Positions 1-64,000 of a DNA stretch of 64,000 nt are shown piece after piece. The notes beneath the pieces were generated by a model. It saw only the letters and a list, made by a program, of their open reading frames with translations. It searched no databases and was not told the origin of the DNA. This DNA is from Microbacterium pumilum (lineage in GTDB: Bacteria; Actinomycetota; Actinomycetes; Actinomycetales; Microbacteriaceae), in contig NZ_BAAAOH010000001.1 in the NCBI RefSeq assembly GCF_039530225.1, positions 3,906,001-3,970,000 on the forward strand, read 5' to 3'. The translations under genes were made by a program, and so were the position numbers. Each line of letters begins with the position of its first letter. The first letter of the stretch is position 1.

Positions 1-1
1 C

Positions 2-454
2 CTCGTGGGATACGGCATCCTCGCCGCACGCCGTGCCTGGCGGCCGAACGGCAAGGGTCTGCAGACGGCAGACCCGGTGGACGGGTCGTTCCCTGCGCCT
101 GAGGCGACCGAACCCTCAGGACTGGCGACGAAGGCCGTGGCGCAGGCCCCGGCTGTCACGCAGACGCGGCTCGTCCCTGTGATGCTCACATGCCTCGCCC
201 TGACGTGGCTGAACCCGCACGTGTACCTCGACACCGTGTTCCTGCTCGGAACCGTCGCCAACTCGCACGGCGACCAGCGCTGGGTGTTCGCCGCCGGCGC
301 GGTCATCGCGAGCATCGTGTGGTTCTTCGGCCTCGCGTTCGGAGCGCGCTACCTGGGCCGCTGGCTCTCGACTCCCCGGGCATGGCGCATCCTCGACGCC
401 GTCATCGCCGTCGTCATGATCGTCATGGGAATCGGGCTCGTGCTGCCGCATTGA
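2..454 (+). CDS. LysE/ArgO-type amino-acid exporter, C-terminal part (cut by window start)
   Basis: The reading frame is open from the window edge, so only about the last 150 residues are present. Two strongly hydrophobic segments are visible: one starts at [20 protein letters not shown] and another lies in the tail ending [12 protein letters not shown]. The motif [13 protein letters not shown] is typical of the second half of LysE-superfamily exporters, which pump basic or other amino acids out across the inner membrane. A soluble loop of about 50 residues precedes these segments. The true start lies upstream of the window. The family call is good; the substrate cannot be read from this fragment. 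Confidence 0.8.
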
Positions 455-483
455 CCGCCTGCCGCGTGCTCACGGCGGCGCGT

Positions 484-837
484 TCAGCCTTCGATCTGCT
501 GCTTGCGGGAGGTGACGAGTGCGCGGATGAGATCGTCGGGCAGCGGGTCGGTCGGCTGGAATCGGATCGTGCCCTTGTCGAGCCCCGTGTTCGCAACTTC
601 CGTCACCGCGTCCGCGACCGCCGTGACCGCGGCGGGGCTGAACGGGTAGATGCCGATGTGCTTCTGCGTCCGCTTGACCGACAGCAGCGGCTTTCCGCGG
701 TACACGAGGGCCGGCATCCCGTATCCGAGGCCCTGCTCGGCCTCCGGCACCTCGTCGCGCGCGATCGCGTAGATGTGCGCGATCGCACCTCGGTCTGCCT
801 CGGCGAGCCCGGACAGATAGTCGTCGACGGTTCCCAT
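484..837 (-). CDS. DUF1801 / YdhG-like protein
   Basis: A 117-residue soluble protein starting MGTVDDYLSGL. The core YGMPALVYRGKPLLSVKRTQKHIGIYPF matches the DUF1801 (YdhG, iron-chaperone-like) fold, in which a G-MP-(F/Y) turn is followed by a K-HIG-YP strand. The tail KGTIRFQPTDPLPDDLIRALV is also characteristic. The length is normal for the family. It is divergent from the acylphosphatase gene with 60 bases between the starts. Biochemical function is unknown; homologues have been linked to iron handling, but nothing here supports that directly. A second DUF1801 protein lies at 56383-56823. Confidence 0.8.
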   Translation of the reverse strand: MGTVDDYLSGLAEADRGAIAHIYAIARDEVPEAEQGLGYGMPALVYRGKPLLSVKRTQKHIGIYPFSPAAVTAVADAVTEVANTGLDKGTIRFQPTDPLPDDLIRALVTSRKQQIEG

Positions 838-897
838 GCCGACATCCTGTCACCGCGGTCGTACCGCTCGACACCCCGGAGGCGGCACGATGGAGGC

Positions 898-1173
898 ATG
901 CGCCGCGTGCACGTGACCGTCTCAGGCGACGTCCAGGGTGTCGGCTATCGGTACACGATGCGTCTCGTCGCCCGCGAGGTCGGTGTCGCGGGCTGGGTGC
1001 GCAATCGCCGTGACCTCACCGTCGAAGCAGAGATCGAGGGCACCGATGAGCAGGTCGACGAGGTGCTCGCGTGGATGGCGGAAGGGCCTCCCGGCTCACG
1101 GGTGGCAGCGGCGACGGTGACGGATGCCGCGCCCACCGGCGCGCGCGGGTTCGAGGTGCGGAACACGGCCTGA
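898..1173 (+). CDS. acyP: acylphosphatase
   Basis: A complete 91-residue protein of the usual size. It hydrolyses the acyl-phosphate bond of small carboxyl-phosphates in the cytoplasm. The signature GDVQGVGYRYT (residues 10-20) holds the phosphate-binding Arg18, and GWVRN ends in the catalytic Asn36. The ATG at 898 was chosen because it places the first beta strand (MRRVHVTVSG) directly before the signature; the longer open frame upstream is non-coding in character. It is followed 26 bases later by the convergent nitronate monooxygenase gene. Confidence 0.95.
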   Translation: MRRVHVTVSGDVQGVGYRYTMRLVAREVGVAGWVRNRRDLTVEAEIEGTDEQVDEVLAWMAEGPPGSRVAAATVTDAAPTGARGFEVRNTA

Positions 1174-1199
1174 TCCTCCGCACCCGTCGGCGGGGTGGA

Positions 1200-2246
1200 T
1201 CAGTGAGGGAGGCCCAGCTGCAGCTCTCGGTAGACCTCGTGCGCGTCGTCGTGGGTCGCGAGCGCGGCGGACTGCCCCGCCCACAGCGAGAGCAGCTCGC
1301 CGTCGTCCCTCCGCGCGGCTTCGGCTCGGAACATCCCGGTGAGCCAGTTCTGGGCCGGAAACGGTGCGATGAGGCCGCTCGCCTCTATCGTCCGCATCGC
1401 GCGGTTCGGGATGCCGCGGGCCATGCGCCCGCTCATCGCCCGTGTCAGCACGGTGCCGGTGTCGACCGCCGCGGCGATGGCGTGGCGGTGCGCGTCCGGC
1501 ACGACCGACTGACGGGTTCGGAGGAACGCCGTGCCCACCTGGACGCCGGACGCGCCGAGCGCGAGTGCCGCCGCGACCCCGCGCCGGTCTGCGATCCCGC
1601 CTGCGGCGATCACCGGTGCACGAACGGCATCGACCACCTGCGGCACGAGCGAGAAAGCGCCGACGAGCGACCGCTCCGCAGCATCCAGGAATGACACCCG
1701 ATGGCCGGCCGCCTCGGCGCCGCTCGCGACGATGGCGTCGACCCCGGCCTCGTCCAGAGCCACGGCTTCGGCGACGGTCGTGGCGGTGCCGACGACCAGG
1801 ATGCCCCGGTCGTGAGCCTCGGCGATCACGGCGGCCGGAGGCACGCCGAATACGACGCTCAGCACAGCCGGTGCGGCGGTCATGACGGCGCTCAGCTGCT
1901 CGTCGATTGCCGGCAGGAACGCATCGGGCGGCTCCGGCGCCGAGACACCCGCCGCCGTGTACAGCGGGGCGAGCGCATCGAAGTACGGCGCGAGGTCGAC
2001 GTCTGCCGGCACCACCTCGTCGCCCGTCGGAAGCCAGAGGTTCACCGCGAATGGTCTCGGCGTGCGGGCGCGAAGGGCCGTGATCGTCTTGTGGATGCGC
2101 TCTCCGCTGTAGCCGTAGAGACCGTATGACCCGAGTCCGCCGGCCTCGCTGACGAGGGCGGTGAGCTCGAGCGACGAGGCTCCGCCGAATGGTCCGAGCA
2201 CGATCGGCTCGGAGATGCCCAGCAGGTGCTCGAGTCGTCCGGTCAT
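1200..2246 (-). CDS. nitronate monooxygenase / 2-nitropropane dioxygenase family
   Basis: A 348-residue FMN-dependent TIM-barrel protein. The N-terminal strand LGISEPIVLGPFGGASS, the central ASGAEAAGHR with the conserved His, and the phosphate-binding segment AAGGIADRRGVAAALALGAS followed by GVQVGTAFL are all hallmarks of the NMO family. These enzymes oxidise alkyl nitronates such as propionate-3-nitronate to carbonyl compounds and nitrite. The start ATG follows a GGAG-type ribosome site. It lies downstream of the acyl-CoA dehydrogenase gene on the same strand (88-base gap) and may be co-transcribed with it. Some family members are enoyl reductases, so the substrate is uncertain. Confidence 0.85.
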   Translation of the reverse strand: MTGRLEHLLGISEPIVLGPFGGASSLELTALVSEAGGLGSYGLYGYSGERIHKTITALRARTPRPFAVNLWLPTGDEVVPADVDLAPYFDALAPLYTAAGVSAPEPPDAFLPAIDEQLSAVMTAAPAVLSVVFGVPPAAVIAEAHDRGILVVGTATTVAEAVALDEAGVDAIVASGAEAAGHRVSFLDAAERSLVGAFSLVPQVVDAVRAPVIAAGGIADRRGVAAALALGASGVQVGTAFLRTRQSVVPDAHRHAIAAAVDTGTVLTRAMSGRMARGIPNRAMRTIEASGLIAPFPAQNWLTGMFRAEAARRDDGELLSLWAGQSAALATHDDAHEVYRELQLGLPH

Positions 2247-2334
2247 GGAATTCCCTCCGTCGACAGGATGCCTCGACGCTACTCGCCGAAGGTCGCGTCC
2301 GCTCGGCCCGCGGACCGCCCAGCCCGCGGTGCCG

Positions 2335-3474
2335 TCAGTCCGCTGACACTCCCAGCGCGTCCTTGCCCGCGGCGAGCAGCGTCGCTTCCGGCGTCAGCGG
2401 GTGGAAGGCCGCTGCCCGGATGTCGCGATAGCAGCGCTCGATGATCGACCCCTTGAAGAACGCGCCGCCGCCGGCGACCTGCATCGCGAGATCGCACACC
2501 TCGACCCCGGCACGCGCAACCTCGGCCTTGGCTGCCATGACGGCCAGGAAGCCCTCGTACGACGGTGTCGGATCATCTCCGAGGATTGTCAGCGCACCGT
2601 CCAGAGCCCACGATGCCACCCGCAGTTTGTTGCGCATCAGACCGATCGTCCGCTGCGCTGATGGGTCGTCGGGATGCCGCGCCGCGGCCTTCAGGGCCTC
2701 CGCGTAGGCGGCTTCGGCCACTCCGAGGTAGGCGCCGGAGATGATCGAGAAGCCGATGCTCGCGATCACCTGAAGCGGCGGATCGATGACCCCGTATGGT
2801 CGGTCGGCGAGCACACGCTCCTGCGGCACGAAGACGTCCGTCAGCACGACATCGTCACTCGCCGTGCCGCGCATACCCAAGACGTCCCAGTTGTCGGCGA
2901 CCGAGACACCCTCTGCCGCGAGCGGGACGGCCATGTTCAGCACGCGCATTCCGCGGTCCGGGTCGGAGAAGGGGAACATCGTCGACATCACCGTGCCGCC
3001 CGTGGACTGGCTGACGAAGCGCTTCCTGCCGCTGACGCGGTAACCGCCGTCGACGGCGATCGCCTCTCCGGCAGGGTGGGTGAAGTCGCCTCCGCCGGTG
3101 GAGACGAGCACGATCTGCTCGTCAGCGATGCGGCGCAGCGTCGCCTCGGCCCCCGGCATCCCTCGCCGATATCGCCACGCGGTGAAGCACGTGACGTGCT
3201 GATGCATGGCACTGGCGAGCGCGGTCGCTCCGCAGTAGTGGCCGAGCGTCCGCTGCAGGCCGGCCAACTCGCGGATCGTGGCACCGTCGCCACCGAGCTC
3301 CAGCGGGACGGCAGCCTTGAGAAGACCGGCGTCCCGGAGGGCGTCGTATGCCTCGCTGACGAATGTGCCGTCGCGATCATGGCGGTGGGCGTTCACCGCC
3401 AAGACCGGCCCGATTTCATTCGCGCGGTCGTCGAAGGTGGATGTGTCGGTCGAGATGATGTCGATGGTGGTCAT
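2335..3474 (-). CDS. acyl-CoA dehydrogenase family flavoprotein
   Basis: A 379-residue protein with the acyl-CoA dehydrogenase fold: helical N-terminus (ANEIGPVLAVNAHRHDRDG), central beta domain (SGRKRFVSQSTGG, VADNWDVLGMRGTASDDVVL) and helical C-terminus (AMQVAGGGAFFKGSIIERCYRD). The GMRGTASDDV segment is the usual substrate/FAD-loop signature. I place the start at the ATG of MTTIDIIST (3474) because the upstream open frame reads low-complexity Arg/Pro and has no homology. Relatives include DszC-like monooxygenases as well as true dehydrogenases, so the reaction is open. It is divergent from the HxlR regulator at 3582, a likely controller. Confidence 0.85.
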   Translation of the reverse strand: MTTIDIISTDTSTFDDRANEIGPVLAVNAHRHDRDGTFVSEAYDALRDAGLLKAAVPLELGGDGATIRELAGLQRTLGHYCGATALASAMHQHVTCFTAWRYRRGMPGAEATLRRIADEQIVLVSTGGGDFTHPAGEAIAVDGGYRVSGRKRFVSQSTGGTVMSTMFPFSDPDRGMRVLNMAVPLAAEGVSVADNWDVLGMRGTASDDVVLTDVFVPQERVLADRPYGVIDPPLQVIASIGFSIISGAYLGVAEAAYAEALKAAARHPDDPSAQRTIGLMRNKLRVASWALDGALTILGDDPTPSYEGFLAVMAAKAEVARAGVEVCDLAMQVAGGGAFFKGSIIERCYRDIRAAAFHPLTPEATLLAAGKDALGVSAD

Positions 3475-3581
3475 GGAGCCAGCATCCGCTCGCCGGTCCG
3501 TGCGCTCCAGTTCACGATCGAGACCTGGCTGGTCCACATTCGGGACTACCCTCGCACCGCCGGCAGGGGGACCATGGACGC

Positions 3582-4298
3582 ATGGCGGATTACGGACGCT
3601 ACTGCCCTGTGGCAATGGCCAGCGAAGTCATGGCCGATCGGTGGACGCCACTGATCGTCCGCGAGCTCGTGCTCGGAAACACGCGATTCAACGACATCGC
3701 GCGTGCACTGCCGGGCATATCCAGGTCCCTGCTCGTCCAGCGCCTGCGGCACCTCGAGCGGAACGGAGTGCTCGAGACGTGGCCATCGCCTACCGGCCAC
3801 GGCAGCGAGTACCACCTCACTCCTGCCGGGCGCGACCTCGAGCGGGTCATCGACAGCCTCGCACGATGGGCGATCGAATGGCTCTTCGACGACATGGAGC
3901 CGCACCGGGTGGAACCGACCACCCTCATGTGGTGGATGCATCGTCGTGTCGACCCCGAGCGCTTCCCCCCGCATCGGACGGTGATCGAGTGGCGCCACAC
4001 CGCTCCTGACCCGGAGACGATCTGGTTCGTGCTGGAACACGGCGCGGTGTCGGTATGCACCCAGCATCCGGGGTTCGACGTCGATATCGTCGTGTCGATG
4101 GCGACCGCGGATCTCGCCGACGTGTTTCAGGGCTACCGCCTCTGGCGGGAGGCTGTCGACAGCGGGGACATCTCCGTCATCGGCTCCCCGCGACTGGTCG
4201 CCGCGCTGCCGAGCTGGTTCGCGTGGAGCCCGTGGCTGGACATCACCCACGCGCGCTCGATCCGGCCGGCGAACGAGCCCCGCACGCTCGCCGGATGA
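3582..4298 (+). CDS. HxlR-family winged-helix transcriptional regulator
   Basis: A 238-residue protein whose first ~100 residues are a HxlR/MarR-like winged helix. YGRYCPVAMASEVMADRWTPLIVREL with a cysteine at position 8 is the usual HxlR opening, followed by FNDIARALPGISRSLLVQRLRHLERNGVLE (recognition helix) and the wing YHLTPAGRDL. About 130 extra C-terminal residues, rich in Trp and acidic residues, form a second domain, as in longer HxlR members with a sterol-carrier-like domain. It is divergent from the acyl-CoA dehydrogenase with 107 bases between starts, so that enzyme is the natural target. A strong bidirectional terminator follows at once. Confidence 0.88.
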   Translation: MADYGRYCPVAMASEVMADRWTPLIVRELVLGNTRFNDIARALPGISRSLLVQRLRHLERNGVLETWPSPTGHGSEYHLTPAGRDLERVIDSLARWAIEWLFDDMEPHRVEPTTLMWWMHRRVDPERFPPHRTVIEWRHTAPDPETIWFVLEHGAVSVCTQHPGFDVDIVVSMATADLADVFQGYRLWREAVDSGDISVIGSPRLVAALPSWFAWSPWLDITHARSIRPANEPRTLAG

Positions 4299-4332
4299 CG
4301 AAAGCCCCCGCCCTTGCGGGCGGGGGCTTTCG
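4299..4332. terminator. bidirectional intrinsic terminator between the HxlR gene and rplA
   Basis: A perfect 15-bp inverted repeat (arms 4299-4313 and 4318-4332) with a 4-base TTGC loop. The stem core is GC-rich and its ends are AAA/TTT, so it reads as a terminator on both strands. It begins directly after the HxlR stop codon and lies 42 bases beyond the rplA stop, so it can serve both converging units. Confidence 0.93.
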
Positions 4333-4374
4333 GTCCTGAGGCTCGATCCGCGGCAGAGCCGCGACACCGGAGCC

Positions 4375-5064
4375 TTACAGCGAGTTGACGTCCAGCGGGA
4401 TGCCGGGGCCGAACGTGGTCGACACCGCACCCTTCTGGATGTAACGGCCCTTCGAGCTGGACGGCTTGAGGCGGATGATCTCCTCGAGCGCGGCCTTCAG
4501 GTTCTCATCGAGCTGATCCTCCGAGAACGACGCCTTGCCCACGACGAAATGCACGTTGGCGTGCTTGTCGACGCGGAACTCGATCTTTCCGCCCTTGATC
4601 TCCTCGACGGCCTTGGCCGGGTTGGGGGTCACGGTGCCGGTCTTCGGGTTCGGCATCAGGCCGCGGGGGCCGAGCACCTTGCCGAGTCGACCGACCTGGC
4701 CCATGAGCTCAGGGGTCGAGACGGCTGCGTCGAAGTTCGTCCAGCCGTCGGCGACACGCTGGATGAGCTCGGCGCCGCCGACCTCATCCGCACCGGCGGC
4801 GATCGCGGCCTCGGCGGCCGGACCCGTCGCGAACACGATGACGCGGGCGGTCTTGCCCGTGCCGTGGGGAAGGATGACGGTGCCGCGCACCATCTGGTCG
4901 GCCTTGCGAGGATCGACGGCGAGCTTGAGCGCGACCTCGACGGTCGAGTCGAACTTCGCCGACCCGGTCTGCTTCGCCAGCGCGACGGCCTCGGTGGGCG
5001 TGTAGAACCTGTCAGCCGCGATCTTCGCGGCGGCGGCCTGGTAGGCCTTGGACTTCGTAGCCAT
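4375..5064 (-). CDS. rplA: 50S ribosomal protein L1
   Basis: A 229-residue protein, full length for bacterial L1. Recognisable segments are the N-terminal [20 protein letters not shown], the L1 signature region [24 protein letters not shown], and the C-terminal [27 protein letters not shown]. It binds 23S rRNA in the L1 stalk and in many bacteria autoregulates the L11-L1 operon. It lies 14 bases downstream of rplK, forming the standard rplK-rplA pair. Confidence 0.99.
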
Positions 5065-5078
5065 TGTCGTTATTCCCC

Positions 5079-5510
5079 TCAGTCCTCAACCGTGATGCCC
5101 ATGGAACGGGCGGTGCCGGCGATGATCTTCGAGGCGGCCTCGATGTCGTTCGCGTTCAGGTCCGGCTGCTTCGTCTCGGCGATCTGGCGCACCTGGTCCT
5201 TGGTGAGCTTGCCCACCTTGGTGGTGTGCGGGGTCGACGATCCCTTGCCGACGCCTGCCGCCTTCTTGATGAGCTCCGCCGCAGGCGGGGTCTTCAGGAT
5301 GAAGGTGAAGCTGCGGTCCTCGTAGACGGTGATCTCCACGGGGATGACGTTGCCGCGCTGCGATTCGGTCGCTGCGTTGTACGCCTTGCAGAACTCCATG
5401 ATGTTGACGCCATGCTGACCGAGCGCGGGCCCGATCGGCGGCGCCGGGTTGGCGGCGCCGGCGTTGATCTGGAGCTTGATCAGGCCGGTCACCCTCTTCT
5501 TCGGTGCCAT
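5079..5510 (-). CDS. rplK: 50S ribosomal protein L11
   Basis: A 143-residue protein of standard length. The N-terminal domain [42 protein letters not shown] and the C-terminal rRNA-binding domain ([21 protein letters not shown], then [10 protein letters not shown]) are clear. L11 forms the base of the L7/L12 stalk with 23S rRNA and is needed for stringent-response signalling. In most bacteria nusG lies directly upstream; here nusG starts its coding end 4.5 kb away, with an unrelated acyl-metabolism cassette between them. Confidence 0.99.
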
Positions 5511-5534
5511 TTCCTCTTCCTTTCAGCGAACGAG

Positions 5535-5553
5535 CACTTCGACAGGCTCGGTG
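5535..5553 (+). repeat. copy 1 of a dispersed 19-base repeat (rplK leader)
   Basis: A diverged copy of the motif CCCTTCGACAGGCTCAGGG, here CACTTCGACAGGCTCGGTG. It lies 25 bases upstream of rplK, in the 138-base leader between the cassette and rplK. Other copies are at 16997, 24111, 25634 and 27167. Confidence 0.6.
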
Positions 5554-5648
5554 ACCTGTTGCAGCGATCGTTCTCCCGCTGGTCCGGCATCTCCGGAGAG
5601 CGGTGAGTCCGCACGCGCGAAGGCGCGCACAAACCGGTCCAGTCTACC

Positions 5649-7124
5649 TCATCGCGTCACAGGAGCCGTCCGCTCGTACAGACTCCTGCGGAGGCCCGGC
5701 TTGTCGATCTTGCCGACGGGATTCTTCGGGATCTCTGCGACGAGAATGATCCGCGCGGGTCGTTTGAAGGCGGCAAGGAACTGGGCCACGTGGTGCGACA
5801 GGTCGCTCGTGGACACGTCCGCGCCGTCGCGTATCACCACGAACGCCACCGGCACCTCGCCGAACACGTCATGCGGTCCTCCGACGACGGCGACCTCGTG
5901 CACGTCCGGGTGGGAGTAGAACGCGTTCTCGATCTCCTTGGGGTAGACGTTCTCGCCGCCGCGGATGATCATGTCCTTGATCCGATCGACGATCTGCAGA
6001 TATCCATCCTCGTCGAACCGGCCGATATCGCCGGTGTGCAGCCATCCGTCCACGACCGTGCGGGCGGTGTCGTCGGGGCGTCCGAGGTAGCCCGCCATGA
6101 CGACGGGCCCCGCGATGACGACCTCGCCGCGCTCGCCCACAGGCACGGGATCGCCCGCTTCGTCGACCACCTCGACCCGCTGTCCCGGCAGCGGGAGACC
6201 GACCGTCCCCGGCTTGCGCAACCCCCGCAGCGGATTGATGGTCGAGGCCGTCGTCGTCTCGGACAGCCCGTACCCCTCGACGAGTGCGACAGAGAACCGG
6301 TCCTCGAATCGGCGGATCGCCTCGGCCGGCATCGGGGCCGCGCCGCACACCGCGAACCGCAGCGACGACGTGTCGGGGTGGACGTCATCCGCCAGGGTGT
6401 TGAGTATGGCGTAGATCGCCGGCACCGCCGAGAAGAAGGTGGGACGGAACCGCTCGACGTCCGCGAAGAACCGGTCCTTGGTGAATCGACCGGCGATCGT
6501 GACCTGACCACCGGCACGCAGCGGCGAGAGCGTTCCGAGCACGATGCCGTTCGCGTGGAACAAGGGGAGCACCAGCAGACTGTGATCGCGCTCGTCCAAC
6601 TCGAACCATTCGATGAACGACGAGGTCATCGCGTCCAGGTTGCCGTGCGTGAGCATCACGCCTTTGGGGCTGCCGGTCGTGCCGCTGGTATAGATGAGCA
6701 GGGCCAGATCATCGGCGCCGAGCCCGTCCATGACCGACGCCGCGCTCGGCGCGGCGGCGTGTATCGCGCCGAGAGTGAGCGTCGGCACATCGGCATCGTC
6801 GAGCTCGGTCTCGGCGACGATGAGCTTCGCCGACGCATCCGTCAGCTGATACGACACCTCCGCGGATCCCAGAACCGGATTGATCGGTGTGACGACGGCA
6901 CCGATCCGCCACGCCGCGAGCAGAACCAGGATGAGATCCACGCGATTGGGCAGGAGGACGGCGACCACATCGCCGCGCCCGATCCCGCGATCGGTGAGCG
7001 CCCCGGCCACCTGTCGCACCGCGGCGAGAAGCCCGGCGTTGGTCAGCTCGACCGCGTCGTCGCGGATCGCAGGCGCCGCGGGCGCGCGCTCGGCCCGCGC
7101 ATCGGGAAGTGTCGAGAAGTGCAT
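5649..7124 (-). CDS. AMP-forming acyl-CoA synthetase / ligase
   Basis: A 491-residue ANL-superfamily adenylating enzyme that activates a carboxylic acid as acyl-AMP and then acyl-CoA. The P-loop motif YTSGTTGSPKG is at residues 145-155, the A5-type motif EGYGLSETTT follows, then WLHTGDIGRFDEDGYLQIVDRIKDMIIRGGENVYP and the C-terminal catalytic-lysine segment KNPVGKIDKPGLRR. The start at 7124 is preceded by a GGAG ribosome site; the open frame continues upstream only as low-complexity sequence. It is the last gene of the cassette with the saccharopine-dehydrogenase-like gene and the SDR. The substrate, short to long chain or aromatic acid, is not readable. Confidence 0.9.
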   Translation of the reverse strand: MHFSTLPDARAERAPAAPAIRDDAVELTNAGLLAAVRQVAGALTDRGIGRGDVVAVLLPNRVDLILVLLAAWRIGAVVTPINPVLGSAEVSYQLTDASAKLIVAETELDDADVPTLTLGAIHAAAPSAASVMDGLGADDLALLIYTSGTTGSPKGVMLTHGNLDAMTSSFIEWFELDERDHSLLVLPLFHANGIVLGTLSPLRAGGQVTIAGRFTKDRFFADVERFRPTFFSAVPAIYAILNTLADDVHPDTSSLRFAVCGAAPMPAEAIRRFEDRFSVALVEGYGLSETTTASTINPLRGLRKPGTVGLPLPGQRVEVVDEAGDPVPVGERGEVVIAGPVVMAGYLGRPDDTARTVVDGWLHTGDIGRFDEDGYLQIVDRIKDMIIRGGENVYPKEIENAFYSHPDVHEVAVVGGPHDVFGEVPVAFVVIRDGADVSTSDLSHHVAQFLAAFKRPARIILVAEIPKNPVGKIDKPGLRRSLYERTAPVTR

Positions 7125-7183
7125 GTGGATCTCCGTGGGAGAGAGGGATGCCGCCCGCTGGGGACGAGCGGCATCCCGAACCT

Positions 7184-8302
7184 TCAGACGCGTGTGATGA
7201 CCGGCGCCGAGACGAGCCCGAACCCGCGCAATTGCCCGAGCAGCTCGTAGTGCCCGAACGCCTGGCAGCCTGACGCGAAGCCCACCCGGTGGGGAGCCTG
7301 CTGGACCAGCGAATAGGCCGCGAACGCCTGAAGGAGTCCTGTCTGCTTGTAGTTGCTGTTGCCGTGGATCACAACATGCGATCGCCCGAGCGGGCCGGAC
7401 GCGTGCACGGAATCCACCGATCGGTTGAGCCGCGGGTTCTCGCGCGGAGGCATGTCCGCCTGAAGCGAGGCCGCGATGTCGCCGAGGGCCTTCTCCTGAG
7501 CCTCCGGATCGAGAGGTCGCAGCTGCTCCTCGAACATCTGCACGGTCTGACCCACACCCTCCATCACCGCCCGATTGAGCACGCCGCCGATCGAGCGGAC
7601 GCTGCTGACGCGCGGGTCGTTCTGGAACCAGATCGGGTGCGACATCCCACCCCACGGCACGGCGATCGCCAGCTCGTGGTAACCGGGCACCGGCACGTCG
7701 AAGGCCGCGGAGTGGTCCCACTCCACGAGCTGGTTCTGCTCGAGGTAGTACCAGTGCGCCTTGAGGATCGTGAAGATCGTCTGCATCGAAGCGTAGGTCG
7801 GCAGACCCTTCCACAGCACAAGGATGTCTAGGGTGTCGTATCCGCCCGGCTCCAGCGCGATGTTGGCCGCGATCTCGCTGACGGTGAACATGTGCGCGAT
7901 GCCGGGTGAGAGCAGCAGCCCCGCCGCGGCGAACTCGTCGCCCCACGTCTCCCGTGCGTGCATCACCCAGTCCTGCTCGCCCGTGGTGTCGGTGTAGTGC
8001 GCGCCGATCTTGAGCGCCGCCTGGACGACTTCCGGACCGAACTTGATGAACGGGCCGGCGGTGTTGCAGATCACCTTCGCGCCGTCGAAGGCGTCGGCGA
8101 GCGCATCTGCATCATTCTCCGCCGCGACGATCTCGTAGTCCGCGGTTTCGATGCCGGGGATCTTCTCCACCACGGCGCGAACGCGGTCGGCATCGCGACC
8201 GGCAGCCACGAACGGGACGCTCAGTTCGCGGAGGTACTCGCAGATCAGGCGCCCGGTGTATCCGCTGACGCCGTAGACGACGACCGGCTTGTCTGTGCTC
8301 AC
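7184..8302 (-). CDS. saccharopine-dehydrogenase-like NAD(P)-binding protein (possible trans-acting reductase)
   Basis: A 372-residue protein with an N-terminal Rossmann motif VVYGVSGYTGRLICEYL, followed by the family segment VICNTAGPFIKFGPEVVQAALKIGAHYTDTTGEQ. These belong to the saccharopine dehydrogenase NADP-binding family, whose actinobacterial members include trans-acting enoyl reductases. Lysine biosynthesis is unlikely given the neighbours: it lies 10 bases from the SDR stop and 59 bases before the acyl-CoA ligase start, so a reductive step on an acyl or ketone substrate fits better. That role is inference. Confidence 0.8.
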   Translation of the reverse strand: MSTDKPVVVYGVSGYTGRLICEYLRELSVPFVAAGRDADRVRAVVEKIPGIETADYEIVAAENDADALADAFDGAKVICNTAGPFIKFGPEVVQAALKIGAHYTDTTGEQDWVMHARETWGDEFAAAGLLLSPGIAHMFTVSEIAANIALEPGGYDTLDILVLWKGLPTYASMQTIFTILKAHWYYLEQNQLVEWDHSAAFDVPVPGYHELAIAVPWGGMSHPIWFQNDPRVSSVRSIGGVLNRAVMEGVGQTVQMFEEQLRPLDPEAQEKALGDIAASLQADMPPRENPRLNRSVDSVHASGPLGRSHVVIHGNSNYKQTGLLQAFAAYSLVQQAPHRVGFASGCQAFGHYELLGQLRGFGLVSAPVITRV

Positions 8303-8312
8303 GGTCGTCCTC

Positions 8313-9113
8313 TCACATTCCCATTGCGCCGTCGATGGACAGCGTCACTCCGTTGATGAACGCGGCATCCTCCGAGAGGAGGAACGCGACGCCGTTCGCG
8401 ATGTCGTCCTCGGTCGCGAGTCGTCCGGACGGGGTCAGCGCCACCACGGCGCCGACGGCTTCATCGACCGACGGGAACAGACCCAGCCGCTCCATGTCCA
8501 CCGCGAGCTGGGCCCCCATCGCGTTCGGAACGAGGCCCGGACAGACCGTGTTCACCCGAACGCCATAGCCCAGTCGCCCTGATTCTGCCGCCGCGACCTT
8601 GGTGAGCCGGTCGACGGCGGACTTGGATGCCGAGTACGCGGCGATCCCCGGGAAGCCGATGGTCGCGGCCACCGACGCGATGTTGACGATCGCACCGCCC
8701 GATCCGGCGGCACCACCTGGGCGCATGGCGCGGAAGGCGTGCTTGATGCCGAGCGCGGTGCCGAGCACGTTGACCTCGAGGATCTTGCGGACCGAATCGG
8801 GGTTCAGGTCGACGAACAGGTCGGAGATCTCGATGCCGGCGTTGTTCACCACGCCGGAGAGTCCGCCGAGCGCCTCCACCGCCTCGGCGCTCGCGCGCTC
8901 CCACGAGGCGTCATCCGTGACGTCCAGTGCGACGAACACCGCCGTCCGACCGTCCTGCGCGAGTGCCGCGACCGCGTCCGCGCCGGACTGTTCATCGATG
9001 TCGGCGATCGCGACCGCGCCGCCTGCCGCGAGGATGGCGCCGGCAGTTCGCAAGCCGAGCCCCTTCGCTCCTCCGGTGACGAGCACTCGGGCTCCCGTCA
9101 GATCTGAGGTCAT
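8313..9113 (-). CDS. short-chain dehydrogenase/reductase (classical SDR)
   Basis: A 266-residue classical SDR. The cofactor motif TGGAKGLG is at residues 13-20, NNAG at 90-93, and the catalytic set is Ser147, Tyr160 and Lys164 (AAYSASK). Asp38 and Asp40 after the second strand (IADID) suggest NAD(H) preference. The start ATG at 9113 has the ribosome site TTTGGAG; the frame upstream is non-coding. It is the first gene of the cassette and divergent from the TetR regulator, with the candidate operator 9169-9204 between them. The substrate is unknown; oxidation of a hydroxyacyl or alcohol intermediate is plausible. Confidence 0.9.
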   Translation of the reverse strand: MTSDLTGARVLVTGGAKGLGLRTAGAILAAGGAVAIADIDEQSGADAVAALAQDGRTAVFVALDVTDDASWERASAEAVEALGGLSGVVNNAGIEISDLFVDLNPDSVRKILEVNVLGTALGIKHAFRAMRPGGAAGSGGAIVNIASVAATIGFPGIAAYSASKSAVDRLTKVAAAESGRLGYGVRVNTVCPGLVPNAMGAQLAVDMERLGLFPSVDEAVGAVVALTPSGRLATEDDIANGVAFLLSEDAAFINGVTLSIDGAMGM

Positions 9114-9168
9114 GACCGCTCCAAATTCTTTCTCCGTCGAAAGTGGTGGCTTCAGCACACCAGAAAAC

Positions 9169-9204
9169 TGGACAGGTGACAAGGTAAAGTTGACCACCTG
9201 TCCA
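9169..9204. promoter_or_regulatory. candidate TetR operator in the SDR/TetR divergent region
   Basis: A perfect 10-bp inverted repeat TGGACAGGTG / CACCTGTCCA with a 16-base spacer, centred at 9186.5. It sits in the 165-base region between the SDR and TetR starts, 56 bases before the SDR start and 75 before the TetR start. The symmetry and position fit an operator controlling both directions. A hairpin role is less likely, since no transcript ends here. Confidence 0.6.
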
Positions 9205-9278
9205 ATATTCGTCCTCATGGCCTGGGCGGCCGCCCGCTGGGCGCGTATCATCGACGGGTCAGCCGGAGAGGAGAAGTC

Positions 9279-9893
9279 ATGAGCACCTCGACAGAGCGAG
9301 CCGAACGCGCGGCCGCGAACAAGTTCGCCGCACGACGGCGCGAGCTCGCCGACTCCGCGCTGGAGGCGATCGCCGAGCGAGGCTTCGCCAATACCGGCCT
9401 TCGCGACATCTCCGCACGGACCGAGCTCTCGACCGGCATCCTGCACTACTACTTCGACGGCAAGGACGACCTCATCGCGCAGGCGATCTGGCAGTACAAG
9501 TCCGAGTGCGCGCGTCGTTACGACCCGATCATCGAGACATCGATCTCAGCCGATGAGCTCATCGCGCGCTTCGGCGTCGAAATCTCGGCGACGCTGCGCG
9601 ACGAGTCCGACATGCACCGGCTCTGGTACGACCTGCGCAATCAGGCGCTGTTCGAGGACGGCTTCCGAGAAACGATCGTCGCCATCGACGAGCTGCTCAC
9701 CGACATGGTGTGGGCGGTCGTCGAACGGCACGCCGAGCTTCGTGGCGCGACTCCGACCATCGACCGTGCGACCGCCTACTCACTCTTCGACGGGCTGTTC
9801 CTGAACTGCCTGATCGCGTACCTGCGAGGCGACCTCGACGCGCTCGATCACATCCGCATACGCTCGGGCAATCTGCTGGCCGCATCCGTCTGA
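9279..9893 (+). CDS. TetR/AcrR-family transcriptional regulator
   Basis: A 204-residue regulator. The N-terminal helix-turn-helix is ADSALEAIAERGFANTGLRDISARTELSTGILHYYFDGKDDLIAQAI (about residues 27-72), with the usual YYF motif at the end of the recognition helix. The BetI-like C-terminal ligand-binding domain is helical (HRLWYDLRNQALFEDGFRETIVAID). It is divergent from the SDR/saccharopine-dehydrogenase-like/ligase genes and probably represses them, with an acyl or related metabolite as inducer; the ligand is not predictable. A terminator follows at 9944-9975. Confidence 0.92.
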   Translation: MSTSTERAERAAANKFAARRRELADSALEAIAERGFANTGLRDISARTELSTGILHYYFDGKDDLIAQAIWQYKSECARRYDPIIETSISADELIARFGVEISATLRDESDMHRLWYDLRNQALFEDGFRETIVAIDELLTDMVWAVVERHAELRGATPTIDRATAYSLFDGLFLNCLIAYLRGDLDALDHIRIRSGNLLAASV

Positions 9894-9943
9894 ACCCCGC
9901 CTCGGGACGCCCGCAGCCCTGGCAGCAAGCCGTCGCACGCGAC

Positions 9944-9975
9944 GATGCCCCGCCGGGAAAGCCGGGCGGGGCATC
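9944..9975. terminator. hairpin terminator between the TetR gene and nusG
   Basis: An 11-bp stem (arms 9944-9954 and 9965-9975, GATGCCCCGCC / GGCGGGGCATC) with a 10-base loop. It lies 51 bases after the TetR stop and 22 bases beyond the nusG stop on the other strand, so it can terminate both. No U-tract follows, as is common in high-GC actinobacteria. Confidence 0.75.
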
Positions 9976-9996
9976 ATGGGTCCGTCTCGGGCGCTG

Positions 9997-11151
9997 CTAC
10001 TGCTTGGTGACCTGGTCGAACGACAGCTCGACCGGGGTCTCGCGCTCGAAGAGCGACACGAGCACCGTGAGCTTGCCGCTCTCGGGCTTGATCTCGCTGA
10101 TCGTGCCGGGAAGACCCGCGAAGGAGCCTTCCTTGATCGTGATGGTCTCGCCGACCTCGAAGTCGACCTCGGTGATGACGCTGCGCGCGACGGCCTGACC
10201 GCCCTTGGCGGGCCCGCCCTTCGCGGGTGCGACCTCCTTGATCTCGACGAGGCTCTTCAGCATGTTGAAGGCCTCCTCGAAGCGGAGGGGAGTCGGGTTG
10301 TGCGCGTTGCCGACGAAGCCGGTGACGCCCGGCGTGTGGCGGACGACCGACCAGGTGTCTTCGTTGAGCTCCATGCGAACGAGCACGTAACCCGGGATGC
10401 GGACGCGCGTGACCATCTTGCGCTGGCCGTTCTTGATCTCGACGACGTCCTCCATCGGGACCTCGATCTGGTAGATGTCCTCCTCGACCTCGAGTGTGGA
10501 CTTGCGCTGCTCGATGTTGGCCTTCACCTTGCGCTCGAAGCCGGCGTAGGAGTGGATGACGTACCACTTTCCCGGCTGTGCGCGAAGCTCGCTGCGGAAT
10601 GCCTCGTAGGGGTCTTCGTCCTCGCCGGACTCGTCATCCGACTCCAGGTCGACAGGCGCTTCGGCGCCTGCGCTGCGCTCCGTCGAAGCGTCGGCGGGAG
10701 ACACCGAGTCCTCGACGTCGTCGACGACGGCGGCTGCGGCATCCACGTCCGCGGCGAAGTCGTCGTCCAGGACGGGCTCGTCCTCGTCGCCGTTCACGTC
10801 GGGTCCGTCGTAGGGCGAGACGTCGTCGGCGTGCTCGGCGACATACTCGGCCTCTTCCTCCGCGATGGAGTCGTTCAGGACCTCGGCAGCAGCTTCGGTC
10901 TCAGCTGCTTCGTCAAGATTGAGAGCGTCGTTCACGATCGCGTCGGCCTCCGGGTCGTCGATGTCGATGTCGTCCAGATCGGAAAGGTCCTCGTCGTCCT
11001 CGTCGTCCACGACGTGGATCGCGAGGTGCTCGGCCGCTTCGACCGAACGCTCTTCTGCGGCGAGGACGTTGCCCTCCTGAGCTTCGTCGTCCTCCGAGGA
11101 CTGCTCGGCGGCCGTCGCCCAGTCGGCGTCGTCCGTATATCTTTCAGACAC
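9997..11151 (-). CDS. nusG: transcription termination/antitermination factor NusG with long acidic N-terminal extension
   Basis: 384 residues, about twice the size of E. coli NusG. Residues 1-190 are a very acidic, Asp/Glu/Ala-rich and probably disordered extension (for example [20 protein letters not shown]). The NGN domain covers about 195-300 ([50 protein letters not shown]) and the KOW domain about 329-384 ([22 protein letters not shown]). A small KGGPAKGG insert links them. It binds RNA polymerase and couples it to Rho or ribosomes. secE lies 95 bases upstream, as usual; the normal downstream neighbour rplK is displaced. Confidence 0.98.
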
Positions 11152-11246
11152 TTGAATTCACTTCCGTTTCGTATGTGACCGGATGCTTCGATGCGACCAC
11201 ATCGCGCCCTTGGTGCAGCTGCTCGCCGGGGGGCGCTTTCACAGGA

Positions 11247-11513
11247 TCAGGACGCCGGAACGCCGAAGACGTAGGCGGTCAGCCACACGAACAGCACGTC
11301 GAGGCCGTAGACGATTCCCATCATCACGACCACGAAGCCCAGCACGACCGCCGTGTACTTCAGCAGCTCCTGACGGGTCGGCGTGATGACCTTGCGGAGT
11401 TCCCCCAAGACCTGACGGATGAAAAGGGCGATCCGCGAGAAGACACCCGGCTTCTTCTCACGGGGCACGTCGCTCTTCGCGACGACCTCGCCCTTCGGCT
11501 CGTCCTGAACCAT
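11247..11513 (-). CDS. secE: preprotein translocase subunit SecE
   Basis: An 88-residue single-span SecE. It has an amphipathic segment (RIALFIRQVLGELRKVITPTRQELLKYT) and one C-terminal membrane helix (VVLGFVVVMMGIVYGLDVLFVWLTAYVF). It stabilises SecY in the inner membrane. The ATG at 11513 is preceded by AGGTGG; an in-frame GTG at 11522, with AAAGG 7 bases upstream, is an equally reasonable start that would add three residues. The position between tRNA-Trp and nusG is the conserved arrangement. Confidence 0.96.
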   Translation of the reverse strand: MVQDEPKGEVVAKSDVPREKKPGVFSRIALFIRQVLGELRKVITPTRQELLKYTAVVLGFVVVMMGIVYGLDVLFVWLTAYVFGVPAS

Positions 11514-11585
11514 CGATGCCACCTGATTACCTTTCGTGTGCCGACGAACGTCGACCCACCATGTTGTCAACGTTGCGCTGACGCG

Positions 11586-11658
<73 letters not shown>

Positions 11659-11875
11659 AGAGACCCTGAGGCCTCGGGTGCCCGCACTCCTGCGCCGTGA
11701 CCTGTGTGAAAGGAGCTTGCCCGAACCGCGGGCACGGCAAAAGAATGCAGACTTCAACTGCACGCCCAAGTGTACGGCATGCCCCCAACGGCCGCGAACT
11801 CGCCGGGGCCTCCGCAGACCGCTCGGGTTCGACTCGGCCGCGACAGGGACCCCCGATCCTGCCTACGATGCGACC

Positions 11876-12490
11876 ATGACGATCGCGCAGACTCTCCTCG
11901 ACGAACTGTGGGATTTCTCGGATGCTGCGGGTTCCGAACAGCGACTGCGCGCGGCCGCGGCGCAGGAGACGGATGCCGCATCCCGCGCCGAACTCGAGAC
12001 CCAAGTGGCGCGGGCGCTGGGCCTGCAGGATCGGTTCGACGAGGCGGACGGCGTGCTCGACAGGATCGCCGCGCAGTCGGTGCCGGTCGCGGTCCGCGTC
12101 GCACTCGAGCGCGGGCGTCTGCGCAACTCCGCAGGCGACGCCGGAGCCGCTGTCCCGCTGTTCCGCGCGGCCGCCAGCGCCGCGGCGGGTGACGAACTGG
12201 TCTTCCTGCGGGTGGACGCTCTCCACATGCTCGCGATCGCCGACCCCGCCCGCGCCGACGAGTGGACGGCACGCGCCCTCACGGTGCTCGACGCCCACCC
12301 CGACGCGCGCTCCCAGCGGTGGCGGGTCGGTCTGCACAACAACGCCGGGTGGGCGCGGTTCGACGCCGAGGACTTCTCGGGTGCCGTCGCCCAGTTCGAG
12401 TTGGCGAGGGATGCCGCGACCCGCTGGGGCACGCCACAGCAGATCGTATGGGCAGACGAGGCGCTCGAAGAGGCCCGCGCCCTGCTCTAG
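11876..12490 (+). CDS. TPR-like helical repeat protein
   Basis: 204 residues, Ala-rich and helical throughout, with tetratricopeptide-like pairs: ALGLQDRFDEADGVLDRIA, LRNSAGDAGAAVPLFRAA and the clear C-terminal repeat NNAGWARFDAEDFSGAVAQFELARDAA. No signal peptide or membrane segment is visible. The ATG at 11876 was chosen because the upstream open frame is Arg/Pro-rich noise. It is convergent with the aldehyde dehydrogenase gene: the TAG stop of this gene and that of the neighbour overlap in one CTAG. Function is unknown; such proteins usually mediate protein-protein contacts. Confidence 0.82.
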   Translation: MTIAQTLLDELWDFSDAAGSEQRLRAAAAQETDAASRAELETQVARALGLQDRFDEADGVLDRIAAQSVPVAVRVALERGRLRNSAGDAGAAVPLFRAAASAAAGDELVFLRVDALHMLAIADPARADEWTARALTVLDAHPDARSQRWRVGLHNNAGWARFDAEDFSGAVAQFELARDAATRWGTPQQIVWADEALEEARALL

Positions 12491-13851
12491 CCGGCGATGC
12501 GGATGAGCTTCTTGTTGACGAACTCGTCGGCTGCCAGAAGGCCCATCTCGCGGGACGTGCCGGAGCGCTTCACACCGCCGAACGGCAGCTCGGGCGAGTC
12601 GGCGAGGACGACGTTGACGTAGACCATGCCGGCGTCGATCTTGTCGGCGACGCGTGCGGCCTGTGCCTCATCGGTGGTGAAGACGTACGACCCGAGCCCG
12701 AACGGGGTGTCGTTGGCGACCTTCACCGCTTCATCCTCATCCGCGACCTTGTAGACGACGCCCACCGGGCCGAAGAACTCCTCGCGATACGCGTCCATGT
12801 CGGGCGTCACATCTGCGAGCACCGTGGCCGGATAGAACGCGCCATCCCGCGTGCCGCCGGCAACCAGCCGGGCGCCCTGGGCGACGGCCTTGTCGACCTG
12901 CGCTGCGAGGCGCTCCGCAGCCGTCACGGACGAGAGCGGACCGAGATCGGTGTCGTCGGCGAACGGGTCGCCGAGCTTGGCCCCCGTCATCGCCGCAGTG
13001 AACTTCTCGAGGAAGGCGTCGTAGAGACCCTCGACGACGATGAACCGCTTCGCCGCGTTGCACGACTGGCCGGTGTTGTCCAGGCGCGCATCCACCGCGG
13101 ACTGCACCGCACCGTCGAGGTCGTCGGTGGACAGCAGGATGAAGGGGTCGGATCCGCCGAGCTCCAGCGCGACCTTCTTGAGGTTGCGCCCTGCGACCTC
13201 GGCGACGGCGGCCCCCGCCCGCTCCGACCCCGTCACCGAGACGCCGTGCACACGAGGGTCCGCGATGACGGTCGCCGCCTGGTCATTGGTGGCGTAGATG
13301 TTGACGTACGCGCCCGCCGGCAGGCCGGCATCCTGATAGAGCTGGTCGATGGCCGCGGCCGACTCGGGGCACTGCGGGGCGTGCTTGAGCAGGATCGTGT
13401 TGCCGATCACCAGATTCGGCGCGGCGAAACGGGCCACCTGGTAGTACGGGAAGTTCCACGGCATGATCCCGAGGAGCGCGCCGATGGGGCTGCGGCGGAT
13501 GACCGCGGTGCCTTCGCCGAGGATGTCGATGGGCTGGTCGCCCGTGATCTTCTCGGCGTTGTCGGCGTAGTACTCCGTGATGTCGGCAGCGAAGTCGACC
13601 TCGCCGAGCGCTGCCGACAGCGGCTTGCCCATCTCGCGCACGATGATCGCGGCGAGCTCGTCACGACGCTCGCGGTGCAGCTCAGCGGCGCGGCGCACTA
13701 GTGCGGCGCGTTCGGGGACCGGGGTGTCCCGCCACTCGCGGTAGGCGGCATCCGCCGACGCGATCGCGGTCTCGAGCTCGGCATCCGTGAGCGTCGGGTA
13801 GGTGGCGAGGGTCTCGCCCGTGGCGGGGTTGATGACGGCGTAGTCGGTCAT
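12487..13851 (-). CDS. NAD(P)-dependent aldehyde dehydrogenase, succinate-semialdehyde dehydrogenase type
   Basis: 454 residues with the full ALDH fold. The oxyanion region [11 protein letters not shown] is at about 128-138, the general base Glu230 lies in LELGGSDPF, and the nucleophile Cys264 in [10 protein letters not shown]. The start at 13851 is 35 bases after the permease stop. Neighbouring gabT, permease and amine oxidase genes make succinate semialdehyde or an aminobutyraldehyde the likely substrate, completing GABA/polyamine breakdown to succinate. It resembles the GabD1 type, about 455 residues long. The exact substrate is inference from context. Confidence 0.88.
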
Positions 13852-13886
13852 GTTCGCTCCGATTCGTGTGGGGGTTGCACGCCGGG

Positions 13887-15458
13887 TCAGCGCTTGGCGC
13901 GGCGGAGGCTTGCGGGTGAGTCGATCGACAGCGTCTCGCCCCGGAAGAAGGCGGGCCGCCTGATCGCCTGCCAGATCATGATGACGATACCGATCCCGAT
14001 GACGGCGACGCCCAGGATGAAGACGAGTCCGAGGCCCCCGATGTTCGAGCCGCTGCCGTAGTCGGGATCCATGCTGTCGATGAGCGTGCGTACGAACAGG
14101 AACGCCAGGATGATGCCCCCGACAAGGGGGAAGACGAGCGTGAAGAATACGTTGCGCGCCGAGTCGAACCATTGCTTGCGGAAATACCACACGCACGCGA
14201 ACGCGGTCAGCCCGTAGTAGAAGCAGATCATCATGCCAAGGGTGGTGATCGTGTCCCAGAGCACGTCTTCGCTGATGAATCTCATCACCGCGTAGAACAC
14301 CGACGCGACGATGGCAGAGACGATCGTCGCGTACCCGGGGGTGAAGAAGCGAGGGCTGACCGCGGCGAACTTCGGCGGGAGGGCACCGTAGTGGCCCATC
14401 GCCAGCAGGGTGCGCGCAGGAGACACGAATGTCGACTGAAGGGATGCCGCAGAGCTGGTGAGCACCGCGAGCGAGACGAGCCAGGCGACGGGCCCCAGGA
14501 TCGGCCCGGACAGATAGAAGAACACGTTCGACTGGATGTCCTCGTTGCCGAGCCCCAGCTCACCGGTTCCGACGCCCGCGTATGAGAGCAGCGACACCGA
14601 GATGAGGAGGTAGAGGGCCACGATGATGACGACCGTGAGCGTCGCCGCACGACCCGGCGTCTTCTCGGGGTCCTTCGTCTCCTCGTTCATGGTGAGGGTC
14701 ACATCCCAGCCCCAGAAGATGAAGATCGACAGCGACAGCCCCGCGACGACCGCGCCGAGGTCTCCCACCGCGAACGGGTTGAACCACGACAGCTCGACGG
14801 GACTCGCGTCGAAGGCATTGCCCTGCGCAACGGCGGCGAATGCCGCGACCGAGAAGACCACGAGCACCAGCACCTGGAAGCCGACGAGGTAGTACTGGAG
14901 TTTCTGGGTGGTCTGCATGTCGCGGTACGACACGAATGTCGCCCCGAGCATGAACAGCAGACACACGCCCACGTTGATGAACGGGTTGAACGCGAGTTCG
15001 GCGATCGTGCCGGGGCTCCCGGCGAGCTGATCGATCAGCAAGAAGAGGAACTCGACGGCGATTCCGGCGAGGTTCGACAGCACCAGGATCGTGGCCGCGA
15101 TCAGGCCCCAGCCTGCGAGCCACCCCACCCACGGGCCGAACGCACGCGCGCCCCACGTGAAGGACGTGCCGGAGTCGGGCATCGCGCGATTGAGCTCGCG
15201 ATAGCCGAAGGCCACGAGGAGCATCGGGATGAAGCCGACGAGGATGATCGCCGGCACCTGGAAGCCGACCTCGGACACGGTCGGGCCGAGGGCGGCGGTG
15301 AGCGTGTACGCCGGAGCGATACACGAAATGCCGATGACGACGGCACCGATGAGGCCGACGGTCCCGGCACTCAGGCCCTTCTTCGACAGTCCTCCGTCGA
15401 GCGGATCGCCGGTGACGGGAGTCGACGCCCCGGCGGTGGGATGCTGAGTGGCGCTCAT
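13887..15458 (-). CDS. APC-superfamily amino acid/polyamine permease
   Basis: 523 residues with about 12 hydrophobic segments, beginning GTVGLIGAVVIGISCIAPAYTLTAALG, the first APC helix with its GI-G-SCIAPAYT signature. RAMPDSGTSFTWGARAFGPWVGWLAGW follows and is typical of the family. It imports an amino acid or amine across the inner membrane. The ATG at 15458 shares one base with the UspA stop (TGATG), implying translational coupling. In a cluster with gabT, an aldehyde dehydrogenase and amine oxidase, uptake of GABA or putrescine is the best guess. Confidence 0.92.
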   Translation of the reverse strand: MSATQHPTAGASTPVTGDPLDGGLSKKGLSAGTVGLIGAVVIGISCIAPAYTLTAALGPTVSEVGFQVPAIILVGFIPMLLVAFGYRELNRAMPDSGTSFTWGARAFGPWVGWLAGWGLIAATILVLSNLAGIAVEFLFLLIDQLAGSPGTIAELAFNPFINVGVCLLFMLGATFVSYRDMQTTQKLQYYLVGFQVLVLVVFSVAAFAAVAQGNAFDASPVELSWFNPFAVGDLGAVVAGLSLSIFIFWGWDVTLTMNEETKDPEKTPGRAATLTVVIIVALYLLISVSLLSYAGVGTGELGLGNEDIQSNVFFYLSGPILGPVAWLVSLAVLTSSAASLQSTFVSPARTLLAMGHYGALPPKFAAVSPRFFTPGYATIVSAIVASVFYAVMRFISEDVLWDTITTLGMMICFYYGLTAFACVWYFRKQWFDSARNVFFTLVFPLVGGIILAFLFVRTLIDSMDPDYGSGSNIGGLGLVFILGVAVIGIGIVIMIWQAIRRPAFFRGETLSIDSPASLRRAKR

Positions 15459-16369
15459 CACTGAGCCTCTTTCTCGAGGGTGCGCCCGCCTGTGCTTTCG
15501 ACGGTGCGCGTACGGGGAACAACGATCATAGGCACGGGGAGTTCGTGGAGCATCTTCGCAGCCGTCGAGCCCAGGAACAGACGACGCGGCTGCGCGAGCC
15601 GACTGGAGCCGACCACGGCGATCTCACCCGGCTCCCAGCTGAGATGCGAGACGGCGTCTTCGATGCTCTCGCCCCGTGCGACCACGACTTCGGCATCGAT
15701 GCCGTCAGGCAGTGCGGCGAGCGCCTTCGACAGCACGTCGTCGGCGTGGGCGGCGCCCGCGACCCGGATGACGCCCGTGTCGACGCTCGCCGGCAGGTCG
15801 ACCGACACGAGCGACAGCAGCCGCAGCTCGGCGCCGGTGTCAGACGCGAGCCCGATCGCCTCCTCCAGGAGCGCATCGGCACCCGGCCGCGCGCCGATCG
15901 CGGCCGTGATGCGCGTGATGCCGGTGCCGGGATCGATCCGGCGCGAGCCCTCGGGCGCGAGGACGACGGGAACATCCGACGAGTGCAGCAGCTGGGTGGC
16001 GACGGTTCCCAGCCGGTGACGACCGCGCAGTCCGCCGTTGGCCGCTCCGACCACGATGTGCGTCGCACCCGACTCGGCCGCGGCGGCCTCGAGCCCCTCG
16101 GCGAAGGACTCGGCGAATCGCACGTGCGTCCGATAGGTCACCGTCTCGGGGATCGCCGCGATCGCGTCGGCGAGCCACGCGTCGGCCTGACCCTGGAGAT
16201 ACCGGTCGTAGCTCGCATCCGGCGGGGTGATCACGCTGCGATCCTCGGCCGGCAGCACGACTGTCAGATCGAGCGAGCCGCCCGAGGCTCGGGCCAACCG
16301 TGCACCCAACGCGACGGCGTCGGCACCGGCATCCGTTGCGGTGTAGCCGACGACGATGCTGCCGCTCAC
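15458..16369 (-). CDS. tandem universal stress protein (two Usp domains)
   Basis: A 303-residue protein with two Usp domains. The first spans 1-140 (IVVGYTATDAGADAVALGARLA at its start, THIVVGAANGGLRGRHRLGTVATQLLHSSDVPVVLAP at its end); the second spans about 150-295 (ITRITAAIGARPGADALLEEAIGLA ... IAVVGSSRLAQPRRLFLGSTAAKMLHELPVPMIVVPR). The ATP-binding G-x2-G-x9-G pattern is present at both domain ends. The GTG start overlaps the amine oxidase stop by four bases (GTGA). UspA proteins often sit beside permeases and may regulate transport; its role in this catabolic operon is unknown. Confidence 0.9.
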   Translation of the reverse strand: MSGSIVVGYTATDAGADAVALGARLARASGGSLDLTVVLPAEDRSVITPPDASYDRYLQGQADAWLADAIAAIPETVTYRTHVRFAESFAEGLEAAAAESGATHIVVGAANGGLRGRHRLGTVATQLLHSSDVPVVLAPEGSRRIDPGTGITRITAAIGARPGADALLEEAIGLASDTGAELRLLSLVSVDLPASVDTGVIRVAGAAHADDVLSKALAALPDGIDAEVVVARGESIEDAVSHLSWEPGEIAVVGSSRLAQPRRLFLGSTAAKMLHELPVPMIVVPRTRTVESTGGRTLEKEAQ

Positions 16370-17739
16370 GCGCGCGCCTCTTCGATGATGTCGGCTGCGA
16401 CGAGGCGACCCATGCGGATCGCGCCGTCGACGTGCTGGTATCCCGCGCCGGCCATGTCACTGCACGCGAAGTGAATGGGGCCGACCGGGGTGCGCTGGTC
16501 GGCACCGTAGCGGGTGAGCCCCCCGAGGTCGAAGCTCGCGGCGTAGGCACCGCGCGTCCACTCCTCGCTCCCCCAGTCGCTTTCGTAGTAGACGATCGGG
16601 TTCTTCGCCTCGGGCCCGTAGTAGTGCGAGAGCGATTCGAGGATCCGCTCCTTGCGCTCCTCGGCCGAGAGCGTGAAGACGTCGTCCGCGTTCTGGTCCG
16701 ATACGAAGCCGACCAGCGTCCCGCGCTCATCGCCGTGGTTCGTGTTGTCGTACGCCTCGTGAGACAGCTCGTACGGGCTGAACGCCGTGCCTGAGAGGCC
16801 TTGCTCGCGCCAGAACGGCCGGTCGTAGACGGCATGCACCTTGATCACGAAGCCCATCGAGATGTGCTGATGCAGCTGATGCTGACGCCGCGGGAGTGCC
16901 GGGATGAACTGGATGCGGCTGTAGAGCACCGGTGCGTGCGCGAGGATCGCGTAGCGGGCGCGGACGGTCATGGTGTCGGTCTTGGCCGTGACTCCCCCTG
17001 AGCCCGTCGAAGGGCCCGACCATTCGAGCGAGCGCACGGGCTGGCCGAGGAACACATCGTCGCCGAGGCGCTCCGCCAGCAGCAGCGGCACCTGCTGCAG
17101 GCCGCCGACGACCCGCTTGTCGAGGATGAAGTCGGCGTCGACGAGATGGGAGTAGGAGCCGGCGGATGCCGCCATGAGCAGCGACTGCAGCAGCGAGAAG
17201 GAGTGCGTCGGCTTGGTCAGCATCGCCGATCCCGTCGCGAACGCGACGTTGCGAACGGCCTCGTCGTCATCAGTCTGCGCGCGCAGCCACGAGTCCCATG
17301 AGATCGAGTCCCACTCGCCGGCGTTCGGGTGCTCCCAGGGGCGATCGGGATCGATCTCGGCCACCATCGCATCGAGCCGCTCAGTGAGCTCGGCGATGAC
17401 TCGCTCGGTCTCGGGCGCGACGGGGAACATCTCTCCCGTGAAGCGGTGCGACGTTCCGTCGGGGCCGACGTAGACGCTGTCGCCTTCGCGATAGCGGTCG
17501 TACGTCTCGAGCCCGAGTTCGGCGACCGTATCGATGAGGGCATCCTGATCGGGCGACACCCACTGCCCGCCGATCTCGAGCATGGCGCCGTCGATGACGT
17601 CTGTCCACAGGCGTCCTCCGACGCGGTCCCGCGCCTCGAGCACCGCAACCGAGAGCCCCGCCTTGCGCAGCTCGTTCGCCGCGGTCGTGCCGGCCGCACC
17701 CGCGCCGACGATGACGACATCCCGGGTGATCTCGCTCAT
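16366..17739 (-). CDS. flavin-containing monoamine oxidase, putrescine-oxidase-like
   Basis: 457 residues. The FAD-binding Rossmann motif VVIVGAGAAGTTAANELRKAG is at residues 8-28, then EARDRVGGRLWT (35-46). The C-terminal FAD segment SDMAGAGYQHVDGAIRMGRL is typical of the MAO/putrescine oxidase family, which oxidise primary amines to aldehydes with H2O2 release. ATG 17739 was chosen because the Rossmann strand follows at once. It is the first gene of the four-gene operon ending in the aldehyde dehydrogenase. Residues 242-249 (GPSTGSGG) are encoded by a copy of a dispersed repeat, probably a surface-loop insertion. Confidence 0.9.
   Translation of the reverse strand: MSEITRDVVIVGAGAAGTTAANELRKAGLSVAVLEARDRVGGRLWTDVIDGAMLEIGGQWVSPDQDALIDTVAELGLETYDRYREGDSVYVGPDGTSHRFTGEMFPVAPETERVIAELTERLDAMVAEIDPDRPWEHPNAGEWDSISWDSWLRAQTDDDEAVRNVAFATGSAMLTKPTHSFSLLQSLLMAASAGSYSHLVDADFILDKRVVGGLQQVPLLLAERLGDDVFLGQPVRSLEWSGPSTGSGGVTAKTDTMTVRARYAILAHAPVLYSRIQFIPALPRRQHQLHQHISMGFVIKVHAVYDRPFWREQGLSGTAFSPYELSHEAYDNTNHGDERGTLVGFVSDQNADDVFTLSAEERKERILESLSHYYGPEAKNPIVYYESDWGSEEWTRGAYAASFDLGGLTRYGADQRTPVGPIHFACSDMAGAGYQHVDGAIRMGRLVAADIIEEARA
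16997..17014 (-). repeat. copy 2 of the dispersed repeat, inside the amine oxidase gene
   Basis: On the minus strand this reads CCCTTCGACGGGCTCAGG, matching the consensus with one change. It is in frame and encodes P-S-T-G-S-G in the oxidase, between the strand VRSLEW and the next strand. This is the same reading as the copy at 27167 in malate synthase. Confidence 0.75.
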
Positions 17740-17772
17740 TCTGACTCCTTCGTCTCGGTGCTTCCCGACTCG

Positions 17773-17850
17773 CGAGAACACATGCTCTCGGCGAGCTCAC
17801 GCCCCGTCGGCGCCCACGTGGTGTGGGGTCGCCGAGATCGTATGTTCTCG
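17773..17850 (-). repeat. 78-bp palindrome-ended repeat element, copy A
   Basis: Ends are the 18-base imperfect palindromes CGAGAACACATGCTCTCG (17773-17790) and CGAGATCGTATGTTCTCG (17833-17850), inverted relative to each other and 60 bases apart start to start. The 42-base centre aligns in reverse orientation with the centre of copy B at 20945-21022. It fills most of the 155-base gap between gabT and the amine oxidase gene. It may act as an operator pair, a transcript hairpin or a mobile repeat. Confidence 0.75.
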
Positions 17851-17894
17851 CGCATTCGGGATGGGGTGGGCCCGGGCGCGGAGGCGGAGGCGGG

Positions 17895-19253
17895 TTAGGT
17901 GCTGGACAGTGCTTCGGCCACGACGTCCAGGCCCTCGTGGAGCAGGTCGTCGGTGATGGCCAGCGGCGGGAGGAAACGGATCACGTTCCCGTAGGTGCCG
18001 CACGTGAGGACGATGACGCCCTGAGAGATGCAGGTCTTGGCGACCGCCGCCGTGAGCGCGGCATCCGGCTCGCCTGTCGCCGGGTCCACGAACTCGGCCG
18101 CGATCATCGCGCCGTGTCCGCGCACGTCGCCGAGCCGCGGGTCGGCTGCCTGCAGCGTGGTCAAGCGCTGCTTCAGGATGTCGCCGACCTCGCGTGCCCG
18201 CTCGATCAGGCCGTCGTTCTCGAAGGCGTCGAGCGCGGCGAGCGCGGCAGCGCACGCGACCGGGTTGCCGCCGTACGTGCCTCCGAGGCCGCCCGCGTGC
18301 GAGGCATCCATCATCTCCGCCCTGCCGGTCACGGCCGCCAAGGGCAGGCCCCCCGCGATGCCCTTGGCGGTCGTGATCAGATCAGGCACGATGCCGAAGA
18401 GATCGCTCGCAAACATCTCGCCCGTGCGGGCGAATCCGGTCTGGATCTCGTCGGCGATGAAGACCACGCCGTTGGCGCGGCACCAGTCCACGAGCGCCGG
18501 AAGGAATCCGTCGGCGGGCACGATGAAGCCGCCCTCGCCTTGTATCGGCTCGATGATGATCGCGGCGAGGTTGTCTGCACCGACCTGCTTCTCGATGAGC
18601 GAGATCGCCCGCTTGGCGGCATCCGGCCCGCTCAGACCGTCGCGGAACGGATACGAGAGCGGGGCGCGGTAGATCTCCGACGCGAACGGGCCGAACCCGC
18701 TCTTGTAGGGCATCGCCTTGGCAGTCAGCGCCATCGTCAGGTTGGTGCGGCCGTGGTAGCCGTGGTCGAACGCGACGACCGCCTGCTTCTTCGTGTATTT
18801 GCGCGCGATCTTCACCGCGTTCTCGACCGCCTCGGCTCCCGAGTTGAACAGTGCGCTCTTCTTCTCGTGGTCGCCCGGGGTGATGCGGTTGAGGGTTTCG
18901 GCGACCGCCACATACGACTCGTACGGCGAGATCATGAAACAGGTGTGCGTGAACTGGGCCACCTGCGCCTGGACGGCGGCGACGACTTTGGGGTGCGCGT
19001 TGCCGAGAGTGGTCACGGCGATGCCCGAGCCGAGGTCGATCAGCGAGTTGCCGTCGGCGTCGACGATGACGCCGCCACCGGCTGCCACGGCCTCGATGGG
19101 CGCGGTGTGGCCGACTCCGGCTGCGACCGCGGCGGCCTTGCGCGCCAGAAGCTCTTGCGAGCGAGGACCAGGGATGCTCGTGACCATGCGTCGCTCCTGC
19201 GGGAGCGTTGGTCCGCCGAGCGGGGGCGCGGTGATCGTGTCGGTCGTGCTCAT
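17895..19253 (-). CDS. gabT: 4-aminobutyrate aminotransferase
   Basis: 452 residues of the class-III PLP aminotransferase family. Visible are GAEAVENAVKIARKYT, the cofactor region FDHGYHGRTNLTMALT, EPIQGEGGFIVP, DEIQTGFARTG with the cofactor aspartate, and the PLP lysine in TTAKGIAGGLPLAAVTGR. It transfers the amino group of GABA to 2-oxoglutarate, giving succinate semialdehyde and glutamate. Upstream and divergent is the PucR regulator; downstream after the 78-bp repeat lies the amine oxidase operon. Motifs match GabT well, although close relatives use other omega-amines such as 5-aminovalerate. Confidence 0.92.
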   Translation of the reverse strand: MSTTDTITAPPLGGPTLPQERRMVTSIPGPRSQELLARKAAAVAAGVGHTAPIEAVAAGGGVIVDADGNSLIDLGSGIAVTTLGNAHPKVVAAVQAQVAQFTHTCFMISPYESYVAVAETLNRITPGDHEKKSALFNSGAEAVENAVKIARKYTKKQAVVAFDHGYHGRTNLTMALTAKAMPYKSGFGPFASEIYRAPLSYPFRDGLSGPDAAKRAISLIEKQVGADNLAAIIIEPIQGEGGFIVPADGFLPALVDWCRANGVVFIADEIQTGFARTGEMFASDLFGIVPDLITTAKGIAGGLPLAAVTGRAEMMDASHAGGLGGTYGGNPVACAAALAALDAFENDGLIERAREVGDILKQRLTTLQAADPRLGDVRGHGAMIAAEFVDPATGEPDAALTAAVAKTCISQGVIVLTCGTYGNVIRFLPPLAITDDLLHEGLDVVAEALSST

Positions 19254-19299
19254 GTGGGCGAGCGTAGGGTGTGGAATGATCCGGCGACACCTGCCGTCC

Positions 19300-19335
19300 T
19301 GTACATTCTCGGTACGTCACTGTACGAGCGGTACA
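19300..19335. promoter_or_regulatory. candidate PucR operator pair between gabT and the regulator
   Basis: A perfect palindrome TGTACGAGCGGTACA lies at 19321-19335, and a related imperfect one, TGTAC-N7-GTACG, at 19300-19316. Their centres are 20 bases apart, two helical turns. They lie in the 106-base gap between the divergent gabT and PucR genes, 25 bases before the regulator start. This layout suggests an operator or activator site. Confidence 0.55.
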
Positions 19336-19359
19336 CACAGGTACTTGCGGGAGGTCGGC

Positions 19360-20895
19360 ATGGAGGCCGTGAGCGAGACCCCGACGTTGCGCGCGCTGCT
19401 CGCGCGGACCGACCTGCGGCTGCGGCTCGATGAGGAGAGCGCGATCCAAGAGGGCACCATCGACCGTGCGGTGCGGTGGGTGCACAGCTCCGACCTCGCC
19501 GACCCGACACCCTTCCTCTCCGAGGGGCTCGTGCTGCTGACCACCGGAACGCAGTTCGAGGGCACTGGCGACGATGCCGAGACGTATCGCGCGTACGTGC
19601 GGCGACTGACGCTGCGGGGCGTGGTCGGGCTCGGCTTCGGCACCGAAGTCGTGCGCGATGGCATTCCGCCGGCACTCGCCGGGGCATGTCGCGATGAGCG
19701 GATGCCGCTGTTCGAGGTCCCCTACCGCACCCCGTTCATCGCCGTGGCCCGGGCCAACGCCGAGGCGATCGCGGCGCAGTCCTACGCGCGCCGAAGCTGG
19801 TCTCTCGCCGCTCAACGCGCGATCGCGCTCGCGGCGCTCCGGCCGGATGGGCTCGGCGCGACGCTCGCCGAGCTCGCTCGCCAGCTCAACACCTGGGTAG
19901 GGATGTACGACGCCGCCGGCGAGCTGGTGCGCGAGCACCCGGCGCTGGGGCTCGATGCCGCGACGGCAGCGGACCTGCGCCTCGAGGTGGACACGGTGCT
20001 TCGGCGTGGCGCACGGGCCGGGTCGTCCCTGCGCCTCGGCGAGACCCCGTTCACACTCCAGACGCTCGGTCGCGGCGGGCATCTTCGCGGCCTGATCGCG
20101 ATAGCCGCCGGCGACCTCGACCAAGAAGGCCGCGGCGTGGTCACCGCTGTGATCGCGATGGCCGGCTTGGCGCTCGAGCAGCATCAGGGGCTGAGTCGCG
20201 CTCGCGGTGCGCTGCGCGCCGGGCTCGTGCAGTCGCTCCTCACGGGCGACCCCACCCTCGCCCGTCGGATCGTGCGCGACCTCTGGGGACCGCTCCCGCC
20301 CGCACCGGTGGTCGTCGCGCTGACGGATGCCGCGGCCGCCGGCGCAGACGCAGTGGCCGAACTGCTCGAACTGCGCGTCGATGAAAGGCGCGGCACCCTC
20401 TTCTTCGGTCGCGGCGACAACGGCCTCGTCATCGTCGCCCCGGCCGGCGATCGCGGCCCGATCGACGAGATCGCCGCACGCTTCGATGTGCGCATCGGCG
20501 TGTCGGATCCGGTGTCGTACGACGAGTTCGGGGCGGCGGTCGACCAGGCGCGCGTCGCGCGCGACCGCGGTAACGGCCCGGTGACGGAGTTCTCGTCGGT
20601 CGCGCGCTCGGGCGTCCTGTCGGCTTTGTCGAGTGACGCACGTGCTCTCGCTGCAGCGGAGCTCGCTCCCCTCACGATTCACGACGCGGAGCACGGCACC
20701 CACCTCGTCGAGACTGTGCGCGTGTGGCTCGACCACGACTGCTCGCACGAGGCATCGGCCCGCGCGCTCGGCGTGCACCGTCACACTGTGCGCGCCCGAC
20801 TGGCGCTCGCCGAGCGCGAGCTCGGCAGCGACCTGTCGGCATTCGCCACCCGGGCCGAGCTCTGGGCCGCGCTCCGCGCGCTCGACGCGGGCTGA
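19360..20895 (+). CDS. PucR-family transcriptional regulator
   Basis: 511 residues. The N-terminal PucR domain covers about 1-125 (LRALLARTDLRLRL, HSSDLADPTPFLSEGLVLLTTG, RGVVGLGFGTEV), then a middle domain, then the PucR C-terminal helix-turn-helix, VRVWLDHDCSHEASARALGVHRHTVRARLALAERELG. ATG 19360 has the ribosome site GGGAGG; the frame upstream overlaps gabT antisense and is not coding. The family regulates purine, proline, GABA or polyamine catabolism, usually as an activator of an adjacent gene. Its divergence from gabT supports control of the surrounding catabolic genes. Confidence 0.93.
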   Translation: MEAVSETPTLRALLARTDLRLRLDEESAIQEGTIDRAVRWVHSSDLADPTPFLSEGLVLLTTGTQFEGTGDDAETYRAYVRRLTLRGVVGLGFGTEVVRDGIPPALAGACRDERMPLFEVPYRTPFIAVARANAEAIAAQSYARRSWSLAAQRAIALAALRPDGLGATLAELARQLNTWVGMYDAAGELVREHPALGLDAATAADLRLEVDTVLRRGARAGSSLRLGETPFTLQTLGRGGHLRGLIAIAAGDLDQEGRGVVTAVIAMAGLALEQHQGLSRARGALRAGLVQSLLTGDPTLARRIVRDLWGPLPPAPVVVALTDAAAAGADAVAELLELRVDERRGTLFFGRGDNGLVIVAPAGDRGPIDEIAARFDVRIGVSDPVSYDEFGAAVDQARVARDRGNGPVTEFSSVARSGVLSALSSDARALAAAELAPLTIHDAEHGTHLVETVRVWLDHDCSHEASARALGVHRHTVRARLALAERELGSDLSAFATRAELWAALRALDAG

Positions 20896-20900
20896 GCCGC

Positions 20901-20930
20901 ACTCGCACTCGCACTCGCACTCGCACTCGC
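20901..20930 (+). repeat. hexanucleotide tandem repeat (ACTCGC x5)
   Basis: Five exact copies of ACTCGC begin 5 bases after the stop codon of the PucR gene and end 14 bases before repeat element copy B. It is the only short tandem repeat I noticed in the window and is untranslated. Confidence 0.9.
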
Positions 20931-20944
20931 GCTGTCCCGGTGCG

Positions 20945-21022
20945 CGAGATCACATGCTCTCGGCGGTTCCACACCCCATGGGGCACGACGCGCTGTGACC
21001 TCACCGAGAGCATGTGATCTCG
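20945..21022 (+). repeat. 78-bp palindrome-ended repeat element, copy B
   Basis: Ends are CGAGATCACATGCTCTCG (20945-20962) and its exact reverse complement (21005-21022), so the element has perfect 18-bp terminal inverted repeats. The centre, around CCACACCCCATGGGGC, matches the reversed centre of copy A at roughly three quarters of positions. It lies between the PucR stop and the FAD oxidoreductase start, upstream of the latter. Confidence 0.8.
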
Positions 21023-21046
21023 GGAGGGAGGCGGGCGGGGGGCAGG

Positions 21047-22444
21047 ATGGGGCGCGTGGTGGATGCCCAGGTGCGCAACGGCGAGGTCTCGTGGTGGTGG
21101 CGGCAGCTCGGCGGTGCGCCGGCGGTGCGCGCCCCGCTGGGCGGGTCGACGGATGCGGATGTCGCGATCATCGGCGCCGGCTACACGGGCCTGTGGACCG
21201 CGTACTACCTGAAGCGCGCGCAGCCCGACTTGCGGATCTTCGTGCTCGAGCAGCGCTTCTCCGGGTTCGGCGCTTCCGGCCGCAACGGCGGCTGGCTCAC
21301 GAACTCGGTCACGGGTGGGCGCGAGCGCTACGAGAAGTCCCACGGGCGGGATGCCGCCATCGCACATCAGCGAGCGCTCAACGAGACCGTCGACGAGGTG
21401 ATCGCGGTCACGGCGCGCGAGGGCATCGCGGCCGACATCGTCAAGGGCGGCGAGGTCTCGGTCGCCCGAACCCCGTCCCAGCTCGCCCGCCTGACGGACT
21501 GGGCTGGCGCAGAGCAGGCGTGGCCGCACACCGACCTCGAGGTGTGGGATGCCGGCGACACCGCCCGCCGCATCCTCATCGACGGCGCACTCGGCTCGGC
21601 GTGGCATCCGCACGCTGCACGCATCCATCCCGCGAAGCTCGTCTCCGGCCTCGCCGCCGCTGTCGAGCGGATGGGCGTCACGATCTTCGAAGGCACCCGG
21701 GTGTCGGAGATCGCTCCCGGTCGCGCGGTGACCGATCGCGGCACAGTGCGCGCCACCTTCGTGCTGCGTGCCACGGAGGGCTTCACGGCCGACCTCGCGG
21801 GCGAGCACCGCACATGGCTGCCGATGAACTCGTCGATGATCGCGACAGCGCCGCTGCCCGCCGCCGTCTGGCAGCAGATCGGCTGGTCGGGGCGCGAGGT
21901 CGTCGGCGACATGGCGCACGTGTACATGTACGCGCAGCGGACCGCCGATGACCGGATCGCTTTCGGCGGGCGCGGCGTCCCCTACCGCTTCGGTTCGCGC
22001 GTCGACGCCGATGGCCGGACGCAGCAGCGGACCATCGCATCGCTCTCCGCGTTCCTGCGCGACTTCTTCCCCGCTGCGGCCGACGTGCCGATCGAACATG
22101 CCTGGGCGGGGGTGCTGGGGGTTCCGCGGGACTGGGCCGCGACGGTGGGGCTGGACGCCGCCACCGGCGTCGGCTGGGCGGGCGGATACGTCGGCACGGG
22201 CGTCACGGCCACGAACCTCGCCGGACGCACGCTCGCCGACCTGGTCCTGCGTCGCGACACCGCCCTCGCTCGCCTGCCGTGGGTCGCGCACCGCGCGAAG
22301 CGCTGGGAGGTCGAACCGCTGCGCTGGCTCGCGGTCAAGACGATCTACACCGCGTATCACGCGGCTGATCGGGCGGAGGCATCCGGTTCGTCGGATCGCA
22401 CGTCGGTCTTCGCGAAGGCGGCAGACCTGATCGCCGGGCGCTGA
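21047..22444 (+). CDS. FAD-dependent oxidoreductase (DAO family, gamma-glutamylputrescine oxidase-like)
   Basis: 465 residues of the DAO superfamily. The Rossmann motif DVAIIGAGYTGLWTAYYLKRAQPDL is followed by EQRFSGFGASGRNGGWLTN, the signature of PuuB/OrdL-like amine oxidoreductases. The C-terminal GYVGTGVTATNLAGRTLADLVL closes the FAD site. An open frame runs upstream to a GTG at 21014, but that start would lie inside the 78-bp repeat; ATG 21047 after a G-rich ribosome site is preferred. Located beside PucR, gabT and the amine oxidase, it probably deaminates a polyamine derivative. The substrate is inferred from family and context. Confidence 0.85.
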   Translation: MGRVVDAQVRNGEVSWWWRQLGGAPAVRAPLGGSTDADVAIIGAGYTGLWTAYYLKRAQPDLRIFVLEQRFSGFGASGRNGGWLTNSVTGGRERYEKSHGRDAAIAHQRALNETVDEVIAVTAREGIAADIVKGGEVSVARTPSQLARLTDWAGAEQAWPHTDLEVWDAGDTARRILIDGALGSAWHPHAARIHPAKLVSGLAAAVERMGVTIFEGTRVSEIAPGRAVTDRGTVRATFVLRATEGFTADLAGEHRTWLPMNSSMIATAPLPAAVWQQIGWSGREVVGDMAHVYMYAQRTADDRIAFGGRGVPYRFGSRVDADGRTQQRTIASLSAFLRDFFPAAADVPIEHAWAGVLGVPRDWAATVGLDAATGVGWAGGYVGTGVTATNLAGRTLADLVLRRDTALARLPWVAHRAKRWEVEPLRWLAVKTIYTAYHAADRAEASGSSDRTSVFAKAADLIAGR

Positions 22445-22528
22445 CTGACACTGCCATGATGAACCTGTGGATCTCGACTGCGACGCCTCGATCGCTTGAA
22501 CTTCGCACCGGCGGTCACCGCGCCGTGG

Positions 22529-24007
22529 TCAGACCGGCGCGTGCGCCTCCAGGAATTCGTACACATCGGTCGTGTCCACCCCGGGAAACGCCCCGGTCGG
22601 AAGGGTCGCGAGCAGCGTGCGCGGGGTGCGCACATTGGGCCACGAGTTGTCTCGCCAAGCGGCCTCGAGCTCCGCGGGAGCCCGGCGGCAGCACACCTCG
22701 ACCGAGTGCTTCGACACGCCGCGATTGGGCGTATCGCGCCCGAGGAACCACTTCGTGTCGTCGAACCGGACACCGACTGAAACGGAGTTGGCGCCCTCGC
22801 TCGACGACTCGACGCGCGCCGTGCACCAGTACGTCCCGTTGCCGGTGTCGGTGTACTGGTAGTACGGGTTGAAGTGATCGTCGACGTCGAAGACCACCCG
22901 CGACGTCCACCTGCGGCAGCACATCTGGCCCTCGATCGCACCGAGCCGGTCGGCCGGGAAGTTGACGTCGTCGTTCTCGTACGCCTTCGTGATGGTGCCC
23001 GACTCGTGCACCTTGAGGAAGTGCACCGGGATGCCGAGATGCACCGATGCGAGATTCGTGAAGCGATGCGCCGCCGTCTCGTACGAGACCGAGTACGCAT
23101 CGCGAAGGTCTTCGATCGAGATCGCCCGATCGCGCTTCGCGTCCTTCAGGAACGGCACCGCGTGCGCCTCGGGAATGAGCAGCGCACCCGTCAGGTAGTT
23201 CGTCTCGACACGCTAGCGGAGGAACTCGGCATAGCTCGTCGGCTCGCTGTGGCCCAGCATCCGACTCGACAGCGCCTGCAGCACCGCAGTTCGCGGATCA
23301 CCCTTCGACGTCAGCCGGCTCGACAGGTACAGCCGGCCGTTCTTGATGTCGGCGACGCTGCGAGTGGTCTGCGGCAGATCGGGCACGTAGTGCAGCGTGA
23401 ATCCGAGGTGCGCGGCGATGTCGGATGCCGTGCGCTGGGTCAGCGGACCGCCGGGGTGGTCGACGGCACCGAGGATCCGTCGTGCCTGCTCCTCGAGGTC
23501 GGGGAAGTAGTTGTTCTGGGTGCGCATCAGCTTGCGGAGCGCGACGTTGGCCCGGCGCGCCTCTTCGGGGGTGGCAGCGCGCTCGTCGCGAAGCCGCTCG
23601 ATCTCGCCCTGCAACGCCAGCATCGCCTTGAGCGCCTCGGTCGGCACCGTCTTGCCGACGCGGAACGGCGGGATGCCAAGCGCCTGGAACGTCTGACCGC
23701 GCATGGCGCGCTCCAGTCCTATCTCGAGCGTCGCGCGCTCGCCGAGAGGTTCCGACTCGAGGAGCGCATCCAGCGTCGTGCCGAGTGCGCGCGCGATCGC
23801 GCGGAGCAGCGTGAGCTTGGCCTCGCGCCGTCCGTTCTCGATCATCGAGAGCTGACTCGGAGCGCGGTCGACCGCTGTCGCAAGCTCCTCGAGCGTCATG
23901 CTGCGCTCGGTGCGGAGTTGGCGGATGCGGCGGCCGATCGTCAATGAGTCCACTTCCTCATCGTCGGTGAGCGGGGCGATGTTTCCGTGAGGCAGCGCTG
24001 TGGACAT
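22529..24007 (-). pseudogene. ramB: RamB-type XRE regulator of acetate/glyoxylate metabolism, split by an in-frame TAG
   Basis: One reading frame of 492 codons interrupted by a single TAG at 23213-23215. The first part (264 residues) has an XRE helix-turn-helix (IGRRIRQLRTERSMTLEELATAVDRAPSQLSMIENGRRE, residues 24-62) and an IrrE/ImmA-like domain. After the TAG the same frame continues RVETNYLTGALLIPEAHAVPFLKDAK and the C-terminal short-chain fatty acyl regulator domain, including the Cys-rich CCRRWTSRVVFDV segment. RamB homologues carry Gln at the stop position (FLRQRVETNY), so a single CAG to TAG change explains it. An internal ATG at 23158 could restart the second half. RamB controls aceA/aceB in corynebacteria; aceA is divergent here. 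Confidence 0.85.
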
Positions 24008-24040
24008 GACGGCATTCTCTCACAGGAGCAGAAATATGCC

Positions 24041-24083
24041 TGAACTTCACGTCCGAATCGGCGAGGGATGTCGGGGAAGTTCA
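24041..24083. promoter_or_regulatory. inverted repeat in the ramB/aceA divergent promoter region
   Basis: TGAACTTC (24041-24048) and its exact reverse complement GAAGTTCA (24076-24083) are spaced 35 bases centre to centre, 85 bases before the aceA start. This could be a regulator site, though the arms are short and do not obviously match the corynebacterial RamB box. Confidence 0.35.
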
Positions 24084-24110
24084 CTCAGAGTGGTCATACG
24101 AGCACCCGCC

Positions 24111-24129
24111 CGCTTCGACAGCCTCAGCG
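24111..24129 (+). repeat. copy 3 of the dispersed repeat (aceA leader)
   Basis: CGCTTCGACAGCCTCAGCG is a diverged copy of the CCCTTCGACAGGCTCAGGG motif, 38 bases upstream of the aceA start codon. Confidence 0.5.
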
Positions 24130-24167
24130 ACCGAGAACTGCCGCGGCATCCGAGAAGGAGACCCGAC

Positions 24168-25484
24168 ATGACGATCCACTCCACCCCCGGCCACCCCCCG
24201 CTCCGTGCGGGCGACCAGACGCAGACCGCGGCGGAGCTCCTGGAGATCTGGGAGACCGACCCGCGGTGGGACGGCATCGAGCGCACGTACACCGCCGAGG
24301 ATGTCATCGCGCTCCGGGGCTCGGTGCGCGAAGATTCCACCCTCGCGCAGCGTGGCGCGGAGAGCCTGTGGAACCTCGTCAACACGGAGGACTATGTGCG
24401 CGCACTCGGCGCGTACACCGGCGGTCAGGCGGTGCAGCAGGTGCGAGCCGGCCTCAAGGCGATCTACCTGTCCGGGTGGCAGGTCGCCGCCGACGGCAAC
24501 CTCGCCGGCCAGACCTACCCCGACCAGAGTCTGTACCCCGCGAACTCGGTGCCGGCCGTCGTGCGTCGAATCAACAACGCGCTCCTGCGCCAGGACCAGA
24601 TCGAGCACGCCGAAGGCGAACTCACCCAGGACTGGCTCGCCCCGATCGTGGCTGATGCCGAGGCCGGCTTCGGAGGGCCGCTGAACGCGTACGAGCTCGC
24701 GCACTCCCTCATCCAGGCCGGCGCTGCCGCCATCCACTGGGAGGACCAGCTCGCGAGCGAGAAGAAGTGCGGCCACCTCGGCGGCAAGGTTCTGGTGCCG
24801 ACACAGCAGCACATCCGGACGCTCAACGCGTCGCGGCTCGCCGCCGACGTCGCCGGCGTGCCGACGGTCATCATCGCCCGCACGGACGCTCTCGCTGCCG
24901 ACCTGCTCACCAGCGACGTCGACGAGCGCGACCGCGAGTTCACGACCGGCGAGCGCACTCCCGAGGGCTTCTATCGCGTCCGGCCCGGTCTCGACGCGGT
25001 GATCAGCCGCGGCCTGGCATTCGCACCGTACGCCGACCTGCTGTGGGTCGAGACGGGCGAGCCCGACATCGAACTTGCCCGCGCGTTCGCTGCGGCCATC
25101 CACGCGCAGTACCCGGGCAAGCTGCTCGCGTACAACTGCTCGCCCAGCTTCAACTGGAAGCGCCACCTCGACGATCGGCAGATCGCGACCTTCCAGCAGG
25201 AGCTGGCGGATCTGGGCTACAAGTTCCAGTTCATCACCCTGGCGGGCTTCCACGCCCTGAACCACTCGATGTTCGACCTCGCTCACGGCTACGCCGAACG
25301 CGCCATGAGCGCGTACGTCGAGCTGCAGGAGGCCGAGTTCGCGTCAGAAGCTCGCGGCTACACCGCCACAAAGCACCAGCGGGAGGCCGGAACCGGCTAC
25401 TTCGACCGCGTATCGACGGCGCTCAACCCTGAGAGCGCCACCCTCGCCCTGGTGGGATCCACCGAGGCCCAGCAGTTCCACTGA
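24168..25484 (+). CDS. aceA: isocitrate lyase
   Basis: 438 residues, the size of actinobacterial ICL1. It cleaves isocitrate to glyoxylate and succinate, the first step of the glyoxylate shunt. The catalytic-cysteine motif [14 protein letters not shown] is intact, as are [24 protein letters not shown] and [17 protein letters not shown] 24168 has a strong GAAGGAG ribosome site 7 bases upstream. The malate synthase gene follows after a 102-base gap that contains a large inverted repeat. The divergent ramB-type gene is its expected regulator. Confidence 0.98.
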
Positions 25485-25491
25485 CCCCCAA

Positions 25492-25550
25492 TCCATGTCC
25501 CGATTTCCCTCGGCTCCGACGATGCAGACCGAGGGATTTCGGGACATGGA
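25492..25550. terminator. large hairpin between aceA and aceB
   Basis: 22-base arms (25492-25513 and 25529-25550) are complementary except for a 3-base mismatch (ATTT against AAAT), with a 15-base loop. The stem starts 8 bases after the aceA stop and ends 37 bases before aceB. It could terminate or attenuate aceA transcripts so that aceA and aceB are expressed at different levels, or protect the aceA mRNA 3' end. Confidence 0.65.
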
Positions 25551-25586
25551 TGGCGGGACACACCCTCACACAGACAGGACAATGCC

Positions 25587-27299
25587 ATGACCATCACCGA
25601 CACGGGCTCACCGCCCACGACCAGTCCCCTCCACGCTTCGACAAGCTCAGGGACCTTCACCGGACCGATCGCGACGCACCAGCCGACGATCGAGATCCTC
25701 GGCGCGGTCCGCGACCGCTACGACGAGATCCTCACACCCGACGCGATCGCGTTCCTCACCGCGCTGCACGACCGCTTCTCGGCGCGACGATACGACCGCC
25801 TCGCCGACCGGATGCGCACGCGCTTCGAGGTCGGCATCGGCCGCGACCCGAGGTTCCGCGACGAGACCGCCCACATCCGAGAGGATGCCGAATGGCAGGT
25901 CGCGGGCGCCGCCCCGGGACTCGAGGACCGACGCGTCGAGATCACCGGACCGACTGACCCGAAGATGACGATCAACGCGCTGAATTCCGGCGCGAAGGTC
26001 TGGCTCGCCGACCAGGAGGACGCCACGAGCCCCACCTGGAAGAACGTCATCGAGGGGCAGCTGTCACTGCGTGACGCGATCCGAGGCGAACTCAGCTTCA
26101 CGAGTCCCGAGGGCAAAGTGTACGAAGTCACCGCCACCGAGACCCCCACGATCGTGATGCGGCCGCGCGGCTGGCACCTCGCGGAGCAGCACATCCGCTT
26201 CATCGACCGCTCCGGACGCCGGCTGTCGGCATCCGGTTCACTCGTCGACTTCGGCCTCTACTTCTTCCACAACGCCGAACGGCTGATCGCGAACGGTCGC
26301 GGCCCGTACTTCTATCTCGCGAAGCTCGAATCGAGCGAAGAGGCGCGGCTGTGGGACGACATCTTCGCCTTCAGCGAGGAGTACATCGGCATCCCGTACG
26401 GGACGATCCGCGCAACGGTGCTGATCGAGACGCTGCCCGCCGCGTTCGAGATGGACGAGATCCTCTTCGCGCTGCGCGATCACTGCGCGGGCCTGAACGC
26501 CGGGCGATGGGACTACATCTTCTCGATCATCAAGAACTACCGCGGACGCGGAGCGCGGTTCGTGCTGCCCGACCGCAGCGAGGTCACGATGACGGTGCCG
26601 TTCATGCGCGCCTACACCGACCTCCTCGTCAAGACGTGTCACCGCCGGGGCGCTTTCGCGATCGGGGGCATGAGCGCGTTCATCCCGAACCGGCGCGACC
26701 CCGAGGTCACCGCGCGCGCCTTCGAGAAGGTGGCGGCCGACAAGAAGCGCGAGGCCGGCGACGGCTTCGACGGCACGTGGGTCGCGCATCCCGACCTGAT
26801 CCCGGTGGCTCGCGCCGAGTTCGACGCCGTGCTGGGCGATCGGCCCAATCAGGTCGACCGGCAGCGCGACGACGTCGAGGTGAAGGCCTCGCAGCTGCTC
26901 GATGTGCACATCGGGCTGCCGGTGACCGCCGCGGGGGTGAAAGCGAACGTGTCGGTCGCGATCCGCTACCTCGAGGCGTGGCTGCGGGGCCTCGGCGCCG
27001 TCGCGATCGACAACCTCATGGAGGATGCCGCGACCGCGGAGATCTCTCGCTCACAGGTGTGGCAGTGGATCCATCAGGATCGCTCGACCGAGGGCGGCAC
27101 GCCCATCACGCGGGAGTACATCGAGCGGCTGATCGCCGAAGTGCTCAGCGAGGTGGAGCGCCGCGACCCTTCGACAGGCTCAGGGACGGACCGATTCGAC
27201 GATGCGGCTGACATCTTCCGCGAGGTGTCGCTGCGGGAGGAGTTCCCGGCGTTCCTGACGCTCACGGCCTATTCGCGCTACCTCGTCGACAGCGAATAG
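25587..27299 (+). CDS. aceB: malate synthase A
   Basis: 570 residues of the AceB type. It condenses glyoxylate with acetyl-CoA to malate. Segments typical of the family are LADQEDATSPTWKNVIEGQLSLRDAI, MRPRGWHLAEQHI, RATVLIETLPAAFEMDEILFAL, the signature LNAGRWDYIFSIIKNYR (usually NCGRWDY, so Cys is replaced by Ala) and FMRAYTDLLVKTCHRRGAFAIGGMSAFIP. The C-terminal loop holds the catalytic Asp in NLMEDAATAEISRSQ. Two dispersed-repeat copies lie inside the gene, near codons 16-22 and 527-532, both encoding Ser/Thr/Gly-rich loops. Confidence 0.98.
   Translation: MTITDTGSPPTTSPLHASTSSGTFTGPIATHQPTIEILGAVRDRYDEILTPDAIAFLTALHDRFSARRYDRLADRMRTRFEVGIGRDPRFRDETAHIREDAEWQVAGAAPGLEDRRVEITGPTDPKMTINALNSGAKVWLADQEDATSPTWKNVIEGQLSLRDAIRGELSFTSPEGKVYEVTATETPTIVMRPRGWHLAEQHIRFIDRSGRRLSASGSLVDFGLYFFHNAERLIANGRGPYFYLAKLESSEEARLWDDIFAFSEEYIGIPYGTIRATVLIETLPAAFEMDEILFALRDHCAGLNAGRWDYIFSIIKNYRGRGARFVLPDRSEVTMTVPFMRAYTDLLVKTCHRRGAFAIGGMSAFIPNRRDPEVTARAFEKVAADKKREAGDGFDGTWVAHPDLIPVARAEFDAVLGDRPNQVDRQRDDVEVKASQLLDVHIGLPVTAAGVKANVSVAIRYLEAWLRGLGAVAIDNLMEDAATAEISRSQVWQWIHQDRSTEGGTPITREYIERLIAEVLSEVERRDPSTGSGTDRFDDAADIFREVSLREEFPAFLTLTAYSRYLVDSE
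25634..25652 (+). repeat. copy 4 of the dispersed repeat, in the 5' part of aceB
   Basis: CGCTTCGACAAGCTCAGGG, in frame, encodes A-S-T-S-S-G within the unstructured N-terminus of malate synthase. Confidence 0.7.
27167..27185 (+). repeat. copy 5 of the dispersed repeat, near the 3' end of aceB
   Basis: An exact CCCTTCGACAGGCTCAGGG, in frame, encodes P-S-T-G-S-G between a C-terminal helix (VLSEVERRD) and TDRFDDAADIF of malate synthase. Confidence 0.85.
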
Positions 27300-27462
27300 C
27301 GGGCCCGGATGTCGCGGATGTCGCCTCGAGGCGGCGTTCGCGGCATCCGCTCACAGCTTCTCCCCCATGCCGCCATGCCCCCACGGCCACATCGCATCGT
27401 GCCAAAGCGGGATGACCGGCCTCCTCGACGCTCGTCGCCCCGACACGATGGGCACACCCGGC

Positions 27463-27478
27463 TACGCTCGAAGGCGTG
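27463..27478 (+). promoter_or_regulatory. candidate leaderless promoter of the aminotransferase gene
   Basis: A TANNNT box, TACGCT (27463-27468), ends 7 bases before the GTG start codon at 27476. This is the spacing expected when transcription starts on the first base of the start codon. I see no clear ribosome site or -35 box. The rest of the 176-base gap after aceB shows nothing recognisable. Confidence 0.5.
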
Positions 27479-28675
27479 ACAGAACGCGCCCCACTCTCCC
27501 GCAAGCTCTCCGCCATCGCCGAGTCCGCGACCCTCAAGGTCGACGCCAAGGCCAAGGCGCTTCAAGCCGCCGGCCGACCGGTCATTTCGTACGCTGCCGG
27601 CGAGCCCGACTTCGCCACTCCCCAGTTCGTCGTGGATGCCGCCGCAGAGGCGCTGCGCGACCCGGCGAACTACCGCTACACCCCCGCTGTCGGGCTTCCC
27701 GTGCTGCGGGAGGCGATCGCCGCCAAGACGCTCCGCGACTCGGGGCTCGAGGTCGACGCATCCCAGATCATCGTCACGAACGGCGGCAAGCAGGCCGTGT
27801 ATCAGGCGTTCCAGACCGTCGTGAACCCGGGCGACGAGGTGCTGCTGCCGGCCCCGTACTGGACGACGTACCCCGAGGCGATCGCCCTTGCGGACGGCGT
27901 GCCCGTCGAGGTGTTCGCCGGCGCCGACCAGGAGTACAAGGTCACCGTCGAGCAGCTCGAGGCGGCGCGCACCGACAGGACGACCGCGCTCGTCTTCGTG
28001 TCGCCCTCGAACCCGACCGGCTCGGTCTACACGCCTGAAGAGACCCGCGCGATCGGTGAATGGGCGGTCGAGCACGGCATCTGGATCATCTCCGACGAGA
28101 TCTACCAGAACCTCGTCTACGAGGGTGTGAGTGCCACCTCGATCGTCGACGCGGTTCCAGATGCCGCAGCCCAGACGATCCTCGTGAACGGCGTCGCCAA
28201 GACCTACGCCATGACCGGCTGGCGCGTGGGTTGGATGGTCGGGCCGAAGGACGCCATCAAGATCGCCGCCAACCTGCAGTCGCACCTCTGCTCGAACGTG
28301 AACAACATCGCCCAGCGCGCGGCGCTCGCGGCTCTGACGGGTCCGCAGGACGAGGCGGAGCAGTTCCGGCTTGCGTTCGATCGACGCCGCAAGCTGATCG
28401 TCGGCGAGCTCGCGAAGATCGAAGGCGTGACCGTGCCCAACCCGCTGGGCGCGTTCTACGTCTACCCCGACGTCCAGGGGCTGCTCGGCAGGACCTGGCG
28501 CGGAATCACTCCGACCACGTCGCTGGAGCTGGCCGACCTCATCCTCGAGAAGGCCGAAGTCGCGGTCGTTCCCGGCGAGGCGTTCGGCCCGAGCGGCTAT
28601 CTGCGCCTGTCATACGCGCTCGGAGACCAAGCACTGCTCGAGGGTGTGCAGCGGCTTCAGGAGCTCTTCGCCTGA
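27476..28675 (+). CDS. class I/II pyridoxal-phosphate aminotransferase (aspartate aminotransferase type)
   Basis: 399 residues of the AspC 1-gamma subgroup. Motifs are [12 protein letters not shown] near the N-terminus, [35 protein letters not shown] with the cofactor Asp and Tyr, the PLP lysine in [16 protein letters not shown], and GYLRLSYAL with the carboxylate-binding Arg. It probably moves the amino group between aspartate and 2-oxoglutarate. The GTG start and upstream TACGCT box suggest a leaderless mRNA. Relatives include prephenate and other aminotransferases, so specificity is likely but not certain. Convergent with murB, 18 bases away. Confidence 0.9.
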
Positions 28676-28693
28676 CCTGGCCGGGCGGCTGGG

Positions 28694-29830
28694 CTAGAGT
28701 TCTACGTTCACCAGCACCGGTTCGGGCTGGAGGATGAGTCCGAACTCGGACTGCACGCGACCCTGGATGAAGCGGGCCAGCTCGGCCAGCTCCGCCGCGG
28801 TCGCCGATCCTCGGTTCGTCAGCGCGAGGGCGTGCTTGGACGACAGCGCCGCGCGCGAGCGAGGCAGCTTGAAGCCCTTGCGCAGTCCGGCGTGCTCGAT
28901 GAGCCATGCCGCGCTGACCTTCACCTCGGACTGGACGTCGGACGGCGGTGGCACGTAGCCGTCGTATGCGGCGAGCGGGATGACGAGCACGGGGTCGAGG
29001 TCGGGGGTCACCGGCCACCGCGGGCACTCGGCAGGCAGGGTCCGGGCGAACGACGCGGAGACGATCGCGTTCTGGAAGAAGGATCCGGCGCTGTAGGTGT
29101 CGGGGTCGGCGCCGTCGAGCACCATCCCCTTGCGGCGGCGTGTCTCGATGACGTGATCGCGGATCCACGAGACCGGCACGGCTTCGCCCTCGCGCAGGCC
29201 GAGCGCCGTCCGCAGCTGCTCGCCCACGATCGGTCGCGGGCCGTCGCCGACTTCGGCGAGTTCGAGCGTGACCGAGAGGATGACCGCCTGCCGAGCGGGC
29301 GCCGAGCCGTAGTGGTGCTTCAGCGCCGAGGTGCGGAATCCGAGGCCGAGCTCGGCCGCCGGCACGACCGACACCGCGCCCGTCGACTCGTCGACGAGCT
29401 CGACTTCGACGAGCGTCTGGACGATCTCCTGCCCGTACGCTCCGATGTTCTGCACCGGGGCGGCGCCGACGGTACCTGGGATCCCCGACATGGCCTCGAT
29501 GCCGGCAAGGCCCTCCCCCACCGCGTACGCGACGAGGGCATCCCAGTCATGGCCGGCCTGCACACGCAGTCGTGCGAAGCCGGGCCGGGGTGACGGCATC
29601 CGCTCGATACCGTGCGTGAGCACTCGCACGACCGTCCCCTCGAAGGGCTCGTCGCCTATCAGCAGGTTGGATCCGCCACCGAGCGCCAGCCAAGGATCGC
29701 CCTCGGCCCACACCGATCGGAGGGCATCGACGAGCTCGTCCGCCGAGGTCGCGTCGATCATGCGTGCGGGGGCGCCGCCGGTGCGCAGCGTCGTGAGCTG
29801 CGCGAGCGGAATCGGCGTGACTTCTGGCAT
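28694..29830 (-). CDS. murB: UDP-N-acetylenolpyruvoylglucosamine reductase
   Basis: 378 residues of the type-I MurB fold. FAD-binding segments are TLRTGGAPARMIDA, LALGGGSNLLIGDEPF and MSGIPGTVGAAPVQNIGAYGQEI. The catalytic serine lies in AGSFFQNAIVS, and the C-terminal domain holds WLIEHAGLRKGFK. It reduces the enolpyruvyl group to form UDP-MurNAc for peptidoglycan. It lies 3 bases after the MaoC gene, forming the hadA-hadB-murB block seen in actinobacteria. Confidence 0.97.
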   Translation of the reverse strand: MPEVTPIPLAQLTTLRTGGAPARMIDATSADELVDALRSVWAEGDPWLALGGGSNLLIGDEPFEGTVVRVLTHGIERMPSPRPGFARLRVQAGHDWDALVAYAVGEGLAGIEAMSGIPGTVGAAPVQNIGAYGQEIVQTLVEVELVDESTGAVSVVPAAELGLGFRTSALKHHYGSAPARQAVILSVTLELAEVGDGPRPIVGEQLRTALGLREGEAVPVSWIRDHVIETRRRKGMVLDGADPDTYSAGSFFQNAIVSASFARTLPAECPRWPVTPDLDPVLVIPLAAYDGYVPPPSDVQSEVKVSAAWLIEHAGLRKGFKLPRSRAALSSKHALALTNRGSATAAELAELARFIQGRVQSEFGLILQPEPVLVNVEL

Positions 29831-29833
29831 CGG

Positions 29834-30238
29834 TCAGGCGAGGCGGATGCGCACCTGCGCCTTGACGAGCACCGTGGCTTCCTCGAACGTCACGGTCAGG
29901 TCGATGCGAGCCGTCTCGTCGTCGACGGCACCGACCCTGGCGAGGACCGACACGTCGGCACCGGCATCCGGATCGACGACGACGGGCCGGGTGAACCGCA
30001 CGCCGTAATCGAGGATGCGGCCGACATCACCGAGCCACGGCACGATCGTCTGCACGGCGAGCCCCATCGTCAGCATGCCGTGGGCGAGGACCCCAGGCAG
30101 CCCGACGGCTGCGGCTACGTCGTCGCGGTAGTGGATGGGGTTGAAGTCCCCGGACGCGCCGGCGTAGCGCACCAAGGACTCGCGGCTGAGGTGGACGGTG
30201 CGCTCGGCGACCACATCGCCGACGGCGAGGGCACTCAT
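29834..30238 (-). CDS. MaoC-like (R)-hydratase / dehydratase (HadB type)
   Basis: 134 residues with the hot-dog hydratase motif YAGASGDFNPIHYRDDVAAAVGLPGVLAHGMLTMG, containing the catalytic Asp and His. In mycobacteria the HadAB complex dehydrates 3-hydroxyacyl-ACP in fatty acid synthase II; without mycolic acids in this lineage the substrate is less clear. The ATG overlaps the upstream gene stop by 4 bases, so the pair is coupled and probably forms a heterodimer. Confidence 0.9.
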   Translation of the reverse strand: MSALAVGDVVAERTVHLSRESLVRYAGASGDFNPIHYRDDVAAAVGLPGVLAHGMLTMGLAVQTIVPWLGDVGRILDYGVRFTRPVVVDPDAGADVSVLARVGAVDDETARIDLTVTFEEATVLVKAQVRIRLA

Positions 30239-30684
30239 GCGTCATCCTGCCCGACGAGGAGGACGGATGTCGCGGTCGCGACGTGCTCGCCGGCGGCATC
30301 CGTGATCTGGGTCTCGCTCGTGACCATGGCGTTGCCCCCCATAGTGCGGATGCCGACGACCGAGAGGTGCGCGGTCAGCTCATCGCCGGCCACGATGGGC
30401 CGGGAATACCGGAAGCGCTGCTCGGCGTGGATGGTCCGTGACAATTCGATGCCGGACTCGGGCTCGGCCAGGAGCTGCTGCAGTCCCTGCTCCTGAATGA
30501 CGATCGCGAATGTGACCGGGGCGACGACATCCGAGTAGCCGAGCGCGCGGGCCGCCTCGGGATCCGTGTGCTGCGGGTCATCCGCGAAGACGGCACGGGC
30601 GAACTCGCGCATCTTCTCTCGGCCGACGAGGTACGGAGCCGTCGGCGGGAAGCTTCGGCCGACAAGATCGGGATTCACTGGCAC
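30235..30684 (-). CDS. FAS1-like dehydratase-domain protein (HadA type, MaoC partner)
   Basis: 149 residues of the MaoC N-terminal/HadA family: NPDLVGRSFPPTAPYLVGREKMREFARAVF, then YSDVVAPVTFAIVIQEQG, and HAEQRFRYSRPIVAGDELTAHLSV. It lacks the D-x4-H active-site motif, as expected for the non-catalytic partner that shapes the substrate tunnel. First gene of the three-gene block with hadB and murB. Confidence 0.88.
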   Translation of the reverse strand: MPVNPDLVGRSFPPTAPYLVGREKMREFARAVFADDPQHTDPEAARALGYSDVVAPVTFAIVIQEQGLQQLLAEPESGIELSRTIHAEQRFRYSRPIVAGDELTAHLSVVGIRTMGGNAMVTSETQITDAAGEHVATATSVLLVGQDDA

Positions 30685-30724
30685 CGTGCCATCCTATCGA
30701 GCGGGCGTCGGCGCTCTCCGGCTG

Positions 30725-31519
30725 TCACCGGCGGTGGCCGCGCACGGCACGCATCGCCATCTGCACCGCGATGATCGCGAGGAAGACGGCGAACAGCACG
30801 TTGCCGGTGAACGGGTCGACGATCGTCGCCAACCAGGCGCCGACCGCCGTCGTCGTACACGCGGCGACGCCCACGAGCACTGCTGCGAAGAGGTCGACGT
30901 TCCGACGGCGGATGTTCCCGACCGTGCCTGAGACAGCCGTCGGGATCATCATGAGCAGCGACGTGCCCTTGGCGATGAGGTCGCTCGCGCCGAACAGGAT
31001 CATGAGGGTCGGCACGACGATGATGCCTCCGCCGACGCCCAGAAGCCCGGCCAGTGTTCCCGTGACGACCCCGAGCACCAGCAGTCCGATGACGGTGATG
31101 ACCGTGAGCGGAAGGTCCGCGTCGCGCGAGGGGACCACGATGAAGAGGCTGACGATGACCGCTGCGAGGAACCCGACGAACGACCAGCGCAGCACCGTGA
31201 GCGAGAGCCGCGGCAGCAGCCAGGTGCCGATCTGCGCGCCGACGACGGCGCCGACGGCGAGGATCAGCCCGGGGATCCACGCGACCGAGCCATGGATGGC
31301 GTACGAGATCACGCCGACCGTCGCGGTCGGCACGATCGCGGCGAGCGAGGTGCCGGCGGCGAGCCTCTGGTCGAAGCCGAGGATCAGCACCAGCAGCGGA
31401 ACGATGACGGTGCCGCCCCCGACGCCGAACAGGCCGGAGAGCAGTCCGGCCAGCAGGCCCACGCCGATGCACGTGAGCACGAAGCGCGGGTTGCGAGGCC
31501 GGGCTGCAGCCTCGCTCAT
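30725..31519 (-). CDS. TauE/SafE-family (DUF81) membrane permease
   Basis: 264 residues with about eight hydrophobic segments arranged as two similar halves. Each half has the family signature: LLAGLLSGLFGVGGGTVIVPLLVLIL near the N-terminus and GTLAGLLGVGGGIIVVPTLMIL in the middle. The family exports sulfite, sulfoacetate or other organosulfur anions. The ATG overlaps the upstream DUF2510 gene stop by 4 bases (ATGA). The substrate is unknown; nothing nearby concerns sulfur. Confidence 0.9.
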   Translation of the reverse strand: MSEAAARPRNPRFVLTCIGVGLLAGLLSGLFGVGGGTVIVPLLVLILGFDQRLAAGTSLAAIVPTATVGVISYAIHGSVAWIPGLILAVGAVVGAQIGTWLLPRLSLTVLRWSFVGFLAAVIVSLFIVVPSRDADLPLTVITVIGLLVLGVVTGTLAGLLGVGGGIIVVPTLMILFGASDLIAKGTSLLMMIPTAVSGTVGNIRRRNVDLFAAVLVGVAACTTTAVGAWLATIVDPFTGNVLFAVFLAIIAVQMAMRAVRGHRR

Positions 31520-32388
31520 TGGTCGGCGGAGTACGACTCGTCGACCAGCCAGCCGTCGGGCGTCCCCACCACGATGTAGCGGAAGTGGTCTTCGTACTGC
31601 TGAGGCTGGGCGGCCTCCTCGCCCTGGTCGTCGAGCGGACTCGTGTAGGTCTCGGTCGTGTAGACCGAAATCGAGTCGCCCTCCTGCTCGACCGACGTGA
31701 CAGTCAGCTCGTAGTCCGTGAAGTCGGTCGTGAAGTTCTCCGTCGCCTGGGCGAACTCGTCGCAGTCGACGACTTCGAGCGCGTTGCGGAACTGCTCCGT
31801 CGTCGATGCGAAGTACGCGGCGCAGTCGTTGCTCTCGATCGCGTCATTGAACATCTCGACGGCAGCGGCCGCAGCCGTCTCATCCGCACCCGTGGGCGGA
31901 TCGATCTCGGCCGGCTCCTCCGTCGAGGTGCCACCGGTCGACTGGCCAGACGATCCGGCGTTCGAGGTCAAGCTGAGGAAGAGCACGGGGACGAGAACTG
32001 CGAGCGCGATCACGATCCCGAGGACGATGACGCCGAGCACCACCCACACGATCCAGAGCCGGGACTTGCGGGGTTCGGTCGCCGCGATGAACGCACCGCC
32101 GTCGGTCGGATAGACGGGCGGCTCGCCCGCGGGATAAGCCCCGGCGTAGCCGGCGTCGGGCGGATACACCGCCTCCTCGGCGCCGGGATAGCCTGCGGGG
32201 TATCCTCCCGGATAGGCGGTTCTCGCATGGGCGTCGGGGTGGAGCGGCTCGGTTGCACCGCTCGGCTGCTCGGCGTACGCGGCCGGCTCGTGTTCCGGCG
32301 TCGCGACGTGCTCGGTCCACACCGTGCCGTCCCACCAGCGCATTGCGCCGTGCCCGTCGTCGTACCAGCCGGGGGGTGTCGTCGTCAT
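31516..32388 (-). CDS. DUF2510 membrane-anchored protein with extracytoplasmic domain
   Basis: 290 residues. It opens with a DUF2510 module (PPGWYDDGHGAMRWWDGTVWTEHV), an actinobacterial cytoplasmic motif. A Pro/Gly/Tyr-rich linker (YPGGYPAGYPGAEEAVYPPD) follows, then one membrane helix near residues 110-135 (LWIVWVVLGVIVLGIVIALAVLVPVLFL). The outer part is a Thr/Glu/Ser linker plus a 110-residue domain with two cysteines (NDCAAYFAS, VVDCDEFAQA) resembling small lumenal DUF4878-like folds. No catalytic residues can be assigned. It is coupled to the TauE permease downstream. Confidence 0.8.
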   Translation of the reverse strand: MTTTPPGWYDDGHGAMRWWDGTVWTEHVATPEHEPAAYAEQPSGATEPLHPDAHARTAYPGGYPAGYPGAEEAVYPPDAGYAGAYPAGEPPVYPTDGGAFIAATEPRKSRLWIVWVVLGVIVLGIVIALAVLVPVLFLSLTSNAGSSGQSTGGTSTEEPAEIDPPTGADETAAAAAVEMFNDAIESNDCAAYFASTTEQFRNALEVVDCDEFAQATENFTTDFTDYELTVTSVEQEGDSISVYTTETYTSPLDDQGEEAAQPQQYEDHFRYIVVGTPDGWLVDESYSADQ

Positions 32389-32471
32389 GGCACAACCCTA
32401 CCTACGGCCGTGCCGCCACCCGTTCCAGCGGCGGGATGCCGGCAGTCCCGGCATCCCGAGCCCGTCGTCGG

Positions 32472-33473
32472 TCAGCGGCTGCTGAATGCCGCGTCGAAAG
32501 CCGCTTCGGGTGCCGCGAACGCGTTCTTCTTCACGAACTCGAGCGCCTCGGGGGCGCCGAGCAGGCGATCCATGCCGGCGTCCTCCCACTCGACCGAGAT
32601 CGGTCCGTCGTACCCGATGGAGTTCAGGGCACGGAAGGATGCCTCCCACGGCACGTCGCCGCGTCCGGTCGAGACGAAATCCCACCCTCGGTGCAGGTCC
32701 GCCCACGCGAGGTGCGAGCCGAGGCGGCCGTTTCGACCGTTGCCGAGGTTGAGCTTCACGTCCTTGCAGTCGACGTGGTAGATCAGATCCGTGAACTCGA
32801 GGATGAAGTCGACGGGGTTCAGCTGCTGCCAGATGAAGTGCGACGGATCCCAGTTGAGTCCGAACGTCTTGCGGTGGCCGATCGCCTCGAGCGTGCGCAC
32901 CGTCGTCCAGTAGTCGTAGGCGATCTCGCTGGGGTGCACCTCATGCGCGAAGCGGACGCCGACCTCGTCGAACACGTCGAGGATCGGATTCCAGCGGTCC
33001 GCGAAGTCCTGGTACCCGGCATCCACCGCCTCCTGCGAGACGGGCGGGAACATCGCGACGTACTTCCAGATGCTCGATCCTGTGAACCCGACGACGGTCT
33101 TCACGCCGAGCTTCGCCGCCAGCCGGGCAGTGTGCTTCATCTCCTCGGCAGCCCGTTCGCGGACCCCTTCGGGATCGCCGTCGCCCCACACCTGATCAGG
33201 CAGGATGTCGCGGTGCCGCTGATCGATGGGGTCGTCGCACACCGCCTGACCTTTCAGGTGGTTCGAGATCGCCCACACCTTCAGTCCATAGCGCTCGAGA
33301 AGGTCGAGCTTGCTCTGCACGTACTCGTCGTCATCCCAGCGCCATGGGTCGAGGTGGTCGCCCCAGCAGGCGATCTCGAGGCCGTCATAGCCCCAGCCGG
33401 CCGCAAGGCGGGCGACCTCTTCGAGCGGCAGGTCGGCCCATTGGCCGGTGAACAGGGTGATGGGTCGCGTCAT
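32472..33473 (-). CDS. sugar phosphate isomerase/epimerase family TIM-barrel protein
   Basis: 333 residues of the xylose-isomerase-like (AP endonuclease 2) superfamily. Segments are [52 protein letters not shown] with a metal-site Glu/His, [32 protein letters not shown] and [12 protein letters not shown]. Such enzymes isomerise or epimerise sugars, inositols or keto-sugars with a divalent metal. It lies 42 bases after the Gfo/Idh/MocA dehydrogenase gene, the usual partnership in inositol-like or oxidised sugar pathways. Confidence 0.88.
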
Positions 33474-33515
33474 TGCGGTGTCCTTCCGGGATCGGGGATG
33501 ACTGAGCGGCTTCGG

Positions 33516-34739
33516 TCAGTCGGTCGGGGTCCACATGCTGCCGGCTGCGGAGCTGCGCTCGACGGCGTCGAGCACACGCTGCACGTGCAGGCCGTCGTCG
33601 AACGAAGGCAGCGGCTGGGTGCCGGCCACGATCGCCGTGACGAAGTCGTACACCTGGTGCGAGAAGCCGTGCTCGTAGCCGAGCATATGACCGGTCGGCC
33701 ACCACGGCGAGAGGTACGGGTGGTCGTGCTCCGTGACGAGGATGCGGCGGAAGCCCAGTTCGGTCTCTGGCAGTGTCGCGTCGTAGAAGTCGAGCTCGTT
33801 GAGCCGCTCCAGGTCGAACGAGATCGCGCCGAGCGAGCCCGCGACCTCGATCCGCAAGGCATTCTTGCGGCCGGTGCGGAAGCGCGTGGCCTCGAACGAG
33901 GCGAGCGCCCCCGAGTCGAGCCGGCCGGTGAACAGTGCGATGTCGTCGACCGTGACCGCACCGCGCTCGGTCGAGGCGGTTCCCGACAGCCCGACGCTCT
34001 CGCCGAGCAGCGGACGCTCGGGGACGATGGTCTCGATGATGCCCGACACCGTCGTGACCTTCTGCCCCGTGATGTACTCGGTCAGGTCGACGGCGTGCGC
34101 GCCGATGTCGCCGAGCGCGCCGGATCCGGCGCGGTCCTTCTGCATCCGCCAGGTGAGCGGGGCATCGGCATCCATCAGCCAGTCCTGCAGGTACTCGGCC
34201 CGTACCTGACGGATCTCGCCGATCCTTCCGGCGGCGACGAGATCGCGCGCGAAGGTTGCCGCGGGTACCCGCCGATAGGTGAAGCCGACCATCGAGCGGA
34301 TGCCGCGCTCGGCCGCCTGCGTCGCCGCTTCGGTCATCGCCTCGGCCTCTGCCACGGTGTTGGCCAGCGGCTTCTCGCACAGGACGTGCTTGCCGGCCTC
34401 GAGCGCCGCGATCGCGATCTCGGCGTGCGTATCTCCGGGCGTGACGACGTCGACGACGTCGATGTCGTCGCGCGCGATCACGTCGCGCCAGTCCGTGGCA
34501 GCCTCGGCCCAGCCCCATTTTCGGGCGGCGTGCTCGACCGCAGCGGCGTTGCGCCCCACGACGACGGTCATCTCGGGCTCGCGCGCGAGATCGAAGAATC
34601 TGGGGGCGACTCGCCAGCCCTGGGAATGTGCCGCGCCCATGAAGCCGTGGCCGATCATGGCGACGCGTAACGGTCCCTCTGCTTCGGCAATCTCAGCAAC
34701 CGGGGCAAGCTCAGCATCCGGTCGAAGGGTGTCGGTCAA
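33516..34739 (-). CDS. Gfo/Idh/MocA-family oxidoreductase
   Basis: 407 residues. The Rossmann opening RVAMIGHGFMGAAHSQGW lies at about residues 24-41. DVVTPGDTHAEIAIAALEAGKHVLCEKPLANTVAEAEAM carries the EKP catalytic lysine motif, and GALGDIGAHAVDLTEYITG supplies the usual His/Asp. It oxidises or reduces a sugar or cyclitol hydroxyl with NAD(P). The first codon of the frame is TTG with GAGAGG upstream; the next in-frame ATG would cut the Rossmann strand, so TTG 34739 is accepted. It forms a likely operon with the isomerase and perhaps the binding protein. Confidence 0.88.
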   Translation of the reverse strand: MTDTLRPDAELAPVAEIAEAEGPLRVAMIGHGFMGAAHSQGWRVAPRFFDLAREPEMTVVVGRNAAAVEHAARKWGWAEAATDWRDVIARDDIDVVDVVTPGDTHAEIAIAALEAGKHVLCEKPLANTVAEAEAMTEAATQAAERGIRSMVGFTYRRVPAATFARDLVAAGRIGEIRQVRAEYLQDWLMDADAPLTWRMQKDRAGSGALGDIGAHAVDLTEYITGQKVTTVSGIIETIVPERPLLGESVGLSGTASTERGAVTVDDIALFTGRLDSGALASFEATRFRTGRKNALRIEVAGSLGAISFDLERLNELDFYDATLPETELGFRRILVTEHDHPYLSPWWPTGHMLGYEHGFSHQVYDFVTAIVAGTQPLPSFDDGLHVQRVLDAVERSSAAGSMWTPTD

Positions 34740-34812
34740 CGAAGTGTCCTCTCGGAAGGTCGGGGAGGGGCGCCCGCCGTGATCGACGGGCGCCCCGCGA
34801 GGATCGTCGCGC

Positions 34813-35856
34813 TTACTCGAACGCGAGGTCGATGAACTGGTCGACGTTGTCCGCCGTGACGACAGGGGCGTCGAGCACGATGCGGTTCGGGATGCTGGGC
34901 GTGATCAGGTCGCCCATCGTCTTGGACTGCGCGATGAGGCGAGCAAGTGCGACGCCGTCGGCGGCCTGCGTCGAGGGGTAGATGACGGTGGCCTCGAGTA
35001 CCGAGTCGCCGGCCTTGATGTGCTCCATCGCGGACAGGCTTCCCGCACCCCCCACCATGAAGAACTCGTCACGACCGGCGGACTCGATGGCTGCCAGCAC
35101 GCCGATGCCCTGGTCGTCGTCGTGGTTCCAGAGTGCGTCGATCTGCGGGTTGGCCGAGAGCAGCTGGGATGCCGCCGTCTCGCCACCGGCGACCGTGAAG
35201 TCTGCGGCCACTCGAGGACCGACCTCGAGCCCGCAGTCCTCGAGCGCGTCGGCGAAGCCCTGTGAGCGGTCCTGCGTGAGCGGCAGCGAATCGATGCCGG
35301 GGATCTCCGCGACGATCGCGTCCGGGTTGTCCCCGAGCTTTGCGCAGATGTACGTGCCGGCGCTGACGCCCATGCCGTAGTTGTCGCCGAGAATGGTCGC
35401 ACGCGCGGCGAACGGACTGGAGAAGACGCGGTCGACGTTGATCACCGGCACGCCCGCATTCATCGCGGCGATCGCGGCCTCGGTCAGAGCGGCGCCGTCG
35501 GTGGGCAGCAGAACGATGGCGTCGACCCCCTCGTTGACGAAGCCCTCGACCGCCGCGATCTGCGCGATGGGGTCGTTGGTGCCTTCTGCCACCTTCAGCT
35601 CGACGTCGTCGAAGCTGTCTGCCGCGGCCTGGGCGCCCGAGTTGATGGCACCGAGCCAGCCGTGGTCGGCAGCGGGACCCGAGAAGCCGATGACGACGGT
35701 GTCGCCGGACTCCGCGTTCTCTTCGTTCGAGGTGCCCTGGTCGACGACGTCCTCCTCCGCCCCCGAGCCGGTGCAGCCGGCGAGCAGGCCGACGGCGGCG
35801 ATGACGGCGGTGCCGGTGAGAATCAGTCGCGTGCGCGCCTTCAGGTGTGAGCGCAT
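34813..35856 (-). CDS. sugar ABC transporter substrate-binding lipoprotein (RbsB type)
   Basis: 347 residues. The signal peptide MRSHLKARTRLILTGTAVIAAVG ends in the lipobox LLAGC. The mature domain is a type-I periplasmic-binding fold: VVIGFSGPAADHGWLGAINSGAQAA, then AVEGFVNEGVDAIVLLPTDGAAL and GVPVINVDRVF, as in ribose/galactose-type binders. ATG 35856 has an ideal AAGGAGGAAG ribosome site. It is divergent from the ATPase/permease genes at 36133 that complete the transporter. The sugar is unknown; the adjacent dehydrogenase and isomerase suggest a cyclitol or uncommon sugar. Confidence 0.9.
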   Translation of the reverse strand: MRSHLKARTRLILTGTAVIAAVGLLAGCTGSGAEEDVVDQGTSNEENAESGDTVVIGFSGPAADHGWLGAINSGAQAAADSFDDVELKVAEGTNDPIAQIAAVEGFVNEGVDAIVLLPTDGAALTEAAIAAMNAGVPVINVDRVFSSPFAARATILGDNYGMGVSAGTYICAKLGDNPDAIVAEIPGIDSLPLTQDRSQGFADALEDCGLEVGPRVAADFTVAGGETAASQLLSANPQIDALWNHDDDQGIGVLAAIESAGRDEFFMVGGAGSLSAMEHIKAGDSVLEATVIYPSTQAADGVALARLIAQSKTMGDLITPSIPNRIVLDAPVVTADNVDQFIDLAFE

Positions 35857-36120
35857 ATTTCTTCCTCCTTGAATGTGATGCAGCTGGTGCAGCGCGCTGC
35901 CACGAGAGGGAAAGTGCTGCCCGCACTCGAGGAGGTCCACGCTGACGCGACTCACCGTAGCAGAACGGTTCCGCGAGTTGTCATCTTTTGATTCCGGCCC
36001 GTCAGAAGTCATGGGGTCGTCATTTCGCACGCGTCATCGGGTGTCCCTGTCCCGCCATGAGCCCTGTGACGTGCACCATCGTTGCCGGATCGAGACTCGG
36101 CATCGACGCGGTAGGCGTGT

Positions 36121-36135
36121 TACGTTCGGCACGTG
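36121..36135 (+). promoter_or_regulatory. candidate leaderless promoter of the sugar ATPase gene
   Basis: The box TACGTT (36121-36126) ends 6 bases before the GTG start, a spacing suggesting a leaderless mRNA. The divergent region 35857-36132 (276 bases) otherwise holds the binding-protein ribosome site and, presumably, ROK operators that I cannot identify. Confidence 0.45.
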
Positions 36136-37653
36136 ATCAAAGTTGACCATCAATCGGCATTACTCGCGGTTCGTGGCGTGACGAAGTCGTTCGCGGGAGT
36201 CCAAGCGCTCCGTGGGGTCGATCTCGAGATTCTGCCTGGAGAAGTCCATTGCATCCTGGGACAGAACGGCGCGGGCAAGTCGACGCTCATCAAGGTGCTC
36301 GCGGGCGTGCACCGCCCTGACGAGGGTGAGATCTCGTGGGTCGGTGAGGTGGTCGAGATCCCCACTCCCGAGGCCGCAATCGAGTTGGGCATCGCGACGA
36401 TGTACCAGGAACTGGATGTCGTCGACGGTCTGACCATTGCCGAGAACATCTTCCTCGGGCACGAGCTTTCGCGCGGTGGTTTCACCCACCGCTCCGAGGC
36501 GGCGAAGCAGACCCGGGAGCTGCTGCGGCGCCTCGGCCACGCCAACCTCTCGCCCAATGCCGAAGTCGGCAGCCTGAGCGCGGCGAACAAGCAGATCGTG
36601 AGCATGGCGCGCGCCCTCTCGCACGACATCAAGCTCATCATCATGGACGAGCCATCCGCCGTGCTGGACGGCCAGGAGGTCAAGAACCTCTTCCACGTCG
36701 TCAACGAGCTCACCTCGGCCGGGATCGCGGTCGTCTACATCACCCACCGCCTCGAAGAGATACGCCAGATCGGCGACCGCATCACCGTGCTGAAGGACGG
36801 ACGCTCGATGGCGAGCGGCCTCCCGGTCGCCGACACTCCCACCGCGGAGCTGATCCGCCTCATGACCGGTCGAGAGGTGGCCAACGTCTTCCCTTCGGCG
36901 GTGCCGGTCCCCGACGACGCCCCCACGGTGCTCGAGGTCGAGGGCCTCGCTCTTGCGGGAGTCTTCTCCGATGTGTCGTTCTCGGTGCGCGCGGGCGAGG
37001 TGATCGGGCTCGCGGGCCTCGTCGGCTCCGGTCGGTCTGAGATCCTCGAGACCGTGTACGGCGCGCGGACCGCGACAGCGGGCGCGGTGAAGGTCGCGGG
37101 CAAGACGCTTCGCCGCGGCTCGGTCGTCGCCGCGGTGGGCGCGGGAATCGGCCTGTCCCCGGAGGAGCGCAAGAGCCAGGGACTGGTGCTGGACGAACCG
37201 ATCTATGTGAACGTCACGCTGTCGTCGGTATCGCGGTTCGCCAAAGGCGGCTTCCTGAACGAGCGTGCCGAACGCAAGGCGACGCTGGAGCAGATCGAGG
37301 CGCTCGAGCTGCGACCGGCGGACCCAGACCGCGCCGCGATGACCCTCTCGGGCGGCAATCAGCAGAAGATCCTGCTGGCTCGCTGGCTCGTTCACGGGAC
37401 CCGCGTTCTGCTGCTGGACGAGCCCACCCGCGGCGTCGATGTCGGCGCCCGCGCCGAGATCTATGCCCTCATCCGCCGTCTCGCCGCCGCCGGGAACGCC
37501 GTCGTCGTCGTCTCCAGCGAAATCGAAGAGGTGCTCGGGCTCGCCGACACCGTCCTGGTCATCTCGGACGGTCGCGTGGTGCAGACCGTTCCCGCCTCAC
37601 AGATCGACGAGCACGGAGTGCTCGATCTCGTCATGAAAGGAATCGCCGCGTGA
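36133..37653 (+). CDS. sugar ABC transporter ATP-binding protein (RbsA/MglA type)
   Basis: 506 residues with two fused ABC ATPase domains. Domain 1 has Walker A GQNGAGKST, an altered signature LSAANKQIV and Walker B LIIMDEPSA. Domain 2 has GLVGSGRSE in place of Walker A, the signature LSGGNQQK and LLLDEPTRGVDVG. Degenerate second-domain motifs are normal in this carbohydrate-uptake-2 family. It powers import of the sugar captured by the lipoprotein at 34813-35856. The GTG start appears leaderless. The stop overlaps the permease start by 4 bases. Confidence 0.96.
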   Translation: MIKVDHQSALLAVRGVTKSFAGVQALRGVDLEILPGEVHCILGQNGAGKSTLIKVLAGVHRPDEGEISWVGEVVEIPTPEAAIELGIATMYQELDVVDGLTIAENIFLGHELSRGGFTHRSEAAKQTRELLRRLGHANLSPNAEVGSLSAANKQIVSMARALSHDIKLIIMDEPSAVLDGQEVKNLFHVVNELTSAGIAVVYITHRLEEIRQIGDRITVLKDGRSMASGLPVADTPTAELIRLMTGREVANVFPSAVPVPDDAPTVLEVEGLALAGVFSDVSFSVRAGEVIGLAGLVGSGRSEILETVYGARTATAGAVKVAGKTLRRGSVVAAVGAGIGLSPEERKSQGLVLDEPIYVNVTLSSVSRFAKGGFLNERAERKATLEQIEALELRPADPDRAAMTLSGGNQQKILLARWLVHGTRVLLLDEPTRGVDVGARAEIYALIRRLAAAGNAVVVVSSEIEEVLGLADTVLVISDGRVVQTVPASQIDEHGVLDLVMKGIAA

Positions 37654-38705
37654 GCGAGCAGACCGCTGGGATCCAGAACATCCCCCCGCAGCCTGTCGGG
37701 CAGCCAGAACCCGACAGCCGCGGCCAGAAGACCGGGTTCCAGAGGTTCATGTCCGGATCCGTCGGCCGCAACCTCGGCCTTGTCGTGGCCCTCCTGCTGC
37801 TCATCGTCATCGGTGCCATCACCGCCCCCGATACGTTCACGAGCGTCAGCAACATCCTGACGATCCTGCGGCAGGCCTCGATCATCGGTGTGATCAGCAT
37901 CGGCATGACCCTCGTGATCATCGCCGGCGGCATCGACCTGTCGGTCGGCTCGGTGATGGGCCTCGCATCGGTCGTGGCAACCCTCGCAGTCCTCCAGGAT
38001 GCGGCCGATCAGTCCCACTGGATCGTCATGGTCGTCGCCGCCCTCGCCGTCGGCCTGGCAGCCGGCGTCATCAACGGCATCGTGATCGCGTACGGCAAGG
38101 TGGTCGCCTTCATGGCGACACTGGCAATGCTGGTGGCCGCGCGAGGGCTCGCCGAGATCCTCGCGAACCGTCGCACGCTGCAGGTCGGCAACCGCGACTT
38201 CATCAACTTCATGAACCTCGACATCGTCGGCGTCGACATGCTGATCTGGATCTTCGCGATCGTCGCGGCCCTCGGCTGGGTGCTCCTGAATCGCACGACC
38301 TTCGGCCGGCGCACGGTCGCGATCGGCGGCAACCGCGAGGCGGCGCGCCTCGCGGGCATCAACGTCAAGCGCCACACCATGTGGCTGTATGCGATCTCCG
38401 GGCTGTGCGCCGGCATCGCAGCGGTCATGATCATCGGCCGCACCACCGCGGGCACCTCAACGCACGGCGGGCTGTACGAGCTCGACGCGATCGCCGCGGT
38501 CGTCGTCGGAGGCACCCTGCTCGTCGGCGGACGCGGCACGATCACCGGCACCGTTTTCGGCGTCCTCATCTTCGCCACCCTGACGAACGTGTTCGTTCAG
38601 AACAATCTCACGTCGTCCGTCCAGCAGGTCGCGAAGGGCATCATCATCGTGGTCGCCGTTCTGCTTCAGCAGCGCTTCGCCAAGCCCACCGGACGACAGA
38701 CGTGA
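37650..38705 (+). CDS. sugar ABC transporter permease (RbsC type)
   Basis: 351 residues with about ten hydrophobic segments and a 45-residue polar N-terminus. Family segments include IGVISIGMTLVIIAGGIDLSVGSVMGL (RbsC signature), AGVINGIVIAYGKVVAFMATLAML, FGRRTVAIGGNREAARLAGINV (the coupling-helix region) and DAIAAVVVGGTLLVGGRGTITGTVFG. The GTG start overlaps the ATPase stop (GTGA). It probably homodimerises as the channel. Confidence 0.95.
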   Translation: MSEQTAGIQNIPPQPVGQPEPDSRGQKTGFQRFMSGSVGRNLGLVVALLLLIVIGAITAPDTFTSVSNILTILRQASIIGVISIGMTLVIIAGGIDLSVGSVMGLASVVATLAVLQDAADQSHWIVMVVAALAVGLAAGVINGIVIAYGKVVAFMATLAMLVAARGLAEILANRRTLQVGNRDFINFMNLDIVGVDMLIWIFAIVAALGWVLLNRTTFGRRTVAIGGNREAARLAGINVKRHTMWLYAISGLCAGIAAVMIIGRTTAGTSTHGGLYELDAIAAVVVGGTLLVGGRGTITGTVFGVLIFATLTNVFVQNNLTSSVQQVAKGIIIVVAVLLQQRFAKPTGRQT

Positions 38706-38770
38706 CGGATGCCGCGCCGCGTCGCAGCGGACTATTGATCGACCCTCGTTACGCGGGCGCGGCATCCCGT

Positions 38771-38790
38771 CGAAAGTCCGGCGGACTTCG
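38771..38790. promoter_or_regulatory. palindrome upstream of the ROK gene (possible operator)
   Basis: CGAAAGTCCGGCGGACTTCG is a near-perfect 20-base palindrome, 65 bases after the permease stop and 18 bases before a GATAAT -10-like box (38808-38813). That box ends 6 bases before the ROK GTG start. The palindrome may be an autoregulatory operator, or the permease terminator. Confidence 0.45.
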
Positions 38791-38819
38791 GCGCCCGGCA
38801 GCCCGCCGATAATCGGAAT

Positions 38820-40004
38820 GTGGCGAAGATGACCATCGAGCCGACTCCCACGGTGTCGGGAGTGAGCCAGCTCTTCCAGCTTCTGCGCGACGGCGTTCCG
38901 CGTACTCGCGCCGAACTCGCGAAGTCCACGGGGCTCGCACGCTCCACGATCGCGGCGCGGGTCGACGAACTCATGCGCCTGGGGCTCATCATCCCGATCG
39001 CTGAGACGGTTTCCACCGGCGGCAGGCCCCCGTCGCGGTTCGCGCTCAATCCGACCGCCCGACTCGTGCTCGCCGCCGATATCGGCGCCTCCCACGCGAC
39101 TCTCGCCATCACCGATCTCGCCGGCTCCATCATCATCGAACACAGCGAGCCGCTCGATGTCACGCTCGGGCCGGTGCCGGTGCTGACGTGGACGGTCGAG
39201 AACGCCATCGCGATGCTCGAAGGCATCGGTCGCTCGACGAAGGACCTCACGGCGATCGGCATCGGCGTGCCAGGACCCGTCGAGCACTCCACGGGCCAGC
39301 CCGTGAATCCCCCGATCATGCCGGGTTGGGATCGCTTCGACGTCCCGGGGTGGGTGCAGCAGCACCTCGATGTGCCTGTGCTCGTCGACAACGACGTCAA
39401 CATCATGGCTCTCGGCGAGCGGGCGTTCGCGTGGCCCGGGGTGGACCACCTCATCTTCGTGAAGGTCGCCACGGGCATCGGAGCAGGGGTCATCTCGGGA
39501 GGATCGCTGCAGCGCGGCGCGCAGGGCATCGCCGGCGACATCGGTCACGTGCAGGTCGCCCGTGGCGCGGGAGTGCCATGCCACTGCGGCAACAAAGGAT
39601 GCCTCGAGGCTCTCGCCTCGGGACCCGCCATCGCGCGCGCCCTGCGCGCCCAGGGGGTTCCCGCCGAGAACGGCGACGATGTGGTGGATCTCGTCAAGCG
39701 GGGGAACATCGATGCGATTCAGGGGGTGCGCCAGGCGGGCCGCGACATCGGCGAAGTGCTCACGACCTGCGTGAGCCTCGTCAACCCTTCCGTGATCGCC
39801 ATCGGCGGCTCGATGGCCCGCGTGGGCGAGCACCTCATCGCCGGGGTGCGCGAGGTGGTCTACACGCGATCGATCCCGCTCGCGACCGAGCATCTGGCGA
39901 TCGTGCAGTCCGCGGCCGCCCGCAACGCCGCCGTCCTCGGTGCCAGCATGCTCGCCATCGAGCATGCGCTCTCACCCGAGACGCTGACGCTCGTCCACGC
40001 CTGA
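38820..40004 (+). CDS. ROK-family transcriptional regulator
   Basis: 394 residues. An N-terminal winged helix (VSQLFQLLRDGVPRTRAELAKSTGLARSTIAARVDELMRLGLI, about 14-56) is followed by a ROK sugar-kinase-like domain. The ATP-like site AADIGASHATLAI, the ROK signature region GAGVISGGSLQRGAQGIAGDIGHVQV and the zinc motif CHCGNKGCLEA are present. The GTG start with GATAAT 6 bases upstream implies a leaderless mRNA. It follows the permease by 114 bases and probably represses the surrounding sugar genes, sensing the sugar or its phosphate. Confidence 0.93.
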   Translation: MAKMTIEPTPTVSGVSQLFQLLRDGVPRTRAELAKSTGLARSTIAARVDELMRLGLIIPIAETVSTGGRPPSRFALNPTARLVLAADIGASHATLAITDLAGSIIIEHSEPLDVTLGPVPVLTWTVENAIAMLEGIGRSTKDLTAIGIGVPGPVEHSTGQPVNPPIMPGWDRFDVPGWVQQHLDVPVLVDNDVNIMALGERAFAWPGVDHLIFVKVATGIGAGVISGGSLQRGAQGIAGDIGHVQVARGAGVPCHCGNKGCLEALASGPAIARALRAQGVPAENGDDVVDLVKRGNIDAIQGVRQAGRDIGEVLTTCVSLVNPSVIAIGGSMARVGEHLIAGVREVVYTRSIPLATEHLAIVQSAAARNAAVLGASMLAIEHALSPETLTLVHA

Positions 40005-40071
40005 CCGCGCGGCGGGCCGACCGGTCAGCGGACGAAATCGCTGATCGCGGCCTCGGCCGAGCGCATCACGG

Positions 40072-40782
40072 TCAGTCGATGTCGATCGCGAGAGCCTGCT
40101 CACGGAGGTAGCCGGCGTATCCACCGGGCGTACGTCCGATGGTGCGGCCCGATGTGAGCACCTCCGCATCGTCGCTAGCGACGACTTCTCCGCCGAGGCG
40201 CCGGCAGCGATCGACGAGCGACACATCCTCGTGCTCGGGTGCCGCCTCGAATCCGCCCGCCTCGAAGTAGATGCCTGCGCGCACGCCGAGACTGGCGCCG
40301 TGCACGTGGCCGTTGGGAACGCCGGGCGTGTGGGTGGCATGCCAGTGCCGCTGGTGACGCGGGTCGAGATCCGCGAAGTCCGGCCGGACCGTACCGACGA
40401 AGATGTCGGCGCCCGCGTGCGCCGCGGCGATCTGCACGGTCAGCCACGACGGAGGCACGGCCGAGTCCCCGTCGGTGTTGGCGATCCACACCTGGTCCGG
40501 TGCGAGTGTGTCCACCTCGTTCCACGCCGCCGCGATTCCCAGCGCTCGCGCCGCGCCCACGAGGTTCTCCTCGACCGCCAGGGCGGTCAGTCCATGCGCG
40601 CCGACGATGCGCGCCGACCCGTCGGCGCACGCGTCGAGTACGACTCGCACGATGCAGAGCATCCCGGTCTCGCTGAGGCGATCGATGGCGATCTTCAGCG
40701 CCGTGAGACACCGATCGAGCAGCGCGGCCTCGTCGTGCACCGGGACGACCACGATGACGGCCTCGATCGGCGCTCCGGTCAT
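40072..40782 (-). CDS. family-2 glycosyltransferase
   Basis: 236 residues of the GT-A fold. VIVVVPVHDEAALLDRCLTAL is the N-terminal nucleotide-sugar strand, WIANTDGDSAVPPSWL holds the metal-binding D-x-D, and GGFEAAPEHEDVSLVDRCRRLG contains the ED catalytic-base region. No membrane helix is evident. ATG 40782 overlaps the upstream PIG-L/methyltransferase stop by 4 bases. It is the last gene of the three-gene operon and may glycosylate a small acceptor rather than a wall polymer; donor and acceptor are unknown. Confidence 0.9.
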   Translation of the reverse strand: MTGAPIEAVIVVVPVHDEAALLDRCLTALKIAIDRLSETGMLCIVRVVLDACADGSARIVGAHGLTALAVEENLVGAARALGIAAAWNEVDTLAPDQVWIANTDGDSAVPPSWLTVQIAAAHAGADIFVGTVRPDFADLDPRHQRHWHATHTPGVPNGHVHGASLGVRAGIYFEAGGFEAAPEHEDVSLVDRCRRLGGEVVASDDAEVLTSGRTIGRTPGGYAGYLREQALAIDID

Positions 40783-42143
40783 GCCAGTCCCTCGCGCTGC
40801 GCCACCGATCGCGCCGGGGAGCGCTCGAAGACCTCGAGCACGAAGTCGCGCTCTTCGTGGCTCACCGTGGTGTCCCATCCCGCCATGCGTCGCAGTGCCC
40901 GGTGCACGGCATCGCCGGTTTGCGGATAGTCGGAGACGGGATGGCGCCAGTGGCAGGCCACCAACAAGCCCGCCCCGCACGACTCGATTCGATCGATCAG
41001 CCGATCGAGATCCTCCGGCGAGAAGTAGTAGCCGATCTCTGAGAGCACGACGGTGTCGAATGTGCCCTGGGGCCACTCGTCGGGAACGCGCGCGACGATG
41101 AATCGCACGTCGTCGCCGACCACGCGGCGCCGCGCCTTGCCCACCGCGGCGGGCGCGGCGTCGATCGCGGTCACGGTGTCGGCTCGCAGTCTGAGCTCGG
41201 CGGTGACGTGCCCGGTCGCGCATCCCACTTCGAGCACCCGTCCGAGGCGCTGGAAGGGTAGCGAAGCCATCAGGATCTCGCGTTTGCGCTTCTCATACCA
41301 GCGGGATTCGAAGCCCCAGGGGTCTTCGTGGCGGTCGTAGAAGCCGTCGAAGTACTGCGTCGGCACGGAGGCCGACGAGGCGGATTCCTGCACGAACACC
41401 TCCCGTGCGCGCTCGAAGTGCATCCTCATCCGTTCGTGCAGAATCGGCTCGTCACCCGGGGACTCCGAGAGCGGGTCGATCTGAGTGCGGTGCTCAGCCA
41501 TGGCCTCTCCCTTCGCCGAGCGCTCTTCATCGGTCAGGGTCAGTGCCTCGGCGTGTCGCCACGGCACCTCGCCAGGACGGGCCCAATGCCACAGCCAGAT
41601 GGGATAGCCGAGATGGCGGATGCCGCGCTCAGCGCACAGCTCTGCCACCACCTCGGCGGCGACGCGATGGTCGCGGTGCCCGTCGCCCGACCAGGGCGCG
41701 ACCACGAGCAGGCCATTCCCGCCCGCGGAGTCCGTCCGTTCGTGATCGAGCACCCGTGACAGGTCGCGACGGAAGTCATCGCGCTGTTCGTGGAGGCCGG
41801 AATCGGGGAGCAGGAGAAAGTGCAGCTCGGCGGCCGGCGCGACGTGCCGGACGGCGCGTACGACCTCATCCCGGCGCGCGGCGGACAGCCGCGCACGCGT
41901 GTGGGTCGTCGAATGGGGATGCGAGCCCTCCCCATCGGTTGCGACGACCACAGTCACCCTCGCGCCGGCGGCCGCCACCCGTGCCATCAGCCCGGCGGCG
42001 CCGAGTGTCTCGTCATCGGGATGGGCGGCGACGACCACCAGTCGACGGATCGCCACGTCCAGTTCGGGCACTTCGTGGAGGCGCCCATCAGCGTCCCAGA
42101 CCGACTCCGCCGTGCCGGCATCGAGGTGCGAGAAGACAACCAT
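40779..42143 (-). CDS. bifunctional PIG-L deacetylase / SAM-dependent methyltransferase
   Basis: 454 residues, two enzymes in one chain. Residues 30-230 are a PIG-L (LmbE) deacetylase with the zinc motif AHPDDE at 40-45 and HRDH at 156-159. Residues 264-440 are a NodS-like methyltransferase starting YFDGFYDRHEDPWGFESRWYEKRK, with SAM motif I VLEVGCATG at 303-311. PIG-L enzymes remove acetyl from N-acetylglucosamine-like amides; the second half would methylate the freed amine or another group. The ATG overlaps the acyl-CoA dehydrogenase stop by one base (TGATG). The natural substrate is unknown. Confidence 0.92.
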   Translation of the reverse strand: MVVFSHLDAGTAESVWDADGRLHEVPELDVAIRRLVVVAAHPDDETLGAAGLMARVAAAGARVTVVVATDGEGSHPHSTTHTRARLSAARRDEVVRAVRHVAPAAELHFLLLPDSGLHEQRDDFRRDLSRVLDHERTDSAGGNGLLVVAPWSGDGHRDHRVAAEVVAELCAERGIRHLGYPIWLWHWARPGEVPWRHAEALTLTDEERSAKGEAMAEHRTQIDPLSESPGDEPILHERMRMHFERAREVFVQESASSASVPTQYFDGFYDRHEDPWGFESRWYEKRKREILMASLPFQRLGRVLEVGCATGHVTAELRLRADTVTAIDAAPAAVGKARRRVVGDDVRFIVARVPDEWPQGTFDTVVLSEIGYYFSPEDLDRLIDRIESCGAGLLVACHWRHPVSDYPQTGDAVHRALRRMAGWDTTVSHEERDFVLEVFERSPARSVAQREGLA

Positions 42144-43354
42144 CAGGACGACTGCTCCCAGGACGTCAGTTCACATCCGATGCGTGCGACATCCCGCAAC
42201 CCATGGTGCTGGCGCAGGTACAGGTGCAGATCCGACACGCGGCGGGCAAAGGACGCATCCCCGACGAGCGGCGCCGGTCCGAGAGCCGCATCCGCCTCTG
42301 CCATCGTGAGCGTGACGGCATCGACGACGATCGTGCGGACGCGCTCGGCGAGCAGCTTCGAGCTGCGGCGGTCAGCGGCACCGCCCAGGTCGATCAGCGT
42401 CGCCGCCTCGGCGAGCACAGCACGCGCACCCCAGAGCGCGGCATCCGCCCTGCCCAGGTGCATGAGCGACAGCTGATCCGCGCGGGCCGACGACGCCGCC
42501 GCGGACAGTGAGCCCAGCAAGGGGGCGGCGGCGCCCCACCACACGGCTGCGACCGACATCCCTCCCCACGCGAAACCGGGCCGCTGGAGGTACCAGCCTG
42601 GTTCGCCCACCGCGATGGCGGGAACGTCCGCGAAGGCCACGGGTGCACTCACGATCTGAGGGAGGCCGCGAGCGTGCCACGGTCCGGGCTGCGCCGTCAC
42701 ACCTTGAGCACGCAGATCGACCGCGAAGAGTCCTCGGTTCGCATCGTCGACGAGAGCGGTCACCAATGCGTGACTCGCGTCCTGCGCCAGCGAGCACCAC
42801 GCCTTGGTCCCGTTGAGGGTCCAAGCCTCCGGATTGCGCGTCGCGCGCAGCGTCGAGCCTGGCGCCTCGGCCGCATAGACGCCCCACGATGAACGCGGGG
42901 TCGCGCGCACCGCCCCGACGCCCCAGGGGTCCCGACCGCGAGCGAGATCGGTGCCCGATTGTTCCAGGATCGCGAGCGCATCGAGGTGGGGCTCGAGGAT
43001 CCGCGCCGCGGCCACGTCGAGCGCAGCGGTGCCGGCCAGCAGTTCCCACAGCTGCGTGGTGCCGCCGGAACCCGGACGCGGGGCGGTTGCTCCGACCTCG
43101 ACGCACCAATCCAGCGTCGTCGCGATGTCGACTCCGAGTCGGGCGATCTGTCGGGCGGAATCCAGCGCGGTCTCGATGCTCTCGCTCACCGCGTCCGAAG
43201 GGCCGGCCGCCGCCGTTGGGGCGAGCGTGACACGGTCGCTTACGCCGGCTGTCGACGCAGTGTCACCGTGGGCGGGATCGCCCGCGTCGACGGATGCCGG
43301 CGTCCGCACCGCACTCGCGGGTGCGGGCTCCGATTGCTCGGTGATGATGGACAC
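42143..43354 (-). CDS. acyl-CoA dehydrogenase-like protein of the PIG-L/glycosyltransferase operon
   Basis: 403 residues. A 60-residue Ala/Ser/Thr-rich leader is followed by a divergent acyl-CoA dehydrogenase fold: ILEPHLDALAILEQSG, GVGAVRATPRSSWGVYAAEAPG, TLNGTKAWCSLAQDASHALVTAL (the central beta domain) and the C-terminal helices HLGRADAALWGARAVLAEAA. Usual substrate-loop motifs are weak, so it may act on a carrier-bound or non-CoA substrate. The GTG at 43354 has the ribosome site GGGAGG 7 bases upstream. First gene of the operon; a TACGTT box at 43369-43374 (minus strand) may be its -10. Confidence 0.8.
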   Translation of the reverse strand: MSIITEQSEPAPASAVRTPASVDAGDPAHGDTASTAGVSDRVTLAPTAAAGPSDAVSESIETALDSARQIARLGVDIATTLDWCVEVGATAPRPGSGGTTQLWELLAGTAALDVAAARILEPHLDALAILEQSGTDLARGRDPWGVGAVRATPRSSWGVYAAEAPGSTLRATRNPEAWTLNGTKAWCSLAQDASHALVTALVDDANRGLFAVDLRAQGVTAQPGPWHARGLPQIVSAPVAFADVPAIAVGEPGWYLQRPGFAWGGMSVAAVWWGAAAPLLGSLSAAASSARADQLSLMHLGRADAALWGARAVLAEAATLIDLGGAADRRSSKLLAERVRTIVVDAVTLTMAEADAALGPAPLVGDASFARRVSDLHLYLRQHHGLRDVARIGCELTSWEQSS

Positions 43355-43466
43355 AGCTGCCTCCCACGAGCAACGTAATCGCGCGCCACTCAGACTCCCG
43401 GGGGCTTGACAGATATCGCGAACCGACACCGAGGTCAATCCCACCGCAGCCGATCGTGCGCGGCCC

Positions 43467-43481
43467 TAGCGTGATGCCGTG
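43467..43481 (+). promoter_or_regulatory. candidate leaderless promoter of the DUF72 gene
   Basis: The box TAGCGT (43467-43472) ends 6 bases before the GTG at 43479, the same layout as for the genes at 27476 and 36133. It supports GTG 43479 as the true start of the frameshifted DUF72 gene. Confidence 0.45.
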
Positions 43482-44304
43482 ACTGCGACCTCGACGACCT
43501 CGCCCCTGCGCCCCTCCGACGCAGGCGAGAGGGCGGAGGATCGAGACGTCTGACCAGCGGATCCGCATCGGCACGTCGGGTTGGAGTTACGACCACTGGG
43601 AGTCGGTCCTCTACCCGCCGGGACTCCCCGCGCGGGACCGGCTCGCGCGGTACGTCAGCGAGTTCGACACGGTCGAGCTGAATGCGAGCTTCTACCGGTG
43701 GCCGCCGGCATCCCGCTTTCGCAGCTGGCGAGAACGACTGCCGGCGGGGTTCGCGATGTCGGTGAAGGCGGCGCGCGGCCTCACCCACGGCAAGAGGCTG
43801 TACGGCCCTGAAGACTGGCTCACCCGCATGAGCGCGGGCTGGCACGAGCTCGGCGACAAGCGTGCCGTCGTGCTCGCCCAGCTGCCGCCCGCGATGGCGA
43901 GGGACGACGAACGCCTCGCCTACTTCCTCGAGAGGACTCCGCAATGGATGCCGGTGGCGGTCGAGTTGCGGCATCCGTCGTGGGATGCGGACCCCGTCTA
44001 CGAACTGCTGGAACGCAATGATGCGTCGTATTGCGTGATGAGCGGCGCCGGACTGCCCTGCCGGCTGCGCGCCACGAGCGAGATCGTCTATGTCCGGCTT
44101 CACGGGCCGAGCGACGAGCACCTCTACGGCGGCTCCTATCTCGACGAGGACCTCGTATGGTGGGCGGAACGTCTCATCGAGTGGCGGGATTCGGGTCATC
44201 GCGTCTTCGCCTATTTCAACAACGACGGGGACGGAAACGCGGTGCGCAACGCGCGGTACCTCAAGACGCTGGTGTCGGCGCGCAGCCAGGTGCAATCGAG
44301 TTGA
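43479..44304 (+). pseudogene. DUF72 (YecE-like) TIM-barrel protein with apparent +1 frameshift at codon 25
   Basis: The conserved DUF72 core RIRIGTSGWSYDHWESVLYPP begins at about 43558, but that frame has no ATG, GTG or TTG between the upstream in-frame stop (43480) and an internal ATG at 43756, about 65 residues into the domain. A different frame starts at GTG 43479 with a TANNNT box, reads 24 codons ending RAEDRDV, and stops at TGA 43551-43553. Skipping one T there joins the frames as RDV-DQ-RIRIGTSGW. The rest, through YVRLHG and FAYFNNDGDGNAVRNARYL, is complete. This is a genuine frameshift mutation, a sequencing error or a recoding event. Function of DUF72 proteins is unknown. Confidence 0.8.
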
Positions 44305-44314
44305 GGAGAGTTCG

Positions 44315-44644
44315 ATGAAACTGACATTCCTTTACCAGCCGGTCTCGGACCTGCAGACTGCGGTGGAGTTCTACCGCGACGGCCTCGGCTGGGATGAGGC
44401 GTGGCGCGAGAGCGACGACACCGTGGCATTCTGGACGCCCGACCGCGCTGCGCAGGTGATGCTGTCGTACACCGAGCAGCCGGCGGGACCGATGTACCTC
44501 GTCGACGACCTCGGCGGATGGATCGCCGAACACGCCGACCTCGAGGTGGTCATCGCGCGATACGAGATTCCGGGCGGGACGGTGGCAGGCTTCGCTGCCC
44601 CCGGCGGCAGCGTGTTCTACGTGTTCGACCAGCCCGACGCCTGA
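44315..44644 (+). CDS. VOC-family (glyoxalase/bleomycin-resistance-like) protein
   Basis: 109 residues forming one VOC module: FLYQPVSDLQTAVEFYRDGLGWDEAWRES, then QVMLSYTEQPAGPMYLVDDLG and the C-terminal TVAGFAAPGGSVFYVFDQ. ATG 44315 has TGAGGAG upstream and starts 11 bases after the DUF72 stop, so the two are probably co-transcribed. The family covers dioxygenases, isomerases and drug-binding proteins; no specific metal set can be assigned. Confidence 0.85.
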   Translation: MKLTFLYQPVSDLQTAVEFYRDGLGWDEAWRESDDTVAFWTPDRAAQVMLSYTEQPAGPMYLVDDLGGWIAEHADLEVVIARYEIPGGTVAGFAAPGGSVFYVFDQPDA

Positions 44645-44703
44645 GAGCCGCACCTCGAGAGCGGTACCGTCGCCGTGGGAGAGGCCTCAGGCAGACTGTT
44701 CCC

Positions 44704-45783
44704 ATGAGCGACAGGCTTCGTGGGTGGGTGCTTCACGTCGACCTCGACCAGTTCATTGCGGCCGTCGAGGTGCTGCGGCATCCGGAACTCGCCGGCAAGC
44801 CGGTGATCGTCGGCGGACGCGGGGATCCCACGGAGCGAGCAGTCGTCTCGACGGCGTCATACGAGGCCCGCGAGTACGGCGTCGGGTCGGGGATGCCGCT
44901 GCGTATCGCCGCGCGCAAGGTGCCAGACGCGGTCATCCTGCCGGTGGATGCGCCTGCGTACAACGCCGCGTCGAACGAGGTGATGGCCACCCTGCGCGCC
45001 CAGCCCGGCGCCGTCGTCCAGGTGCTCGGCTGGGATGAGGCGTTCGTCGGGGTCACCACCGACGATCCCGAGGCGTATGCCCGCAATGCGCAGCTGGCGG
45101 TGCTCGAGCGGACGGCCCTGCACTGCAGCGTCGGTATCGGAGACACCCTCGTCCGCGCGAAGATCGCCACCGGATTCGGCAAGCCGCGGGGGGTCTTCCG
45201 CCTGACCGCCGCGAACTGGCTGGACGTGATGGGCGACCGGCCGACCATCGACCTCTGGGGCGTCGGCACCAAGGTCTCGCGACGCTTGGCCGAGCACGGC
45301 ATCCTGACCGTCGCCCAGCTCGCCGCGGCCGACGAGTCCGGCTTGGTCGCGGAGTTCGGACCGAAGATGGGTCTCTGGTTCGCCCAGCTCGGGAGGGGCG
45401 ACGGCGCGTCGGTGGTGGACGACACCCCGTGGGTCGCGCGCGGGCACAGCCGCGAGACGACCTACCAGCAAGATCTCACTGAGCCCGCGCAGGTCGACGA
45501 TGCGGTGCGAACGCTGGTCGACCAGGTACTGGGCGACGTCTCCGCCGAAGGGCGGCCCGTGATCGGTCTGACGCTCAAGGTGCGTTATGCGCCGTTCTTC
45601 ACCAAGATCTTCACGAAGAAGATCCCGGCGACCTTCGACCGCGAGGCCGTGCTGGCGAAGACGTTCGAACTCGTGGCGAAGATGGAACCCGATCGCCCCA
45701 TCCGCCTGCTCGGCGTGCGCGCCGAGATGTCGATGCCCGACGATGCGCGGGAAGGACACACGCCCACTCGCGGGGGCTGGTAG
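44704..45783 (+). CDS. dinB: Y-family DNA polymerase, DinB (Pol IV) type
   Basis: 359 residues. Palm motifs are VLHVDLDQFIAAVEVLRHPEL with metal-binding Asp13, VVSTASYEAREYGVGSGMPLRIA, and VLGWDEAFVGV holding the catalytic Asp-Glu (here GWDE instead of the common SIDE/SLDE). The helix-hairpin-helix region is LWGVGTKVSRRLAEHGILTVAQL, and the little-finger domain ends SMPDD. It lacks the C-terminal beta-clamp tail of longer Pol IV proteins. Error-prone translesion synthesis is the family role; the GWDE variant places it with the actinobacterial DinB subgroup. Confidence 0.92.
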   Translation: MSDRLRGWVLHVDLDQFIAAVEVLRHPELAGKPVIVGGRGDPTERAVVSTASYEAREYGVGSGMPLRIAARKVPDAVILPVDAPAYNAASNEVMATLRAQPGAVVQVLGWDEAFVGVTTDDPEAYARNAQLAVLERTALHCSVGIGDTLVRAKIATGFGKPRGVFRLTAANWLDVMGDRPTIDLWGVGTKVSRRLAEHGILTVAQLAAADESGLVAEFGPKMGLWFAQLGRGDGASVVDDTPWVARGHSRETTYQQDLTEPAQVDDAVRTLVDQVLGDVSAEGRPVIGLTLKVRYAPFFTKIFTKKIPATFDREAVLAKTFELVAKMEPDRPIRLLGVRAEMSMPDDAREGHTPTRGGW

Positions 45784-45886
45784 CGGTCGCACGGTAGGTC
45801 AGAGCTCTGCACATGTATCAGGCCGGTCCGGTTGCGACTCGTCATCCGCGAGAACGTGCGACACGACAGACGGGAACGGTGAAGAG

Positions 45887-46432
45887 ATGGCGTCCTTCGT
45901 AGAACTTCAGCTCGGTGGCGGCTTGCGGAGCGTGACGAAGCTCAAGTGGCGGGACTGGCCGACGCGCTCCTGGTTGAGCTGGGTCTCTGCGGGCGTCTAC
46001 GTCGTCGCAGCCGTCGTCGTGTGCCTCTTCATCGTCCAGGCCGCCGACGACCTGCCCGATTGGGTGCTCATGGTCAGGCTTGTGGGCACCGGACTGCTCG
46101 TCCTCGTGATCGTCGTGCGGCTGCTCATGGAGGCCACCGTCTCGAAGCCGCTGCCCGGTGAGGTCCCCGCCGGCGACCGCAAGCTGATGGATCCGTGGTG
46201 GTCGACCATCCACACCACGACGGGTGTGGTCCTCGGCCTCTGGCTCATCCCGTTCGTCGTCGTCGCCATCCTGACGATCCTGTGGGAGGTCGTGGAGATC
46301 AGCGTTCCGGGCTTCGGCGACGAGGAGATCAACGGCAACCGGATGTTCGACATCCTGTTGGCGTGGACCGGCTGGCTCGTCGCGGGCGGCATCATCGCGC
46401 TGGCGGCCGGGGTCGCGCTTCCGGTGATCTGA
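45887..46432 (+). CDS. hypothetical four-helix membrane protein
   Basis: 181 residues with four hydrophobic segments: WVSAGVYVVAAVVVCLFIVQA, VRLVGTGLLVLVIVVRLLMEA, TTGVVLGLWLIPFVVVAILTILWEVV and ILLAWTGWLVAGGIIALAAGVALPV. The polar loop SKPLPGEVPAGDRKLMDPWWST separates two pairs. I do not recognise the family. ATG 45887 follows GGTGAAGAG. Its TGA stop directly abuts the stop of the convergent aldo/keto reductase gene with no bases between. Confidence 0.7.
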   Translation: MASFVELQLGGGLRSVTKLKWRDWPTRSWLSWVSAGVYVVAAVVVCLFIVQAADDLPDWVLMVRLVGTGLLVLVIVVRLLMEATVSKPLPGEVPAGDRKLMDPWWSTIHTTTGVVLGLWLIPFVVVAILTILWEVVEISVPGFGDEEINGNRMFDILLAWTGWLVAGGIIALAAGVALPVI

Positions 46433-47419
46433 CTACCAGGCGTAGGCCTCCGGCGCCTGCCCACCCGGACCCGGGAACAGCTCGTCGAGCGCACGGAGGT
46501 CGTCATCGCTCAGGTGGATGTCCACGGCCGCGACCGCCGACTCCAGCTGCTCGACTGTGCGGGGTCCGATGATCGGACCCGTCACGGCCGGCTGATGCAG
46601 CAGCCATGCGAGTCCGAGGGATGCCGGGGTCCAGCCGCGCTCGCGCGCGAACTCGTCGTACGCATCGAGCTGGTCGCGACGTTCGTCACGCTTGGACGCG
46701 ACTCCCGCGGCCGCAGAGCGAGCCTTCGGATCCGTGGAACCGCCGCTGAGCAGGCCGCCCGCGAGGGGCGACCACGGAAGGATGCCGAGGCCGTAGTTCT
46801 GCGCGGCGGGGATGACCTCGAGCTCGATCGAGCGCTGCACGAGGTTGTAGAGCGACTGCTCGCTGACGAGGCCGAGGAAGTTCCGCTGCTGGGCGATCTC
46901 GTTGGCCTGGGCGATGTTCCACGCGGCGAAGTTGGAGCTGCCGGCGTAGATCACCTCGCCCCGTGCCACGAGCACCTCCATCGACTGCCAGAGTTCGGGC
47001 CACGAGATGTGGCGATCGATGTGGTGGAACTGGTACAGATCGATGCGGTCCGTCTGCAGCCGCCGCAGCGACCCGATCGCCTCACGGCGCACCTGCCACG
47101 CCGACGCGCCGCGCGCATTGACCACGTCGCCCTCCGGCGTGGGGTCGACCATGGGCGAGTGCACCTTCGTGGCCAGCACGACGGTGTCACGCACGCCCGG
47201 GCGCGCAGCGAACCAGCGCCCGATGATCTCCTCGGTCGCGCCGCGACCGCCCGCCCCGCCGTATCCGTTCGCGGTGTCGATGAAGTTGACACCCAGTTCG
47301 ATCGCGCGATCCAGGATCGCGAATGAGTCCTCCTCAGACGTGCGATCGCCGAAGTTCATCGTGCCCAGCACGATTCGCGATACCGAGGTTCCTGTCCGAC
47401 CGAGCTGCGTGTAGTCCAT
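46433..47419 (-). CDS. aldo/keto reductase
   Basis: 328 residues of the AKR barrel family. The N-terminus MDYTQLGRTGTSVSRIVLGTMNFG, catalytic Asp in GVNFIDTANGYGG, Lys in VVLATKVHSPM, DLYQFHHID with the active-site His, and the C-terminal cofactor site GPIIGPRTVEQLESAV are all clear. It reduces carbonyls with NADPH. ATG 47419 was preferred over the ATG 18 bases upstream because homologues begin at the YTQLGRTG strand. The substrate is unknown; nearby genes give no hint. Confidence 0.92.
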   Translation of the reverse strand: MDYTQLGRTGTSVSRIVLGTMNFGDRTSEEDSFAILDRAIELGVNFIDTANGYGGAGGRGATEEIIGRWFAARPGVRDTVVLATKVHSPMVDPTPEGDVVNARGASAWQVRREAIGSLRRLQTDRIDLYQFHHIDRHISWPELWQSMEVLVARGEVIYAGSSNFAAWNIAQANEIAQQRNFLGLVSEQSLYNLVQRSIELEVIPAAQNYGLGILPWSPLAGGLLSGGSTDPKARSAAAGVASKRDERRDQLDAYDEFARERGWTPASLGLAWLLHQPAVTGPIIGPRTVEQLESAVAAVDIHLSDDDLRALDELFPGPGGQAPEAYAW

Positions 47420-47537
47420 CACGCCATCGTCACACATCCGACGTGGGGGTCAGGCCGTTCGGGGACCACTCCCGATTCAGCGACCCTGACTGGCTCGCCT
47501 CTCGGCCGGTCAGCACCCGGGCCACAGCAGCGCGGTC

Positions 47538-47583
47538 GTTTCCGGCATCCGCGCCACATATCGACGCAGCGGATGACGGAAAC
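47538..47583 (-). terminator. terminator of the beta-galactoside operon
   Basis: 15-bp arms 47538-47552 and 47569-47583 (one mismatch) with a 16-base loop, 52 bases beyond the GH35 stop on the minus strand. No U-run follows. The rest of the 216-base gap up to the aldo/keto reductase start shows nothing else. Confidence 0.75.
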
Positions 47584-47635
47584 TGCCGCGGACGCGATGC
47601 AACCGAGGCGGAGATCCAGACCGGACGGCGCCGGG

Positions 47636-49408
47636 TCACTCCTCCTGGTGGCCCAGCAGGGCTCGCGGGACGAACCGGGCGGTCGGGTCGACGGTGTGCT
47701 CGAGCTCGAGGATGACCAGGTGGTTCGTGCCCGCCACCGTCGTGGGGGCGGGGACGTAGAGCGTCTGCTGCGGTCCGTCCGCCCAGTACCGCCCGAGATG
47801 GAATCCGTTGATGAACGCGTATCCCTTCGCCCACCCGGACGTGTCGAGGAACAGGTCGGCCTGCTCGTCGAGCGTGAACTCGCCCGTCAATGCGACGGGA
47901 CCGGGCGTCGGGGCCGTGGCGCCGTCGGCGGGTGCGATTCCGGCGGCCCGCGCCTCGACGTCAATCGGCGTGGCGCGCCAGCCGGTCAGAGGTGCACCAC
48001 CCAGCGATGCGGCGCCGATGAGCCCCTTCGGCTCGCCGATCCGGCTGTCATAGTTGACGCGGCCCTGATCTTCCACCAGCACCGTCAGCCGCTCCCCCGG
48101 CTGCACGACGGCCGAGTGCTGGTTGCGGGATCGGCTCAGCCGGATCGCCGGCCCCCCGTCGACGCTCACCCATGCGAGGTCGCGAACTTCGTCCCATGCA
48201 AGCACCTGCGGCCACGGCATCGCGGGCAGTTCGACGTCGTAACGCACCAGGGCACCCGTGAAGCCGAGCTCGTCGAACGTCGGAGGCTTCTCGTACCGCT
48301 GAGCTGTCGCGTCGAGCTCCGGCATCCAGTCACCCGCGTCGTGGAGGTCGACGGAGAATGCCGGCGCATCCGCCTGCGCTGACGGGGCCGGACCCGACAC
48401 CTCCGCGTACCGGGCGATGACGTCGCGGAAGGCGAAGTACTTGGCCGTCGGGCTGCCCGCCTCGTCCAGCGGCGCGTCGTAGTCGTACGACGTCACGAGC
48501 GGGGCGTAACGACCCTTGTCGTTGGCGCCGTTTGTGAGCCCGAAGTTCGTGCCGCCGTGGAACATGTAGAAATTGACGGATGCTCCGCTGGAGAGCAGCG
48601 TCTCGAGCTCGGCAGCGGCATCCTTCGGATCGGTGGTGTGATGTGCGCCGCCCCACCAGTCGAACCACCCGTCCCAGAACTCCATGCACATGAGGGGGCC
48701 GCTCGGCTGGAACTGGCGCAGCGTCGCGAGGCGCTCCGCCGCACGCGAACCGAATGATCCGGTCAGGTGCACGCCGGGCGTGCTCCCGTCCCGCAGCATG
48801 TCGGGCTGCGGCTGGTCGACGGTCACGAGCGGAACGGTGATGCCGGCATCCCGGGTCACGCCGACCAGCTCGGCGAGGTAGGCCTTGTCGTCGCCGTACG
48901 CGCCGTACTCGTTCTCGATCTGGACCAGGATGACGTTGCCGCCGCGATCGATCTGTCGAGGCGTGACGATCTCGTAGACCGAACGGAGGAACCGCACCGC
49001 CTCGGCGAGGTAACCGGGCTCGGAGCTGCGCAGCCGCATCTGCGGGTCGGCCGTCAACCACACCGGGAGCCCGCCGTTCGTCCACTCCGCGCAGATGTAC
49101 GGACCGGGACGGACGATGGCATACATCCCCTCGGCCGCGACGGCGTCGAGGAATGCTCCGAGATCGTTCCAGCCCGCGGCATCCCACTCGCCCTTCACCG
49201 GCTCGTGCACGTTCCATGCGATGTACGTCTCGATGGTGTTGAGGCCCATCTGGCGCGCCTTGCGGATGCGGTCGGCCCACTGTTCGGGATGCACCCGGAA
49301 GTAGTGGATCGCACCCGAGAGGATGCGGAACGGCTCACCGTCGAGCAGGAAATCGGGGTCGCCGATCACGAACGTACGTGTGCCTCGAGACAATGGATCC
49401 CCCGTCAA
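47636..49408 (-). CDS. beta-galactosidase, glycoside hydrolase family 35
   Basis: 590 residues without a signal peptide, so probably cytoplasmic. The N-terminal barrel shows LDGEPFRILSGAIHYFRVHPEQWADRI, TYIAWNVHEPVKGEW and PGPYICAEWTNGGLPVWL. The acid/base Glu is in VQIENEYGAYG and the nucleophile Glu in MCMEFWDGWFDWWGG. C-terminal beta-sandwich domains end GYAFINGFHLGRYWADGPQQTLYVP, standard for GH35. The likely start is TTG 49408, 6 bases after the permease stop; a second TTG at 49393 with GGGGGA upstream is an alternative. Last gene of the ABC/GH42 operon. Confidence 0.93.
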   Translation of the reverse strand: MTGDPLSRGTRTFVIGDPDFLLDGEPFRILSGAIHYFRVHPEQWADRIRKARQMGLNTIETYIAWNVHEPVKGEWDAAGWNDLGAFLDAVAAEGMYAIVRPGPYICAEWTNGGLPVWLTADPQMRLRSSEPGYLAEAVRFLRSVYEIVTPRQIDRGGNVILVQIENEYGAYGDDKAYLAELVGVTRDAGITVPLVTVDQPQPDMLRDGSTPGVHLTGSFGSRAAERLATLRQFQPSGPLMCMEFWDGWFDWWGGAHHTTDPKDAAAELETLLSSGASVNFYMFHGGTNFGLTNGANDKGRYAPLVTSYDYDAPLDEAGSPTAKYFAFRDVIARYAEVSGPAPSAQADAPAFSVDLHDAGDWMPELDATAQRYEKPPTFDELGFTGALVRYDVELPAMPWPQVLAWDEVRDLAWVSVDGGPAIRLSRSRNQHSAVVQPGERLTVLVEDQGRVNYDSRIGEPKGLIGAASLGGAPLTGWRATPIDVEARAAGIAPADGATAPTPGPVALTGEFTLDEQADLFLDTSGWAKGYAFINGFHLGRYWADGPQQTLYVPAPTTVAGTNHLVILELEHTVDPTARFVPRALLGHQEE

Positions 49409-49414
49409 ATTCGC

Positions 49415-50341
49415 TCAGCCCTTCACGCTGCCGGTCGCAAGCCCCGACTGCCAGTACCGCTGCAGGAAGAGGAAGGCGATGATCAGCGGGATGATCGACA
49501 CGAACGAGCCGGTGATCACCGTCGAGAACAGGGCTTGAGTGCCGCCGCCTGCAGATGCCGCCGCCTGCAGCTGCGCAAGACCGACCGTGATCGGGTACAG
49601 GTCGGACGTGTTCAGCATGATGAGCGGCAGGAAGTAATTGTTCCACGTCGCGACCAGCGAGAAGAGGAACACGGTGACGAGTCCCGGACCGAGCAGACGG
49701 AGACCGACCTGCCAGAAGATGCGGAACTCACCCGCGCCGTCTACGCGAGCTGCCTCGATCAGCGTGTCGGGGATCGCGTCCGCAGCGTAGACCCGCATCA
49801 GATAGACACCGAACGGGCTCACCAGCGACGGGATGATGACGGCCCAGGGAGTGTCGGTGAGACCTGCCTGCGAGAAGAGCAGATAGGTCGGGAGGGCGAG
49901 AGCCGTGAGCGGGATCATCACCGCACCGAGCGTCGCGCTGAACAGCACCTTCTTGCCGGGGAACTCGTACTTCGCGAACGCGTAGCCGGCCATAGCCGCA
50001 AGGAGCGTCGCACCGAATGCCGACACCGTGGAATACACCACGGTGTTGAGCATCCAGCGGATGAAGATCCCGCCGCGGATGGTGAACAGCGTCTGCAGGT
50101 TGTCCCACAGCGACAGCTCCGGCGCGAACCACAGCCCGAACGTCGAGAACAGGGCCGAGTTGTCCTTGGTGGACGAGACGAACAGCCACCACAGCGGAAG
50201 GATGAAGTACAGGGCGCAGAGCCACAGCAGCACGGTGAGCAGCATGCTGCGCCGACGCGAGGGGTCGTAGTGCCGACTTCCGCCGCGACGACGACGAGAC
50301 GTGCCTGGAGTGACCAGAGTGCGGGTTTCGGTGACAGTCAT
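49415..50341 (-). CDS. carbohydrate ABC transporter permease (MalG type)
   Basis: 308 residues, six membrane helices. The EAA loop EAARVDGAGEFRIFWQVGLRLLGPGL is the ATPase contact, and LTALALPTYLLFSQAGLTDTPWAVIIP precedes it. Residues 1-25 are Arg-rich and cytoplasmic. ATG 50341 shares one base with the upstream permease stop (TGATG). Partner of the MalF-type permease. No dedicated ATPase is encoded here; such systems usually share a common MsmK/MsiK-like ATPase. Confidence 0.95.
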   Translation of the reverse strand: MTVTETRTLVTPGTSRRRRGGSRHYDPSRRRSMLLTVLLWLCALYFILPLWWLFVSSTKDNSALFSTFGLWFAPELSLWDNLQTLFTIRGGIFIRWMLNTVVYSTVSAFGATLLAAMAGYAFAKYEFPGKKVLFSATLGAVMIPLTALALPTYLLFSQAGLTDTPWAVIIPSLVSPFGVYLMRVYAADAIPDTLIEAARVDGAGEFRIFWQVGLRLLGPGLVTVFLFSLVATWNNYFLPLIMLNTSDLYPITVGLAQLQAAASAGGGTQALFSTVITGSFVSIIPLIIAFLFLQRYWQSGLATGSVKG

Positions 50342-51300
50342 CACAGCCCCTTCCTCTCGCGGCGCGCGCTTCGTTCGGATCCGAGCTGGACGAAGTACGA
50401 AATCACAGCGATCACGAGTCCGAGCAGGAACGCGACCGCGGCCGCATAGTTGAGCTCCTGATTGATGAACGCCAGGTTGTAGGCGTAGTAGTTCGGCGTG
50501 AACCCGTTGGTGATCGCGGCCGGTGCGAGCGCGTCGAGCAGGCTCGGCTCGGCGAACAGCTGGAACGAGCCGATGATCGAGAAGATCACGGTCAGCATGA
50601 TCGCTGGACGGATGGCCGGGATCTTCACGCTCCAGGCGAGCCGGAACTGACCCGCGCCGTCGATCTCAGCGGCTTCGTACAGCTCGCCGGGGATCGACCG
50701 GAGGGCCGCGTACATGATGATCATGTTGTAGCCGATGAACTCCCACGTGACGATGTTCATCATCGAGTAGAGGATGTTTCCGGCCGACAGGAAGTCCGGT
50801 GTACCGAGGCCTGCCGCCCGAGCGATCTGTGCGATGGGTCCGAAATCGGCGCCGTAGAGGTAACCCCACATGAGCGTGGCGACGACCGCCGGCACGGCGT
50901 ACGGCATGAAGATCAGCAGTCGGATCCCCTTGGATCCTCTGGCGCGCATGGTGTCGAGCGCGAGTGCGAAGAAGAGCGCGAGGCCGAGCATGATCGGTAC
51001 CTGGATGATGAAGAAGAGAGCCACCCGGCCCAGCCCACCGAGGAACTGCGGATCGGTCAGCGCGCGTGCGTAGTTGGCCAGGCCCGCGAAGACCGAGCCA
51101 CCGATGAGTTTGCTCTCGAACAGACTGAGGTAGCCCGCATAGACGAGCGGGATGACGAGCATCGTGATGAACACGATGAAGAACGGCAGGAGGAACAGAT
51201 ACGCGGCGCGATTCTGCTTTCGCTTTGTCGGGCTGGTGTGACGCTTGGCCTTGACCGGTGGTGACGGGCGCTCAACGGTGAGCGCCGGGGTATTCGACAC
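50341..51300 (-). CDS. sugar ABC transporter permease (MalF type)
   Basis: 319 residues with six membrane helices after a basic N-terminus. AYLFLLPFFIVFITMLVIPLVYAGYLSLFESK is helix 1, and the EAA loop is EAAEIDGAGQFRLAWSVKIPAIRPAIML. The start is GTG 51300 with AAGGAG 6 bases upstream. It follows the binding-protein gene after 106 bases. It forms the import channel for an oligosaccharide, presumably a beta-galactoside given the two beta-galactosidases. Confidence 0.95.
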   Translation of the reverse strand: MSNTPALTVERPSPPVKAKRHTSPTKRKQNRAAYLFLLPFFIVFITMLVIPLVYAGYLSLFESKLIGGSVFAGLANYARALTDPQFLGGLGRVALFFIIQVPIMLGLALFFALALDTMRARGSKGIRLLIFMPYAVPAVVATLMWGYLYGADFGPIAQIARAAGLGTPDFLSAGNILYSMMNIVTWEFIGYNMIIMYAALRSIPGELYEAAEIDGAGQFRLAWSVKIPAIRPAIMLTVIFSIIGSFQLFAEPSLLDALAPAAITNGFTPNYYAYNLAFINQELNYAAAVAFLLGLVIAVISYFVQLGSERSARRERKGL

Positions 51301-51406
51301 GATGACTCCTTATCAGTGCGGCTGGCGTCCGCAAAGTCTCGGGTTTGTCGGCTCTTCAGAGCCGGGTGAAGGGCGCCCGCCGCGCACGCGACGGGCGCCC
51401 TGGGAC

Positions 51407-52762
51407 TCACTCGACGGTGAAGCCCTGATCCTCGGCGTACTTCACGAGCTGGTCCTGCCATGTGTCGAGCGCGCTGGAGATGTCGCCCTTCGCCTCGATC
51501 ACGGTCCCGATCGTCTCGGAGTAGGTCGAATACACGTAGTCCATGAACGGCAGCCACTGGAAGTCCGTGTCGACCGTCGTGGAGATCTCGGCGAACAGCT
51601 TGTTCACTTCCTGCCCGCCGTAGAACTCCGACTGCTGGTCGACCCACTCAGGGTTCTCGAGCACCGACACCTGAGGCGGGAACAGGAACTGCTCCGTCGC
51701 GAGCATCATCGCCGACTCCTCGTCGTTGTTGATGAACTTCGCGAGCTCGTACGCGGCGATGGGGTTCTTGCTGCCGGCGAGGACCGCGTCGGACGAGCCG
51801 CCCCAGTTGCCCGAGACCTCGGCTCCCTCTTCCCACTGCGGCAGCGGCGCGGCGCGCCACAGACCTGAGGTGTCCTCAGCCGTGCCCTGCAGGAACACCG
51901 GTGCCCACGCTGCGGTGAGCCATCCGGCGTACTTGCCGTTCGCGAGACCCTGATACCACTCGTCGTTGAAATCGACGTCGGTCGAGATGAGGTCGTCCTG
52001 GATCAGACCCGTCCAGTAGTCCGCCACCTGCTTCGCCTCGTCGCTGTTGACATCGATCTTCACGGTCTCGGCACCGTCGTACCCGAACGGCTTGATGCCC
52101 GCCTGCCAGAAGAAGCCGATCATCTGGCCCGCCTGGGTCGCGCCGAGGTTCGAGATGTACGACCCGGTCTTGTCCTTCACGGCCTTCGCGGCTGTGGCGT
52201 AGTCGTCGTACGTCGCGGGCGGGTCGGTGATGCCCGCCTTGGTCAGGATGTCCTCGCGGTACAGGTTGCCCATCGGGCCGACGTCCTGCGGGATCGCCCA
52301 CACCTCTTCCGCCGGCGAGACCTGGTTCCAGGCCCATCCGACGTAGTCGTCGGCGAGCTCGTCGGCTCCGTACGGCGTCAGGTCGAGCAGCGACTCGGGA
52401 AGAACGAACGAGGGGATGTACTGGTACTCGATCTGCGCGACATCCGGCGCACCCTCGCCTGCCTCGATGGCGCTGCGCAGCTTCTGATAGTGCGGCAGGC
52501 CCTGGCCCACGTTCTCGACCTTGACCTTGATGTCGGGGTACTTCGCTTCGAAGAGGTCGACCTCGTTCTGGATGTCGGGGACCCACGTCCAGAAGGTGAG
52601 GTTGGTGGGGGTGGTCATCGCCTCGTCGATCTGATCCTGCGTGATCGTGTCGGTGCCGCCGCCGTTGTCGCCCGTCCCGCCGCCGCTGCAGCCGGAGAGG
52701 ATCAGAGCAGTGGCAGCGATGCCGCCCAGCAGCGCCGTCGCTGTCCTTGGTGCCTTGTTCAT
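51407..52762 (-). CDS. extracellular sugar-binding lipoprotein of an ABC transporter
   Basis: 451 residues. The signal peptide MNKAPRTATALLGGIAATA is followed by the lipobox LILSGC and a Gly-rich tether. The mature type-I solute-binding fold includes LTFWTWVPDIQNEVDLFEAKYPDIKVKVENVG and PIAAYELAKFINNDEESAM, typical of cluster-1 oligosaccharide binders. ATG 52762 has a GAAAGAG ribosome site and lies 47 bases after the GH42 stop. Confidence 0.94.
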   Translation of the reverse strand: MNKAPRTATALLGGIAATALILSGCSGGGTGDNGGGTDTITQDQIDEAMTTPTNLTFWTWVPDIQNEVDLFEAKYPDIKVKVENVGQGLPHYQKLRSAIEAGEGAPDVAQIEYQYIPSFVLPESLLDLTPYGADELADDYVGWAWNQVSPAEEVWAIPQDVGPMGNLYREDILTKAGITDPPATYDDYATAAKAVKDKTGSYISNLGATQAGQMIGFFWQAGIKPFGYDGAETVKIDVNSDEAKQVADYWTGLIQDDLISTDVDFNDEWYQGLANGKYAGWLTAAWAPVFLQGTAEDTSGLWRAAPLPQWEEGAEVSGNWGGSSDAVLAGSKNPIAAYELAKFINNDEESAMMLATEQFLFPPQVSVLENPEWVDQQSEFYGGQEVNKLFAEISTTVDTDFQWLPFMDYVYSTYSETIGTVIEAKGDISSALDTWQDQLVKYAEDQGFTVE

Positions 52763-52809
52763 GGTTGCTCTTTCTTATCTGGGGTGTCGGATCAGGGTGA
52801 TCCGGGGTC

Positions 52810-54909
52810 TCACCGACTGACGAAGGCCTTGGTCGACCACGCATCGAGTGAGAGTGCGGTGCCCGCCTCGAGGGCGGCGCCCGTCACCAGGTCGGTGACG
52901 GGAAGCGAAAGGGTGATCTGCTGTTCGGGGAAGCCCCAGTTGAAGACGAACCACGCACGCTGTCCGGTTGGCAGCAAGCCGGACGAGACCGTGACGGGCA
53001 GAGATGTCGTGCCGGCAAGCTGCGAACCGATCGCGGTGGGTGCGGCCCATCGTGCGATGTCGGAGGCGAACTCGGGCGAGGGCACCGTGCCGACGACCGA
53101 AACGCGCCCGGCACCGGCGCGGTTGGTGGTGACGGCCGGGAACTCGTCGAAGCGAGGGTGCTCGTAGCGGGCGAGCACCTCGGCGCCGTCGACGATGAGA
53201 CCGTCGAGCCACAGCGTTGCGGCCGCCGAGTCGGTGCGGAGTCCGTCCGTGCCGGTCACGGGGATGCTCGCGTCGAGGTTGGAGTACTCGTCGTAGCGAA
53301 CGCCCGCCGCTTCGCTGAGCCCGGGGGGCGCGACTTCGACGCGGGCGCGGGCTTCGTCGTCGGCGTAGCCCGTGCGCACACCCATCACGAGGTGTCCGCC
53401 CTGCTCGGCGTAGTCACGCAGGAGTGCGAGATCGGCATCCGTCGTGATGTACAGCCCGGCCGCCACGATGACCGGGAAGCGCGTGGCCAGTTCCGCGGCG
53501 CCGATGCCGTGAGCCTGGTCGACGTGGAGGATGCGCGCCTGCCGCCCCGAATCGACGACTCCGCGGTGGAAGCTGTCGATGATGTGCTCGTAGGCGCGGG
53601 TGTCCTTGCCCCCGCCGGATTGGAACGGCGGCGTGAACTGAAGGGCGAAACGGCTCGGGTTCGACCACAGGATCGCCACGTCGGCATCCGGCTCGTAGCC
53701 GTCGAGGGCGTCGCCGATGCTGCCGAGCGCGGCACCGAGTTCTGCGGCTTCGCGATAGATGCGTCCGGGCACGAGACTGTGCGGCAGCACGCCGCCCCAG
53801 TACGTCTCTGCGCCGTACGGAAGCGTGTGCCAGTGCCAGTACTCGATCATCGCCGCGCCCCTCGAGATCAGCGCGAAGGCGGACTGGGCGAGCTGTCCTG
53901 GATAGGGCGGGAAGTTCAGGTCGGGCCCGCTGATCGACTGGGCGTTCGTCTCGGTGACGAGGTATCTCGACTGCTTCGACGAGAACAGCCGGTCGGCCTG
54001 ACGGAACAGTCCCGCGACCCCCGTCGTGGTCCAGTGGCTCAACTCGGGCTCGGACCTCAGCGCGTCGAGGCGATCCTGCGTGCCGTAGTAGGGGTTTCCC
54101 GCCGTGATGTCGAGACGCTCGTTGAGCTTCTCGTCATCGACGGCGGGCCGCGGGTAGGCCAGGCATGTCATCACGAACTGGTCGTCCCGGCGGAACTCAT
54201 CGACGAGATCGGCCTGCCAGGCGATGAACTCGGTCGTCAGTGTGGCCTGATAGCGACGCCACGCGAGGTCGTATTGCGGGAAAGTGTTGCCGTCGGGGCG
54301 CCACAGCTGCGACCACTCGGTGAGGCGGTGCGACCAATAGGTCAGCCCCCACTCCCGGTTGAGCGTCTCGACGTCGCCGTACCGTTCCCTCAGCGACTCC
54401 ACGAACCCGGCGAACACGCCCTCGTTGTGGAAGAGCTCGAGCCCGGGCTCGTTGTCGACCTGGAACCCGATCACTGAAGGGTGCCGAGCGTGTCGCTCCA
54501 GGATCGCGCGGATGACGCGCTCGGCGTACGTGCGGAATACCGGGTGGGTGAAGTCGACCTCCTGGCGGGCGCCCCACGGGATCCGGACGCCCGTGGCGCG
54601 CTCGCCCGCGATCTCGGGGTGGGAGACCTGCAGCCACGGCGGCACCGCGTACGTCGGCGTGCCCAGAATGACCCGGATGCCGCGCGAGTATGCGCCGTCC
54701 AGCACCGGCGTGAGCCAGTCGAGGTCGAATTCGCCATCGCGCGGCTCCCAGGTCGACCACACCGATTCGCCGACGCGGATGACGGTGAAACCCGCTGCCT
54801 TCATCAGGTCGAGATCGACTTCGAGCCGATCCGCCAGGTGGTACTCGGCGTAATACGCGGCCCCGAAGAGAACGCCACTGGGGCGGTAGCCGTTGGTGAG
54901 TGAAACCAT
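52810..54909 (-). CDS. beta-galactosidase, glycoside hydrolase family 42
   Basis: 699 residues, full length for GH42 and without a signal peptide. The barrel begins LFGAAYYAEYHLADRLEVDLDLMKAAGFTVIRVGESVWSTWEP. The acid/base Glu is in FQVDNEPGLELFHNEG and the nucleophile Glu in YLVTETNAQSISG; EYWHWHTLPYGAETYWGGVLPHS is another family landmark. A trimerisation domain and C-terminal beta domain follow. ATG 54909 is preferred; the long open frame upstream crosses the operators. First gene of the operon: GH42, binding protein, two permeases, GH35. Confidence 0.95.
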   Translation of the reverse strand: MVSLTNGYRPSGVLFGAAYYAEYHLADRLEVDLDLMKAAGFTVIRVGESVWSTWEPRDGEFDLDWLTPVLDGAYSRGIRVILGTPTYAVPPWLQVSHPEIAGERATGVRIPWGARQEVDFTHPVFRTYAERVIRAILERHARHPSVIGFQVDNEPGLELFHNEGVFAGFVESLRERYGDVETLNREWGLTYWSHRLTEWSQLWRPDGNTFPQYDLAWRRYQATLTTEFIAWQADLVDEFRRDDQFVMTCLAYPRPAVDDEKLNERLDITAGNPYYGTQDRLDALRSEPELSHWTTTGVAGLFRQADRLFSSKQSRYLVTETNAQSISGPDLNFPPYPGQLAQSAFALISRGAAMIEYWHWHTLPYGAETYWGGVLPHSLVPGRIYREAAELGAALGSIGDALDGYEPDADVAILWSNPSRFALQFTPPFQSGGGKDTRAYEHIIDSFHRGVVDSGRQARILHVDQAHGIGAAELATRFPVIVAAGLYITTDADLALLRDYAEQGGHLVMGVRTGYADDEARARVEVAPPGLSEAAGVRYDEYSNLDASIPVTGTDGLRTDSAAATLWLDGLIVDGAEVLARYEHPRFDEFPAVTTNRAGAGRVSVVGTVPSPEFASDIARWAAPTAIGSQLAGTTSLPVTVSSGLLPTGQRAWFVFNWGFPEQQITLSLPVTDLVTGAALEAGTALSLDAWSTKAFVSR

Positions 54910-54967
54910 CCTGAATGAACTCCGTTGTGTCGTCTTCGTGGGGCTTACGGAGCACGCTATTGGGGAA

Positions 54968-55012
54968 TGTTTTCGATAACAAGCTTTCGTGACCAGAATG
55001 TTATCGATAAAC
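54968..55012. promoter_or_regulatory. two LacI-type operators in the GH42/LacI divergent region
   Basis: TGTTTTCGATAACA (54968-54981) and TGTTATCGATAAAC (54999-55012) are near-palindromes around a central TCGA, 31 bases apart centre to centre, about three helical turns on one DNA face. They lie 59 bases upstream of the GH42 start and 78 bases upstream of the lacI-type start. This AT-rich patch stands out in otherwise GC-rich sequence. The layout fits repression with DNA looping or cooperative binding. Confidence 0.8.
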
Positions 55013-55089
55013 TGAGCACGCTTCATTGACATGCGGATGTCACGCGCGCCGCTAGTCTCAAGCCACCAGCACACGCATCGGAGGTCCCG

Positions 55090-56145
55090 ATGGATGCGGA
55101 CGCAGCCAGCGCTCCGGCACCAGCCACCGAACCGCCGCCCGCCGAATCCCCGAACGGAAAGGCCGCGACGATCTATGACGTCGCCCGGGTGGCGGGCGTG
55201 TCGCACCAGACCGTCAGCCGATTCATCAAGGGGTACGAGGGCATCCGGCCCGAGACTCGGGACCGAGTGCTCGCGGCACTGCAGCAGCTCGGCTACCGAC
55301 CGAATCTGACCGCCCGGTCGCTGCGCAAGGGCACCTCGCATCGCATCGCGGCCCTGACCCACGCGATCGATCAGGTCGGCCCCAGCCGGATCGTGCAGGG
55401 CGCGAGCGAAGCAGCGCGCGAGGCCGGTTACCTCCTCGACATCGTCTCACTCGACATGGCCGATTCCCGGTCGATCCAGGAGGCACTGGAGCTCGTCCAT
55501 CAGCTGGATGTCGCCGGAGTCCTGGCGCTTGCATCGACGGATGAGATGGCTGACGCCTTCGCCGCCGCCGACTTCCGGGTGCCGACGTTCATCGCGTCGG
55601 AGAAGGACGACGTGCTCACGGGTCACCCCGAGCTGACCAACCGCGGCTTTCCGGCGGTGATCGCACACCTGGTCGACCTCGGCCATGAGGGATTCGTGCA
55701 CATCGCCGGACCCTCGACATGGTTGGCGGCGCGTAACCGATCGCGGGCCTTCACGTCCGCCCTCGCGGTCCACGGACTCGACCCGATCGCGATCCTCGCC
55801 GGCGACTGGTCGGCGAAGTCCGGGTACGACGCCGTCGCCCGCCTGTCGCAGGAGCTGCCGGCGACCGCGATCGTGGCCTCGAACGACCAGATGGCTCTCG
55901 GCGCGATGCTCGCCCTCACCCACCGCGGCCTTCGTGTGCCCGACGACGTGAGTGTCACCGGCGTGGATGACATTCCCGAAGCCGCATACTTCTCGCCACC
56001 GCTCACCACACTGCGGATCGACTTCGCAGCCCAGGGCCGGGCCGCGGTGATGGAGCTGCTCGGTGGAGTGTACGAAGGCACGCCGCCACTGCAGTCAGAC
56101 CTGGTGATCCGCAACTCGACCGGCCGAGTCGGCGGCTCGCCGTAG
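55090..56145 (+). CDS. LacI-family transcriptional regulator
   Basis: 351 residues. After a 25-residue Ala/Pro-rich leader comes the LacI DNA-binding domain TIYDVARVAGVSHQTVSRFIKGYEGIRPETRDRVLAALQQLGYRPN (about 27-73). The sugar-binding core then follows, including IAALTHAIDQVGPSRIVQGASEAARE, DWSAKSGYDAV and VSVTGVDDIPEAAYFSPPLTTL. It is divergent from the GH42 operon and is the natural ligand-sensing repressor for the two operators at 54968-55012. ATG 55090 follows GGAGGTCCCG. Confidence 0.96.
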   Translation: MDADAASAPAPATEPPPAESPNGKAATIYDVARVAGVSHQTVSRFIKGYEGIRPETRDRVLAALQQLGYRPNLTARSLRKGTSHRIAALTHAIDQVGPSRIVQGASEAAREAGYLLDIVSLDMADSRSIQEALELVHQLDVAGVLALASTDEMADAFAAADFRVPTFIASEKDDVLTGHPELTNRGFPAVIAHLVDLGHEGFVHIAGPSTWLAARNRSRAFTSALAVHGLDPIAILAGDWSAKSGYDAVARLSQELPATAIVASNDQMALGAMLALTHRGLRVPDDVSVTGVDDIPEAAYFSPPLTTLRIDFAAQGRAAVMELLGGVYEGTPPLQSDLVIRNSTGRVGGSP

Positions 56146-56156
56146 GCGGCCCTTCA

Positions 56157-56255
56157 TGAACGTGTCGGCCAAGACCGTCTCCAACGTCGTGACCGGCGCG
56201 GTGCATGTCAGGCCTTCGACACGATCGGTCGTCGAGGCCGGCCATGCGATCTGAG
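56157..56255 (+). pseudogene. remnant of a second LacI-type DNA-binding domain
   Basis: A 33-codon frame, ATG to TGA, reads NVSAKTVSNVVTGAVHVRPSTRSVVEA, which matches the recognition helix and hinge approach of LacI regulators (VSxxTVSNVVxGxxxVRPxTRxRVxxA). It differs clearly from the intact neighbour (VSHQTVSRFIKG), so it is not a tandem copy of it. A one-base shift upstream restores A-A-L before the motif, indicating decay. No sugar-binding domain follows. Confidence 0.6.
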
Positions 56256-56308
56256 ACGAGCCCTTGCGGCACAGCCTCGATCGAGCAGGATCGAAGAAGC
56301 ACGTGACG

Positions 56309-56334
56309 GTCGCTCTCAATAGCCTGAGAGCGAC
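56309..56334. terminator. hairpin terminator upstream of the DUF1801 gene
   Basis: A perfect 10-bp inverted repeat GTCGCTCTCA / TGAGAGCGAC (arms 56309-56318 and 56325-56334) with a 6-base loop. It lies after the LacI remnant and 48 bases before the next gene start, so it probably ends the LacI transcript. Confidence 0.65.
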
Positions 56335-56382
56335 GAATCGTACGGGCCGGCATCGCCGGCCAGCATCCGAAGGAGAATCACG

Positions 56383-56823
56383 ATGGCCAAGAGCGACACA
56401 TCCACAGGACTGACCGCCGAGGAGCGCGAAGCCGTCAAGCAGCGGGCGAAGGAGCTGCGCGACCAGGAGAAGGCCGGTAAGAACCGCGCTGCGGGTGAGA
56501 AGGCGGTCTTGGATGCCATCGCCGGTCTGGAGCCGGAAGACAAGCCGCTCGCCGAAGGCCTCTACAAGGTCGTGAGCGAAGTCGCGCCGGATCTGGTGCC
56601 GAAGACCTACTACGGCATGCCGGGGTTCGCCAACGACGAGGGCAAGATCGTGGTGTTCATCCAGCCGGCGAAGAAGTTCAAGACGCGCTACGCGACCATC
56701 GGCTTCGAAGACCGCGCCAACCTCGACGACGGTGACACCTGGCCTATCGGCTTCGCGGTCCGCAAGTGGACGCCGGCCGTAGAGAAGAAGGTCACGGAAC
56801 TCGTGCGCAAGGCGGTCAGCTGA
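56383..56823 (+). CDS. DUF1801-like protein with basic/acidic helical N-terminus
   Basis: 146 residues. The first 45 are a charged helix (TAEEREAVKQRAKELRDQEKAGKNRAAGEK). The rest has the DUF1801 core: LVPKTYYGMPGFANDEGKIVVFIQPAKKFKTRYATIGF, then LDDGDTWPIGFAVRKWTPAVEKKVTELV. ATG 56383 has AGGAGAAT upstream. Function is unknown. It stands alone between two transcription units. Confidence 0.78.
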   Translation: MAKSDTSTGLTAEEREAVKQRAKELRDQEKAGKNRAAGEKAVLDAIAGLEPEDKPLAEGLYKVVSEVAPDLVPKTYYGMPGFANDEGKIVVFIQPAKKFKTRYATIGFEDRANLDDGDTWPIGFAVRKWTPAVEKKVTELVRKAVS

Positions 56824-56897
56824 CGCGGCACTCCATCTGAGGCGAATCATCGCAGAGGTTTCGGGCCGCTGCATCATACCCTTCTGCGGCCGTGTGC

Positions 56898-56925
56898 TCG
56901 ACGCGGCTGTGCACGGGCGTAAAGT
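56898..56925 (+). promoter_or_regulatory. candidate promoter of the olefin cluster
   Basis: TCGACG (56898-56903) and TAAAGT (56920-56925) with a 16-base spacer form a weak -35/-10 pair, 49 bases before the oleA GTG, whose ribosome site is GGAGG. The 150-base gap contains nothing else recognisable. Confidence 0.4.
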
Positions 56926-56973
56926 AGCCCTCTTGAGGAACTGTGCCTGACGGGCCCGTTCAACGGAGGTCCC

Positions 56974-57996
56974 GTGGCTGGAAATGCGAACACCCGCTTC
57001 GACAACGTCTCGCTGCTGTCGGTGGCGAGCACCTTGCCCAGTCGGGTGACGACGTCGGAGGAGATCGAGGACCGCCTCTCGTCGGCGCTTCGGCGCCTGA
57101 AGCTGCCCGGCGGTCTGCTGCAGCGAGTGGCCGGGGTTCTCGAGCGCCGTAACTGGGCGGCCGACGAGTCCTCCGATGAGGCGACGGTGCAAGCGGGTCG
57201 TCGCGCACTCGCCGAGGCCGGCGTGGACCCTTCTGAGGTCGGCCTCCTCATCAACACGTCTGTCACGCGGAAGCATCTCGAACCCTCGGTGGCGGTGCGG
57301 CTGCACCACGGCCTCGGGCTGCCGACCTCGGCCATCAACTTCGACGTCGCCAATGCATGCCTCGGATTCGTCAGCGGCATGAGTCTCGCCGCGAGCATGA
57401 TCGAGTCCGGCCAGATCCGGTATGCGATCGTCGTCAACGGCGAAGACGCGGACGAGATCCAGACCAACACGATCCGTCGTCTGCTGCGGCCGGATGTCGG
57501 TCGCGACGGCTTCATGAGCGAATTCGCGTCGCTCACGCTCGGATCGGGTTCGGCGGCCGCGGTGCTCGGCCGCACCGACGAGCACCCCGCGGCGCACCGC
57601 ATCCTCGGCGGAGTCACGCGCGCCGCCACTCAGTTCCACGAGCTGTGCGTCGGGAGCGTGGACGGCATGTTCACGGATGCGAAGGCACTTCTGAAGGGCG
57701 GACTCGACCTCGTCGTCTCCGCATGGAAGGAGGCCTCGGTGGACTGGAACTGGTCGTCGATGGACCGGTACATCACCCACCAGGTGTCCTCGGTGCATAC
57801 CGCCGCCATCGTCAAGGCGGCGAAGCTCGATCGCACCCGCGTGCCTGTCACGTTCCCCCAGTACGGCAACGTGGGGCCGGCTTCGATCCCCATCACGCTC
57901 GTCGAAGAGCAGGCGACGCTCTCCAAGGGAGATCGCGTGCTGCTGATGGGCGTCGGCTCGGGGCTCAACACCGCAATGATGGAACTCGCCTGGTGA
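56974..57996 (+). CDS. oleA: OleA: thiolase-fold acyl-CoA condensing enzyme of long-chain olefin biosynthesis
   Basis: 340 residues of the KAS III / thiolase superfamily. The catalytic Cys129 is in FDVANACLGFVSG. Glu103 in RKHLEPS corresponds to the glutamate used by OleA in place of a simple His-Asn mechanism; ITHQVSSVH and FPQYGNVGPAS supply the His and Asn. It joins two fatty acyl-CoAs head to head into a beta-keto acid. The GTG start has GGAGG 5 bases upstream. The stop overlaps the oleBC start (GTGA), and the downstream Ole genes settle the OleA over FabH assignment. Confidence 0.92.
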   Translation: MAGNANTRFDNVSLLSVASTLPSRVTTSEEIEDRLSSALRRLKLPGGLLQRVAGVLERRNWAADESSDEATVQAGRRALAEAGVDPSEVGLLINTSVTRKHLEPSVAVRLHHGLGLPTSAINFDVANACLGFVSGMSLAASMIESGQIRYAIVVNGEDADEIQTNTIRRLLRPDVGRDGFMSEFASLTLGSGSAAAVLGRTDEHPAAHRILGGVTRAATQFHELCVGSVDGMFTDAKALLKGGLDLVVSAWKEASVDWNWSSMDRYITHQVSSVHTAAIVKAAKLDRTRVPVTFPQYGNVGPASIPITLVEEQATLSKGDRVLLMGVGSGLNTAMMELAW

Positions 57997-60683
57997 CCGA
58001 GGGCGCCACACTTCCCCCGTCCGGCCTGCCCGGACTCGATCCTCGCTTCAGCCGCATCGTCAGCGCACCGGGCCGGGGCATCGATGCAGGACTCGATCGT
58101 GAGTGGCATTGCCTCGACACCGGGGACGAACTGGCCAGGCTGGGCGTCCGGCCCGTGGGCACGATCCTCGCGGTGCACGGCAACCCGACCTGGTCGTATC
58201 TCTGGCGTGCGCTCGTCACGGAGTCCGTGCGTGCCGCCGAGGCGGGCGAGCCGGCGTGGCGCGTCGTCGCCGTCGACCAGCTCGACATGGGATTCTCGGA
58301 GCGCACCGGAACGCACCGTCCGCTCGCGCAGCGCGTCTCGGACCTCGGGGCGCTCAGCGAGGCTCTCGCGCTCGACTCGCCGGTCGTGACGCTCGGCCAC
58401 GACTGGGGCGGTGTGGTGTCACTCGGCTGGGCGGTCGGCCATCCGGCATCCGTCGCCGGGGTCATGCTGCTCAATACGGCGGTTCACCAGCCCGACGGCG
58501 TGCCGATCCCGGCGCCGCTGCGTCTCGCGGGTGCACGCGGGGTGCTCGCGGCCTCGACGGTTGCCACCACGGCATTCCTCGACACGACGCTCGCGCTTGC
58601 ATCGCCGGCATTGGATGCCGCGACCAAAGACGCGTACCGCGCGCCGTACCGGTCCGCCGACCGGCGTCGCGCGATCGGCGACTTCGTCGCCGACATCCCG
58701 GTCGACGGCAGTCATGCGAGCAGTCCCGAACTGGCGCGCATCGCCGCGGGTGTCGCCGAGCTGGACGTACCCGCGCTCCTGCTGTGGGGGCCTCGCGACC
58801 CGATCTTCAGCGACCGCTACCTCGACGACCTCGTGGACCGCCTGCCGCATGCCCAGGTGCATCGGTTCGAGGGGGCGGGCCACCTGCTGGCCGAGGATCG
58901 TCCCTATGCCGACGCCCTGCTGGCGTGGCTCGGCGATCACGGCGAACGCCTCACCGGGCGAGGTGCGGAGTCGCTGCGCGCCGCTGCCACCACTGTCTCT
59001 GGATCCACGGAAGATTCGGACTTCGTGCCGATCTGGCGAGGTCTCGACGACCGCCGGGGCGATGAGGCGATCGCCGTCATCGATATGTCGACCCGCAGGT
59101 CCGAGCCGCCGCGACGGGTGAGCTGGCGTCAGCTCGACGACCGCGTGCGCCGAATCGCGACCGGGCTGTATCGGGTGGGTGTCCGGCGGGGCGATCGTGT
59201 GTCACTCCTCGTCAAGCCCGGCCCCACTCTCTCAGCCGTCGTCTACGCCTGCCTGCGGATCGGCGCCGTCGTTGTCGTAGCCGACGCCGGCCTCGGCGTG
59301 CGAGGCCTCACACGCGCGGTGCGCGGGTCCTGGCCGGACTTCATCATCGGTGAGACCCTCGGCCTCACGGCGGCGCGCGCGCTCGGCTGGCCGGGAGTGC
59401 GGATCTCGGCTGCGCGCCTTCCGAGGGCGGCGGCCGCGGCGCTCGGCGTCTCGTACAGCCTCAGCGACCTCGTCCGCGGGGGCGATGACGCGACCCTTCC
59501 CGCCGCTCCGCTCCCCGACGACGACGCGGCCATCCTCTTCACGTCGGGATCGACAGGACCGGCGAAGGGTGTCGCCTACACGCACCGACAGCTGTCCGCG
59601 CTGCGAGACGTGCTGGCGGCGCACTTCGGCGTGACGCACGAGTCGGGGCTGGTCACCGGATTCGCTCCGTTCGCCTTACTGGGCCCGGCGCTCGGCACCC
59701 GCTCAGTGACCCCCGATATGGATGTGTCGTCGCCGCGCACGCTCACCGCGACGGCGGTGGCAGCCGCCGTGCGCGAGTCGGATGCCCGGATCGTGTTCCT
59801 CTCCCCTGCCGCCATCCTGAATGTGGTCGACACCGCGGGGGCGCTCGCCGCCGAAGACCGCGATGCGCTCGCTCGCGTGCAGACGTTCCTCTCCACGGGC
59901 GCTCCGATCAGCGCACGGCTTCTCGAATCGGCCGCCGAGCTCATGCCGAACGCGACACCGCACACGCCGTACGGGATGACCGAGTGCCTGCTCGTGACGG
60001 ATGTCACGCTCGACGGCGTGCGCGAGGCCGCCGAAAGCCCCGATGCGGGCGTGTGCGTCGGGCGCCCGATCGGCTCGAATCGCGTACTCGTCAGCGCACT
60101 CGACGCCGACGGACGCGCGACGGGTGTGCCCGGCGACGAGCCCGGAGTCCTCGGTGAGATCGTCGTCTCGGCGCCCCACCTCAAGGACCACTACGACCGG
60201 CTGTGGCTCACCGACCGTGCCGCGGAGCGCGAGACCGACACCGGCGACGCGGCGGACGCATCATCCCCCCGCTGGCACCGCACCGGAGACGTCGGCCACC
60301 TGGACGAGCTCGGACGCCTCTGGGTCGAGGGGCGGATGCCGCACGTCATCGTGTCGGGGGACGGTCCGATCGCTCCCGTCGGACCGGAGCAGCAGGTCGA
60401 GCGCGTCGACGCGGTGCGCCGCGCGGCCGTGGTCGGCGTCGGACCGCACGGACTGCGCCAGGCGGTCGCTGTCGTCGAGACCCTGCCGCCGGCCGCGCAC
60501 GCGGGGCTCGCCGAGCCCCACCTCACCCGTGCCGTGCGTGCGAGCACCGGCATCCCCCTCGTGGCCGTGCTCGCCGTCCCACGGCTGCCCACCGACATCC
60601 GGCACAACTCGAAGATCGACCGGTCTAGGCTCTCGGCCTGGGCGGAACGCGTCCTCGCCGGAGGAAGGCCCGACGCGCCGTGA
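57993..60683 (+). CDS. oleBC: OleBC fusion: beta-lactone decarboxylase plus beta-lactone synthetase
   Basis: 896 residues. Residues 25-320 are an alpha/beta-hydrolase of haloalkane-dehalogenase type (OleB): VHGNPTWSYLWR, nucleophile Asp137 in GHDWGG, and His297 in GAGHLLAED. A linker of about 25 residues leads to an ANL adenylating domain (OleC) from about 345: FTSGSTGPAKG at 516-526, PYGMTECL, WHRTGDVGHLDELGRLWVEGR and NSKIDRSRL with the catalytic Lys. OleC makes a beta-lactone from the OleD product; OleB decarboxylates it to a cis-olefin. The fused form is the known actinobacterial arrangement. GTG start coupled to oleA; the stop overlaps oleD. Confidence 0.93.
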   Translation: MTEGATLPPSGLPGLDPRFSRIVSAPGRGIDAGLDREWHCLDTGDELARLGVRPVGTILAVHGNPTWSYLWRALVTESVRAAEAGEPAWRVVAVDQLDMGFSERTGTHRPLAQRVSDLGALSEALALDSPVVTLGHDWGGVVSLGWAVGHPASVAGVMLLNTAVHQPDGVPIPAPLRLAGARGVLAASTVATTAFLDTTLALASPALDAATKDAYRAPYRSADRRRAIGDFVADIPVDGSHASSPELARIAAGVAELDVPALLLWGPRDPIFSDRYLDDLVDRLPHAQVHRFEGAGHLLAEDRPYADALLAWLGDHGERLTGRGAESLRAAATTVSGSTEDSDFVPIWRGLDDRRGDEAIAVIDMSTRRSEPPRRVSWRQLDDRVRRIATGLYRVGVRRGDRVSLLVKPGPTLSAVVYACLRIGAVVVVADAGLGVRGLTRAVRGSWPDFIIGETLGLTAARALGWPGVRISAARLPRAAAAALGVSYSLSDLVRGGDDATLPAAPLPDDDAAILFTSGSTGPAKGVAYTHRQLSALRDVLAAHFGVTHESGLVTGFAPFALLGPALGTRSVTPDMDVSSPRTLTATAVAAAVRESDARIVFLSPAAILNVVDTAGALAAEDRDALARVQTFLSTGAPISARLLESAAELMPNATPHTPYGMTECLLVTDVTLDGVREAAESPDAGVCVGRPIGSNRVLVSALDADGRATGVPGDEPGVLGEIVVSAPHLKDHYDRLWLTDRAAERETDTGDAADASSPRWHRTGDVGHLDELGRLWVEGRMPHVIVSGDGPIAPVGPEQQVERVDAVRRAAVVGVGPHGLRQAVAVVETLPPAAHAGLAEPHLTRAVRASTGIPLVAVLAVPRLPTDIRHNSKIDRSRLSAWAERVLAGGRPDAP

Positions 60684-61648
60684 TCGTGCTCCTCACGGGG
60701 GCGTCCGGGTTCCTCGGCCGGGCCGTCGCGAGCGAGCTGGTGGCCGGCGGCCACGACGTGCGCACTCTGCAGCGACGGCCATCGGAGGTCGACGGAGTCA
60801 CCGACATCCTGGGCTCGATCACCGATCCGCTGGTCGTTGAGCGGGCGATCGACGGGGCGCATGGCGTGGTGCACCTCGCCGCGAAGGTCTCGCTGGCGGG
60901 CCGCGCAGAGGACTTCCGCACCGTGAATGTGGCCGGAACGCGATCGATGCTGGATGCCGCCGAGCGCGCCGGTGTGGCTCGCTTCGTCCAGGTCTCGTCT
61001 CCGTCGGTCGCGCACGCGGGTTCGGCCCTGGCCGGCGTGGGTGCCGCGCCGGCCGACCCTCGACGCGCGCGCGGCGAGTACGCGCGTACGAAGGCGGAGG
61101 GCGAACTGATCGCGCTTGCGCGGGACTCGGCCGAGATGAATGTCGTGGCCATCCGTCCTCACCTCGTCTGGGGGCCGGGAGACACCCAGCTCACCGCTCG
61201 CATCGTCGACCGCGCCCGCAGGCGGCGGCTGCCGTTGCTCAACGGCGGCACCGCGCTCATCGACTCGACCTATGTGGACAACGCCGCGACTGCGATCTCG
61301 GCGGCTCTCAGCCGCACCCCCGAAGCGCACGGCAAGGCATACGTCGTCACCAACGGCGAGCCACGACCGGTCGGTGACCTGCTCGCGGGCATCTGCCTCG
61401 CGGCGGGTGTGCGGCCGCCGCGCTGGAGCATTCCGGCCGGGCTCGGGCGCGCCGCCGGCTCGATGATCGAGCGTGTGTGGGCGATCCGGCCCGGGGCCGA
61501 CGAGCCGCCGATGACCCGCTTTCTCGCGGAGCAGCTGTCGACGGCGCACTGGTTCGACCAGCGCGAGACGCGCCGGGCGCTGGCGTGGTCACCGGCCGTC
61601 TCGATCGACGAGGGGCTGCGGCGCCTGGCGGCGAGCTACTCCCGCTGA
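60680..61648 (+). CDS. oleD: OleD: NAD(P)-dependent beta-keto acid reductase (extended SDR)
   Basis: 322 residues of the 3-beta-HSD/extended SDR type. The cofactor motif LLTGASGFLGRAVASEL is near the N-terminus; VQVSSPSVAH and the Y-x3-K motif EYARTKAEGE supply the catalytic residues. IRPHLVWGPGD and DSTYVDNAATAI follow as in sterol dehydrogenase-like enzymes. It reduces the beta-keto acid made by OleA to the beta-hydroxy acid. The GTG start overlaps the oleBC stop by 4 bases, so all three genes are translationally coupled. Confidence 0.93.
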   Translation: MIVLLTGASGFLGRAVASELVAGGHDVRTLQRRPSEVDGVTDILGSITDPLVVERAIDGAHGVVHLAAKVSLAGRAEDFRTVNVAGTRSMLDAAERAGVARFVQVSSPSVAHAGSALAGVGAAPADPRRARGEYARTKAEGELIALARDSAEMNVVAIRPHLVWGPGDTQLTARIVDRARRRRLPLLNGGTALIDSTYVDNAATAISAALSRTPEAHGKAYVVTNGEPRPVGDLLAGICLAAGVRPPRWSIPAGLGRAAGSMIERVWAIRPGADEPPMTRFLAEQLSTAHWFDQRETRRALAWSPAVSIDEGLRRLAASYSR

Positions 61649-61774
61649 GCCCGTGGTCGGTGTGATCGCCGGCCGAGCCCCGGTCGCCCGCCGGTCGAGG
61701 GATGCCGGGAGGTCTTGACGGCGGAGCGAGTGCCCGGTTGCATCGAGACGGGGGAACACAGAAGGGCGCACGCG

Positions 61775-63997
61775 ATGACCGGCTTTCTTCCTCGCTCCGC
61801 GGCATACTCCTCGCCACCGGTGCCTCTCCCCGTACCTGAGGGTGCTCCCAGCCCGTCGTTCGCGTTCCTGCGGCGGTCGGCCACCACTGATGATGCGCCC
61901 GCCGCCCCCGATCAGCTTCCCCTCGCCGTCTCCGAGATCGATTCGTCCGACACGTTCCGGGCCGTCTCCACCGACGCCGGCGACCTGGTGGCGAACGGAC
62001 GAGCGGCCAAGTTCCTCATCGACCGACGCAACCCGATCGCGCCGTCGGCGAGGTTCGTGAACGGCAACTTCGTCCGAAACGGTGTCGTGCCCGACGAGGC
62101 CAAGTTCCACTACCCGTTCGGCCGGGCGACGTTCCGCATCCCCGAGTCGCTCGACATCTTCAACGCCGTCACGTATTTCACCGTCGACAAGCGCTACATC
62201 GCCGGCAGCGTGCGCACCTACCATCTCGACGGGGCGTCGGACCCGGTGTACGGCCTGCAGTTCTACCCGCAGGATCTGATCCGCGAGCACGCCGTGGTCG
62301 AGGCGGTGACGACCATCCGCGCTCGGCTCGGCATCACCGACGCGCGCTTCGCATTCGTTCCGACCGGATCGCAGCAGACGACGGACACCGTGATGGATCA
62401 GTTGGCCTCGCTGCAGGTCGAGGTGCTCCCGCTCGACCGGATCCTCGGCGCCATCCAGTACCTGCCGCTCAACCTCGGCGAGGCGTGGGGGTACCTCCGC
62501 ATCTTCCCGGACGACACCGATGCGCTGACGGCCACCGACATCCCCGTCTTCGACGAGCTGCCGCTCGATCTCTCGGTCGTCGCCGGCGTTCTCACCCGCA
62601 GCGTGCAGGACACCAACTCGCACGTGAACCTGAAGTCCAAGGAGCGGGGCACTCCGAACGCGGTGCTGCGCGACGCCGGGCCGGGCAATGAGCGCCTCGC
62701 CCCGTTCGCCGATCGTCCAGTGCATCTCGTCGTCGGCAAGAACGACTTCACCATCGAGGCGACGACGCCCGAGGTCGTTGCGGCCAAGCTCGCCGAGCGC
62801 ATGGGTCGTCCGCTGACGCGACTGCAGTGGACTCCCGAGACCGACCTGCGTTCCTTCGACGAGATCGCCATGGGCACGACGCCGCAGACGCGCGCGTTCG
62901 CCGCACGGTACGGGTCGAAGGCCGCCAATCTCGGCTTCCTCGCTCATCGCGATGTGCTGGGCAGGGTGGGCGACGCGGGCAGCCCCAGCGCGCAGCGCGG
63001 CTACGATCTCGTACCGCGCGGTTTCGCGGTGCCACTGCAGGCCTATCAGGAATTCATCGAGCATCCGCCGAATGCCGACGTGCGGGAGCTGATCGATTCG
63101 TTCGTCGCCGCAGAACAGACGGGTGGGCTCTCTCCGCAGGAGCGCGGCCGGCGGGTCGACGACATCCAGTCTGGAATCATGGCCGCATCGTTCCCGCCGG
63201 GTGCGCTGGAACGCGTCCGCGCCAAGATCGACGAGGTGATCCCGGGCGTGGAAAAGGTCAAGGTGCGATCGAGCGCGAATGCCGAGGACGTTCCGGACTT
63301 CGACGGGGCGGGACTGCACGACAGCTACGCGGCCGACACCACCAAGCGCGACCGTCCGATCGGACCGTGCATGGTGGAGGAGGACGACGGGGATGACGGG
63401 GAGGTCAAGCGCAAGGTCAAGCCGAAGTCGGTGGGCTGCGCGATCAAGGGCGTCTACGCGAGCCTCTGGAACAAGCGTGCGGTCGAGGAGCGCAGCTTCG
63501 CCCGCATCGACCAGGGCACGATCGCCATGGGGATCGCGATCGTCCCGGCGTACGACACGGGATCGGATGTCGCAGCCAACGCCGTGGTCGTCACGCGGGT
63601 GCTGAACACCGACGGCGTATACGGCTACTCCTTGTCGGTGCAGCAGGGGAACAATCTGGTGACCAATCCCGATCCCGCGACGTACTCCGAGGTCACGATC
63701 GCCGCCTTCATCTCGGACGACGAGCCGACGAGCCTCACCGTGACGAGGTTCGCGAAACCCGCCGCGGATGCGCCGGAGCGGACCGAGCCGGTCCTGTCCT
63801 CTGACCGGATGCTGGAGCTCGTCGACCTCGCCAGACGCGTTGAGCGCGCATACTGCCGCGCGACACCGGGCTACTACCCCGATTGCGACTTCTCGCCCGC
63901 CGCCAACGACAAGGCCACCGCACTGGACCTCGAGCTGAAGATCCTGGATGACGGCCACCTGGTCTACAAGCAGGTGCGGGAGTTCGGCGGGCGCTGA
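61775..63997 (+). CDS. PEP/pyruvate-binding (PPDK_N) domain protein, dikinase-like with N-terminal phosphohistidine-type domain
   Basis: 740 residues. The C-terminal half (about 375-735) is a PPDK/PEP-synthase ATP-binding domain: YGSKAANLGFLAHRDVLG, VPRGFAVPLQAYQEFIE, and KVRSSANAEDVPDFDGAGLHDSYA with the catalytic Arg498. Before it, about 255-320 reads SVQDTNSHVNLKSKERGTPNAVLRDA, resembling the phosphohistidine swivel domain, with His283. This order, His domain then ATP domain, matches glucan water dikinase rather than PEP synthase; no PEP-binding barrel is present. ATG 61775 has GAAGGG upstream; a TTG at 61715 is possible. 126 bases after oleD, probably a separate unit. Substrate unknown. 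Confidence 0.85.
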   Translation: MTGFLPRSAAYSSPPVPLPVPEGAPSPSFAFLRRSATTDDAPAAPDQLPLAVSEIDSSDTFRAVSTDAGDLVANGRAAKFLIDRRNPIAPSARFVNGNFVRNGVVPDEAKFHYPFGRATFRIPESLDIFNAVTYFTVDKRYIAGSVRTYHLDGASDPVYGLQFYPQDLIREHAVVEAVTTIRARLGITDARFAFVPTGSQQTTDTVMDQLASLQVEVLPLDRILGAIQYLPLNLGEAWGYLRIFPDDTDALTATDIPVFDELPLDLSVVAGVLTRSVQDTNSHVNLKSKERGTPNAVLRDAGPGNERLAPFADRPVHLVVGKNDFTIEATTPEVVAAKLAERMGRPLTRLQWTPETDLRSFDEIAMGTTPQTRAFAARYGSKAANLGFLAHRDVLGRVGDAGSPSAQRGYDLVPRGFAVPLQAYQEFIEHPPNADVRELIDSFVAAEQTGGLSPQERGRRVDDIQSGIMAASFPPGALERVRAKIDEVIPGVEKVKVRSSANAEDVPDFDGAGLHDSYAADTTKRDRPIGPCMVEEDDGDDGEVKRKVKPKSVGCAIKGVYASLWNKRAVEERSFARIDQGTIAMGIAIVPAYDTGSDVAANAVVVTRVLNTDGVYGYSLSVQQGNNLVTNPDPATYSEVTIAAFISDDEPTSLTVTRFAKPAADAPERTEPVLSSDRMLELVDLARRVERAYCRATPGYYPDCDFSPAANDKATALDLELKILDDGHLVYKQVREFGGR

Positions 63998-64000
63998 TCG

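Follow-up and report, generated by a model that had tools for sequence, protein, structure and literature searches.

Introduction

RamB represses aceA in Corynebacterium glutamicum, and at icl1 of Mycobacterium tuberculosis RamB represses and PrpR activates; Rv0465c is reported to lie upstream of icl1. In PrpR of M. tuberculosis, as described in PMC6765138, the middle domain forms part of the CoA pocket, and a C-X2-C-X4-C [4Fe4S] motif is reported for PrpR homologues. The C-terminal region of PrpR is described as touching the neighbouring chain. Class 2 RamB of Paracoccus denitrificans is described as binding CoA esters and as an activator of glyoxylate genes (PMC10370305). Our literature search returned no paper combining Microbacterium, isocitrate lyase and RamB, and the sole paper that matched a search for a published ramB nonsense mutation in C. 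glutamicum concerned a cat nonsense mutation.

Here we describe a gene from Microbacterium pumilum that encodes a regulator of the same overall type and is interrupted by a single stop codon. The window, meaning the whole stretch of DNA analysed, spans 64,000 nucleotides (positions 3906001-3970000) of a single-contig 4.45 Mb genome that is 99.99% complete. We consider it likely that a recent nonsense substitution, seen only here, has inactivated an ScfR/PrpR-like factor, probably acyl-CoA-sensing, that is transcribed divergently beside aceA-aceB.

A premature stop in a conserved regulator gene

The regulator gene starts at ATG 24007 on the minus strand and runs for 264 codons to a TAG at codon 265 (23215..23213), beyond which 227 codons remain open up to a terminal stop at 22531..22529. 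The single TAG with an open frame on either side (23213..24007 with the TAG, and 22529..23212, both minus strand) and the junction FLR-stop-RVETNY are as given in the initial annotation of this DNA. Translated with X at the stop, the frame has full-length matches in undivided proteins of about 492 residues, the nearest at about 90% identity. Two genes abutting by chance at the TAG are thereby ruled out, as the relatives' single proteins span it, and orthologues that are normally two separate proteins, the arrangement named at the outset as fatal to this reading, were looked for and proved to be single proteins.

The gene had been called ramB, a name that the family model does not sustain. Against a cut-off of 700, NF038139, the model for RamB of C. 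glutamicum and Rv0465c, gives 53.5 bits for the gene read through and 48.5 bits for the intact relative P0002; a search of the whole genome put the window gene at 50 bits and its paralogue at 36.3 bits, both far under 700. By its predicted fold the regulator is ScfR/PrpR-like, in a structural model whose mean pLDDT is only 69.5. The 264-residue half carries an XRE helix-turn-helix at about residues 24-85 (PF01381, 53 bits, cut-off 23), then a linker and the first part of an IrrE-like middle domain, and the frame after the stop encodes the rest of the middle domain, a GAF-like domain and a C-terminal region, so that the middle and GAF-like domains of an ScfR/PrpR-type protein are both present. 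The ScfRs C-terminal domain model PF09856 scores 14.2-15.9 bits, below its curated cut-off of 24.

PrpR of M. tuberculosis (PDB 6CYJ/6CZ6/6D2S) is alike in modelled fold at only 16-20% identity, and differs in that it adjoins prpDC, whereas the window regulator adjoins aceA/aceB and lacks the C-X2-C-X4-C motif. In the sequences read, the C-terminal region has only a CC at 439-440 in place of that motif. Cysteines 364, 395, 439 and 440 (codons 22916-22918, 22823-22825 and 22688-22693, minus strand; alignment A3) are invariant in all 39 aligned sequences, the paralogue included, and cysteine 363 is nearly so; the pattern is compatible with a possible, differently spaced metal site. P. denitrificans class 2 RamB, likened here to the window regulator by its published description and not by sequence comparison, is also of ScfR type and beside aceA and aceB. 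The full regulator probably senses an acyl-CoA.

The break had been placed between the DNA-binding and sensing halves of the protein, but it falls inside the middle domain, mid-helix in the structural model. In PrpR this domain helps to form the CoA pocket, and the pocket itself would be severed. The 264-residue remainder would keep the helix-turn-helix but only part of the pocket domain; the rest of that domain, all of the GAF-like domain and the C-terminal region would be missing.

The stop position in relatives

Glutamine, the residue expected at the stop, occupies this position in all 120 listed homologues (the best 120 of 4627) and at all 110 loci outside the window gene. Its codon is CAG at 107 of these loci and CAA at three; the 110 include the genome's own paralogue, and the sets L004-L032 and L033-L112 partly duplicate the same assemblies; with the window's sequence counted and the paralogue left out, 94 of 110 sequences are distinct. 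The proposal that CAG became TAG is supported as the simplest cause, a C-to-T change on the coding strand being enough.

Orthologues with 71% identity or more were found in 272 of the 294 further Microbacterium genomes searched (266 near full length, six partial). None of these 272 matches has an internal stop, in a count that leaves frameshifts aside and in which G091 and G250 appear cut short. Of the other 22 genomes, 18 have the paralogue only (about 47-50% identity), two have a 55% match, and two, both incomplete, gave no match at 1e-100. Among the 120 of 165 matches listed in a search for the same stop, the 264-residue protein is the window's sole entry, from one contig. Seven further short database proteins were inspected, six of them frame-shifted and one differing only near its end, and none stops at codon 265.

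This genome is not alone among public data in having a broken copy of the regulator gene. Frame-shifted copies occur in public protein sets (P0130, P0133, P0135, P0178, P0184 and P0225), some on long contigs, and some of them are perhaps assembly errors.

Age of the probable mutation

We then compared selection on the two sides of the stop. Against eight near relatives dN/dS was 0.042-0.089 after the stop and 0.085-0.117 before it; 236 background pairs gave medians of 0.058 and 0.075. Only two residues of the window's protein deviate at sites at least 98% conserved, a number equalled or exceeded by 30 of the 120 relatives. Decay since the mutation was rejected, both measures lying inside the background range, and the stop is therefore very young or a consensus error.

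The second of these, in which the assembly has one wrong base and the gene is unbroken in the strain, we judge unlikely but worth keeping in view. The stop is present in only one genome, the remainder of the regulator gene is fully constrained, one substitution suffices, and the frame-shifted public copies, some perhaps assembly errors, show that such faults occur. Weighing against it, the genome is one contig at 99.99% completeness, and no other gene of the window was shown to be broken, in a survey that used an incomplete list of coding segments and a comparison with three relatives covering only about 29 kb. Of the 22 rows flagged there as possibly broken, three are the regulator gene, and two other flagged stretches, when read through, resemble upstream extensions or a wrong frame. 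Same-frame segment pairs separated by one stop also occur at 29834, 33516 and 61646; these were rejected as broken genes, each consisting of a pair of complete proteins whose Pfam domains differ.

Loss, restart or readthrough

The initial annotation offered loss, restart or readthrough as outcomes. We favour loss of function as the simplest; the restart site proved to be at background level and no TAG-reading tRNA was detected.

The restart codon itself had been misread. The codon at 23158 (23156..23158, minus strand; codon 284) is GTG and not ATG, and the first in-frame ATG beyond the stop is at 22924. This GTG opens a 209-residue frame, and a GAGG upstream of it gives a duplex of -5.9 kcal/mol, slightly more stable than the one at the native start (-5.0). 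A duplex as strong or stronger is found at 28% of the gene's in-frame positions, however, and the site was rejected as not above chance. A split but working regulator, with an N-terminal part and a C-terminal part from the GTG both made and acting together or apart, would also have to accommodate a break mid-helix through the pocket domain and the omission of 18 post-stop residues, mostly conserved. With no orthologue among the 272 genomes carrying an internal stop, we regard such an arrangement as very unlikely.

Readthrough of the TAG would yield some full-length protein and would explain why the downstream frame is still constrained. Normal constraint beyond the stop is also what a sequencing error predicts, and the youth of the mutation accounts for it as well as readthrough does. 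A suppressor tRNA was rejected, none of 46 Rfam tRNA hits in the genome having the anticodon CTA; this set is slightly incomplete, as ARAGORN adds one further tRNA near a hit, with anticodon TGC. Positions 22000-26000 contain no Rfam match. Taken with these observations, readthrough is scarcely credible.

Linkage to the glyoxylate shunt and a candidate operator

The neighbours had been named as aceA and aceB, and both identifications are borne out by scores above the NCBIfam cut-offs. Isocitrate lyase (aceA, PRK15063 type; 24168..25484, plus strand, divergent from the regulator) scores 754.7 bits against 562, and malate synthase A (aceB; 25587..27299, plus strand) 710.2 against 594.5. Among 80 named loci, aceB lies upstream on the opposite strand in 79, and the contig of the 80th ends 145 bases upstream. 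The linkage to the glyoxylate shunt that marks RamB-type regulators is thus found here also. All 18 paralogue-only genomes (16 with a completeness of 90% or more) lack aceA/aceB matches at 1e-60; the aceA part of this joint absence is the weaker, as that threshold misses a second isocitrate lyase type (NF005074). The regulator probably controls the glyoxylate shunt.

Classical aceA stands between the regulator and aceB in the window and in 34 of the 80 named loci. Microbacterium ulmi (L041), a sister species with an intact regulator, shares the window's aceA-aceB layout. Many Microbacterium relatives are without classical aceA there, among them the two with the top-scoring orthologues, G193 and G189; in G193 the other isocitrate lyase (L174 4898-6493; NF005074, 1035.6 bits, cut-off 446) lies 3' of aceB.

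The intergenic region between the regulator and aceA contains a candidate operator of two boxes on the plus strand, CTTCAC at 24045..24050 and, 34 bp from it, GTTCAC at 24079..24084, which has one mismatch to CTTC[AT]C. A CTTC[AT]C direct repeat with 34-bp spacing is present in 51 of 81 upstream regions (the 80 named loci and the window), and for each other spacing in the range 26-43 such pairs occur in just 0 to 4 of the 81. A shuffle control preserves base composition only and ignores kinship, and the spacing control is the fairer, though related sequences inflate both. Four other loci show the GTTCAC mismatch too, in their best-placed second box. We infer that the full regulator binds this repeat. 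In 57 of the 81 regions an RGTGG element comes after a box. The inverted repeat TGAACTTC/GAAGTTCA, also intergenic, resembled an operator when only the window was considered but was rejected, its TGAAC and GTTCA cores not recurring at its spacing in the relatives scanned.

Consequences of the stop

The 264-residue remainder would be expected to be unstable or unresponsive, and in either case control of aceA/aceB would be altered. Were this family to repress, as RamB does in C. glutamicum and M. tuberculosis, its loss would release the glyoxylate shunt from repression; were it to activate, as Paracoccus class 2 RamB does, growth on acetate would be impaired. A more elaborate account is that the stop has been fixed and selected, with the ligand-blind remainder binding the 34-bp repeat, or the paralogue beside the PEP carboxykinase gene having taken over, and the shunt locked on or off in the lineage. 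This we hold to be improbable. Most likely the one isolate sequenced has suffered an unremarkable loss-of-function mutation in a regulator that is conserved and whose fold is known.

If confirmed, such a loss would be a natural null of a regulator found in 272 of the 294 other Microbacterium genomes, and could reveal which way this ScfR-like branch acts on the glyoxylate shunt, by repression or by activation. The candidate operator and the joint-absence pattern make the same question testable in intact sister species, and the main use of the locus is as a pointer to this acyl-CoA-type branch and its candidate operator.

The genome's own paralogue (G000:C1:2003921-2005357; L173 7922-9358) differs from the window gene in being intact, with no internal stop, and in its neighbours. 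By eye, its intergenic stretch contains no CTTC[AT]C pair. It is 48% identical to P0002, the nearest intact orthologue of the window gene, and is divergent from the gene for a GTP-dependent PEP carboxykinase, which suggests a second regulator of the same type, for gluconeogenesis. We speculate that this intact paralogue might partly stand in for the interrupted regulator.
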